Origin: an uncultured Bacilli bacterium
Lineage (GTDB): Bacteria > Bacillota_I > Bacilli_A > RF39 > UBA660
Assembly (NCBI GenBank): GCA_947589735.1
Contig: CANQCR010000012.1
Span: 1-43,851 of the forward strand
DNA length: 43,851 bases
Reading direction: 5' to 3'
The notes beneath the pieces are model-generated. The model was not told the origin of the DNA. It saw nothing but the letters and a program-made list of their open reading frames with translations, and did not search any database. Both the position numbers and the translations under genes were made by a program. This document shows positions 1-43,851 of this stretch, in pieces; the stretch's first letter is position 1; each line of letters starts with the position of its first letter.

Positions 1-27
1 TCCTTTCTTATTTAATTATAACAAAAT

Positions 28-63
28 AAAAGTAGATCACATTCTTTTTATGTGTCTACTTTT
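28..63 (-). terminator. Intrinsic terminator after the HExxH gene
   Basis: Arms AAAAGTAGA plus CACAT (28-42) pair with ATGTG plus TCTACTTTT (50-63), with one bulged base at 37 and a 7-base loop. Read on the minus strand, the stem is followed by a T-rich run, so it ends the transcript of the gene whose stop codon is at 81-83. The plus strand also has some T residues after the stem. Confidence 0.7.
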
Positions 64-80
64 ACTTTATCACTTCAGGA

Positions 81-1079
81 CTATTCACACATCCTCTTTA
101 TTTTTTGCTTTGCTACTTCGTATGTCTTTTCATCATCAGACTTAATACCAAAGTATTTTAATGTATCACTAATACACTCTCCTTGAAGTATTTCTTGAAT
201 CTTTTGTATGTTAGTAGGATCATCTAAAAATTTTTGAAAGAGATTTTCAGCATATAAATAACCAAGACCATAACTTTCTCTTAAAGCTTTAGCATATTCT
301 AAATACCGTTTTGTTTGAACCTCACTTCGAAGCCATGGAATATCTTTTTCCATTCTTTCTAAATCGTTTTGAGCTTTAGGATTAATCGTTGCTATTCCCT
401 TTAGGAAATTATGGACATTTACGGCCTCATTATATCCTTGTAAGCCAGTACTATAATGCCAACTTACAACCTCTAACCTCGTATTTTCAATTTTCTTAGT
501 TATATCCCCTACCCCATCATTAGCTAAAATGTAACAGGCTATTTTTTCGGCTAGAATTGACATAATCTCTTCATAATAAAATTTATGATCAACATATGCA
601 ATATCATGCGAATGAAGATAATAATGGATAAACTCATGGATTAGAGCAATAACACTAGATATACTATTTAATCTAGCTACTTTGACGCGGTAATCTTTTT
701 TGCCATTAGCGTTTAGTGTTATAAGACAAATACCATCTAAAATATCCTCACTATCTGTTTGCTCAACGGCTTTAAAAAAATTAAAACATTCATCTTGTTT
801 AAAAAGTTTAGGCCCTAATAAATAGATTAAAATATGTAATACTTCATCGATTATGGTATCGACTTCTAGTTTTTTAAAATGTTTCTTCTTATATTCAATA
901 GGGTTAGCATTAATAACGAATCTAATGTATTCATTATAAAGATTAGCAGCCGTGTGTGAGGCTAAATCGGTATTATCACGTCCATAGACCCCGCTTCGAC
1001 AATTTCTATAATAGGCGTTAGCAATATCACTTCCATATTGATCAATGACACTTGTATTAGGATTATTACTTTTTTCCAT
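81..1079 (-). CDS. Unrecognised HExxH (zincin-like) protein
   Basis: A 332-residue soluble protein with no signal peptide or membrane segment. Residues 148-152 read HEFIH, a zincin HExxH motif, and acidic residues follow at 170-171 and 178, within the range where gluzincin-type peptidases place their third zinc ligand. This suggests a metal-dependent peptidase or a structural relative, but I do not recognise a named family. The start is supported by AGGTGA a few bases before the ATG. It lies 47 bases downstream of the alkD-like gene on the same strand and ends in its own terminator. Function unknown; metallopeptidase is the best guess. Confidence 0.6.
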   Translation of the reverse strand: MEKSNNPNTSVIDQYGSDIANAYYRNCRSGVYGRDNTDLASHTAANLYNEYIRFVINANPIEYKKKHFKKLEVDTIIDEVLHILIYLLGPKLFKQDECFNFFKAVEQTDSEDILDGICLITLNANGKKDYRVKVARLNSISSVIALIHEFIHYYLHSHDIAYVDHKFYYEEIMSILAEKIACYILANDGVGDITKKIENTRLEVVSWHYSTGLQGYNEAVNVHNFLKGIATINPKAQNDLERMEKDIPWLRSEVQTKRYLEYAKALRESYGLGYLYAENLFQKFLDDPTNIQKIQEILQGECISDTLKYFGIKSDDEKTYEVAKQKIKRMCE

Positions 1080-1126
1080 AAAATCACCTGTTAAGAAGAT
1101 ATTTTAACATAATTATCAATAAATGG

Positions 1127-1840
1127 TTAATTATTTCGTTTGTATTTTAATATTTTTTCTTTATCATCTTTTGTGACGCGATTTGATTCTCTAATTTTTT
1201 GGATAGCTTTATTATGTGTCCAATTATCTAACTGATTATGCTTTAAATACTTTAATGTTTCATTGGGATATTTAATATAACAAATTGAAATAAGCCACGC
1301 TATTGCCATTTTAACATAATAACTATCTTTTTGATTAGCGTCACATAACTCATAAATCTTATTAAGATAATCATCATTTATATAATATGTAAGAAGAATC
1401 ACATACCCTACCCTTTTATGCCATTCATTATCATTTTGAAGACATTCTAAAACAAAAGGAAAACTTGCTTTTAAATTCTTCTTAATTATATGCAAATTAC
1501 TAACAGGTGCATCACATAATGCCCAATTATCTATATAGGTAATATAATCGCCAAATAATTTTAGGACCGTATCAATATCTTCTTTAAGGTACCCTATTAA
1601 TAGACCATGAATTATTCTCTCTTCATATGTCTTATGTGTATTTAGTTTTATAAAAGATAAATAATCTGTTTTACTAATTTCTTTAGCAAACATCCGACAT
1701 TTAGGAATAGGAATACCTATTAAATAATCATTATTAATACCTAATTTGGAGTGAAAAGATTTATATTTAAGATCAGCCTCTTTTTTTAACTCTTTTAAAA
1801 AATTTTGATATTTCTTTTTTGACCATTTTTCTTTTTTCAT
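1127..1840 (-). CDS. DNA alkylation repair protein (AlkD-like)
   Basis: A 237-residue protein of the AlkD/DNA_alkylation HEAT-repeat family, which binds DNA and excises bulky or cationic alkylated bases without flipping the base out. Recognisable features are the DNWALCD motif at 104-110, matching the conserved Trp/Asp pair that lines the lesion pocket in AlkD, and the VKMAIAWLIS helix near 176-185 characteristic of the family. The length matches bacterial homologues (about 220-240 residues). The N-terminus is very lysine-rich. The ribosome binding site before the ATG is weak. It lies between the ZIP transporter and the HExxH gene, all on the minus strand, with no obvious functional link. Confidence 0.85.
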   Translation of the reverse strand: MKKEKWSKKKYQNFLKELKKEADLKYKSFHSKLGINNDYLIGIPIPKCRMFAKEISKTDYLSFIKLNTHKTYEERIIHGLLIGYLKEDIDTVLKLFGDYITYIDNWALCDAPVSNLHIIKKNLKASFPFVLECLQNDNEWHKRVGYVILLTYYINDDYLNKIYELCDANQKDSYYVKMAIAWLISICYIKYPNETLKYLKHNQLDNWTHNKAIQKIRESNRVTKDDKEKILKYKRNN

Positions 1841-1862
1841 AACTTTATCATAACATAACTAG

Positions 1863-2594
1863 TTAAAATAGTAAATGTGACATAAAACCGATGAATAATC
1901 CGATGATAAGAAAGATTACTGTTAATTTAAAAGAATAGCTCTTCCCTTCTTTTAATAGTTCAGTTACTGCTAATAAGATCATAATTCCCGCAACTAAAGC
2001 AAGTAAAACAGCAATAATCATCGGTGTTAAAAAAGGTTCTAAGAATAAGTGAGCAATAATTGCGCCAAATAACTCTGATACCGCACTTAATAAAACTAAC
2101 ATAAACGCTTTCTTTTTACTACCAGTGCTATAATATATAGGAATAGCTATACATATACCCTCTGGTATATTATGCATCGCAATCGATAAGCACATTAATG
2201 TGCCCATTTTAAAGTCTATCGTTGTCGTAAGATAAGTAATAATACCTTCAGGAATATTATGCATAAGAAGCGTTATAAAAGATAAAATACCAATACGATA
2301 TAAATTAGACTTTTTATCTTCTTTAAAAATAGAACGCATTGATATAGCTAAAGCCATTCCAAGGATAAAAAAGAAAAAACTATATTTAAGGGAAACATTA
2401 TTTACATACTTAAAATTAAAATAACTATAAGATTGTGGTAATAAATCAATAGTAGATATGATTATCATAATCCCTGCTGAAAATCCTAAAGATATAGGTA
2501 TAATCTTTTTCTTATCTACTTTTATGAAAATAAATAAATATCCAATTAAAGTACTAATCCCTGCTATAGTCGTTAATAAAAAAGATACCATCAT
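1863..2594 (-). CDS. ZIP family divalent metal transporter
   Basis: A 243-residue polytopic membrane protein with about eight hydrophobic segments. The ZIP signature HNIPEG occurs twice, at residues 112-117 and 141-146, in the positions of transmembrane helices 4 and 5 that form the binuclear metal site of ZupT-type transporters. It is expected to import zinc, and possibly iron or manganese, across the cytoplasmic membrane. The ATG at 2592-2594 is followed directly by a second ATG, and neither has a convincing Shine-Dalgarno sequence. Instead both lie in the arm of a perfect 13-bp inverted repeat, described separately. Confidence 0.88.
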   Translation of the reverse strand: MMVSFLLTTIAGISTLIGYLFIFIKVDKKKIIPISLGFSAGIMIIISTIDLLPQSYSYFNFKYVNNVSLKYSFFFFILGMALAISMRSIFKEDKKSNLYRIGILSFITLLMHNIPEGIITYLTTTIDFKMGTLMCLSIAMHNIPEGICIAIPIYYSTGSKKKAFMLVLLSAVSELFGAIIAHLFLEPFLTPMIIAVLLALVAGIMILLAVTELLKEGKSYSFKLTVIFLIIGLFIGFMSHLLF

Positions 2595-2631
2595 AATATC
2601 ACACTATAATATTATGATGGTAATTCTGTAA
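2587..2631 (-). promoter_or_regulatory. Promoter and 13-bp inverted repeat over the ZIP gene start
   Basis: ACCATCATAATAT at 2587-2599 and its exact reverse complement at 2609-2621 are separated by 9 bases. On the minus strand a promoter fits around them: TTACAG (2626-2631), 17 bases, TATAGT (2603-2608). One arm fills most of the spacer and the other covers the predicted start site and the ATG. It could be the operator of a metal-responsive repressor or an RNA hairpin hiding the start codon. The predicted mRNA would be almost leaderless. The pattern is seen directly; the role is inferred. Confidence 0.5.
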
Positions 2632-2666
2632 TATTTATTATGTAGTTAAAAAATAAACTAATTTAT

Positions 2667-2755
2667 TTGATTTTATTATCTTGATATGTTACATTATTTA
2701 AAGAAAAGAACCAGCTGCGGTGCTATTGCCCGTACCTCGTTCTTTTCTTTTTTAT
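2667..2755 (+). ncRNA. Candidate small hairpin RNA with its own promoter
   Basis: A 12-bp stem (2700-2711 with 2739-2750) encloses a smaller one (GGTGC 2719-2723 with GTACC 2732-2736) and is followed by a run of six T residues on the plus strand. A plausible promoter, TTGATT (2667-2672), 17 bases, TACATT (2690-2695), would start transcription at about 2702, essentially at the foot of the stem. No plus-strand gene lies upstream for this to terminate. It would give an RNA of about 50-55 bases. It matches no RNA family I recognise. It lies 23 bp beyond the old end of the CRISPR array. Confidence 0.4.
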
Positions 2756-2778
2756 ACTTTTAAATATAAAGAGAGTTT

Positions 2779-3804
2779 GTCTCAATACAACTAAGAATGT
2801 CATAAGTCTAAAACCGGGCTACTACGGAACTGTTTTCTCGAACTGTTTTAATACCATTTAAGATGTCATAGATCTAAAACTTAACTGCAGTGTTGGAAAG
2901 ACACCATTTTGTTTTAATACCATTTAAAATGTCATAGATCTAAAACTATACTTTGTTACTCGAAAAAGTAATTTAGGTTTTAATACCATTTAAAATGTCA
3001 TAGATCTAAAACATATAATTTTATCTCTCCTACTATCTATTAGTTTTAATACCATTTAAAATGTCATAGATCTAAAACTGTAGGATGCTGCAGCTGCATG
3101 ATGTGCTTGTTTTAATACCATTTAAAATGTCATAGATCTAAAACATCAGTGAAATATTTAATAACAAATCTATAGTTTTAATACCATTTAAAATGTCATA
3201 GATCTAAAACAGTAACACCATTTTGTTTAACTAATTTATCGTTTTAATACCATTTAAAATGTCATAGATCTAAAACTAGATAGCATAAAACTTCTTTCAT
3301 ATTTTGGTTTTAATACCATTTAAAATGTCATAGATCTAAAACTACTTCTAAGTAATTGACAAAACATATCCCGTTTTAATACCATTTAAAATGTCATAGA
3401 TCTAAAACTCTTTACAAATTATGATTTTATTACAAATGGTTTTAATACCATTTAAAATGTCATAGATCTAAAACTAATTGTAGGTTCACCAACACCTAAA
3501 ATACGTTTTAATACCATTTAAAATGTCATAGATCTAAAACCTATTTGTTTTATGTTCTCTATCAACTTTAGTTTTAATACCATTTAAAATGTCATAGATC
3601 TAAAACTATCTATAGGGTATAGATTTTTTTGTCTATGTTTTAATACCATTTAAAATGTCATAGATCTAAAACATAAAATATTTGCATTCGTATTTCCCTC
3701 AAGTTTTAATACCATTTAAAATGTCATAGATCTAAAACCTGTATATATGGACTATGATAGATACGAATGTTTTAATACCATTTAAAATGTCATAGATCTA
3801 AAAC
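2779..3804 (-). CRISPR. Type II-A CRISPR array, 16 repeats and 15 spacers
   Basis: There are sixteen 36-bp repeats at an exact 66-bp period (starts 2779, 2845, 2911 and so on to 3769) and fifteen 30-bp spacers. On the minus strand the repeat begins GTTTTAGATCTATGAC and ends GGTATTAAAAC, like the streptococcal type II-A repeat, so the array is transcribed in the same direction as the cas genes. Fourteen repeats appear identical. The repeat at 2845 has one change. The last repeat, 2779-2814, differs at eight positions, which marks the old trailer end. The leader and newest spacer (3739-3768) are on the high-coordinate side, next to csn2. Confidence 0.98.
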
Positions 3805-3887
3805 CTCAAATTGTGTTTTAAATCTTTTTATTAGCATAGAGAACTAATTATTTTAAATGGTAAATCTATAACATTAAACACATTATA
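3805..3887 (-). promoter_or_regulatory. CRISPR leader with ATTTGAG anchor and array promoter
   Basis: The seven bases next to the first repeat (3805-3811) read ATTTGAG on the minus strand. This is the leader-anchoring sequence described for streptococcal type II-A loci, where it directs new spacers to the leader end. About 70 bases further upstream an extended -10 element, TGTTATAAT (TATAAT complementing 3882-3887), overlaps the csn2 stop codon and could start the precursor crRNA near 3873. No good -35 element is seen. The leader is therefore only about 78 bp long. Confidence 0.7.
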
Positions 3888-4554
3888 ACATAAATTCATC
3901 GAGATTACTATCGATGATAAGTTTATGTTCATTATCAATTGATGGTCCATAACTTTGACTATCAATTAAAAGCACATTAACATTATTATATATAGCATAT
4001 TTATATAGTTCTGTTAGTTCATCTTTGGTTAAATATTGCTTTAGATTAATAAATATTATCACTTGATGAAGTTTCAATAAACGATTAATATCAATTATTA
4101 AAAGTAAGTTATCTAATAGTTCTTCTTTCATACTTATTGATATTTTCATAGATTTTAAAAATAAATCATTTTCATATTCTTGTTGAATACTTAATGGTAA
4201 ATCAATTGATTTAAGAATTTTATTTAACGAGTTATATATTTGTCGGTAATTCTTCATAAGTTCTTGAATCATTTCTTCATCAAAACAACTAGCGATGTTT
4301 TTATATAATTCTGTTAGTGTTTTTTTACTATTAATATCTAATTCAAAGTAGTTGTTAATAATTTCTAAGGATGGATAGAAGTATTTTTCCTCATTATCTA
4401 TAAATTGAAAATCATCAATCTTTTGATTATTACTAATGTCAAATAACCCTTTAACAAATCGATAAAAATATTTTTTGTTCTCAATCTCGATAGCTGTCAC
4501 ATAAGATTTATCAAGAATTATTTCGTTATCAATGAAAGAAACATTTAATTTCAT
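3883..4554 (-). CDS. csn2: CRISPR adaptation protein Csn2
   Basis: A 223-residue protein matching Csn2 in length, position and character. Csn2 forms a tetrameric ring that binds double-stranded DNA ends and works with Cas1, Cas2 and Cas9 in capturing new spacers. It is the defining gene of subtype II-A. The N-terminal part is beta-rich, the middle (about 85-130) strongly helical, and the C-terminal part contains hydrophobic strands such as HQVIIFINL and VNVLLID, as in the split P-loop-like core. Its ATG overlaps the cas2 stop codon by four bases, indicating translational coupling. Its own stop codon overlaps the likely -10 element of the array promoter. Confidence 0.9.
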   Translation of the reverse strand: MKLNVSFIDNEIILDKSYVTAIEIENKKYFYRFVKGLFDISNNQKIDDFQFIDNEEKYFYPSLEIINNYFELDINSKKTLTELYKNIASCFDEEMIQELMKNYRQIYNSLNKILKSIDLPLSIQQEYENDLFLKSMKISISMKEELLDNLLLIIDINRLLKLHQVIIFINLKQYLTKDELTELYKYAIYNNVNVLLIDSQSYGPSIDNEHKLIIDSNLDEFML

Positions 4555-4856
4555 AATACAATAAGCCTTTCTTCAGAATCAATAATTTTAGTATTAGGCT
4601 CCCCTATTACATATTCAATTTGTGAGTACTGCTTTTCCGTAATAGTAAGGATTTGTATTAGCCCTTTTTTAGGAGCTTTTTTCTTTAATCTACTAATTAG
4701 TAATTGAGATTGTTGTGTACTTAAAGTAATTTTAGAATAAACTGACTCTTGTAACATTATAAAACCATCATTAATAAGGAATTTTCTAAATTTGTTATAA
4801 TTCCTTTTATCTTGAGCATAAATATTTGGTAAATCAAAAAATACTATTGTTCGCAT
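4551..4856 (-). CDS. cas2: CRISPR-associated endonuclease Cas2
   Basis: About 101 residues starting MRTIVFFDLP. The Asp at residue 8, at the end of the first strand of the ferredoxin-like fold, is the conserved Cas2 metal-binding residue. With Cas1 it forms the integrase that inserts spacers. The reading frame stays open further upstream, but this ATG is chosen because it follows GAGGG by a suitable distance, lies four bases after the cas1 stop codon, and gives the normal Cas2 length. The gene ends in an ATGA overlap with csn2. Confidence 0.92.
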   Translation of the reverse strand: MRTIVFFDLPNIYAQDKRNYNKFRKFLINDGFIMLQESVYSKITLSTQQSQLLISRLKKKAPKKGLIQILTITEKQYSQIEYVIGEPNTKIIDSEERLIVL

Positions 4857-4860
4857 TGTT

Positions 4861-5733
4861 CTATCCCTCGTAGAAGATGAATTCTTCATATTCACTATCA
4901 CTATCCATACTATCTAAAGTATTTTTAACATAAGTTTTAAGTATATCTTTTAAAGTGTAACTTTTATTGTGATACATAAACTTGTCATTAAAAATATTTA
5001 TTAAATCTAATTTATATTTACTATCAAATGCTCTCTTTCGATTATAATAGACAAAATTATCAATAATAATTCGAAATGGTTCCATTAAATCACAAGAGAG
5101 ATTAAACTCATTAAACTCATTCTTATGATGAATCCCAAGTTGTGTTAAGTATCCATTATTAACAACTTCTTTATTAATAGTAGATAATAAAACAGCATAT
5201 CCATAGTTTAGGGCTGCGTTTATATCATCGTTATTATTTCTAACAAATGTTTTACCAAATAAAGAATTAAAATATACTTTGGCAGCATGCCCTTCCCTAT
5301 TTGTTTTATCACCTATTGTAACTTCATCAATATAACTTACAACTAAATCATACCCATCAGATTCAACTTTATTCAATAATAATCCTTGATTCAATATTTT
5401 ATTTTTGACTATTTTTTGCCATAATTTATCTTTTTTTTCGTTACTCCATTTAGTTTGCATAATAATTTTTTTACTTGAATTGTGACTTGAATAATAACTT
5501 TGTAGTTCTCCAAAGGGATTATGTTTTTCATCACAAAAGATGATATTAATCTTGCTATCAGCCAATTCTTTTAACAGATATGAAGAAATAGATACTGAAA
5601 TGCTGTCAACGATAATAGTATCTATTTCTGATAAATGAATATACTTTTCATCCATATCTTGTTTAACTACTAAAAATCTGTTTTTATAACTTATTTTTGC
5701 TGGATTAGAAATAACAACAGTTCTAAAACTCAT
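4861..5733 (-). CDS. cas1: CRISPR-associated integrase Cas1 (type II)
   Basis: A 290-residue Cas1. The catalytic metal ligands are visible: Glu147 in NREGHAAKVYF, His202 or His203 in LGIHHKN, and Glu218 in CDLMEPFR. The N-terminal beta domain and C-terminal helical domain have the usual type II length. Cas1 with Cas2 integrates captured DNA next to the leader. The start overlaps the end of cas9 by 11 bases and the stop is four bases before cas2, so the four cas genes form one tightly packed operon. All catalytic residues are present, so adaptation is predicted to work. Confidence 0.95.
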   Translation of the reverse strand: MSFRTVVISNPAKISYKNRFLVVKQDMDEKYIHLSEIDTIIVDSISVSISSYLLKELADSKINIIFCDEKHNPFGELQSYYSSHNSSKKIIMQTKWSNEKKDKLWQKIVKNKILNQGLLLNKVESDGYDLVVSYIDEVTIGDKTNREGHAAKVYFNSLFGKTFVRNNNDDINAALNYGYAVLLSTINKEVVNNGYLTQLGIHHKNEFNEFNLSCDLMEPFRIIIDNFVYYNRKRAFDSKYKLDLINIFNDKFMYHNKSYTLKDILKTYVKNTLDSMDSDSEYEEFIFYEG

Positions 5734-8700
5734 ATTTTCTTGTCCTTAAACCGGTTACTGATTTGTTAATTACAATAGCATTTTTAATAATTCTATCATT
5801 CTTTTTACCAAAGGCTGAAGAGTAACTAGCATCTAAAAATTTCAAATTAGCATTGGTACTATTGCATTTTAATAAATGAAGTAATTCGGTAACTAATTTT
5901 TCATATATTTCTAGATTTTTATTTTCTTCTAAAGTAGGTAGAAACATCATTTTCATATTTTCAACTAGGTTTTGATATAAAACATATTCTTTCTCAACTT
6001 TATGGATAAGAAGTTTAATGAACGATTTAAGTTTATCGATATATAAATAATCATCAATAGCCTTTTTATGTTTATTTAGCAGGCGATCAAGCATAAGTTT
6101 ATATTCAATTGTTTCTGCTTTTGATAATTTTAACTCTTTAGCATTACATACTTCAATAGTGTCAGATGCACCAACTAAGTAACATATTTGACCATTCCAA
6201 TTTAACTCACTAAAAAATGGGATAGGTTTACTTGCAATAGTAATTTTATCATCTGAAGATAGATTTAATAAATTGCGGATATATTTGTTAAGTTCTTCAG
6301 TATCCTTTTTATCAATGTAGATTGGTATGCCAATTAACCTTTGATCTTCTTTATTCCTTTTGGTATATTTAACTGAAATAGCATATGATGGATTTATAGA
6401 TGAATAAGCACCATATATGTTGGTTGGTAAGTCTTTCTTTAAAGGAACACCCTTATCCCCTTTTTTTAATTTTGTTTGATTATAAAATTGCCCAGTTCTA
6501 ATTTCTGTTTTTTTACTAATCAAAATATCATTGCGATATAGGTGATTTTCAACAGTCTTTTTAAACTCGTCGATATCTAGTACTTCACCTGTTTTAGAAT
6601 TATAATGAACAAAAGCTGAATCAATACTATTAATAACATATCCATATTTCAAATCATTATATTTCTTTTCTTCAATTAATTTTTTAGTTAATTCTTTTAA
6701 ATCATCAAAATTAATTTTTAAATTACAATGACTCTTATATTCACCAAGGACAGCAGCTAAATAAGCATCATGAGCATGATGAAAATCATTCAAATCACGG
6801 AATTTATATAGAGCAAATTTTTCACGATAATTATGCGAAAGAGCAGCTGGTAAGTAAATAATTTTACTATTTTGGTGAAGAGATTGTAATATGTTAGCGA
6901 CATGCTTAGTTATTTGTCTTGTTTCAACTAATTGACGATTAATAAATCCTTCAATATCTTCATTTTTGAATTCCGAACGTTTTAAATTATAAAGTTTTTT
7001 AGCAGAGATTAAATTAATATCTTTTAAATGTTCCCACCATTTTTTGTTAGTATAGGTTCTATATTCACTTGGTAAAACAAGACTAGCAGCTTTATTTTGA
7101 TTTTCTTCTCGTAATACAAGTGCTTTATTATCGATAGAATCATTTTTAATAATGGTTCTAGGTAAAATATGATCTACTTCATATTGATCTAGACAATTAA
7201 TATCAAGTGGTTGACCAGAGTATAGGCTTTTGCCCTCTTGAATAAAATATAAAAACATTTTTTCACTATTTATTTCGTTGGTATCAAGTTCACCTTTTAA
7301 TCTTTTATATTCGTTAATACTATCTTTTGATGCTGTATAAAGTTTATTCAAGTATTCTTTTCTATCATCTTTTCTTTGTTTTGCTTCATCGCCTCTAGCC
7401 ATTTCAATACTAATACTACTAGGTTCATAACCGATATAAGAAACAAGCTCTTCAACAATTTTTAAGGCTTGCCATATACCTCGTTTAGTAGATGGCGAAG
7501 TTGCAAGCTCATCAACCATCTGATAATTTAATTTACCGTTTTCACTACTTTGATTTATTTTGGCAATCATTTCTTGAAAGCCATACTTGTCATTATTGAT
7601 AATTTGCATAAAGTTTTCATCGGTTTCCCACATAATATCTATTATTGATTTTTTCGTTGATGTTGCTTCATCATAATAATACGGTGTGGTAAGAAGACGA
7701 TTTGATAAACTACTCCATCCAGAATATTTCTTTTTGATAATATTTTTAAGTACAGGTTTTAATATTGGATAAGTATTTTCAATTTTCTTTGCTAAAATGT
7801 CTTTGTCTTCAAAGATGGTAATCCAACGGATAATTACTTCAGCATCATCAGTAGTAAGATTAGTATCCTTAAAGAAACCATCTGGTCCAAAGAAATCAAT
7901 GTATGACCCCATATTATTAGCAAATTTTTCTTTAGCAGAGTATCCTGTTACTGAAATATCACCATTATACATATCAAATTCACGAGATTTAATTAAAAAC
8001 TCTTTAAATTTTTTATCTGTTAGAGTTCCTGGCGTTACACGGAAGAACTCATCGATAAGGCGATGTTGGAAGTCTAGTGTTAATCTTTGATCGTTTACAC
8101 GAATTTGCTTTAGTTCATTTAGAACTTTATATTCTGAATATAAGATAGAATTATTAGGCATAGCTGGTTCTTCTAGTAAATATGTACAATGTCCTAACAT
8201 TCTTTCTATAAATAATTCAGCAGATTTTTCTTTATCAACTACTTCATCAAAATTATAAGGTGTAATTTTAACATTCGGTATTTTTCTTTTCATCCAAGCG
8301 AAACGATGTTTATCACTATCGATAAGTGGTCCTACATAATAAGGTATTTTAAATGACAATAATTTAACTAGTTTATATTCATTATTAATCATATCAAGTA
8401 AAAATGGATAATACTTACCTTGATTTTGGATAATTAGTTTTAGTTCTTCTTTATTAATCTGATATGGATATTTACCATTTTCTGTACTAGTAATTCTTGG
8501 AAGTAAATCACCATTATTCATTTTGATAGCAAGATTAGATAATTTTTCAATTAAGGTAGAATCGGTAAGGGTTGGAACAATGTTATCGATATGCTTTTGT
8601 AATTCTTTAACAAAGTCATCGTATGTTTTAGTGTTATGAATATATAAGTCATATAAGCAAGTATATTTTTCGGTTGAACGGAAAATTTTATTATATTCCT

Positions 8701-9721
8701 TGCGATTACTATTAAAAATAGCTTTTAAATCTTTTAAGTCTTGCTCATGGTTTAGATATTTTTCAACCATTAATGGCGAGATGAGACAGTTTTCCCTGTT
8801 GCCAAACAAGTTTTTCAAAAATAACATATCATACATTTCTTTCATTAAAGCTAATGTAGATATTCTATTATCTAATACCTTTTCAATATTATCATATTTA
8901 TCATCGAAGTCACTACCATTAAAGGATATTTTAAGATCTTCTTCTACATCCAAGTGAAACATATCTTTAAGTGAAAAACTATTTCCACATACAAGCTTAC
9001 TAAAGTTATCAGCAAATTTTTTATAGTCACCAAAAAATATATTCAAGTAATCTTTTAATTCTTTTTTGCGGTCATTTTTACTTTTTATTAAACATATTGT
9101 TTCTAATTTTTGATAATCAATTTGATTGATATAGTATTCATCAAATTCTAACTCAGGACATGCTTGAGATAAATCACTAAACACTTCTTTAAGTTTTTGT
9201 TTAATATCTAGATTATTTACTTTAAACTCATTCGCTCCATATAAGAAATTACCGCGATATTTAATAATATGATGTATAGCTAAATAAATAAGTCTTATAT
9301 CTTGTTTACTAGGGTTAGTTATAAGTTCATTGCGTAAGTGATAAATAGTTGGAAATTTTTCGTTATATTCTTTAACCTTAATTTTTTCTTCTTTCGTTAA
9401 TGGGTGCTTTTTATGTGTTGGATCTTTGTCTTCAAAATAAAAACTTTCTTGTAGTTTAAAAAAGAAATTAGGATCTACTGCCTCAATATCATCTTTAAAG
9501 GCTTCTTGTAATAATTTAATACGTTGCCGGCGCCGATCATATCTTCTTCTCGTACTACGATATCCTCTTCTTTCTAAAGCGGTATTTGCTTCTTCAAATA
9601 ATCTAACACCCCAAAGTGCTTTATTACCTTTTCGCATAACTTTATAATTATCTTTTAAAACAACAGCCCACCCTACTGATGTTGTTCCAATATCTAACCC
9701 AATATTATATTCTTTGTTCAT
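5723..9721 (-). CDS. cas9: CRISPR effector nuclease Cas9 (type II-A)
   Basis: A 1332-residue Cas9 of the long type II-A class, an RNA-guided double-strand DNA nuclease. RuvC-I has Asp10 in NIGLDIGTTSVGWAVV. An arginine-rich bridge helix follows (about 58-80), then the helical recognition lobe, RuvC-II Glu773 in SIEMARGDE, HNH His851 in YEVDHILP, RuvC-III HHAHDAY with His982 and Asp985, and a C-terminal PAM-interacting domain ending in VTGLRTRKYEF. All catalytic residues are intact. The frame stays open 48 bases upstream, but the start at 9721 is preferred because it has an AAGGAAGG ribosome binding site and aligns Asp10 with family numbering. The C-terminal residues differ from the S. pyogenes arginine pair that reads NGG, so the PAM cannot be assumed. 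Confidence 0.98.
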   Translation of the reverse strand: MNKEYNIGLDIGTTSVGWAVVLKDNYKVMRKGNKALWGVRLFEEANTALERRGYRSTRRRYDRRRQRIKLLQEAFKDDIEAVDPNFFFKLQESFYFEDKDPTHKKHPLTKEEKIKVKEYNEKFPTIYHLRNELITNPSKQDIRLIYLAIHHIIKYRGNFLYGANEFKVNNLDIKQKLKEVFSDLSQACPELEFDEYYINQIDYQKLETICLIKSKNDRKKELKDYLNIFFGDYKKFADNFSKLVCGNSFSLKDMFHLDVEEDLKISFNGSDFDDKYDNIEKVLDNRISTLALMKEMYDMLFLKNLFGNRENCLISPLMVEKYLNHEQDLKDLKAIFNSNRKEYNKIFRSTEKYTCLYDLYIHNTKTYDDFVKELQKHIDNIVPTLTDSTLIEKLSNLAIKMNNGDLLPRITSTENGKYPYQINKEELKLIIQNQGKYYPFLLDMINNEYKLVKLLSFKIPYYVGPLIDSDKHRFAWMKRKIPNVKITPYNFDEVVDKEKSAELFIERMLGHCTYLLEEPAMPNNSILYSEYKVLNELKQIRVNDQRLTLDFQHRLIDEFFRVTPGTLTDKKFKEFLIKSREFDMYNGDISVTGYSAKEKFANNMGSYIDFFGPDGFFKDTNLTTDDAEVIIRWITIFEDKDILAKKIENTYPILKPVLKNIIKKKYSGWSSLSNRLLTTPYYYDEATSTKKSIIDIMWETDENFMQIINNDKYGFQEMIAKINQSSENGKLNYQMVDELATSPSTKRGIWQALKIVEELVSYIGYEPSSISIEMARGDEAKQRKDDRKEYLNKLYTASKDSINEYKRLKGELDTNEINSEKMFLYFIQEGKSLYSGQPLDINCLDQYEVDHILPRTIIKNDSIDNKALVLREENQNKAASLVLPSEYRTYTNKKWWEHLKDINLISAKKLYNLKRSEFKNEDIEGFINRQLVETRQITKHVANILQSLHQNSKIIYLPAALSHNYREKFALYKFRDLNDFHHAHDAYLAAVLGEYKSHCNLKINFDDLKELTKKLIEEKKYNDLKYGYVINSIDSAFVHYNSKTGEVLDIDEFKKTVENHLYRNDILISKKTEIRTGQFYNQTKLKKGDKGVPLKKDLPTNIYGAYSSINPSYAISVKYTKRNKEDQRLIGIPIYIDKKDTEELNKYIRNLLNLSSDDKITIASKPIPFFSELNWNGQICYLVGASDTIEVCNAKELKLSKAETIEYKLMLDRLLNKHKKAIDDYLYIDKLKSFIKLLIHKVEKEYVLYQNLVENMKMMFLPTLEENKNLEIYEKLVTELLHLLKCNSTNANLKFLDASYSSAFGKKNDRIIKNAIVINKSVTGLRTRKYEF

Positions 9722-9750
9722 TTGACTTCCATCCTTCCTTATGATACAAT
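9722..9750 (+). promoter_or_regulatory. tracrRNA promoter
   Basis: TTGACT at 9722-9727, a 17-base spacer, and TACAAT at 9745-9750 form a strong sigma-A promoter that predicts a start at about 9757. The -35 box abuts the cas9 start codon, and the promoter covers the cas9 ribosome binding site on the opposite strand. Confidence 0.8.
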
Positions 9751-9756
9751 GTAGTT

Positions 9757-9852
9757 GTCTTAATACCATTTAAGATGTCATAGAGAGTTAAAATAAAGGC
9801 ATAGCCCTAAATACTCAATCTATTGAGAACAGTCGCTTAGGCGACTTTTTAT
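9757..9852 (+). ncRNA. tracrRNA
   Basis: The anti-repeat (about 9757-9795) copies nearly the full repeat, including ACCATTTAAGATGTCATAGA, then GAGT and TAAAAT, which reproduce the bulged lower stem of type II-A crRNA:tracrRNA duplexes. Next come the nexus (GGC 9798-9800 with GCC 9804-9806), a stem-loop (CTCAA 9814-9818 with TTGAG 9823-9827) and a terminal hairpin (AGTCGC 9831-9836 with GCGACT 9841-9846) followed by T residues. This is the same architecture as the S. pyogenes tracrRNA. It is divergent from cas9 and needed for crRNA processing and cleavage. Confidence 0.95.
9831..9851 (+). terminator. tracrRNA terminator
   Basis: A six-pair stem with loop TTAG is followed by TTTTTATT. It is both the last tracrRNA hairpin and an intrinsic terminator. 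Confidence 0.9.
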
Positions 9853-9856
9853 TATG

Positions 9857-9886
9857 GTTATATGACTACTAACTTTATTTTATCAA
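9857..9886 (-). promoter_or_regulatory. Candidate cas operon promoter
   Basis: On the minus strand, TTGATA (9881-9886), an 18-base spacer and TATAAC (9857-9862) predict a start near 9850. The cas9 leader would then be about 130 bases and fully antisense to the tracrRNA. This is the best match upstream of cas9, but a promoter inside the tracrRNA region cannot be excluded. Confidence 0.45.
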
Positions 9887-9946
9887 AAATAATTAATAAA
9901 AAGAAGTAAATCATTAATATTATTTAAATTTTATTTTTTAGCAAAT

Positions 9947-9975
9947 TTGACAAAAAGATTAAAATATGATAGTAT
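9947..9975 (+). promoter_or_regulatory. Promoter of the riboswitch-controlled gene
   Basis: TTGACA at 9947-9952, 17 bases, then TAGTAT at 9970-9975. The predicted start at about 9982 lies a few bases before the first riboswitch stem. Confidence 0.75.
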
Positions 9976-9984
9976 ATAAGCCAT

Positions 9985-10114
9985 TGAAAGGGAGTAGTTC
10001 TCATTCTTCGGAATGGTTTTAATCCGTCACTTCGGCTTTGACCCGGGTTAAGAGATATACTAGTTATTGAACAAGACTTTCACAAATAATTGTGGGGTCT
10101 TGTTTTCTTTTACC
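9985..10114 (+). promoter_or_regulatory. yybP-ykoY manganese riboswitch with terminator
   Basis: The aptamer has the family landmarks: a P1 stem (TGAAAG 9985-9990 with CTTTCA 10077-10082), the loop-1 motif GGGAGTAG right after P1, a central CCGTCA ... TGACCCGG region, and the loop-3 motif GAACAAGAC just before the 3' side of P1. The 3' end of the aptamer is shared with a terminator: CAAGAC (10072-10077) pairs with GTCTTG (10097-10102) around an inner CACAA/TTGTG stem, followed by TTTTCTTTT. Metal binding should stabilise P1 and prevent termination, giving an ON switch for Mn2+. It precedes a gene of unknown function instead of a known Mn2+ exporter. Confidence 0.92.
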
Positions 10115-10137
10115 TCACAATAAAGGAGGTATTTATT

Positions 10138-11262
10138 ATGAAAGAAAAAAAGATTGAAAGATTGTTTATTGCATCAGAGGTTCATTTACAAAAAAGAGTA
10201 TGGGTCAGTGCAGCTTATAATGCATATGGAGAAATGTCATATTCATTCTTTATTTCCCCTAAAAAAACATTAGTATATAGTCGTACAAATGAAGATGGCG
10301 TGACAAAGTTTTATCTATATGATACCGATGAAGAAATCGGTGAACCATACTATGCAACATGTTCATATACTGATTTTGATGATTCTTATGGTACAACTGT
10401 TTCATCAGGTCATGAATATGGCTATGGTTATCTTGTCCCTGTCGAAGAGTATTTTGGTGTTACGACAGATACGCATCCATTTTTTGTTAAAGCTTTATTA
10501 AACTTAGATAATTTACTTAAAAAAGTAAACAAAAAAAATAATTTCTATTTATCAACAAACAAGAGCGAAGCAAGTGGTGATTTAGCACGTATAGCGGGTT
10601 ATAAAGGAAGACGCATTACATCTGATACCGTTGCTAAATTACCTGTTTGGAAAAAGGCCAAGAAACCAAAAAGAAAAATTGAAAAATTATTCCTCGTATC
10701 AAGAATATATGATGATGCTTATGTTGTTGAAAGATGGATTCAATATGAAACCGAAGGTCAAATTGATCATTATATTATGGTATCTAATAAGAAGTATCTA
10801 GCTTATACTTCAACTGATAGTGAAGGTAAAACACACACTTACTTATACGGAACGGATGAGGAAATAACATTAGATCCAGATGAAAACTTTAAATCATCAG
10901 TTTCAACCATAAATACTCCCCATCGTATTCCTTTTTCAATTGTAGAAACACCCGGTATTATGTCAAAGCCTGTAACTAGAAGAGCACCTTGGGTTTTAAA
11001 AAAAGAATTAAAAGCTTATAAAGCGAGTGTTAGACGTTGCGGATATTCTTATGCTTATCCAATGCCTGTTCATAAATATACAGGAATTAAAGTTAAATCA
11101 CCATTTATTTCTTCACTTTGTGTATATTTTTCAAATGTTGGTAAAAAAGGATATATGTGCTTATCTATGGATGAGGATATTGCCAAAGGTCAATTAGCTA
11201 AATTTGGTTATGCGTTCACTGAGGAAGAACAAGAAAAAAGAAAAAAATTATCATTACGATAA
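10138..11262 (+). CDS. Unknown protein with two tandem domains, Mn2+ riboswitch-controlled
   Basis: A 374-residue protein that I do not recognise. It has no signal peptide or membrane segment, so it is probably cytosolic. It consists of two copies of one unit of about 185 residues. Each starts KIE(R/K)LF, has a strand pair ending YLY(D/G)TDEEI (near residues 62-70 and 243-251), then PV..Y.G followed by PF, then Y(L/M).LS, and ends with G.LA..GY. The units are rich in Tyr and Lys. The start at 10138 is fixed by AAGGAGGT seven bases upstream. The Mn2+ riboswitch ahead of it predicts expression at high manganese, so a role in manganese tolerance, storage or metal-dependent metabolism is possible. 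No metal-binding motif is obvious. Confidence 0.85.
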   Translation: MKEKKIERLFIASEVHLQKRVWVSAAYNAYGEMSYSFFISPKKTLVYSRTNEDGVTKFYLYDTDEEIGEPYYATCSYTDFDDSYGTTVSSGHEYGYGYLVPVEEYFGVTTDTHPFFVKALLNLDNLLKKVNKKNNFYLSTNKSEASGDLARIAGYKGRRITSDTVAKLPVWKKAKKPKRKIEKLFLVSRIYDDAYVVERWIQYETEGQIDHYIMVSNKKYLAYTSTDSEGKTHTYLYGTDEEITLDPDENFKSSVSTINTPHRIPFSIVETPGIMSKPVTRRAPWVLKKELKAYKASVRRCGYSYAYPMPVHKYTGIKVKSPFISSLCVYFSNVGKKGYMCLSMDEDIAKGQLAKFGYAFTEEEQEKRKKLSLR

Positions 11263-11268
11263 TTTTTT
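11242..11268 (+). terminator. Convergent terminator
   Basis: An 11-base arm (11242-11252) pairs with 11258-11268 around loop ATTAC, giving A residues on the left and T residues on the right. It can end transcripts in both directions, the riboswitch gene and mnmA, whose stop codons are only a few bases apart. Confidence 0.75.
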
Positions 11269-12369
11269 TTATAAGTACCAAAGTTTTTCCCCACTTTTTC
11301 TTACTTCTTTAATAATTCCGCCACCAAGGCATTCTTCCCCATCATATAAAACGCAAGCTTGTCCTGGCGTTACAGCTTTAACGCCTTCAGGATATTTAAC
11401 TAATATCTCATCATCATTAAGGTATTCAAGGGAAACATCATAATCAATTTGACGATAACGGAATTTTGCTGTACAACTAACAGGTCTTTTATCGGTATTA
11501 AAGTTAATCGTATCAATGATACAACTGTCACTAATTAAATAGTCAGTATTACCATAAGATATATATAAAACATTTTTATTAAGATCTTTTCCAACAACAA
11601 ACATTCGCTCTTTAGATCCGCCAATATTAAGTCCCCTTCTTTGACCAATAGTATAATACATTAAACCGATATGTTGACCGATAACTTTATTATGATCAAT
11701 ATCAACAATATCGCCAGGTGTATTAGGTAAATAGTTTTCTAAGAACTTCGTAAAATTACGTTCACCGATAAAACAAATGCCGGTTGAATCTTTTTTAGTA
11801 GCCGTAATTAAGCCATTATCTAAAGCGATTTTCCTTACTTCATCTTTCGTTAAATCGCCAAGGGGGAATAAAACATTTTGAAGTTGTTCTCTTGATACTT
11901 GCGATAGAAAGTAAGTCTGATCTTTATTAGTGTCTTTAGCGCGGCAAAGTTGACCATCTTTCATTTTAGCGTAATGTCCGGTAGCGATAAAATCGCATCC
12001 TAATTTTGAGGCCTCTTTAGCGAACATATCAAACTTAATATATTTGTTGCACATCACATCAGGATTAGGTGTTCTCCCCTTTTTTAATTCATCTAAAAAA
12101 TAAGTGAAGACATAGTCCCAATATTCTTTAACAAAATCAACGCGATGAAGAGGTATACCTATTTTCTCACATACTTTTAGAGCATCATTATAATCTTGTT
12201 CTTGGGGACAGATATTATTATTTAAATCAGGATTACCTAGAAAGTCACCATTGACACTAGTATCCCAATTGCGCATAAATAATCCAATGACATCATATCC
12301 TTGTTCTTTTAAGAGGATGGCGACTACACTGCTATCCACCCCACCACTCATGCCAATTACAACTTTCAT
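11269..12369 (-). CDS. mnmA: tRNA-specific 2-thiouridylase MnmA
   Basis: A 366-residue enzyme that installs sulfur at position 2 of the wobble uridine in Lys, Glu and Gln tRNAs, using ATP and a sulfur relay. The PP-loop SGGVDS is at residues 8-13. The two catalytic cysteines are Cys107 in DVMCNKYIKF and Cys199 in TGICFIGER. The central tRNA-binding region and the C-terminal beta domain (MYYTIGQRRGLNIGG onward) are complete. Length is normal for the family. It follows spoIIM on the same strand, has TATAAT-like boxes in the short gap, and an RBS GGTGATTAA before the ATG. Confidence 0.96.
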   Translation of the reverse strand: MKVVIGMSGGVDSSVVAILLKEQGYDVIGLFMRNWDTSVNGDFLGNPDLNNNICPQEQDYNDALKVCEKIGIPLHRVDFVKEYWDYVFTYFLDELKKGRTPNPDVMCNKYIKFDMFAKEASKLGCDFIATGHYAKMKDGQLCRAKDTNKDQTYFLSQVSREQLQNVLFPLGDLTKDEVRKIALDNGLITATKKDSTGICFIGERNFTKFLENYLPNTPGDIVDIDHNKVIGQHIGLMYYTIGQRRGLNIGGSKERMFVVGKDLNKNVLYISYGNTDYLISDSCIIDTINFNTDKRPVSCTAKFRYRQIDYDVSLEYLNDDEILVKYPEGVKAVTPGQACVLYDGEECLGGGIIKEVRKSGEKLWYL

Positions 12370-12395
12370 TTAATCACCATCATCATTATAACATA

Positions 12396-13010
12396 TTATA
12401 GCTTAATCGATAAGACCTTTTTAAGTAATATGGGCATGAGATATGTTTCATATAAACTGCTTAAAAGTAAAACAATTATTCCTAGACATAGTATGGTAAC
12501 ATAACGATTGGTAATATGTTTAAAATTAAGATTTTTTTTATGAATAATTGTTTCAATAATATATAAAGATAATTTAATGGAATATATTCCTAAATAAATA
12601 AAAATCAAAAGATTAATAACTTGATGTGGTAAATTATAAATGATACCTAAAAAGATTCCTTTAGCTTTATATTTCATAATAAAACTTGATATCGTAAAAC
12701 TGAGTAAAAATGATTTCATAAAAATAAGAAAGATAACAATAGGTAGACCAATAATTGATATACCTAGTAGCCAAATACCAAAAGCGTATAATAAATTAAT
12801 AAGAAAATTATTAATAAGCTCAGATTGCATATTTATTTGCCCATATTGCGTCATAAATGTATCAAGTGAGGAGTTAATCAATTCTCTATCATTAGTGCTT
12901 AAAATAGTCATAAATAAGCTACCAGTAATAATACCAATAATTGAAATTATGGCTAGAAATATTAATACTTTTTTATCAACGTTTAATAGTTTGTCCAATA
13001 TTTTTTTCAT
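12396..13010 (-). CDS. spoIIM: Stage II sporulation protein M (SpoIIM)
   Basis: A 204-residue membrane protein with five to six hydrophobic segments. The LPHQVINL motif near residue 128, preceded by a conserved long helix, is typical of the SpoIIM family. With SpoIID and SpoIIP it forms the complex in the mother-cell membrane that thins septal peptidoglycan and drives engulfment. Length matches B. subtilis SpoIIM (about 214). A possible sigma-E-type promoter precedes it. SpoIIP is encoded about 10 kb away in this window, supporting a working engulfment system. SpoIID is not in the window. Confidence 0.8.
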   Translation of the reverse strand: MKKILDKLLNVDKKVLIFLAIISIIGIITGSLFMTILSTNDRELINSSLDTFMTQYGQINMQSELINNFLINLLYAFGIWLLGISIIGLPIVIFLIFMKSFLLSFTISSFIMKYKAKGIFLGIIYNLPHQVINLLIFIYLGIYSIKLSLYIIETIIHKKNLNFKHITNRYVTILCLGIIVLLLSSLYETYLMPILLKKVLSIKL

Positions 13011-13023
13011 TATCTCACCTAGT

Positions 13024-13053
13024 TAAGTATATTTAATTAAAAAGTTAATATTC
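13024..13053 (-). promoter_or_regulatory. Candidate sigma-E promoter of spoIIM
   Basis: On the minus strand, GAATATT (13047-13053) matches the -35 consensus of mother-cell sigma-E exactly. After a 15-base spacer, TATACTTA (13024-13031) gives a partial match to the -10 consensus CATACAHT. B. subtilis spoIIM is a sigma-E gene. The -10 match is incomplete, so confidence is modest. Confidence 0.4.
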
Positions 13054-13095
13054 CAATTTTTTTAAATATGTATTATAATTTATATAGAGGTGTCT

Positions 13096-13191
13096 ATGAA
13101 AAAGTTAATTGGTAAAATATTAATAATCTTATTAGTTATAGGAATGCTTGGAACAATGATTATTATTCCTGCAATGACTTTAGGTAGATAA
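13096..13191 (+). CDS. 31-residue single-span membrane peptide
   Basis: A short frame coding MKKLIGKILIILLVIGM and ending AMTLGR. It has a basic N-terminus and one hydrophobic segment, so it should insert in the membrane. Support comes from GAGGTG five to ten bases before the ATG, a TATAAT box at 13074-13079, and a strong terminator starting right after the stop codon. It is divergent from spoIIM and convergent with mscL. The promoter would leave a very short leader. I do not recognise it. It could be a small sporulation or stress peptide, but nothing specific shows this. Confidence 0.5.
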   Translation: MKKLIGKILIILLVIGMLGTMIIIPAMTLGR

Positions 13192-13218
13192 AAAAAGTAC
13201 TTCTTTAAAGTACTTTTT
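13192..13218. terminator. Bidirectional terminator between the small peptide gene and mscL
   Basis: An 11-bp perfect stem (13192-13202 with 13208-13218) with loop CTTTA, A-rich on one side and T-rich on the other. It overlaps the mscL stop codon and serves both convergent genes. Confidence 0.8.
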
Positions 13219-13615
13219 ATTTTACTTGTTCCTTTAGTAAATCTCTTATCTCTTCTAAAAGTAGAATATCATCACTTTTCTTTTCTTCTTCTTGTTCCTC
13301 TTCTTGTTCCTCTTCCTTTTTATGTGATAGTTTATTGATAAACTTAATTAGAACGAATATACATAGGGAAACAATTAAAAAATCAATAATATTTTGAATA
13401 AAAGCCCCATACATAATTGTGGCATCTTTAAACTTGAAAGATAACTGACTAAAGTTAAGACCACCAGTAATAATACCGATTAAAGGCATTAAAATATTTT
13501 CAACTAAAGATGTGACAATTTTACCAAATGCTCCACCCATAATAACACCAACAGCGAGATCAATAACATTGCCTCTAGCAATAAAAGTTTTAAACTCATT
13601 AATTATTTTTTTCAT
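13217..13615 (-). CDS. mscL: Large-conductance mechanosensitive channel MscL
   Basis: A 132-residue protein that forms a homopentameric pore opening under membrane tension to release solutes during osmotic downshock. The hallmark N-terminal helix and first membrane segment are visible (FKTFIARGNVIDLAVGVIMG), followed by a periplasmic-side loop and the second membrane segment near 70-95. The C-terminal helix contains a glutamate-rich stretch (EEEQEEEQEEEKK) before the usual ILLLEEIRDLL bundle. The start at 13615 is chosen over an upstream ATG because it has GGAGG at the right distance and begins MKKIINEFK like the family. Confidence 0.95.
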   Translation of the reverse strand: MKKIINEFKTFIARGNVIDLAVGVIMGGAFGKIVTSLVENILMPLIGIITGGLNFSQLSFKFKDATIMYGAFIQNIIDFLIVSLCIFVLIKFINKLSHKKEEEQEEEQEEEKKSDDILLLEEIRDLLKEQVK

Positions 13616-13645
13616 AACTACCTCCAACATCATTAGTATATCATA

Positions 13646-14596
13646 TTATTTTTGATTAAAGTTGAGTAACCGTAAATATTTATCATATTCTTCGGCAATT
13701 TCAACTATATAATCTTTTTTCCGGATATTATCCATCCAATCTTTAGGGATATTATTAGTTCCATAGTAAATACTTGCCATTCCTCCAGCTAAAGCCCCAA
13801 TGACAGCTGTATCACCACCAATATTAGTAGTAGCTATCACACACTCACGGTAATTATCAGACTTTAAGAAACACCATAAAGTTGCTTCTAATGTATCAAC
13901 GACAAAACTAGTCGATTTTATTTCGTCAATATTTAATTCTTGAATGTTACCAACTAAAATTCTCGAAAAATATTTTTGGGTGGCATTGGAAAACATACTA
14001 TAATCAAGATTTTTTAAATTTTTTAAAGCAGCATATTTATTATTGCCATTTAATAAATACATAAGAAAATGAACATATATATAGCAAGCACAAATGGATA
14101 TTTCATGTTTATGCGTAATCGATGATACTTTACTTATGGCATCAAAGACTAATTCTTTGTTTTCTTTATTAGCCGTAAAGTAAAAAGCTAGAGGTAACAT
14201 CATTTTTAAAGAACTATTACCATTATCGTTATAAGTTTCTTCCCCGCATTCATAGGCTGGAGCTTTTCTTTGTGTAAAACGAACTAAAGCTTTTAGAGTT
14301 GTCTTGCCAATATCAAAGGCTTCACTTACCGAACAAAACTTATTACTTGTAAACCAACTGACACAATTTTCAGCAATATAATCATAATCTAAGCCTTTTT
14401 TGGTTATGGCATACATCGTCGCTAAAGTAAGGGATGTCGTATCACCCCAAGATCCTTTCGGAAGGCCTTTTTTAAGGCAAGGAGTCATTTTTAAAACAGG
14501 ATGATTAAGTAGTTCTTCCCTTTTAGCACCTTTAGTAATTGTTCCTAAGGCATCACCAATCGCACAGCCTAGTATTCCTTCTTTTACGCGGTACAT
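13646..14596 (-). CDS. ADP-ribosylglycohydrolase family protein
   Basis: About 316 residues of the DraG/ARH fold, which removes ADP-ribose from proteins or small molecules using two metal ions. The N-terminal GCAIGDALG, the GSWGDTTSL segment (metal-binding Asp and Thr) and the C-terminal TNIGGDTAVIGALAGGMA motif with its Asp/Thr metal ligands are all present, so the active site appears intact. The start at 14596 is preferred for its GAAGGGA ribosome binding site. No paired ADP-ribosyltransferase is next to it, so the target is unknown. It may act on host-type or self modifications, or on nucleotide-derived ADP-ribose. Confidence 0.9.
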   Translation of the reverse strand: MYRVKEGILGCAIGDALGTITKGAKREELLNHPVLKMTPCLKKGLPKGSWGDTTSLTLATMYAITKKGLDYDYIAENCVSWFTSNKFCSVSEAFDIGKTTLKALVRFTQRKAPAYECGEETYNDNGNSSLKMMLPLAFYFTANKENKELVFDAISKVSSITHKHEISICACYIYVHFLMYLLNGNNKYAALKNLKNLDYSMFSNATQKYFSRILVGNIQELNIDEIKSTSFVVDTLEATLWCFLKSDNYRECVIATTNIGGDTAVIGALAGGMASIYYGTNNIPKDWMDNIRKKDYIVEIAEEYDKYLRLLNFNQK

Positions 14597-14656
14597 AAAC
14601 ATCCCTTCATTCTATTTATATTGTATATCTTTTATCTTCATAAAGTCAATAATCAA

Positions 14657-14677
14657 AAAAAGCCCTAAAGGCTTTTT
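14657..14677 (-). terminator. Terminator of the lipoprotein gene
   Basis: AAAAAGCC (14657-14664) pairs with GGCTTTTT (14670-14677). The minus-strand transcript continues into a T run. It starts two bases after the lipoprotein stop codon. Confidence 0.85.
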
Positions 14678-14679
14678 AG

Positions 14680-15411
14680 TTAACCTCTTTGGGCTTTAGA
14701 GAAAATATATTTATTATTGGCATTTTTATTAAAAATATAAGTATATTTCATAAAGTTTGCTTTATTATCATCATTAATAGCATATGTCTCTTCTTCTTCT
14801 ACTTCTTTAATTAAAGCTTTTTTATCCATATCACCATATACTTTATTACCAGATTGTAATCCTGCATATACATTAACGTAGTAAGTGTTTTCATCATATA
14901 AAACAGAATCTACATATGAAATAATACGGTCTTCGTTTGTTACACAACTCTCATTGACATAATATTTGTTTTGATTACCATCATAGATATAGCTTGGACA
15001 AGTACCAATATTAGAAACATGCTTTACGGCAACAGAATCAAATGTATCAGAAATGGCTGTTTCTACATCAGAAACACTCATATAAGATGTAACATTTTTA
15101 ATATTACGAGCTTCTAAGGCTTTAATTTCATCAGCTGTTAAGTCAATATTGTTTTCTAGACCAAAGCTAGTATTTAATCCGTATAAAATAATATCATTAC
15201 TATTATAATCACTAACTGTAAAACTATTATTTTTATATAGTTCAATGGTTTTAGGTAAGTTTTCCATAGCGATAACATGAGCTTGAACCGTATTGATTAT
15301 TAAATCATCTTCGACTTTCTTTAAATTAGGTTCTTCCTCTTTATCTTTACCACAACCAACTAATAGTAACATCATTAAGCAAACTAGAGCTATTCTTTTA
15401 ATTTTTTTCAT
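14680..15411 (-). CDS. Putative lipoprotein of unknown function
   Basis: A 243-residue protein with a classic lipoprotein signal peptide: basic MKKIKR, a hydrophobic core and lipobox LLVGC with Cys20. The mature part begins with a lysine and glutamate-rich linker and should sit outside the cell, anchored to the membrane. Two further cysteines, in GTCPSYIY and NESCVTNE, may form a disulfide. The globular part alternates helices and strands, with several Tyr-rich segments. I do not recognise the family. It is a single-gene unit with its own promoter and terminator. Confidence 0.75.
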   Translation of the reverse strand: MKKIKRIALVCLMMLLLVGCGKDKEEEPNLKKVEDDLIINTVQAHVIAMENLPKTIELYKNNSFTVSDYNSNDIILYGLNTSFGLENNIDLTADEIKALEARNIKNVTSYMSVSDVETAISDTFDSVAVKHVSNIGTCPSYIYDGNQNKYYVNESCVTNEDRIISYVDSVLYDENTYYVNVYAGLQSGNKVYGDMDKKALIKEVEEEETYAINDDNKANFMKYTYIFNKNANNKYIFSKAQRG

Positions 15412-15440
15412 CCTTTTCCCTCTTCCTATCTTACATCAAT

Positions 15441-15469
15441 ATCATAGCACACTATTTTCATAAAATCAA
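15441..15469 (-). promoter_or_regulatory. Promoter of the lipoprotein gene
   Basis: On the minus strand TTGATT (15464-15469), 17 bases, TATGAT (15441-15446), about 30 bases before the start codon, which is preceded by GAGGGAAAAGG. Confidence 0.6.
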
Positions 15470-15533
15470 TTTATAATCCACCTAATAACTATGCAAAAGA
15501 TGAAAAAAATGGTATATTGAAAGAGGTGATTAT

Positions 15534-15989
15534 ATGAATATTAAAGATGATTCTTTTGTTATTGTTGAGATAATACCAAGTAATACTTATGAACGTGGTG
15601 GGGTTATTGTTCAAATATCAGCTTTAAAGATTAAGGGTTTAAAATTAGAGGGACGCCTAGATGTCCGTCTTAAAGATGAAGCCTTACCATTTCAAGAAAT
15701 GAAAGCTTTTATTGATTATGATCATGATGCATTTAAACTTATGGATAGTGAAGAAAAATTAAAAGAAGCCTTTAAAACTTTTTGTCAAAAAGAACCTCTT
15801 TTACTTCTTGATGATGTTTATACCCCAGCATTTCTAAATTATTTAGATAATCAAAAAGAAAATATTTTAAAGTATTTAAACTTAACTTATCATAAAAATG
15901 TTTTAGATGATATTACAAGTAAATATCATTTAGCCCCTTCTAATCATATTGTGGATCTTCTATATGAGGCCTTAATGATGGAATACTAA
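15534..15989 (+). CDS. Degenerate DEDD-exonuclease-fold protein
   Basis: A 151-residue protein whose layout resembles the DnaQ/PolC-type 3'-5' exonuclease domain. There is a first strand (VIVEIIPSNTYERGG, where exonucleases have DxExTG), a second strand (VIVQISALKIKGLKL, like IIEIGAVKV), the 'P.....FI..DHDAFK' region and a later 'PLLLLDDVYTPAFLNYL' (like LVAHNASFDLGFL). The catalytic acidic residues of motif I are missing, so it is probably not an active nuclease. It could be a nucleic-acid-binding or regulatory remnant. RBS AGAGGTG is well placed. The family assignment is by pattern only. Confidence 0.55.
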   Translation: MNIKDDSFVIVEIIPSNTYERGGVIVQISALKIKGLKLEGRLDVRLKDEALPFQEMKAFIDYDHDAFKLMDSEEKLKEAFKTFCQKEPLLLLDDVYTPAFLNYLDNQKENILKYLNLTYHKNVLDDITSKYHLAPSNHIVDLLYEALMMEY

Positions 15990-16012
15990 AAGGATGAATT
16001 AATCATCCTTTT
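15988..16012. terminator. Convergent terminator between the exonuclease-like gene and spoIVB
   Basis: AAAAGGATGA (15988-15997) pairs with TCATCCTTTT (16003-16012) and T residues follow on the plus strand. It overlaps both stop codons. Confidence 0.8.
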
Positions 16013-16949
16013 TTTCTGCTCCTTTTAACATATTAGTAATAAGTATGGCATATCCCCTTTTAGGGTCATCGACAACGACATGAGTTACAGCCCCGATGAG
16101 ATGATTATCTTGAATGATTGGTGAGCCACTCATTCCTTGGACAATCCCCCCGACTTTAAGTAATCTTTCATCAGTCACTTTAAACATAATGTTTTTGCTT
16201 TCCTCTTTGGTATTGATTTTTAAAATTTCAATTTCATATTTTTGGACTTTATTATCTTCAAGTTCCGTTAACATATAGGCTTTACCGCGTTTTACATCAT
16301 TTTCTGTTCCAACTTTATACAAATTAGTTGTATCAATATCTTCTAAATAATCACCAAATAAGCCTAAATTAGTATTATCATCAATATCACCAAGGATAGA
16401 TGAAGTATTAATAGAGGCATTCTTTTCACCGGGATTACCATTATCACTGCGTTTAATCTCTACTATTTTTGAGTCATATATGTACCCACCATTATCGTCT
16501 AGAATAAGTCCACTATTAGAGTCAATTATTTCATGTCCAAGAGCACCATATGTTTTACTTAAGGGATCAATGAATGTTAAAGTACCAATACCTGCAATGG
16601 AATCTTTTAGATATAACCCTGTTTTACCATTATTAATATTTAAAGTATTACTTTCATATGTACCATTTCTAATGTAACCTATGTTAGCAGAGTCTTTTCT
16701 ACTATTAGAAATGTCTTCCATAAATGTTTTAAGATCAGTAATATCTTTGCCATTTAAACTAATAATGATATCGCCTTTTTTAATTGCCGAATTGGTTTTA
16801 TCATAATTACCAGCGACAATAATGCCATTTGTTTTAAGCTTAATACCAATATTTTCCCCACTCGCAATAAGATAATCGGAATATGCTAAAACGGGTGACG
16901 GAATAATTAAAAGTAGCATTAACATAATTTGTTTAAAACGCTTAAACAT
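15999..16949 (-). CDS. spoIVB: SpoIVB sporulation signalling serine peptidase
   Basis: A 316-residue secreted protease that acts in the space between the two spore membranes to trigger sigma-K activation. It has an N-terminal signal or anchor segment (residues 8-22), a PDZ domain (about 30-95, with GDIISLNGKDI) and an SA-family peptidase domain. GIGTLTFIDP followed by GALGHEI carries the catalytic His, and IVQGMSGSPIIQDN carries the catalytic Ser, with GAVTHVVVDDP and RGYAI after it, as in B. subtilis. The start at 16949 has an AAGGAG ribosome binding site. The frame stays open upstream but lacks a site there. A near-consensus sigma-F/G promoter lies just ahead, as expected for a forespore gene. 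Confidence 0.94.
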   Translation of the reverse strand: MFKRFKQIMLMLLLIIPSPVLAYSDYLIASGENIGIKLKTNGIIVAGNYDKTNSAIKKGDIIISLNGKDITDLKTFMEDISNSRKDSANIGYIRNGTYESNTLNINNGKTGLYLKDSIAGIGTLTFIDPLSKTYGALGHEIIDSNSGLILDDNGGYIYDSKIVEIKRSDNGNPGEKNASINTSSILGDIDDNTNLGLFGDYLEDIDTTNLYKVGTENDVKRGKAYMLTELEDNKVQKYEIEILKINTKEESKNIMFKVTDERLLKVGGIVQGMSGSPIIQDNHLIGAVTHVVVDDPKRGYAILITNMLKGAEKKDD

Positions 16950-16975
16950 ACTTCTCCTTTTATAGGTTACATATT

Positions 16976-17004
16976 TAGTATGAATATCGATATCTTTTTT
17001 ATGC
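16976..17004 (-). promoter_or_regulatory. Sigma-G (sigma-F/G) promoter of spoIVB
   Basis: On the minus strand, GCATA (17000-17004), a 17-base spacer and CATACTA (16976-16982) match the forespore sigma-G consensus (GMATR, 17-18, CATNHTA) at every specified position. The predicted start is about 20 bases before the spoIVB start codon. Confidence 0.75.
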
Positions 17005-17034
17005 AAAAAGAAAAGTGATAATTTAATCACTTTT
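17005..17034 (-). terminator. Terminator of the sortase gene
   Basis: AAAAGTGAT (17011-17019) pairs with ATCACTTTT (17026-17034), followed on the minus strand by CTTTTTGC. It overlaps the sortase stop codon and directly abuts the spoIVB promoter. Confidence 0.75.
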
Positions 17035-18502
17035 CTTCATTTTTAACTAGTTTAGCCTGAATAACAATACGATTACCTTTATAGTCTTTACAAGTTGATA
17101 AAGTTAAAAACTTATCACTGGTTGAGACTTTTGTATCAAAATTATAAATACTTCTTTTTAGCATGGTATCAATCCATTGTTGGAAAGCGGCTTCATTTTC
17201 AAAATTATGTGTTAAATAATAAGCTTCAGCTTTAACGACATAGATAGAAAAGATTTTCCATAAAGTATTATTAGTTGGCGTTGATAATTTGATAATATGA
17301 TTATCAGGGTTTTTATACCAATTTTCCTTTAAAGCTTTTTCTAGACTACCAAACATAACTTGATCAGTTCGACCATGACCATAAATAACGGTATTTTTTT
17401 TGAAATTAGTAAAATCAGATCTGAAATCACCATAAATCCAACCAGCAACATTGGTTTTGCGATTAAAAGAATGATTTAAATAAAAACTATTATCTTTACT
17501 TTGAACAACCGGATAATTAACATTAGTATTATTGACAAATAGCCAAGCAACCGTATCAGCATTTTTTTGTTTAAGACTAGCAAAGTCGACATTCATCATC
17601 GGTATATTAGCATAATTCCAATAATCAGCGCCATATTTATTTTTCTTTTTAACTGTTGGCGCTACCGAATCATCAACGACATTATATTCTTCTTCTGGTT
17701 CGGGTTCGATAATCGGTTCCGATGAAACATTACTATTAGAATCAATTATTTCTGGTTCAATTAAAGCTTCCTCGATGATATTATCAATTTCTTCTTGGGT
17801 CTCCTCACCAGTTCTTTTCCATTCTCTTAACATCCCAAGACAACTTACAAAACCAAAAACACCAATTAAAATGGTAATCATATAGACGTTTAAGACGCGG
17901 TTATTAAAAAGGAAATCAAGAGGTGAAGAACGATGGGCGGCATTAGATTTGTTTAAACTATCATAGACGATATCTTTATTACTTTTTTGATCTAACCAGT
18001 TTTGGGATAAAAAGACATCTTCCCCACTTTCTTCAACACTATGTAGTAAATCATGAAGACTGGCTTTTTTAACTTTACCATTTAATTTTTTAATGGTATT
18101 AGTAACTTCAAACATCGCTTGTCTGTTAAAAATTAATTTGGCTGTATCGTCGGTCATTGATTTAATATAAGGATCATTTATAATTTGCTCAAATTGGGCG
18201 ATAATTTCCAATATTTCATCAGAATTAACGATTTGACCAGTTCGAATTTTATAATTAATTGTATTCGTAAAAGTATCTAAAATGATTTTCGTATTAAATA
18301 TAGCTGCTGTTTTATATTGGGGAAAAAGATGAACTAATTTTTCTAATGATACATAAGTTAGGCGATCTTTAGCATAGTTTTCTTTTAAATATATAACTTT
18401 TTTACTGTTGACAGCAACAAAAAAAGCAAATGTTTTATTAGCTATTTGAACGGATTTAATAATAACACATTCTTCATTTTGATAAATAATGGCTTTTTTC
18501 AT
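17027..18502 (-). CDS. Class B sortase with large N-terminal cytoplasmic region
   Basis: A 491-residue membrane transpeptidase that should attach surface proteins to the cell wall. The sortase domain occupies about residues 295-491. The catalytic His376 is in VIYGHGR, Cys471 in TLSTCKD and Arg478 in GNRIVIQAKL, and DTVAWLFVNNTNVNYPVVQ is typical of SrtB. Ahead of it are one membrane span (about 203-224), an acidic linker rich in Glu and Pro, and an unusual 200-residue N-terminal region that I do not recognise, predicted to be cytoplasmic. Ordinary SrtB is only about 250 residues. The start at 18502 has GAGGCGAT upstream. The adhesin gene immediately upstream is the likely substrate. Confidence 0.9.
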   Translation of the reverse strand: MKKAIIYQNEECVIIKSVQIANKTFAFFVAVNSKKVIYLKENYAKDRLTYVSLEKLVHLFPQYKTAAIFNTKIILDTFTNTINYKIRTGQIVNSDEILEIIAQFEQIINDPYIKSMTDDTAKLIFNRQAMFEVTNTIKKLNGKVKKASLHDLLHSVEESGEDVFLSQNWLDQKSNKDIVYDSLNKSNAAHRSSPLDFLFNNRVLNVYMITILIGVFGFVSCLGMLREWKRTGEETQEEIDNIIEEALIEPEIIDSNSNVSSEPIIEPEPEEEYNVVDDSVAPTVKKKNKYGADYWNYANIPMMNVDFASLKQKNADTVAWLFVNNTNVNYPVVQSKDNSFYLNHSFNRKTNVAGWIYGDFRSDFTNFKKNTVIYGHGRTDQVMFGSLEKALKENWYKNPDNHIIKLSTPTNNTLWKIFSIYVVKAEAYYLTHNFENEAAFQQWIDTMLKRSIYNFDTKVSTSDKFLTLSTCKDYKGNRIVIQAKLVKNEEK

Positions 18503-18543
18503 CCTATCGCCTCTATCTAATTGTATCACAAAAAGACAACAAA

Positions 18544-18564
18544 AAAAAGAGCTAGGCTCTTTTT
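18544..18564 (-). terminator. Terminator of the adhesin gene
   Basis: AAAAAGAGC (18544-18552) pairs with GCTCTTTTT (18556-18564) with a 3-base loop, and the minus-strand T run continues. It overlaps the adhesin stop codon, so read-through into the sortase may be limited. Confidence 0.8.
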
Positions 18565-20359
18565 ACGCATGTTGTTGATTTAATTTAAATATACTAAATC
18601 CAGCTAAACCAACGAATCCAATAAGACCGGCAACGATAAGAGTTATATTCATATCAGCGGTTACAGGAATTGGTGAGTTATACATAACAACCGTTTTTTC
18701 AACTCCACCATCAGCGGTTACTTCAAACTCAACGACATCTTCACTGATGCCATATCCTTTTGGCGCACGGGTTTCAATTAATGTATACTTACCAGGTTTT
18801 AAATCAGTAAGATAATGTGGTTGTTTAGTTGAAGTCCATTCAGCAACAACATTACCATTAGCATCTTTAACAACTAATTTAGCACCAGGTACTTCTTTTT
18901 CATTAGTTATATCTCTTTTACTAATTTTAACTAAAGTATTATCTGGAATTGGGGTGTTGTACATAACGACAGGTTTTTCAACTCCACCATCATTTTCAAC
19001 AACAAAATTAATTGTTTCACTTGATAACAAGTATCCTTCAGGAGCTATAGTTTCTGTTAAACTATATTTTCCTGGCGTAAGTGATTGAATATAATGTGGT
19101 GATGTTGTTGAAGTCCACTCATCAACAACTTTTCCTAAAGCATCCTTAAGAACTAAATGAGCTCCCGCAAGTTCGGCTTTAGTCGTAATATCTTGTTTAC
19201 TTATTTTAACTTTTGATGGATTTTTTGAATTGACTAATTTAACATCAATAGTTTGTCCAGCTTTGGTTGTAACATTTACTGTTGCAGCTTTAATATATCC
19301 AGCTGGAGCTGATTCTTCAATAATAGTATAGGTACCAACTGGTAAATTACTAATTGTATATGGGTTATTCGTACTATTAGTTGTCCAACTAGCTACAACA
19401 TCACCTGCAGCATTTTTAACGGTTATTTTAACACCGGAAAGTTTTACTTCGCTTCCTGATGAAACATCAACTTTAGTAATTCTTAAAGCTGTAATAGGAT
19501 TTATGGTTGTAGTGGTTGATGCTGAAACACTAACTGCTTCATTGTACATCAAGCCGATATTTTGATATGATGAACTACCAGCTGTATAACGATAAATCTT
19601 TTTAGCTGTACCGGTTGCTCTAGCATCGACCCTAATTGACATATTCGTACCAACCTTACTAGTTGGAATAGAAACATAGAAACTCTTACCAGCTGGGACT
19701 TTAACACCACTGGCATTTTCTTTACCATCAACGACAACTTTAGCATCAGCTGGAGCGTTAATTAAGTAAATGTTTGCATTACTATAACCTGATCCACTAA
19801 TGGTTATATTATTACTTACATATTTTGTACCATCGCTTGATAATTTCATCGATCCACCATTAGTAATAGATAGCTTAGGTGTTGATAATTGATATCTACT
19901 AGCAGCATTATAAAGAGCAATTGCCCCACTACCAAGACGACCATTGGCATTAAGATTACTTGTCTTTAATGAACCTTGCGCTAACCATATCGCTAACTGG
20001 GTTACATAATATCTTTCATCAGCTGAATAGCTATTTCCAAGTAGACTACTATTCCAGTTACCACCATATCCATTATTTAGGATATAAACAAGGCTTGGCG
20101 TTGTAAGTTCACGATCAAGACGTAACTTAGAGCCGTAAGTAGGAGCGGCTAGAACCTTATTAAGACAGAAACCAATTCTATCGCCTTGACTTGTTCCAAC
20201 CCACTTATAAGATGTTGTTGAACCAACATACTGGTCAACCCCTTTTAAATTACGTTTATAAAATGTAATCGTACTATCAACGGCATTTACTTTTGTCATA
20301 GTAAACACAGTTAGGAAGACGACAACAAATAAACCTAAAATTCTTTTAATGTTTTTCAT
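18563..20359 (-). CDS. Cell-wall thioester adhesin with three SpaA-type repeats
   Basis: A 598-residue surface protein. A signal peptide (cleavage after about Ala26) precedes a thioester domain. Cys65 in GFCLNK and Gln121 in VTQLAIWLAQG are positioned to form the internal Cys-Gln thioester used by Gram-positive adhesins to bond covalently to host molecules. Three SpaA/CnaB domains follow (about 291-380, 383-475 and 478-562). Each has an N-terminal lysine (Lys296, Lys388, Lys481) and a Glu in the E(S/T).AP.GY motif (348/349, 436, 529) that could form isopeptide bonds. The C-terminus has NSPIPVTAD (561-569), a membrane span and a short tail, and no LPXTG. Promoter and RBS (GGAGGAG) are strong. 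Confidence 0.9.
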   Translation of the reverse strand: MKNIKRILGLFVVVFLTVFTMTKVNAVDSTITFYKRNLKGVDQYVGSTTSYKWVGTSQGDRIGFCLNKVLAAPTYGSKLRLDRELTTPSLVYILNNGYGGNWNSSLLGNSYSADERYYVTQLAIWLAQGSLKTSNLNANGRLGSGAIALYNAASRYQLSTPKLSITNGGSMKLSSDGTKYVSNNITISGSGYSNANIYLINAPADAKVVVDGKENASGVKVPAGKSFYVSIPTSKVGTNMSIRVDARATGTAKKIYRYTAGSSSYQNIGLMYNEAVSVSASTTTTINPITALRITKVDVSSGSEVKLSGVKITVKNAAGDVVASWTTNSTNNPYTISNLPVGTYTIIEESAPAGYIKAATVNVTTKAGQTIDVKLVNSKNPSKVKISKQDITTKAELAGAHLVLKDALGKVVDEWTSTTSPHYIQSLTPGKYSLTETIAPEGYLLSSETINFVVENDGGVEKPVVMYNTPIPDNTLVKISKRDITNEKEVPGAKLVVKDANGNVVAEWTSTKQPHYLTDLKPGKYTLIETRAPKGYGISEDVVEFEVTADGGVEKTVVMYNSPIPVTADMNITLIVAGLIGFVGLAGFSIFKLNQQHA

Positions 20360-20386
20360 TCAAACTCTCCTCCACACATCAACACA

Positions 20387-20415
20387 ATAATACCACAAAA
20401 TCCTTGTATAGTCAA
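20387..20415 (-). promoter_or_regulatory. Adhesin promoter
   Basis: On the minus strand TTGACT (20410-20415), 17 bases, TATTAT (20387-20392), ahead of a GGAGGAG ribosome binding site. Confidence 0.75.
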
Positions 20416-20437
20416 CAAAAGATGACGTTATTAAACA

Positions 20438-20677
20438 TTAATCATTTTCGTCTTTAGCAAGGTGAAAATCTTCTAATTCGCCATTATCTTTAACAATTTT
20501 ATTAACTTGTTCTTCAATGTTTTTAAGTTTATCATCACATTCTTTGACAAGCTTCATTGCTTTTGTATATTTTTCAATGGAAGTATCAATATCAATTTCA
20601 CCATTTTCTAATTCATTAATGATACTTTCTAATTCTTTAATTTTATCTTCAAATTTTGCTTCTTTTTCCTTAGCCAT
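20438..20677 (-). CDS. xseB: Exodeoxyribonuclease VII small subunit
   Basis: A 79-residue helical protein that forms the small subunit of exonuclease VII, which degrades single-stranded DNA from both ends to short oligonucleotides. The family pattern FEDKIKELESIINELENGEI, then SIEKYTKAMKLVKECDDKL, is clear. The start codon overlaps the xseA stop codon (TAATG), so the two subunits are translationally coupled. Length is normal. Confidence 0.95.
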   Translation of the reverse strand: MAKEKEAKFEDKIKELESIINELENGEIDIDTSIEKYTKAMKLVKECDDKLKNIEEQVNKIVKDNGELEDFHLAKDEND

Positions 20678-21957
20678 TATGATACCTCCTTTTCTTTAAG
20701 AATAACTTCAGCTTTTAAAATACCATCCGCTAAACGGATATTAATCACATCTTTAACTTTCACTTTTTTAATACTCTTAATAACCTTATATTCACTATCC
20801 ATCGTAATACTGTAACCACGTTTTAATGTATGAATAGGACTTACTAATTCTAGTTTATCGATTAGATTTGTAAGCTTTATTTGATAATCTTTATAGATAA
20901 GATGCGGATTATTAAGAAGATAATTACTCTTTAAATGATCTAATTCTTGACGATAATTATGAACCTTTTTATTAATAACATTATTAAGGCGGTCAATCAT
21001 CATATCAAGCTTTTGCCTCTTAGCATCATACATAATCATTGGATTTTTAAGAACAAAAGAGCTTTTAAAAGTCTCTAAAATTAATCTTTTATAATTAATA
21101 TTTTTTAAAATAGCTTCTTTAATACGAATATTTAACTGATTAAGATAACTTTTTAAATCAACTAGATTAGGTACGGCCATTTCGGCAGCTCCCGTTGGGG
21201 TTGGCGCTCTTAAATCAGCAACAAAATCGGCTATCGTAAAATCAATTTCATGACCAACAGCACTAATAATTGGTGTTTTAGCTTTAAATATTGCTCTTGC
21301 AACTACTTCTTCATTAAAAGGCCACAAGTCTTCAATACTTCCCCCACCCCGGCCAACAATAAGTAAGTCTAAATTATAAGTATCCGCTAATTCAATTTTT
21401 TTAACGATATCATCTTTAGCGTATTCTCCTTGAACAAGACATGGAAATAAAATAGTCTTACAGATGGGATAACGCCTTTTAATCGTTGATAAAATATCTT
21501 TAATAGCGGCTCCCGTTGGAGCGGTAACAATACCTATAACTTCGGGATACTTTGGTAATTTCTTTTTATACTTGGGATCAAACAAGCCTTCTCTTTCAAG
21601 ACTCGCTTTTAATTTTTCAAAAGCGAGATAAAGGTTACCAAGACCATCTTCTTGCATATCTTCAACATAAATCTGATAACTACCCGTCGCTTCATAGACA
21701 CTAATTCGGCCTATTACGAGAACTTTTTTACCATCAGTTGGTGTAAAGTTTAACTTTTTAGCATATGAAGAAAACATAATGGCATTAATCCTACTATTTT
21801 CATCTTTCAAAGAAAAATATAAATGACCAGTCGTATGACCTTTGAAATTAGATATTTCCCCTTTTAAATAGACAACTCTTAAGTGTTCATTACGATCAAA
21901 TTGATCTTTTAAATAGCGATTAATAACCGATACAGTTAAATATTTATCGTGCTTCAT
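20677..21957 (-). CDS. xseA: Exodeoxyribonuclease VII large subunit
   Basis: About 426 residues. It has an N-terminal OB-fold that binds single-stranded DNA ([20 protein letters not shown] near residue 35), then the catalytic domain with [38 protein letters not shown] and [17 protein letters not shown], followed by the long coiled coil and a C-terminal LKRGYSI segment. All match XseA. The start at 21957 is preferred to a slightly earlier ATG because AAAGGTGG is correctly spaced. It overlaps the end of nusB and the start of xseB in a three-gene operon. Confidence 0.95.
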
Positions 21958-22354
21958 TGTCCACCTTTTCATGATAGATTTTATCTAACACACCATTAAT
22001 CATTTTCCTGACATCATCGTCACTATAGAGTTTAGCTAAATCAATTGCTTCATTAATAGCTACAACATCAGGAGTATCCGTATATAGTAACTCATATATT
22101 CCTAGGCGTAAAATAGCTTTATCAGTATAGCCTAGCCGGTCGATCGTCCAATTTTTTAAATAAGTATTGGCCTTTTCATCTAGCGCATCAATATTGGTAA
22201 GAACACCATACACAGCATCTTTAACAAAATCATTATCGATTTCTAACACACCTTTAATAACATCATCGACTTCATAAGCAATTTTATTATGTTTATAGAC
22301 ATCAATTTGATATAAAATAGTCATAATTTTTTTTCGTAATTCACTTCGTGTCAT
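21944..22354 (-). CDS. nusB: Transcription antitermination factor NusB
   Basis: A 136-residue all-helical protein. NusB with NusE binds boxA RNA and supports rRNA antitermination. The sequence starts [17 protein letters not shown] and ends in the diagnostic [28 protein letters not shown]. The ATG at 22354 is chosen with AGGTGAG upstream; an in-frame GTG nine bases earlier is the alternative. It is the first gene of the nusB-xseA-xseB operon, with a 14-base overlap into xseA. Confidence 0.93.
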
Positions 22355-22393
22355 AAAGATCACTCACCTAATTTTATTTTATCACAATAAGAA

Positions 22394-22419
22394 AAAAATG
22401 AGAATACTATCTCATTTTT
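22394..22419 (-). terminator. Terminator after the small membrane protein gene
   Basis: AAAAATGAGA (22394-22403) pairs with TCTCATTTTT (22410-22419) with a 6-base loop. T residues follow on the minus strand. Confidence 0.8.
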
Positions 22420-22813
22420 ATTTTAAAATTGCATTTAGACTATTCCGAATACTTTCTAATTCTAAGAATTTTTTGTTTCTAATCTTTCGATCACGGGCTA
22501 AAGTCTTAATTAATTTATAAACAGTTAAACCAAAGGCAAAAATAATGAAAATACTACCTAATAAGTAATCGTCTGTGATAAGTAAATAAATACCTACACA
22601 CATGATTGCAAATGAAAGTATTAAAGTAATTAAGATAATCATATTATTTTGATATTCATTTTCTAAAGTTGTAATTTTAAGTTTTAAATAATCGATTTGC
22701 TCTTGTTTCGTCATTTTTAATTTATCCATTGTATCAACAATATTATTATAGACGATTTCATTTTTATTCTTTTCATCACCACTTACAGCAATATTTAAAA
22801 TATCTTTTTCCAT
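22418..22813 (-). CDS. Small membrane protein with N-terminal coiled coil
   Basis: A 131-residue protein of unknown function. Residues about 25-55 are helical with coiled-coil character (KMTKQEQIDYLKLKITTLEN). Two membrane spans follow (about 59-78 and 83-100), then a basic helical tail (ARDRKIRNKKFLELE). The C-terminal tail and N-terminal region would both be cytoplasmic. It is a monocistronic unit ending in a strong terminator. No family recognised. Confidence 0.65.
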   Translation of the reverse strand: MEKDILNIAVSGDEKNKNEIVYNNIVDTMDKLKMTKQEQIDYLKLKITTLENEYQNNMIILITLILSFAIMCVGIYLLITDDYLLGSIFIIFAFGLTVYKLIKTLARDRKIRNKKFLELESIRNSLNAILK

Positions 22814-22868
22814 AACTCATCCCCCACGAATTAAGCATATTCTATCACAATTTTAATAAATTGTATAC

Positions 22869-23192
22869 TTATTCTGTAATAAAACTTGCTAAAAAATTAA
22901 AAAACTTTGATAAAACAACACTTAAGGCATCACTTAATGTATAAGATATTTTCTTACCAGCATTGGCAATTTGATTATTGAAATGGACATTTTCTTTAAT
23001 GATATAATCTTCAACGTCTAAGGCTTTCCCTTGCTTCACATCTTCTTCAAATTTTTTTATTTGCTCTTTTGTTAAAGTCATCTTCTGATAATTTTGATAT
23101 TCATAATATCCAGATACACTACTAAAATAAAGAGCTAAATAAGAAATTAATAAGACAAAGAAGACGAACTTAAACACTTTTTCTTTCTTCAT
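22869..23192 (-). CDS. Small membrane-anchored protein coupled to spoIIP
   Basis: A 107-residue protein with a basic N-terminus, one membrane span (about 8-26) and an extracytoplasmic region containing a charged helix (TLTKEQIKKFEEDVKQG) and the segment VEDYIIKEN, ending in an amphipathic helix. Its start lies 23 bases inside the end of spoIIP in another frame, so it is almost certainly co-translated with it and may work in the same sporulation step. I do not recognise it as a characterised protein. An engulfment accessory role is inference from position only. Confidence 0.65.
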   Translation of the reverse strand: MKKEKVFKFVFFVLLISYLALYFSSVSGYYEYQNYQKMTLTKEQIKKFEEDVKQGKALDVEDYIIKENVHFNNQIANAGKKISYTLSDALSVVLSKFFNFLASFITE

Positions 23193-24042
23193 ATAGATAA
23201 TCTCCTAATATTTTTGCTAACACACCAATTGTGTTTTGTACTTCTTCATATGTGTTTTTATTACCACCCAATTCAATTAAAATACTTTCATTACTTAAAT
23301 CCTGGTTATAAATGCCATTGACACCATTTCCCGATTTTAAACTAATCCCTCTTGTAAGTGTTGGATAATCTTTTTCTATTCGTTTATTTATCTTTTTAGC
23401 TAATTCATAATTCACTTTATAATTTTTATGATCTTTACCGATAACAAACATAATTTTGGCGTATTTTTTTTTATTAATCGTTACTGTAGTTGCACTTTTA
23501 CTTACCGCATCCCGGTGTAAGTCAATTAACAAATCGACTTGATACTTTGCTAAAATGTCTTGAACATAAAACTTACTTGCGTAATAACTATAGTTATAAC
23601 TGATATTATTGGTCCGCATAAACTCAGGTATATCCCCTTTTTCAACGATTACATCGACATTGTATTTAAGAAGTGCTTCTTTTAAATCTAAGGCAGCATT
23701 TAAGACGTTTTTCTTATCTTTATATCCTTCTGTTTGATGCGTATTGTAAATATATACTAGGGGTTTATCATTTGTGATATAACTAGCAAGTATTTCATTA
23801 TTATCCTGATATATTTGATGATAATAACTTAAAAAATAATGTGGTTTATTAATGGTTTCATTACTTATATATGTATGATATTTACCCAAAGAATTATGGG
23901 TAAAAACTAAATCAATAATAGGTGTATTTAAAGTAAGAAGAAAACATATTTTAATGACAAGATAAGAAAGTAAAATAATGAGTAAGTATTTAATAATAAT
24001 ATCATTACGTAATTTACGCCTTGTTTTAAAGTGTTTAGCCAT
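23170..24042 (-). CDS. spoIIP: Stage II sporulation protein P (SpoIIP)
   Basis: A 290-residue membrane-anchored peptidoglycan amidase/endopeptidase that, with SpoIID and SpoIIM, remodels the septal wall during engulfment. There is one N-terminal membrane span (about 18-38) and an extracytoplasmic catalytic domain of the amidase-3-like fold. Visible landmarks are VYIYNTHQTEGY (zinc-ligand His and Glu), LLIDLHRDAV (second His) and the C-terminal NQDLSNESILIELGGNKNT with the catalytic Glu. The sequence is shorter than B. subtilis SpoIIP in the linker. It is followed by an overlapping small gene. Confidence 0.93.
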   Translation of the reverse strand: MAKHFKTRRKLRNDIIIKYLLIILLSYLVIKICFLLTLNTPIIDLVFTHNSLGKYHTYISNETINKPHYFLSYYHQIYQDNNEILASYITNDKPLVYIYNTHQTEGYKDKKNVLNAALDLKEALLKYNVDVIVEKGDIPEFMRTNNISYNYSYYASKFYVQDILAKYQVDLLIDLHRDAVSKSATTVTINKKKYAKIMFVIGKDHKNYKVNYELAKKINKRIEKDYPTLTRGISLKSGNGVNGIYNQDLSNESILIELGGNKNTYEEVQNTIGVLAKILGDYLYEERKSV

Positions 24043-24087
24043 AGTATCACCACTATAGTTATATAATAATCACGTGCCACATTATGT

Positions 24088-24120
24088 CAAAAAAAAGCTA
24101 TATATTTAATTATATAGCTT
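24088..24120 (-). terminator. Terminator of the HAD hydrolase gene
   Basis: AAGCTATATA (24095-24104) pairs perfectly with TATATAGCTT (24111-24120). The minus-strand transcript then has eight T residues. It overlaps the stop codon of the HAD gene. Confidence 0.85.
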
Positions 24121-24817
24121 CTACTTGATTATCATCCATAGCAATCGCAATTAATTCTTCTAAACTATTGATGCTTCCTTTAGCATATTTTTTAATGTCA
24201 TCAGAACAATTGCCATAGGCATAACCATTATATTTTTCCATCATCTCTAAATCCCAGGCATCTTTACCAACTACGTAAGTTTCTCTGCGATCAAGTCGGT
24301 AATGATTCTCTAAATAATTTAAGGCAGTAGCTTTATCGGCATCAATATCAATAATATTAATCCACTCATCATTAATATGACCATGGATATCTGGATATTT
24401 TAAAACAATACTATTTAAAGTCATTTCAGCTTTTACATCATCATAAGGGCGAGCGACAATACCATTAGCTGATCGCTCGGTGTTTGAGACAAAGCCATGA
24501 CTAGTATCGATAAATACTTCTAAAATATTATCGTCAGCTTTTAACATATTAACAATTGGCGCAACAACATCTTGTTTAATATCTTTCCGATATAAGACGT
24601 TATAAAACCGATCAAAAATAACCGCACCATTATTACAAATATAATAATTGGGTTCAATATTGGCAAAAGCTAACTCTTCAACAACATAATTAATCGGTTT
24701 ATCGGTTGCTACAATGAAAAGATTCCCTTCATCTGTAAACTTATTAATAGCAGCCGTTAGCTTTGTATTACCATCAAAATGCATACTATTATCAATATCA
24801 CTAACCAACACTTTCAT
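24110..24817 (-). CDS. HAD-family (Cof-like) hydrolase
   Basis: A 235-residue protein of the haloacid dehalogenase superfamily, similar to Cof-type sugar-phosphate phosphatases. Motif I is VLVSDIDNS with nucleophile Asp7 and Asp9. Motif II is the strand LFIVATDKP, and a Lys in DADKAT near 160 could be motif III. The last motif reads VVGKDAWDLEMM where GDxxND is usual, so one acidic residue is displaced. It is probably a phosphatase on a small phosphorylated metabolite, but the altered motif II and IV leave activity uncertain. It lies eight bases after the upstream unknown gene, on the same strand. Confidence 0.8.
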   Translation of the reverse strand: MKVLVSDIDNSMHFDGNTKLTAAINKFTDEGNLFIVATDKPINYVVEELAFANIEPNYYICNNGAVIFDRFYNVLYRKDIKQDVVAPIVNMLKADDNILEVFIDTSHGFVSNTERSANGIVARPYDDVKAEMTLNSIVLKYPDIHGHINDEWINIIDIDADKATALNYLENHYRLDRRETYVVGKDAWDLEMMEKYNGYAYGNCSDDIKKYAKGSINSLEELIAIAMDDNQVEAI

Positions 24818-24825
24818 AATATCAC

Positions 24826-25362
24826 CTAACTCGTTAAAAAATAAGATATCATATCTCCTAAATTATGGAAAGTATCAACGACGATGTAAAACATATTTTT
24901 AAAATAACTATATTTAGCTTCTTTAACATCAACAATGACTAAATATTTATTTTTATCTTGAAAATACTCTATCTTGGTCTTATAGCGTTTATACTTTTTA
25001 GTAATTACTTTAGCATCAATGTATTCTGACTCACCATATATATATATTTTACTATTGCATATATAAATGCTATTCGCAACAATATATTTAAAATAATCAA
25101 AGATAGTATTTAAATTGATAACTAAATACTCAATTGATTTCTTTTTAAAAAGCTTTCTGAACTTTTTAATCCGAATGGATTTACCATTCTCTAACTTAAC
25201 ACGCCTTTGGCGCTTGAACAGTTTACGATTTACGCCTCTTGTTAATTCATATAATCCAATATGTTTATTATTTTTAAAAATTTTAACTAGTTTTTTATCA
25301 TCGACACCAATACATACGACATTACCTTTAAAGTTTTTGGCATCTTCAATTAATCTATTCAT
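24826..25362 (-). CDS. Unknown basic protein downstream of tcdA
   Basis: A 178-residue, very lysine-rich soluble protein. The N-terminal stretch NVVCIGVDDKKLVKIF and the repeated strands YLVINLNTIFDYF and YLVIVDV suggest a small alpha/beta (Rossmann-like) fold, loosely like a methyltransferase without its glycine-rich loop. No catalytic motif is recognised. Its ATG at 25362 overlaps the tcdA stop codon by four bases (ATGA), with AGGTG upstream, so it is translationally coupled to tcdA; a GTG six bases earlier is possible. Function unknown. Confidence 0.6.
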   Translation of the reverse strand: MNRLIEDAKNFKGNVVCIGVDDKKLVKIFKNNKHIGLYELTRGVNRKLFKRQRRVKLENGKSIRIKKFRKLFKKKSIEYLVINLNTIFDYFKYIVANSIYICNSKIYIYGESEYIDAKVITKKYKRYKTKIEYFQDKNKYLVIVDVKEAKYSYFKNMFYIVVDTFHNLGDMISYFLTS

Positions 25363-26039
25363 ACGCACCTACTAACTACGTCATTGATGATATAACTTGT
25401 ACATAGTAGTCCGGCTGTAGCTGGAACAAAGCTATTGGATGGTATAGCTTTATAATCATCAACGACTTTCTCTTCATCCGAAGAAACGACATAGATGTCC
25501 TCTTTTATTTGTTCTTCTTTTATGAATTTTCGTAATCTCTTGGCTAGAGGATCGTAATTAGTATCCTTTAATTTCATTATCTTAAGGCGTTCAGGAGAAA
25601 GCTTATTACCCGTTCCCATTGAACTAATCAGTTTAATTTTTAACGCTAAAGTTCGTTTTATAATAGCTTCTTTAACACTTATGGTATCGCAGCAGTCGAC
25701 GACATAATCAATATTTGGTGTTATAACTTCATCAATATCAAGTGGGGTTAGATGCCTAGTTATCTTATGAATAATTAAATCTGGATTTATCTCTTTAAGA
25801 CGAAGTTCAAAGGCATCTGTCTTATACTGACCGATAGTTTTCCTTGTCGCAATAATTTGCCGGTTTAAATTTGATGTTGTTATTTTATCACCATCGATAA
25901 TTGTTACTTCTTTAATCCCAGAACGAACAATACTTTCTAAAGCATATCCTCCAACGCCACCAAGGCCAATAATTAAAACATGTAATTCCTTTATGATAGG
26001 AATGGCTTTGGGAATTAATAATTCAAGACGTTCAAGCAT
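25359..26039 (-). CDS. tcdA: tRNA threonylcarbamoyladenosine dehydratase TcdA
   Basis: A 226-residue ThiF/E1-like enzyme that cyclises t6A at position 37 of ANN-decoding tRNAs, using ATP. The nucleotide-binding motif is LIIGLGGVGGYALESIVRSGI near residue 22. It is followed by IIDGDKITTSNLNRQ, VVDCCDTISVKEAII and the TcdA-typical SSMGTGNKLSPERL. C-terminal SFVPATAGLLCTSYIINDVV matches the family end. Length is slightly short but complete. It is co-transcribed with a coupled downstream gene of unknown function. Confidence 0.92.
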   Translation of the reverse strand: MLERLELLIPKAIPIIKELHVLIIGLGGVGGYALESIVRSGIKEVTIIDGDKITTSNLNRQIIATRKTIGQYKTDAFELRLKEINPDLIIHKITRHLTPLDIDEVITPNIDYVVDCCDTISVKEAIIKRTLALKIKLISSMGTGNKLSPERLKIMKLKDTNYDPLAKRLRKFIKEEQIKEDIYVVSSDEEKVVDDYKAIPSNSFVPATAGLLCTSYIINDVVSRCV

Positions 26040-26085
26040 AGCATCATATCCTTCAATACTAATAATATTTTATCACATAATTATA

Positions 26086-26113
26086 TAAAAAAACAAGTAA
26101 GGAGACCTTACTT
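26086..26113 (-). terminator. Terminator of the ABC exporter operon
   Basis: AAGTAAGG (26095-26102) pairs with CCTTACTT (26106-26113), followed on the minus strand by a T-rich run. It overlaps the last stop codon of the operon. Confidence 0.8.
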
Positions 26114-28055
26114 ATTTTTCAAATTGGGAATTGTATAAACTAGCATAAAAGCCATTAGCTGCAATTAAGGTATCGTGAGTACCTTGTTCAACAATATTAC
26201 CATCTTGCATAACTAAGATGAGATCAGCATTTTTAATCGTTGATAAACGGTGAGCAATAATAAATGACGTTTTGCCAATAGTTAATTTATCCATTGCCTT
26301 TTGAACTAATTCTTCGGTTCTAGTATCAACATTAGATGTTGCTTCATCAAGAATAAGGAAAGGTGCTTTTTTTAACATACCGCGCGCAATCGTCATTAAT
26401 TGCTTTTGACCTTGACTGACAGTTTCACTATCGCCTATTTTGGCATCTAAGCCACCTGGTAAGGTTGTAACGAAGTGATTAATACCCACTGTTTTTAATG
26501 CATTCATTATCTCTTCATCCGTTACATTAGTGTTATTAAACTTTAAATTGTCTCTTATCGTTCCATCAAATAGCCACGTATCTTGTAAAACCATAACGAA
26601 TAAATCATGAATATTTTGGCGTGTTAATTTTTTCGTTGAAATGCCATCGATATAGATATCCCCACTTTTGATGTCATAAAATTTCATAAGTAAATTAACC
26701 ATCGTTGTTTTACCAGCACCAGTTGGACCGACAATAGCAATTTTTTCTCCGGCTTTAACACTCGCACTGAAATCTTTAATAACATCATTTTTACCATCAT
26801 AACTAAACTTTACATGGTCAAAAACGATATTACCTTTAACTTTATCGTTATCAATACTTATAGTTACCTCATCTTCATTAGGTAATTCTTTTTCATCTAA
26901 TAATTCGAATACTCTTTCCGATGCGGCTGCTGTCGATTGTAAGAAAGTTAGCGCTTGGGCAATTTGATTTAATGGGTTTGTAAATAATCTAACGTAGATC
27001 ATAAACGCTACGATAACACCAAAGGATATAATATTATTAGATGTTAATAAAGCGCCAACAACGCATACAGCAACATATCCAAAGTTACCGACAAAGCCCA
27101 TAATTGGTTGCATAAGTCCTGATAAGAACTGACTTTTACGATTACAATAATATAAACGATTATTTAAAGCATCAAACTCAAGACTAGCGCTCTTTTCCCC
27201 ATTATAAGCTTTAACAATATTATGTCCAGAGTATATTTCTTCAATATGTCCATTTAAATTACCTAGTTGTTTTTGTCTTTGAATGAAATATTTTTGCGAT
27301 TTTCCTAAAATTAATCCCATAAAGGCAAAACCGATAAGGCTAGATATAATAGCTGTTAAGGCCATAATCCAATTAGTGATAAACATCATTAAAATGGAAC
27401 CTAAAAATAATGTAATACTTGTAACTAAAACGGATAAACTCTGATTTAAGTGTTGCGCAATCGTATCAACATCATTTGTAATTCTGGATAATACGTCTCC
27501 AGTTTCGTTATGATCAAAATAACTTAATGGTAAAAGATTAATCTTAGTACTTATCCTAGAACGTAATTTTTGCGCAAAACGATTAGAAATCGTTGATAAG
27601 ATAAGTGATTGAATAAAACTCATTAGAGCGCTAACAATATAAATAATAGCTAAAACAAGAGATAATTTGGTAATCTTTTTAATATTCATTTCCGGTTTGA
27701 TTTTTTCATAAATCGGTTTTGGTAATTCTTCTAATTTGATTAAAATGTCTTCATCTTCCGTTTTAGCATTTTCTAATAGTTGTGAAAAAGCTAATTTATC
27801 ATTCGCAGAAATGGTTTGATCGCTCATGATATCACTTACTGTTTCCGTATTTATTCTAGGTGTTAGACCAGATGTGATCATATCTGCTAAATCCGATAAT
27901 TTATTTGGTGAGATTAGAGCTAGAATAGCGCTTATCATAGCTAGTGATAAAGCAATGATAAGCATAACGCGCCAAGGACGTAAATTGCTTAAAAGTCTTT
28001 TCATTGAGCCTTTAAAGTCTTTGGACTTTTCAAAATTTCTTCCTCCTCTAGGCAT
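26112..28055 (-). CDS. Heterodimeric ABC exporter, second subunit
   Basis: A 647-residue exporter half: six membrane helices (about 30-360) with a large extracytoplasmic insert after the first helix (about 50-130), then an ATPase domain. Walker A is GPTGAGKTT, the signature is VSQGQKQ in place of LSGGQ, and Walker B is FLILDEATSNVD with the catalytic Glu present. With its partner it should form a BmrCD/LmrCD-type pump for drugs or lipids. The altered signature pairs with the Glu-to-Asp change in the partner. It overlaps the partner gene by eight bases. Confidence 0.92.
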   Translation of the reverse strand: MPRGGRNFEKSKDFKGSMKRLLSNLRPWRVMLIIALSLAMISAILALISPNKLSDLADMITSGLTPRINTETVSDIMSDQTISANDKLAFSQLLENAKTEDEDILIKLEELPKPIYEKIKPEMNIKKITKLSLVLAIIYIVSALMSFIQSLILSTISNRFAQKLRSRISTKINLLPLSYFDHNETGDVLSRITNDVDTIAQHLNQSLSVLVTSITLFLGSILMMFITNWIMALTAIISSLIGFAFMGLILGKSQKYFIQRQKQLGNLNGHIEEIYSGHNIVKAYNGEKSASLEFDALNNRLYYCNRKSQFLSGLMQPIMGFVGNFGYVAVCVVGALLTSNNIISFGVIVAFMIYVRLFTNPLNQIAQALTFLQSTAAASERVFELLDEKELPNEDEVTISIDNDKVKGNIVFDHVKFSYDGKNDVIKDFSASVKAGEKIAIVGPTGAGKTTMVNLLMKFYDIKSGDIYIDGISTKKLTRQNIHDLFVMVLQDTWLFDGTIRDNLKFNNTNVTDEEIMNALKTVGINHFVTTLPGGLDAKIGDSETVSQGQKQLMTIARGMLKKAPFLILDEATSNVDTRTEELVQKAMDKLTIGKTSFIIAHRLSTIKNADLILVMQDGNIVEQGTHDTLIAANGFYASLYNSQFEK

Positions 28056-29808
28056 TGTCTAACTCCTCCTTTGATAATTGTGATAGCGCTATTTCTTTAT
28101 AGACCTCACAATTTTTCATTAAGTCTTTATGGCGTCCAATCCCAACACATTTGCCACGGTCTAAGACAATGATTTTATCAGCATTAAGAATAGTTCCGAT
28201 TCTTTGAGCGACAATAATGGTTGTAGCATTTTTTGTATATTCTTTTAACTCTTTACGAAGAGTCGAATCTGTTTTATAGTCAAGGGCTGAAAAAGAGTCA
28301 TCGAAGATATAAATTTCTGGATCATAAGCAATCGCTCTTGCAATCGCTAAACGTTGCTTTTGACCACCAGAGATATTGGTTCCTCCTCTTGCAATATGTG
28401 ATTCTAATCCATTATCCATTTTATTTATAAACTCATCTGCTTGAGCAATTCTAATGGCATCATTAACGCGTTTTGAAGTTGTTTCTTTTCCATTATCACC
28501 ATAAGCGACATTATTGTAAACACTATCATTAAACATAAAGGCTTTTTGGGGAACATAACCAATCTTATGATGAAGATGATCTAGTTTGTAATCTTTGACA
28601 TCTACCCCATCGACATAAATACTTCCTTCACTAACATCATAAAAACGAGGAATTAGATTTATTAAGGTCGATTTACCAGAACCTGTTGAACCGATGAAAG
28701 CAACAGTCTCTCCTTTATTAATCGTAAAAGATATATTTTTAAGTAAATAGCCTTCAGCATCAGGATACTTAAATGAGACATCTTTAAATTGAATCGTTCC
28801 TGTCATACCCTTAACACCATCAAGAACATTACCATCTTTAAGACTTGTTTTTTGATCTAAAACTTCATTAATACGACCAGCTGATACTTGCGCTCTTGGC
28901 CACATCATAAAAATCATCGCAAGCATCAAGAAGGACATAATAACTTGCATACCATAGCTTGTAAAGACTACCATATCACCAAAAAGAGTAATCTTTTCTG
29001 GCATACTAGCATTCATTATCAAATATGCTCCAATAAAATATATTCCTAAAGTTAAAAAATGCATAATAAGATTCATAACGGGATTTAAAACAGCAAAACA
29101 TCTTTGGTTAAATAACTGTGTTCTTGTTAAAGTACTATTGACATCTTCAAAACGATTTAATTGAAAATCTTCCGCATTAAAAGCATGAATAACTCTGATA
29201 CCAGTTAGATTTTCTCTGGTAACACCATTAATTTTATCGATTAATTTTTGAACGATTTTAAAGCGTGGTAAGACAATAATCATAAGACAAATAATTGTAA
29301 TTAACAAAATGATTACGCAAGAGCCAGTAAGCGCACTCCATTCAAGGCTTTTATTAACTATTTTAGATATCGCCCATACGGCCATAATAGGCGCTTTAAT
29401 AAGCATTTGAAGCCCCATCGCGATGACCATTTCAATTTGCGTAACATCATTCGTCGTTCTGGTAATTAAACTACTCGTTTGAAAATTCTTTATTTCATTC
29501 ATACCAAAGGTTAAGGTATGATTAAAAATATCTTTTCTTAACTTTCTTGAAAAAGACGCACTTATTAAAGCAGCGAAATAACCAACAATAATTGCGGATA
29601 TCAATGAGCCAATCGCACATAACATCATATAGCCACCTTGAATTAAAATATCCCGCATATGACTACCTGATGTTTGAACAAGTCTCGTTATCTCACTCAT
29701 ATAATCCGGTAATTTTAAATCAAGCCATACTTGAAAAGCTACTAAAATAACGCAAATAATCGCGTATAATAAATCTTTTTTGCTTAATTTACCAAATAAT
29801 TTAAACAT
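28048..29808 (-). CDS. Heterodimeric ABC exporter, first subunit
   Basis: A 586-residue exporter half with six membrane helices (about 1-320) and an ATPase domain. Walker A is GSTGSGKST, the signature is ISGGQKQRLAIARA, and Walker B ends IYIFDDS, with Asp where the catalytic Glu normally stands. The switch His is replaced in IVAQRIG. These changes mark the degenerate-site subunit of a heterodimeric exporter. It follows the TetR gene by nine bases and overlaps the second subunit, so regulator and pump form one operon. Confidence 0.92.
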   Translation of the reverse strand: MFKLFGKLSKKDLLYAIICVILVAFQVWLDLKLPDYMSEITRLVQTSGSHMRDILIQGGYMMLCAIGSLISAIIVGYFAALISASFSRKLRKDIFNHTLTFGMNEIKNFQTSSLITRTTNDVTQIEMVIAMGLQMLIKAPIMAVWAISKIVNKSLEWSALTGSCVIILLITIICLMIIVLPRFKIVQKLIDKINGVTRENLTGIRVIHAFNAEDFQLNRFEDVNSTLTRTQLFNQRCFAVLNPVMNLIMHFLTLGIYFIGAYLIMNASMPEKITLFGDMVVFTSYGMQVIMSFLMLAMIFMMWPRAQVSAGRINEVLDQKTSLKDGNVLDGVKGMTGTIQFKDVSFKYPDAEGYLLKNISFTINKGETVAFIGSTGSGKSTLINLIPRFYDVSEGSIYVDGVDVKDYKLDHLHHKIGYVPQKAFMFNDSVYNNVAYGDNGKETTSKRVNDAIRIAQADEFINKMDNGLESHIARGGTNISGGQKQRLAIARAIAYDPEIYIFDDSFSALDYKTDSTLRKELKEYTKNATTIIVAQRIGTILNADKIIVLDRGKCVGIGRHKDLMKNCEVYKEIALSQLSKEELDNA

Positions 29809-29817
29809 AATTCCTCC

Positions 29818-30417
29818 TTATTCATAAATTCCCTTTTTAATAATAGCTAATTGATTATGAAAACGCATACTAACCATTTCAAAATCAAACTTCATAATAT
29901 AATAACCACTGATTGAATGCATCAAAATACTAGTTAAAATATCAACGACATCATCAATATGAACGTCATTATTAATTTTTTTATCGGCATGCTTATTGAA
30001 GCCATGAATTATTTCAATTGTTTTTTCTCTTGTAATATGACTAGTTAGTTTATTTTCAATATTATGATTTAAGCCAATAAAAAACATTTTAAGCAGCCTA
30101 CCATAATCGCCTTCATCACAGTATTTGATAATTTTATCAAACATATGCTCATAAATATCAATAATATCTTGACTACCTATAAGTGCTTCAGTTAAAAAGT
30201 CTATTAAAATATTATGATATTTAGTAATAATATATAAATATAAATCTTCTTTATCATTAAAATAAAGATAAAAACTCCCTCTTGGCATATCAATACTTTG
30301 AATAATCCGGTTAATTGATATTTGATCATAAGGATATTTAGAAAACTCTTCTAAAGCGGCTGCTAGAAGTCTTTTCCTTTTATTTTCATCTAAATGTTGA
30401 AATGCTTTATTAGGCAT
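29818..30417 (-). CDS. TetR-family repressor of the exporter operon
   Basis: A 199-residue TetR regulator. The N-terminal helix-turn-helix runs from about 12 to 60 (LLAAALEEFSKYPYDQISIN, then MPRGSFYLYFNDKEDLYLYI), and the helical C-terminal part is the ligand and dimer domain. It is the first gene of the operon with both exporter subunits. A perfect palindrome in its promoter is the probable operator, so it should repress itself and the pump until an effector, likely a pump substrate, releases it. The substrate is not predictable from sequence. Confidence 0.92.
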   Translation of the reverse strand: MPNKAFQHLDENKRKRLLAAALEEFSKYPYDQISINRIIQSIDMPRGSFYLYFNDKEDLYLYIITKYHNILIDFLTEALIGSQDIIDIYEHMFDKIIKYCDEGDYGRLLKMFFIGLNHNIENKLTSHITREKTIEIIHGFNKHADKKINNDVHIDDVVDILTSILMHSISGYYIMKFDFEMVSMRFHNQLAIIKKGIYE

Positions 30418-30442
30418 ATAATCACCTTACCGAACAAAAACC

Positions 30443-30471
30443 ATTATACTATGACAAGTTGTCATAGTCAA
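30443..30471 (-). promoter_or_regulatory. Promoter and palindromic operator of the tetR-ABC operon
   Basis: On the minus strand TTGACT (30466-30471), exactly 17 bases, TATAAT (30443-30448). The spacer is almost entirely a palindrome: ACTATGACAA at 30448-30457, one central base, and its reverse complement at 30459-30468. A bound TetR dimer would block RNA polymerase. Confidence 0.88.
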
Positions 30472-30530
30472 GTAATATTTACTATTTATTTTTTAGTCAT
30501 TTATATGGTATAATAATAGCGGTGATTAAA

Positions 30531-31061
30531 ATGAAGAAAAGATTATTTATCGGAATAATGATATCATCCATTATCTTAACTGGTTGTGGTGATAAAGAAG
30601 AAAAAGTCGATCTTAAAGAAGATATTTCGGATACAATTCAAATTGAAAATAGCGATGAAGCCAAATTAATTTGTACTAAAGATGCTGTTTATGATGATTA
30701 TAATTATAGTGTTGGTGCTAAATACGTTGTCTTTACTGATGATGAGGATATGGTAACAAAGATTGTTAGTCGTGAGATAATTGCTTTAGGAACTGATGAT
30801 AAAGATGCCTTAGAACAATATAAAGCAGCTTTTGAAGATGATCATAAAATTCCTTCACAATATGATGGATATGAAGGAAAAGTTACAACCGAAGGTAGAC
30901 AAATTATTTCGGATACAACTATTGACTACACGAAGTTCGATTTAAAAAAGTTTGTTGAGGATAATGATTTAGATGCAAGTTTTGATCCAGATGATGAGTT
31001 AAAACTTGATAATATCGAAGCTCGTTATGTATCTTTGGGTAGTGTTTGTGAAAAAAAGTAA
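30531..31061 (+). CDS. Putative lipoprotein, YehR/DUF1307-like
   Basis: A 176-residue protein with a lipoprotein signal: MKKRLFIGIMISSIILTGC, lipobox LTGC with the Cys at 19. The mature part is acidic and rich in Asp and Glu and has strand-rich character (YSVGAKYVVFTDDEDMVTKI), with two further cysteines. It may belong to the YehR-like lipoprotein group, but this is a weak match by eye. The ATG at 30531 with GGTG upstream is preferred to an in-frame GTG nine bases earlier. It is divergent from the tetR operon and has a TATAAT box at 30509-30514. Confidence 0.7.
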   Translation: MKKRLFIGIMISSIILTGCGDKEEKVDLKEDISDTIQIENSDEAKLICTKDAVYDDYNYSVGAKYVVFTDDEDMVTKIVSREIIALGTDDKDALEQYKAAFEDDHKIPSQYDGYEGKVTTEGRQIISDTTIDYTKFDLKKFVEDNDLDASFDPDDELKLDNIEARYVSLGSVCEKK

Positions 31062-31080
31062 AGAATAAATCTTTACTTTT
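31054..31080. terminator. Convergent bidirectional terminator
   Basis: An 11-base arm at 31054-31064 pairs with 31070-31080, loop ATAAA, with A residues before and T residues after. It separates the lipoprotein gene from the HAD phosphatase gene on the opposite strand. Confidence 0.8.
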
Positions 31081-31825
31081 TATATTGTTTAAAAAAATGT
31101 TTACCAATCTGATCAAATGATGATGCACCCGTTAATGTGATATCAAAGGTTTGATTATATAATTTAATGTTAGCGCGGTTTAAAAAGGCAATATTAATCT
31201 TTTTTAAATTAATTCCGGCTTTTTGATCTGATGGTAAATCACCAAATGATAATCCCACTTCATTAGCTGATACGGGAATTTTTATAATGTCTTTATTATA
31301 TGTATGAATAACCGGACTTTCTAATCCAATGATTTTTCCATCACTAACCTTGACATGATTGGTAATAATTTCCACATTAGATCTTAAGGCATCTTCTTTC
31401 TCAAGGGCGGTTTTAATCGGCTCATATAATCCCCCACTGACGATATAAATAGGAATACCTAATCTTTCCATATTGCGAACGAAATTAGGAAAATCTGGTC
31501 TAATTATTAGTGAAGTATTATTAGAAGCGATAATATCAAATAATGCTTTCGTTACGCCATCAGCTGCTAAATAGGACATCTCTTCAATAGGCCACTGGCT
31601 TAAAATTTTGATACGCTCATCTAAAGCCATTTGATGATTTAACTCAATGGGCCGGTATTTCTTATAACAAGCATTCATCTTCCTTTTTATACTATCGCTA
31701 ATTAGTGGACTAATAGAATATATCCCCCATGATGATGTACTATCTAAAGAAGTGATAGTATGATCAAAATCACATATGATGTAGGATATATCATAGTTCC
31801 TAATCGGTCTATTTACATATATCAT
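31073..31825 (-). CDS. HAD-family phosphatase, possibly a 5'-nucleotidase
   Basis: A 250-residue HAD phosphatase. Motif I is IICDFDHTIT with nucleophile Asp19 and Asp21. Motif II is IYIVSGGLYEPI (Ser near 129), and the C-terminal SFGDLPSDQKA supplies the GD acidic motif. The long helical cap between motifs I and II resembles the phosphoserine phosphatase and UMPH-1 pyrimidine 5'-nucleotidase groups. A nucleotidase is a reasonable guess but the substrate is uncertain. The start overlaps the upstream stop codon by one base (TAATG), so it is coupled to the unknown gene before it. Confidence 0.75.
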   Translation of the reverse strand: MIYVNRPIRNYDISYIICDFDHTITSLDSTSSWGIYSISPLISDSIKRKMNACYKKYRPIELNHQMALDERIKILSQWPIEEMSYLAADGVTKALFDIIASNNTSLIIRPDFPNFVRNMERLGIPIYIVSGGLYEPIKTALEKEDALRSNVEIITNHVKVSDGKIIGLESPVIHTYNKDIIKIPVSANEVGLSFGDLPSDQKAGINLKKINIAFLNRANIKLYNQTFDITLTGASSFDQIGKHFFKQYKK

Positions 31826-32517
31826 TATTTTTGATATACCTTAAAGGTATCCTTACCAGCTTCTTTTTGATGAATATAGATAGGAACATCAATTTGATAT
31901 TTAACGAGGATACTTCTAAGTACTTTAAGATAATTAAGTAAGTATTCTTCTCTTACTTGTGGATAATTAATATCAAAACTGCGCATATCTTGATGCAAAG
32001 GATGATTAGGATTAATGCTTCCTCTTTTAGTATAATAATCAACTATCTCTTCATCACAAAAGCCTAAAAAAGAAATATCACCCTCATCGACATATTTACT
32101 ATAAGGAACACTAACACCGATTAAATGATCTAGACTAATGGCATCTTTCGTACGTACCTCATCATAAAAAGTTGCAAAACTACCTAATTGTTTCAAGTCA
32201 TAATCAGAAAAAACAGGTTTATAACTAACTTTTTCGATTGGTCCAACGGTCTTATCTAAAACGAGCGATAAAAACTTTGTCGTATAGTGATAAAAACCGG
32301 ATGAACCTTTTCCATACATTCTTCTTTCTTTAGAAGATGTAGGTTTTATTAAACATATTTCATCATCTTTATTTAATTTGTTTCCATCTTTTTGATGTAA
32401 ATTTTTCCTTGATAAAATATGACCACTAACAATAATTTTTTCTAATGTTGATAAAGAATAATCAGCATCACCGATAATCGAATAAAAATAACATTCATTA
32501 ATATTTAGCTTGCTCAT
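31825..32517 (-). CDS. Unknown soluble protein coupled to a HAD phosphatase
   Basis: A 230-residue cytosolic protein of no family I recognise. The N-terminal part has STLEKIIVSGHILSRKNL, which vaguely resembles the start of ADP-ribosyltransferase-like folds (a helix ending in SG.I.SR), and a mid segment GSSGFYHYTTKFLSLVLD. No catalytic triad can be assigned. The ATG at 32517 is selected by GGAGGG just upstream. It overlaps the HAD phosphatase gene by one base, suggesting a shared task such as nucleotide processing, which is inference. Confidence 0.6.
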   Translation of the reverse strand: MSKLNINECYFYSIIGDADYSLSTLEKIIVSGHILSRKNLHQKDGNKLNKDDEICLIKPTSSKERRMYGKGSSGFYHYTTKFLSLVLDKTVGPIEKVSYKPVFSDYDLKQLGSFATFYDEVRTKDAISLDHLIGVSVPYSKYVDEGDISFLGFCDEEIVDYYTKRGSINPNHPLHQDMRSFDINYPQVREEYLLNYLKVLRSILVKYQIDVPIYIHQKEAGKDTFKVYQK

Positions 32518-32567
32518 ATAACCCTCCAAACAGTGTCATATTCTAGCATAAACCATTAAAAAAAACA

Positions 32568-32604
32568 AATTAGACGTTGAGAATGAATAACTCAACGCCT
32601 AATT
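32568..32604 (-). terminator. Terminator in the 3' end of holA
   Basis: AATTAG and CGTTGAG (32568-32581) pair with CTCAACG and CTAATT (32591-32604) with one internal mismatch. A long T run follows on the minus strand. The hairpin lies mostly within the last codons of holA. Confidence 0.85.
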
Positions 32605-33502
32605 CTGCATTTATTTTACCTGTTTTAATATCATTATCTAAATTAGCAAGTTTTAATATAAAATTTAAAAGGGTCTTTTTTTGATACTTTATCCCCTCTT
32701 CTAAGGCTAGTTTAACGCGGTAAGGATGAACAGTTAAGGTGGTAGCTATTTCATTATTATTAAGACCTTGCTCTTTTAAAATGATACTTTGATACATCAA
32801 CCGAAACTTACTTGCCAAAAGCGCAATAACATTAGTAGCGTCATCATTATGGCGAAGTAATTCATAATAAGTCTTTAAAGCTAGATCCTTTCTTTTATTA
32901 ATGATATTATCAACAAACTTATAGATATCCGTATCAATATTAACTGATGAACAATTTAAAATATCATCTTCACTGATATGTTTATCATCAATTTTATAAA
33001 TTTTAATCTTAGTACTCTCTTGACTTAATAACTCTAAATCATTTCCTACGCGGTTAATTAATAAGTTAAGGGCATTATCACTAATTTGATAGTCTTTAAA
33101 TAAGTCTTTAAGAGCCTTTAGTACATCAACCTTATTAAACTCTACTACTTGACCTTTACTTTTAAATAACTTAGTTATTTTTTTCGTATTATCAATGGTA
33201 GGATTATGGCTGATAAAAATCATAATCGTATTGGGGTTATAATTAGTTAAATAACTAGTTAATAGATTTATATCATCATCACTATTTTTAACGCGGTTAA
33301 AATAAGAACAATTATCTACGATAATTAATTTTTTAGTATCAAATAAAGATATGGTACTAGCATCTTCAATTACCTTTGATAAGGTATCATTATCTAGATT
33401 ATACCGATTGATATTTACCTCATCCATCTTTTCTTTTTGGATAAGATCATTGATATATTGTTTAAGTAAAAAAATGTTTTCACCATATAATAGATAATTC
33501 AT
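32570..33502 (-). CDS. holA: DNA polymerase III delta subunit
   Basis: A 310-residue protein, the clamp-loader subunit that opens the beta clamp. It begins MNYLLYGENIFLLKQYINDL, matching the family start 'yllyGeE.flik'. The AAA-like domain I has LFDTKKLIIVDNCSYF (about 53-68), and the helical C-terminal collar domain contains DIYKFVDNIINKRKDLAL, then SKFRLMYQSIILKEQG and HPYRVKLALE, all typical of bacterial HolA. Length is near normal (about 330-345). Monocistronic with a strong terminator. Confidence 0.9.
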   Translation of the reverse strand: MNYLLYGENIFLLKQYINDLIQKEKMDEVNINRYNLDNDTLSKVIEDASTISLFDTKKLIIVDNCSYFNRVKNSDDDINLLTSYLTNYNPNTIMIFISHNPTIDNTKKITKLFKSKGQVVEFNKVDVLKALKDLFKDYQISDNALNLLINRVGNDLELLSQESTKIKIYKIDDKHISEDDILNCSSVNIDTDIYKFVDNIINKRKDLALKTYYELLRHNDDATNVIALLASKFRLMYQSIILKEQGLNNNEIATTLTVHPYRVKLALEEGIKYQKKTLLNFILKLANLDNDIKTGKINAELGVELFILNV

Positions 33503-33548
33503 CCTATCACCAATATTATTATATCATTTTAAAATACCTAAGTAAAAT

Positions 33549-33576
33549 AAAAATAGGACGTAAACATCCTATTTTT
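33549..33576 (-). terminator. Terminator of smc
   Basis: AAAAATAGGA (33549-33558) pairs with TCCTATTTTT (33567-33576), followed by T residues on the minus strand. It overlaps the smc stop codon. Confidence 0.8.
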
Positions 33577-36523
33577 TATCGTCTTTAAGATCTTCTAATC
33601 TAACACTGACAAGTTTACTAACACCGGACTCTTGCATCGTTATACCATATAGGATATCAGCAAACTCCATCGTTTTCTTTTTGTGAGTAATGATGATGAA
33701 TTGCGTTTTACCTTTTAGTTTTTGAATATATTCACCAAAAGATTCCACGTTAACTTCATCTAGGGCCGCTTCTACTTCATCTAGAACACAGAAAGGTACC
33801 GGACGAGATTTTAAAATAGCAAATAGTAAACTGATTGCCGTAAATGTTTTTTCACCACCGGATAGAGCCGAAATGCTTTTTAAACTCTTACCTGGTGGGG
33901 ACGCAACAATTTCAATACCCGTTTCTAAGATGTTATCGGGATTAGTTAAGGTAAGTTTAGCGGTTCCCCCTTTAAATAATTCCTTGAAAGTAATTTCAAA
34001 GTTTTGATTAATAATGTTAAAAGTTTTCATAAAACTTGTTTCCATTACGTCATCCATTTCCTCGATTATTTCTAGCAAGGTATTTTCAGCTTTTGTTAAG
34101 TCTTCTTGTTGTTTAATTAAAAATTCATAGCGTTCACTTACTCTAGCATATTCTTCAGGAGCCGTAGCGTTAATTGGTTCTAACTCACGCATCTGACGTT
34201 TTAAAGAACTTATTTTATTTTTAACTAAAGTAACATCCATATCTAATTTATAGTGTTCTTTTGCATACTCAAAAGTCATACTATAAGTTTCATTAAGTTG
34301 ATTTAATAAGTTATCAAGTTTAACATCGTTACGATTAATTTCAATTTCTAAGTCTTTAAGTTCATTATTCTTTTCATTATATAAACTATTATCCTTTTTT
34401 GATAAATAAGTTAATTCATCTAAATTACTATTTAAACTTTCCAAATTATTTTTTAAATTATTTAATTCGTTAGTTAATTCATTTTTCGTATTTAAGGCTT
34501 GGTAGTAATCGGATAATACTTTCTCTTCTTCTTCGCTTAAAGTACCATTTAAAATGTTTTCGGTACCTTTAATATTAGTTTGAATACTAAGGAGTTTTTC
34601 TTTTAAAGATTCTTTCGTGTGATGCTTACTATCGATATCTTCTTTAGTGAGTAACATATCTTTAGTAACTAGATATAATTTATCTTCAAGGGATTTTAAT
34701 TGATAGTCTAATGCATTTAAATTGTTTTCAATATCCTTAATCTTCTTTTCATTGGTACCTTGTTCTTTTAGATATTTTTCTAAATCATATTTTTCGGTTA
34801 TAACATTTTTTTGAATAATATTACCACCGGTAATCGATCCACCAACGTGAAATAACTCTCCTGATAAAGTAACAATGCGGTAGCGATACTTAATCAATTT
34901 ACTAATGCTGTTGGCATCATCGATATCTGATACAACGATAACATTACCGAGCTGATTATCGATAATATTATCATAAACAGCATCATTTCTAACAAGATTA
35001 GAAGCGATATCAACAAATCCGCGATGAGATTTAATTGTCTTTAAAACATCATCATCAATACCTTTACCTTTAATAATATTAAGAGGTAAAAAAGTAGCCC
35101 TACCAAGATTGTTTTCTTTAAGATAATTAATAGCTTCCTTAGCTCTTACTTCATTATCAACGATAATATTGTTAATAGCTGCTCCAAGCGTTGTACTAAT
35201 AGCTTTAGAATATTTTTCTTCTACTTCAATAATACTTCCAATATTACTATGAATGCCTTTAAGACGTGGGTTATTTAAAACATTTCGAACGGAACTTGGG
35301 ATAGTATTACTATTTTCAATGCTCTCTTTTAAATTATTAATTTTAGTTGTTAAAATGTTTTGATTACGTAAAACATTAGCTAAAGATATCTCTTCATTAC
35401 GCTTTTTTTCATTAACATCAGTTATCTCTTTTTCTAATTTAATCTTATCTTTATTAAAACTATCGTACTTATTATTTAAATCATCAATAGTTAATTTTAG
35501 ATTATCAATATTATTATTTGTTGTTAATTCTTCTTCTTTTAAAGAAACAATCTCTTTATGTAACTTAGTATCATCAACTTCATAATTTTTACGTTCTAAA
35601 ATGATTTCTTTTTGACTATTAATTCGTTCGGCTTTGGTTGTAATATCCATTAGTTCTTGTTGTTTTGAAGAAATAGTACTTGATAGTTTACTAATGTTAT
35701 TTTTACATTCTTCAATTTTAATTTCATATTTATTATTACTAATAGAAATATTAGTTATCTCTTCTTTTAATTTTTCAACTTTATTCTTGGTATCATTAAA
35801 ATGTTCATTGATATTATCAATATCATATGTAATAGCGCCAATTTCTAAACTTTTTAACTCATCTTGTAAATCAAAGTATTTTAAAGCCTTAATTTTTTGT
35901 TCGCGTAATGGTTCGACTTGGACTTCTAATTCTTTAATAATATCATTAACCCGATCCATATTTTGATGGGTTTTATCTAATTTATGGATAGCTTCTTCTT
36001 TTCTTTTCTTATACTTTAAAACACCAGCGGCCTCTTCAAACATCGATCTTCTTTCTAATGGACGTTCACTTAAAATATTATCAATCTGCCCTTGACCGAT
36101 GATATTAAATCCTTCTTTACTAAATCCACTATCCATAATTAAATTAGATAGATCTTTAAGACGGGCCTTTTCACCATTAATAAAATATTCATTGGTTCCA
36201 TCTTTATATAGACGTCTTTTAATGGCAACCTCATCTTCATCAATGGCTAAATAGTGATCTTTATTATCAAAGATTAAGGTAACATTAGCAACGGATAAAG
36301 GTTTGCGACTTTTACTACCAGAGAAAATGATATCCGTCATACTCTCATCACCACGTAATGATTTAACGGATTGTTCACCTAATACCCAGCGGATAGCATC
36401 AACAACATTGCTTTTACCACTTCCATTAGGTCCAACAATACCGGCAATATCTTGATTAAGTTCAATAACAGTATTATCGGCAAATGATTTAAAGCCTTGG
36501 GTTATAATTTTTTTTAGATACAT
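33569..36523 (-). CDS. smc: Chromosome segregation ATPase SMC (short form)
   Basis: A 984-residue SMC protein, which with ScpA and ScpB loops and compacts the chromosome. The N-terminal head has Walker A GPNGSGKSN (about 32-40) and the R-loop region LRGDESMTDIIF. Coiled coil runs from about 165 to 395, the hinge is about 400-520 (NPRLKGIHSNIGSII to GGSITGG), and a second coil follows to about 830. The C-terminal head has LSGGEKTFTAISL and Walker B FCVLDEVEAALDEVN. B. subtilis SMC is about 1186 residues; here both coils are shorter, as in Mollicutes. The start at 36523 gives MYLKKIITQGFKSFAD with GGTGA upstream. Confidence 0.95.
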   Translation of the reverse strand: MYLKKIITQGFKSFADNTVIELNQDIAGIVGPNGSGKSNVVDAIRWVLGEQSVKSLRGDESMTDIIFSGSKSRKPLSVANVTLIFDNKDHYLAIDEDEVAIKRRLYKDGTNEYFINGEKARLKDLSNLIMDSGFSKEGFNIIGQGQIDNILSERPLERRSMFEEAAGVLKYKKRKEEAIHKLDKTHQNMDRVNDIIKELEVQVEPLREQKIKALKYFDLQDELKSLEIGAITYDIDNINEHFNDTKNKVEKLKEEITNISISNNKYEIKIEECKNNISKLSSTISSKQQELMDITTKAERINSQKEIILERKNYEVDDTKLHKEIVSLKEEELTTNNNIDNLKLTIDDLNNKYDSFNKDKIKLEKEITDVNEKKRNEEISLANVLRNQNILTTKINNLKESIENSNTIPSSVRNVLNNPRLKGIHSNIGSIIEVEEKYSKAISTTLGAAINNIIVDNEVRAKEAINYLKENNLGRATFLPLNIIKGKGIDDDVLKTIKSHRGFVDIASNLVRNDAVYDNIIDNQLGNVIVVSDIDDANSISKLIKYRYRIVTLSGELFHVGGSITGGNIIQKNVITEKYDLEKYLKEQGTNEKKIKDIENNLNALDYQLKSLEDKLYLVTKDMLLTKEDIDSKHHTKESLKEKLLSIQTNIKGTENILNGTLSEEEEKVLSDYYQALNTKNELTNELNNLKNNLESLNSNLDELTYLSKKDNSLYNEKNNELKDLEIEINRNDVKLDNLLNQLNETYSMTFEYAKEHYKLDMDVTLVKNKISSLKRQMRELEPINATAPEEYARVSERYEFLIKQQEDLTKAENTLLEIIEEMDDVMETSFMKTFNIINQNFEITFKELFKGGTAKLTLTNPDNILETGIEIVASPPGKSLKSISALSGGEKTFTAISLLFAILKSRPVPFCVLDEVEAALDEVNVESFGEYIQKLKGKTQFIIITHKKKTMEFADILYGITMQESGVSKLVSVRLEDLKDDKK

Positions 36524-36568
36524 ACTATTCACCACTTTAACATTATTAATTATATCAAAAAACACTAA

Positions 36569-36594
36569 AAAAAGACAGTAATTTCTGCCTTTTT
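36569..36594 (-). terminator. Terminator of the glycosyltransferase-ApbE fusion gene
   Basis: AAAAAGACAG (36569-36578) pairs, with one G-T pair, with CTGCCTTTTT (36585-36594). T residues follow on the minus strand. Confidence 0.75.
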
Positions 36595-36601
36595 ATAACA
36601 T

Positions 36602-38698
36602 TTATTTCAAGGTGTAAAAATGATCAGATATAACGAATTCTTTAGAGCCAAAATAGGTAAATGCCCAAATAGCTTCGGCATCAGGTTCACTATTGATAAG
36701 TTTTTGACCATCTTCTATAGGTAATAAATAAGCAATATATGATAAAACGGTTGCATCAGCTAAAGATGTACTAACAACACTAACACCAGCGGTATCATGA
36801 TTTGGCTCTAATCCGGTGGTAGGATCAACGATAAGAGAATATGTTTTACTGCCATCTTCATAGTATTTTTGATATCGTCCTGTTGAAGCCACTGCTTTAT
36901 TTGTAATCCGTAAAGTAGTTAAGACATCATCATCATTTTTATAAGGGCCAGCCACTATAATATTATATTTACTATCTTTAGTTGGATGATTACCAACAAC
37001 TATATTACCATTGGATGAAATATTATAAGTTGTAATACCAAGAAGATTTAATGTATCACATACACGGTCCGTTGCATAAGCAAACTTTATATTGTCTAAA
37101 TTAATGTTAGCATGATTATTTTTAATAGTATCATTATCTAAAAGAACAATATCCTTAATGTCTGGTAGTGCATCCTTTAATTCTTCATCGGATGGATGAC
37201 CTTTCTTTTTTTCATAATATGAGTCCCAAAGATCGATTAGGGCGCCACTATTAATATTAAACTTACCATCACTTTTTTCATACCAATCATAACCATATTT
37301 AATTAATTGGTAAAGATTATGGCTAAGTTTAATAGTATCATCATGAGATGTATTATTATAAATCATTGATAACTCACTATCTTCATTAGTGCGGTCAGTT
37401 AGTTTATCATAAGTGTCATAGATATTTTGGGCTTCATCCAAGGCTCTATTTGCCGTTGATTCATCTTTCGCATATAGCGTAATTTGAATCTCACTATCCA
37501 TGCTCTTAATCGTTTTTTGATATTCTTTTCCCTCTTCTTCTTTATTATGACTATAAATAGACTCAAGACCTGTAAACTTACTAAAATTATCTGTTTTAAT
37601 CATAAGTCCAATAAAGAAAGCAATCATACTAAGGATAAGCGCTAAATTTCTAAAATACATAACCTTAGACATTTTAACTTTTTCGGGTTTGTTTTTCTTT
37701 TCCATTTTCATCACCTCTTTATAAGTTTGGGCTAAAAGCTTACCAACACTTACAATATCTTTCTTCTTGGCTACCTTATAACCATTTTTAGTTAAATCCG
37801 GTAGTTTTCCTTCTAAAATAAGAGTTACTTTTGAAGTAAACTCATCAATATCTTTAGCTTTATAAACGACTTTATCCGTTTCATATTCATCAAAGATAGG
37901 AATATCTCTAATTAAAGTTGGTATTTTTGATGTTAGAGCCTCAATAATAGGGATTCCTTCCGTTTCCTCAAGCGTTGGAAAAACGTATAAATTAGCTCCG
38001 CTTAAAGCTTTTTTAATCATATCTTGTTCAACATATCCGGCAAACGTTAAATTAGGTAGTTTAGTGTGAACGGCTTTTCTAATTTTTCGTGGTGAGGCCC
38101 ATAAAGGACTTTCACCAAACCAAATAAACTTATATTCAGGTAATCTTTTAGCTAAAGTGACAAAATCAAGAATTCCTTTACGTTCGATATAAAGACCAAT
38201 GCCAACGACAACTTTATCCGTCTTTTTATAGCCATAAGCTTTTCGAAATGCCATACCATCTTTATCATTTCGTTCAAAGAAAGAGGTATCAACCCCATTA
38301 CTAATAGCTTTAATTGGAGCATCTAGATTATATCCTTCTAGTATTTTTTTAGAATATTCGGTGGGAGTTACAATGATATCACCAAGGCGGTAACACTTGG
38401 AAATCCACTTTTTAAATAAAGGAGAAACAAGGTTACTAAAAAGAAAAGAATTACGAAAATCTTCTTCTGTCGAATGGGCATGATAAATAACTTTTTTACC
38501 AGCTTTCTTAACTTTTTTAGCGAAAAAATAAGATTTAGGCCAATAAGTATTAATATGTAAAATATCAAAATCATCCTTAGGATCAGTTGTATAGTCAATG
38601 TTATTATCTTCTAAAGCTTGCATTTGATGATTTATAGCTTTACCAAGGCCAGATTTTCTAATTGTTTTATAACCCTCTGTATATAATAAAACCTTCAC
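36602..38698 (-). CDS. Fusion of GT4 glycosyltransferase, membrane span and ApbE-like domain
   Basis: A 698-residue protein with three parts. Residues 1-335 are a GT4 (GT-B fold) glycosyltransferase like bacterial glycolipid synthases: KSGLGKAINHQ near 15, SNGVDTSFF, GLYIERKG, and the EX7E pair Glu245/Glu253 in LEETEGIPIIEAL. One membrane span lies at about 344-368. Residues 400-698 resemble ApbE, the extracellular FAD:protein FMN transferase: INSGALIDLW, INLDNIKFAYATD (where ApbE has DLGGIAKGYA.D), STGRYQKYY, LIVDPTTG and SLADATVLS. The His common in ApbE before 'IxDP' is Leu here and the GG motifs are altered, so flavinylation may be lost. GTG at 38698 is the chosen start (AGGTGAT upstream). 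Confidence 0.85.
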   Translation of the reverse strand: MKVLLYTEGYKTIRKSGLGKAINHQMQALEDNNIDYTTDPKDDFDILHINTYWPKSYFFAKKVKKAGKKVIYHAHSTEEDFRNSFLFSNLVSPLFKKWISKCYRLGDIIVTPTEYSKKILEGYNLDAPIKAISNGVDTSFFERNDKDGMAFRKAYGYKKTDKVVVGIGLYIERKGILDFVTLAKRLPEYKFIWFGESPLWASPRKIRKAVHTKLPNLTFAGYVEQDMIKKALSGANLYVFPTLEETEGIPIIEALTSKIPTLIRDIPIFDEYETDKVVYKAKDIDEFTSKVTLILEGKLPDLTKNGYKVAKKKDIVSVGKLLAQTYKEVMKMEKKNKPEKVKMSKVMYFRNLALILSMIAFFIGLMIKTDNFSKFTGLESIYSHNKEEEGKEYQKTIKSMDSEIQITLYAKDESTANRALDEAQNIYDTYDKLTDRTNEDSELSMIYNNTSHDDTIKLSHNLYQLIKYGYDWYEKSDGKFNINSGALIDLWDSYYEKKKGHPSDEELKDALPDIKDIVLLDNDTIKNNHANINLDNIKFAYATDRVCDTLNLLGITTYNISSNGNIVVGNHPTKDSKYNIIVAGPYKNDDDVLTTLRITNKAVASTGRYQKYYEDGSKTYSLIVDPTTGLEPNHDTAGVSVVSTSLADATVLSYIAYLLPIEDGQKLINSEPDAEAIWAFTYFGSKEFVISDHFYTLK

Positions 38699-38743
38699 AT
38701 CTATCACCTAGATCTATTATATCATATTTTGATAATAAAAATA

Positions 38744-38971
38744 TCATTCATTGATATTAACAAGAATGACATCGGTTCCAATTTTTTTAATTTGTTGCCA
38801 TTTTATTTCGACGGCCTTACTATTTAAAAACGATAATAAGAAATGATATTTTTCAACAAGAAGAACAACGGTCTTACCATCTTTATCAATACTTACATCA
38901 ATGATATTACCAATACATTTACCATCACTAATATTAATGACATCCTTGGTTTGTAAATCAGATAAACGCAT
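38744..38971 (-). CDS. YlmC/YmxH-family PRC-barrel protein
   Basis: A 75-residue single PRC-barrel protein. The sequence MRLSDLQTKDVINISDGKCIGNIIDV followed by a short beta-barrel and a C-terminal IGTDVILV is the family pattern. YmxH/YlmC proteins are common in spore formers and are often annotated as sporulation-related, but their molecular role is not known. Length is normal. It precedes the fusion gene on the same strand, with 45 bases between them, and RBS AGGTGA is well placed. Confidence 0.88.
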   Translation of the reverse strand: MRLSDLQTKDVINISDGKCIGNIIDVSIDKDGKTVVLLVEKYHFLLSFLNSKAVEIKWQQIKKIGTDVILVNINE

Positions 38972-39007
38972 CTTATCACCTAATAAATTTTATTTACGAT
39001 AGAAGAA

Positions 39008-39028
39008 AAAAGAACTTAAAGTTCTTTT
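39008..39028 (-). terminator. Terminator of the rluA-type gene
   Basis: AAAAGAAC (39008-39015) pairs with GTTCTTTT (39021-39028), loop TTAAA. T residues follow on the minus strand. It starts just past the pseudouridine synthase stop codon. Confidence 0.75.
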
Positions 39029-39037
39029 CATAATTTT

Positions 39038-39874
39038 TTATTTATCCAAAAGTTCATCAAAGAAGTTTTGATATGGTGAGGCGAAAGTTTGAATGTTTAG
39101 TCGATATGGATTTTTAACAACTAAAAGATAATTATGGAGAGCCATTCTTTTTAATGGTGAGGCGTGTCCACCATATTTTATATCCCCAACGATTGGATGC
39201 CCCATCTCGCTTAAATGAACACGAATTTGATTTTTACGACCCGTTTTAATATTGACATCTAAAAGCGTATAATTTTTTCCTTTTTTTAAGATGTTATACT
39301 CGGTAATAGCGCGTTTACCATGAGTTGAACTATGGACAAACGTATTTTTTTCTTCATATAGATAATTATCGATGATACCATCTTTTTCTACGCATCCTTC
39401 TGTAAGCGCAATATAGCCTCTCCTTAAAACTAAATTATTCCAATCATCCTGATATTGTTTTTTAATTTTTCCCGATTTAGCAAACATAACAATACCGGAT
39501 GTATCCTTATCAAGACGATTGATAATAAAGACTTTAAAGTGATGTTTTAAAGCATAAAGACGAACTTGATGATAAAGAGTTTCTTCTTTTTCTTTTGAAG
39601 AAGCAATACTAAGAAGTCCAGCTTTTTTATCGATAACAATAATATCATCATCTTCATATATTATTTTAAAAGGAAGATCCTCCTTGACGGATAAATCAAT
39701 CATTATTTCATCACGACAATAAACTTTATAAGGTAATTTTAAAACGACCTTATCATTAACTTTTACTTGATGATATTTAAAAAAACTTTTAATTTTTTTC
39801 TTTGAATAATCGGTATTATTAACTAAGTAATTAACGAGATCATCATCATTTTTAACCATAAGTTTAACGCTCAT
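39038..39874 (-). CDS. RluA-family pseudouridine synthase
   Basis: A 278-residue RNA pseudouridine synthase. An N-terminal S4-like RNA-binding part (about 5-65, KKKIKSFFKYHQVKVNDKVV) is followed by the catalytic domain with INRLDKDTSGIVMFAKS, holding the catalytic Asp, and GRKNQIRVHLSEMGHPIVGD with KYG, both hallmarks of the RluA group. Whether it acts on 23S rRNA (RluD- or RluC-like) or tRNA cannot be told. The ATG at 39874 with GGTGATTTG upstream is the likely start. It follows pflA at a distance of about 50 bases. Confidence 0.92.
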   Translation of the reverse strand: MSVKLMVKNDDDLVNYLVNNTDYSKKKIKSFFKYHQVKVNDKVVLKLPYKVYCRDEIMIDLSVKEDLPFKIIYEDDDIIVIDKKAGLLSIASSKEKEETLYHQVRLYALKHHFKVFIINRLDKDTSGIVMFAKSGKIKKQYQDDWNNLVLRRGYIALTEGCVEKDGIIDNYLYEEKNTFVHSSTHGKRAITEYNILKKGKNYTLLDVNIKTGRKNQIRVHLSEMGHPIVGDIKYGGHASPLKRMALHNYLLVVKNPYRLNIQTFASPYQNFFDELLDK

Positions 39875-39919
39875 CAAATCACCAACTTCATTATATAATG
39901 GCAATGATAAAAAAGCAAG

Positions 39920-39941
39920 AAAAGAGGATTACTCCTCTTTT
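39920..39941 (-). terminator. Possible terminator of pflBA
   Basis: AAAAGAGGA (39920-39928) pairs with TCCTCTTTT (39933-39941) with a 4-base loop. The T run on the minus strand begins about five bases later, so it may be weak. It overlaps the pflA stop codon. Confidence 0.55.
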
Positions 39942-40630
39942 AAAATACGTTCTAATTCATCTAATTTGGTTTCATTCATTGGCGGGATACCCTCTAAAGG
40001 ATATGGAATATTTAACTCTTTATATTTATCGACACCATATAAATGATATGGAAGTAGTTCAACCTTTTCAACATTTTTAATTTGCTTAATATATTCTTTT
40101 AAATCATGCATATATTCAGGATTATCATTAATTGTTGGTACAACTACTTGTCTTAGCCAAACTTTTTTACCACTTTCATTTAAAACTTTAACAAACTCAT
40201 TAAAGGTATCAATTTTATGACCGGTCATTTTTTCATAATCAGCTTCCGTTATCGCTTTAATATCTAAAATAACTAAATCAGTATATTCTAGTATTTCTTT
40301 ATAAAGCCCTACTCCAACACCCGAAGTATCAATAGCAGTATGAATGCCAATCTCTTTAATTTTCTTTAAGCATTCAAGTAAAAACTCCGGCTGCATTAAT
40401 GGTTCTCCCCCACTAAAGGTAACGCCACCATTATCATAATATGTTGCATTATTAGCGAGGTCTTTAACGATTTCATCGCTAGTTATTTCTTTAGCCTCAG
40501 CCATTGTCCAAGTCTCCGGATTATGACAGAAAAGGCACCTTAAAGGGCATCCTTTCATAAATACTACCATCCGAATACCGGGTCCATCAACAAGACCCAT
40601 CGTTTCAATTGAATTAATATAGCCTGTCAT
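39929..40630 (-). CDS. pflA: Pyruvate formate-lyase activating enzyme
   Basis: A 233-residue radical SAM enzyme that makes the glycyl radical on PflB. The iron-sulfur motif is CPLRCLFCHNPETW (CxxxCxxC, starting near residue 28), and GGVTFSGGEPLMQPEFL supplies the SAM-binding GGE motif. DLVILDIKAI and LLPYHLYGVDKY are also typical. Length fits PflA (about 240-250). Its start overlaps the pflB stop codon by one base (TAATG), so the enzyme and its activator are made together. The iron-sulfur cluster and radical chemistry imply anaerobic function. Confidence 0.96.
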   Translation of the reverse strand: MTGYINSIETMGLVDGPGIRMVVFMKGCPLRCLFCHNPETWTMAEAKEITSDEIVKDLANNATYYDNGGVTFSGGEPLMQPEFLLECLKKIKEIGIHTAIDTSGVGVGLYKEILEYTDLVILDIKAITEADYEKMTGHKIDTFNEFVKVLNESGKKVWLRQVVVPTINDNPEYMHDLKEYIKQIKNVEKVELLPYHLYGVDKYKELNIPYPLEGIPPMNETKLDELERILKEE

Positions 40631-42858
40631 TAGATATTACCATGGAAAGTACGATTAATTACTTCTAATTGTTGTTCTTTAGAAAGGCGATTAAAACGTA
40701 CAGCATAACCAGAAACCCGAATCGTTAACGTTGGATATTTATCAGGGTGATCCATCGCATCAATTAAGGTATCACGATTTAAGACATTGACATTAAGGTG
40801 TTGGGCACCTCTTTTAAAGTAACCATCCATTAAGTTAACTAAGTTTTCATATCGCGTCTCATCATCATTACCTAAAGCATTAGGAACAATAGAGAATGTA
40901 TTCGAAATACCATCTTCACACACATGAGCATAAGGTATTTTAGCAACACTGTTTAGTGAGGCAATCGCGCCACTAGCATCCCGACCGTGCATAGGATTAG
41001 CACCAGGCGCAAAAGGAACACCGGCGCCTCTTCCATCAGGAGTAGCACCTGTTTTTTTGCCGTAGACAACATTTGAAGTAATGGTTAAAACAGATAATGT
41101 GTGTTTAGCTCCTTTATATAATGGATACTTGCATAGTTTATCATAGAAACGTTTAACTAAATCAACGCCAATTTCATCAACCCGGTTATCATCATTACCG
41201 TATTTAGGGAAGTCGCCTTCAATTTCAAAGTCAATAGCGATACCTTCTTCATTACGAATAGGTTTAACTTTAGCGTATTTAATAGCTGATAATGAATCGA
41301 TAACAACGGATAATCCCGCTACCCCAAAGGCCATTAATTTTTCAGGATCCGTATCGTGTAAAGCCATTTGACCAGCCTCATAAGCATATTTATCATGCAT
41401 AAAGTGAATAATATTCATCGCATCAACATAAGTTTTAGCTACAACTTCAAGCATCCGGTCATAGACGCTCATAACTTTATCATAATCAAGTACTTCATCC
41501 GTCATCTTATCAAAGCCATCAACGATAAGTTCCCCTTTCATCTCATCAACGCCACCATTGATGGAATATAACAAAGCTTTAGCAAGATTACAACGAGCAC
41601 CGAAGAATTGCATTTGTTTACCAACTGTCATCGCTGATACGCAGCACGCAATTGCATAATCGGATCCGTGAAGTGGCCGCATTACTTCATCGTTTTCATA
41701 TTGAATAGAGTCTGTTTTAGCTGATATTTTAGCGCAATACTTTTTAAAATTATGAGGTAAACGGTCAGACCATAAAATCGTTAAATTAGGTTCTGGTGAA
41801 GAATCAAGATTAATTAGCGTATGTAAATAACGGAAGCTACTTTTTGTAACAAGAGAGTGTCCATCTTCTAACATACCGCCAATTGATTCCGTTACCCATG
41901 TTGGATCACCGGCAAATAACTCATTATAATCAGGTGTTCTTAAGTGACGCGCTACCCGTAATTTAATTATAAATTGATCAATTAACTCTTGAGCATCCGT
42001 TTCGGTTAACACGCCATTTTTAAGGTCACGCTCAATATAAATATCAATAAATGTTGAAGTGCGACCTAAACTCATAGCAGCACCATTATTTTCCTTGATG
42101 GCAGCTAGATAACCAAAGTATAACCATTGAATAGCCTCTTTAGCATTTGTAGCGGGATTAGATATATCAAAGCCATAACTAGCAGCCATCTTTTTAATCT
42201 CACCTAAAGCATCTATTTGCATTGATACTTCTTCTCTTAAGCGAATCGTATATTCATCTAAAGTTCTTTGCTCTAAAAGAAGTAAATCTTCTTTTTTCTT
42301 TTCAATCAAGTAATCGATACCATATAGAGCAATTCTTCTATAATCACCAATAATACGACCCCGACCATAAGCATCAGGTAGTCCTGTTAAAAGGCCAGCA
42401 TGACGTGCTTTACGAATATCAGTTGTATAAGCTGAGAATACACCATCATTATGGGTTCTCCTATAAGTCGTAAAATGCTTCTTAACATCTGGATTAAGCT
42501 CATAGCCATAAGCAGCAAGAGCTTGCTCAACCATCCGCATTCCACCATAAGGATTGACAATTCTTTTAAATAATTCATCAGTTTGAAGACCGACAATAAC
42601 ATCATCATCTTCTGATATATATCCTGGTTTAAAATTATTAATACCTGAAACAATATTTGTTTCAACATCATATATACCCTTTTCTAGTTCAATCTTAGCT
42701 TTATCTTCACAGATTTTTAAAACCCGTAACGTTTTTTCGGTTGGACCAACTAAAAAACTATCATCACCCGTATATTCCGTATAATTTTCTTTAATAAAAT
42801 CAAAAACATTTATTTCCTTTTTCCAAGTTTCACCTTTAAAATCATTCCAAGCTTCCAT
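40630..42858 (-). CDS. pflB: Pyruvate formate-lyase
   Basis: A 742-residue glycyl radical enzyme that converts pyruvate and CoA to acetyl-CoA and formate in anaerobic fermentation. The two adjacent active-site cysteines are Cys405-Cys406 in IACCVSAM, and the glycyl radical site is Gly717 in [11 protein letters not shown]. Length and the N-terminal [20 protein letters not shown] match E. coli PflB closely. A promoter with TATACT and a TTGTTT-like -35 lies about 40 bases upstream, and RBS AGGAGG is strong. It forms an operon with pflA. Confidence 0.97.
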
Positions 42859-42920
42859 ATAAGCCTCCTATCTTTACCTTAATAAGTATAACATATTCGC
42901 TTTACTGAAAACAAGTCACT

Positions 42921-43697
42921 TTACAGTATCATCCGTTTAATATTGTCAAGTCCACTTTTTTCTAAGCGTGATATTTGGGCTTGCGAGATACCTAGCTCTT
43001 CACTTAGCTCCATTTGTGTTTTTCCATATAAGTATCTAGCGTTAATAATATATTTTTCTTTATCCTTTAATTTATTTAAAGCTTCCTTAACACTTAAGCG
43101 TTCTTCTAAAGAATAGGAATTATGACTTTTATCTTCTAATTGATCCGATAAATAGATGACATCTCCACCATCATTATAGATAGGTTCAGACATACTAATA
43201 CTTTCTTTTAGGGCATTTTCAGCTAAAAATAATTCATATTCGGATAAATGAAGATTATCGCATAACATTTTAGAGGTTGGCTCTTTACCTAATTGTAAAC
43301 TTAAGCGTTCTTTTTCTTTAGCTATTTTATAGGCTGTATCTTTAATACTACGAGCTATACGAACACTATTATTATCTCTTAAATACCTTTTTACTTCCCC
43401 TAATATCATCGGAACCGCATAAGTCGAAAAACGGACTTCATGACTTAAATCAAAATTATCAATTGCTTTAATAAGGCCAATACAACCGATTTGAAATAAA
43501 TCATCCATATTATCGGCGCGGTTATTATACTTTCTTAAAATGCTTAATACTAATTTCAAATTACCATTAACAAGTTTTTCTTTAGCTAACATATCACCTT
43601 TTTTTAATGCTTTAAATAATTCTTCCATCTCTTTATTAGATAAGACTTTCAAAGAAGACGTATTAATTCCACATATTTCTACTTTATGTCGTGCCAT
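42921..43697 (-). CDS. sigG: Forespore sigma factor SigG
   Basis: A 258-residue sigma-70 family factor. It starts ARHKVEICGINTSSLKVLSN, the signature N-terminus of sigma-G (B. subtilis SRNKVEICGVDTSKLPVL). Region 2 has EKLVNGNLKLVLSI, DDLFQIGCIGLIKAIDNFD and RFSTYAVPMILGEVKRYLRDNN. Region 4 has GKTQMELSEELGISQAQISRLEKSGLDNI. Sigma-G drives late forespore genes such as spoIVB in this window. The start at 43697 has AAAGGAGC upstream; the open frame further upstream lacks a site. A weak -35-like GTATA lies upstream, but no convincing -10. Confidence 0.93.
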   Translation of the reverse strand: MARHKVEICGINTSSLKVLSNKEMEELFKALKKGDMLAKEKLVNGNLKLVLSILRKYNNRADNMDDLFQIGCIGLIKAIDNFDLSHEVRFSTYAVPMILGEVKRYLRDNNSVRIARSIKDTAYKIAKEKERLSLQLGKEPTSKMLCDNLHLSEYELFLAENALKESISMSEPIYNDGGDVIYLSDQLEDKSHNSYSLEERLSVKEALNKLKDKEKYIINARYLYGKTQMELSEELGISQAQISRLEKSGLDNIKRMIL

Positions 43698-43742
43698 AAA
43701 AGCTCCTTTCACTTCTTTATGACACGTTTTTAAACTTTTTAT

Positions 43743-43770
43743 ACAAAAAAAAGAAAGCAAATGCTTTCTT
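43743..43770 (-). terminator. Terminator of an upstream gene outside the window
   Basis: AAGAAAGC (43751-43758) pairs with GCTTTCTT (43763-43770), followed on the minus strand by eight or more T residues. It ends a minus-strand transcript that enters from beyond the window, so sigG has its own promoter or depends on read-through. Confidence 0.8.
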
Positions 43771-43789
43771 AAATGGTTGTATTATAAAT

Positions 43790-43826
43790 AGTGTTGGTGA
43801 GAAATTCACTGACACTGTTTTATTTC
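43790..43826 (+). other. Imperfect hairpin followed by T-rich sequence
   Basis: AGTGT (43790-43794) and GTGA (43797-43800) pair with TCAC (43806-43809) and ACACT (43812-43816) around a TG/TG internal loop, followed by GTTTTATTT on the plus strand. It could be a plus-strand terminator or part of a regulatory region ahead of sigG. No gene is seen from here to the window end. Confidence 0.35.
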
Positions 43827-43851
43827 ATAAAAAGACATAAGTTTGATACAA

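Follow-up and report, generated by a model that had tools for sequence, protein, structure and literature searches.

Proteins annotated as ApbE are taken as a sign of protein flavinylation and of extracellular electron transfer. In the Listeria enzyme FmnB, catalysis relies on Asp301-Ser257-His273, and activity is abolished by the K190A, R262A and H273A substitutions (PMC8906456). FmnB is served in Listeria by EetB (PF07456), a FAD-export subunit often encoded next to apbE and eetA (PMC9973259). We describe here a glycosyltransferase (GT) fused to an ApbE-fold domain, a new combination of known parts; no description of a GT-ApbE fusion or of an ApbE pseudoenzyme was found in the open-licence literature, an absence that is itself weak evidence.

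The fused gene, encoding 698 aa, occupies positions 36602..38698 of the minus strand in the window, by which we mean the whole analysed stretch of 43,851 nucleotides from an uncultured Bacilli bacterium. Its minus-strand reading frame, from 38707/38698 to 36602, is single and has no internal stops, and the N-terminus MKVLLYTEG conserved in relatives points to initiation at the GTG at 38698, 5' of which lies an AGGTG-like stretch, with the GTG at 38707 as a possible alternative. The gene is flanked upstream by that of a small PRC-barrel protein (38744..38971, minus strand) and downstream by smc (33569..36565, minus strand), which lies directly downstream in most members of the genus that were checked. 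A plasmid search returned no records covering 80% of the query. Elsewhere, the window carries a type II CRISPR-Cas locus (2779-9769, minus strand) with Csn2, Cas2-like and Cas1-like frames, a 1348-aa Cas9 and a repeat array of 66-nt period at about 2779-3874, as well as a surface protein (18563-20359, minus strand) of adhesin-like architecture that combines SpaA repeats and a thioester (TED) domain.

The original prediction, made from the letters of this DNA, proposed the domain order glycosyltransferase, membrane span and ApbE, which is borne out both by profile searches, with NCBIfam NF053513 above its cut-off and Pfam PF02424 matched, and by an AlphaFold2 model. The latter, computed from a 43-row alignment, has a mean pLDDT of 92 and features two well-formed domains, a GT-B fold and an ApbE fold (residues 388-698), between which lie a helix (345-368) and a loose linker (377-387), the mutual orientation of the GT and ApbE modules not being fixed (pTM 0.64).

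Residues 1-333 (37700..38698, minus strand) are a GT4 glycosyltransferase of the known IagA/BgsA family, as seen from the NF053513 profile, the invariant motif columns and the GT-B fold. They score 474.9 bits against the NCBIfam model (cut-off 460), and the fused relative L072 scores 468.5 against the same cut-off. The EX7E motif of retaining GT4 enzymes is intact (ETEGIPIIE), with Glu 245 and Glu 253 invariant in 8/8 fused proteins, and the modelled domain superposes on the GT4 enzymes GlgM (Z 32.6), MshA and BshA. From what is known of the family, the GT half presumably glycosylates glucosyl-diacylglycerol at the cytoplasmic face of the membrane. For synthesis of diglycosyl-diacylglycerol destined for lipoteichoic acid, the genome offers pathway context: it encodes an Mgs-like first glucosyltransferase, whose gene adjoins a flippase-like one (L153 3786-4805), and an LtaS-like protein (L154 4532-6697), the Mgs-like and LtaS-like matches both scoring below curated cut-offs. 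Long Lys-rich C-terminal tails are found in the GT-only relatives L114, L117, L120, L135 and L148, and these are perhaps another means of membrane attachment.

The predicted span between the two domains is present as a helix at residues 345-368 (37595..37666, minus strand) in both sequence and model, and is followed by a low-confidence linker (residues 377-387; 37538..37570, minus strand; pLDDT <50). In stand-alone ApbE proteins, the counterpart of this helix is the N-terminal anchor. By the positive-inside pattern, the Lys-rich stretch that precedes the helix would place the C-terminus outside, which suggests a cytoplasmic GT and an extracytoplasmic ApbE-fold domain. The lipobox-like signals with which the decayed stand-alone ApbE relatives L129 and L095 start agree with such an external placement.

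Seven congeneric species (G002, G003, G005-G009) carry an uninterrupted version of this frame, at 53-63% identity. In G001 and G010 the GT and ApbE modules are encoded separately, with gene overlaps of 17 and 20 nt and ApbE starting where the fused proteins have their linker, and in G011 the locus is broken, likely through an assembly fault since it contains N's and the neighbouring smc is also broken on this poor contig. Separate genes in relatives had been put forward as a sign of assembly or sequencing error in the window. Split relatives do exist, in G001 and G010 as well as in other genera, but they show the origin of the fusion rather than an error, because the same fused frame is shared by eight species. 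That two genes were joined artefactually, as the separate, overlapping genes of two genus members might suggest, is thus practically inconceivable: the fused frame recurs with a matching linker position in eight independent species assemblies, a conservation that rules out assembly error and confirms the fusion as genuine. In a GT tree the genus forms one clade (SH-aLRT 100) with the split G001 and G010 placed beside the fused G002, a nesting that fits both fusion followed by fission and more than one fusion. Several genus members carry a divergent lipoprotein-like gene of 179-192 aa just upstream of the GT (L032 7983-8522, L033 5310-5849, L043 8649-9209, L044 4958-5518, L045 6038-6616), which is absent from the window.

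Residues 388-698 (36605..37537, minus strand) form a degenerate ApbE-fold domain, as judged from Pfam, model superposition and residue comparison with FmnB. Pfam ApbE (PF02424) is matched with an E-value of 3.8e-48 and 164.8 bits, against a cut-off of 25.6, over residues 402-680 of the 700-aa translation. The best structural match is Treponema Ftp (Z 35.8, 2.2 A over 306 residues), and superposition on FAD-bound Listeria FmnB (7esa) by VIA-align gives Z 33.8. Within this preserved fold, the catalytic triad positions of FmnB are substituted (S257T, H273L, D301T) and K190, R262 and T305 are replaced by Phe, Lys and Tyr, respectively, so that the loss of conserved residues noted in the original prediction is larger than claimed. 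For the structure of residues 400-698, whose FAD and Mg2+ sites were to be inspected, the ApbE fold holds whereas the triad, K190, R262 and T305 do not. It is very improbable that the domain transfers FMN in the usual way, and since it fails the catalytic features tested it should not be named an FMN transferase.

Among intact family members, no sites are as conserved as the FAD/Mg positions (mean entropy 0.23 bits vs 1.20 elsewhere), and among the fused proteins these positions vary more than the remainder (1.98 vs 1.35 bits), with FmnB-essential residues replaced differently in each species and no new consensus in the pocket. The fused proteins do hold the fold-core residues P505, W681, G572 and L553 (701-aa numbering). 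A variable pocket around a preserved core fits retention of the domain for its fold or surface, and not for catalysis or for a conserved ligand at the old site. Flavin binding through that pocket, one of the roles originally proposed, is unsupported. The domain might alternatively bind or cleave a nucleotide, or transfer a group to another acceptor, by means of its substituted residues, given that the ApbE fold is retained (Z 34-36), that some ApbE relatives act as FAD pyrophosphatases (PMC4767422), and that the catalytic His is still present in the otherwise decayed ApbE of L075 and L089. We consider such altered chemistry improbable, and less likely than the persistence of a mere remnant discussed below: the species-specific replacements leave the pocket with no shared new site, profile searches found no known acceptor families, and the EetB FAD exporter is absent.

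The genomic context of the domain matches its catalytic decay. The window genome contains a single ApbE by genome search and, at 95% completeness, yields no match to FMN_bind or NqrB/RnfD, so that the FMN acceptor sought on the original prediction's advice was not found among these families, acceptors of other kinds being possible. All 12 genomes of the genus lack matches to both NusG_II and EetB/PF07456. Across 57 genomes, ApbE was found in 35, NusG_II in 23, PF07456 in 22 and FMN_bind in 21. The 23 genomes with NusG_II are exactly those in which ApbE keeps His273 and Asp301, two of them having Thr for Ser257, and all 12 ApbE genomes without NusG_II, namely eleven of the genus and G013, have a decayed active site (Fisher p 1e-9 for the 35 genomes, kinship ignored). 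As predictors of an intact ApbE, FMN_bind and PF07456 are near-perfect but inexact and NusG_II is perfect in this 57-genome class sample. When 11 motif residues were scored, loci with partners keep nearly all of them and partner-less GT-ApbE pairs keep 1-7. Sixteen further genomes with a single ApbE each comprise eight that are decayed and lack NusG_II and eight controls with NusG_II and an intact ApbE. In an even family sample of 38 loci, 8-12 of 12 residues are preserved in the 29 loci that have partners and 2-7 in the nine that do not. Some of these loci come from genomes in the earlier sets, so that the independence of the sets is incomplete; the p-values all ignore kinship. Two ApbE proteins with partners (L187 2106-3089, L189 3367-4323) show an Asp301-to-Glu exchange together with an altered GGN motif; they may be at the outset of decay or may have a variant metal site.

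Other genera of the family have a GT gene followed by ApbE, NusG_II, a PF07456 protein and a small FMN_bind-like lipoprotein scoring below cut-off. The NusG_II protein is probably EetA, an assignment of our own, as the text of PMC9973259 gives no Pfam number for EetA. The lipoproteins that end the ApbE operon (L034 4722-5177, L037 69-563, L036 3592-4074) are FMN_bind-like and fall under the Pfam cut-off or are unmatched; they are probably a divergent acceptor family. The adjacency of GT and ApbE in these loci indicates that the two were neighbours within a flavinylation module before they fused. In G012 the order is GT-ApbE-NusG_II-EetB-lipoprotein-X-LspA-RluD-like and in L092, L093 and L142 it is GT-ApbE-LspA-RluD-like, where LspA and RluD denote sequence resemblance, profiles having been run for only some loci; comparison of the two arrangements implies that the partners were lost from the middle and ApbE stayed. 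Both this adjacency within a flavinylation operon and the way in which decay tracks the loss of partner genes had been overlooked in the original prediction.

Decayed ApbE is preferentially retained at the GT locus. In the family sample the GT adjoins 7 of 9 decayed, partner-less copies vs 6 of 29 partner-bearing ones (Fisher p 0.003, kinship ignored), the latter count being a lower bound because the edge of the contig is close by in a few of the loci with partners. The two decayed ApbE genes L186 (4562-5578) and L190 (3747-4712) are not beside this GT and have no flavinylation partners. The ApbE tree requires three changes between intact and decayed states, two of them forced by the starred branches, a count of independent decays that is rough since the decayed rows have long branches. 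One decayed lineage is common to several genera and has therefore lasted. Within fused pairs the ApbE half gives an apparent dN/dS of about 0.4-0.8, below 1 in every pair (for example, dN/dS of 0.48/1.18 for the window protein and L072, 0.74/0.93 for L075 and L077), and the GT half mostly about 0.1-0.2, dS being near saturation. The ApbE half is under continued purifying selection, of a strength that is uncertain owing to this near-saturation.

These data bear on the main competing explanation, in which only the membrane helix matters, as an anchor for the GT, and the external domain is a weakly constrained leftover in decay. Its faster protein-level evolution (about 3-5x that of the GT), its freely varying pocket sites and the Lys-rich tails of some GT-only relatives, which could bind the membrane in place of a helix, are all compatible with a mere passenger. 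We nevertheless regard this as rather unlikely, though the main rival, because a frame of about 310 codons has stayed open across eight species whose ApbE halves are only about 30-53% identical, dN/dS stays below 1 with the fold-core residues retained, and decayed ApbE also persists as a separate gene, where it gives the GT no anchor.

We favour, with a probability of roughly 55%, a reading in which the ApbE part is a pseudoenzyme left over from a lost flavinylation system, which has been kept and joined to the GT to serve it as an extracytoplasmic accessory domain. The probable new role envisaged for the ApbE part in the original prediction is in keeping with the loss of its catalytic residues, and we infer that this role is an accessory one, the external domain acting as a scaffold or regulator of the GT and not as an enzyme. 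On this account, an ancestral GT-ApbE-NusG_II-EetB-flavoprotein-like lipoprotein module lost its partner genes and the ApbE active site decayed, with the dead domain staying next to the GT; in the genus of the window it was joined to the GT, its anchor helix being reused as the membrane span. Under this accessory model, the IagA/BgsA/DGS-type GT4 enzyme would add a sugar to glucosyl-diacylglycerol at the cytoplasmic face, making a glycolipid anchor, and the ApbE fold at the outer face, transferring no FMN, would offer a docking or regulatory surface linking the synthase to later steps outside, for example by tethering the GT to the flippase or to the LtaS-like synthase. Against this reading stand the GT-only loci of many relatives, in which the GT works without an ApbE domain, as well as the unfixed arrangement of the two modelled domains, the decayed L186 and L190 away from this GT, the catalytic His still present in L075 and L089, and the nesting of the split genes beside a fused one.

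More tentatively, and with somewhat less confidence than we place in the individual case, ApbE-fold pseudoenzymes may constitute a class of domains that serve the GTs of lipoteichoic acid (LTA) glycolipids in an accessory, extracytoplasmic capacity, having lost their chemistry together with the flavinylation module at least 2-3 times in this Bacilli group and been recruited to couple inner glycolipid synthesis to outer LTA assembly. If the accessory role is real, the window protein would be, to our knowledge, the first ApbE-fold pseudoenzyme and the first two-faced LTA glycolipid synthase, with an enzyme inside and a domain outside. Clear ApbE homologues (E down to 1e-59) are kept in a gut Bacilli clade in which they almost certainly carry out no flavinylation; a Pfam ApbE match alone misleads, and a NusG_II or EetB companion is a far better predictor of activity.

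Among known systems, the window domain has in common with the FmnB/ApbE FAD:protein FMN transferases, represented by Listeria FmnB (PDB 7esa), the fold, the external placement and the anchor helix; unlike FmnB, it has lost the triad, Lys190, Arg262 and one Mg-site residue, is joined to a GT, and has no partner exporter or acceptor in its genome. Treponema Ftp (4ifu), a FAD pyrophosphatase/FMN transferase, is related by fold only and differs from it in its active-site residues. The EetA/EetB-associated clusters of Firmicutes (PMC9973259) have their counterpart here in related genera, which keep ApbE, EetB (PF07456), NusG_II and an FMN_bind-like lipoprotein, whereas in the window's genus every partner is missing and only a decayed ApbE is left. 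With the IagA/BgsA glycosyltransferases (NF053513) and the A. laidlawii DGS (NF049987), the fused GT shares full-length GT4 homology and the EX7E motif; IagA/BgsA members of other genera, of about 335 aa, end without a C-terminal domain, whereas the window protein continues into a helix and then an ApbE-fold domain of 311 aa.
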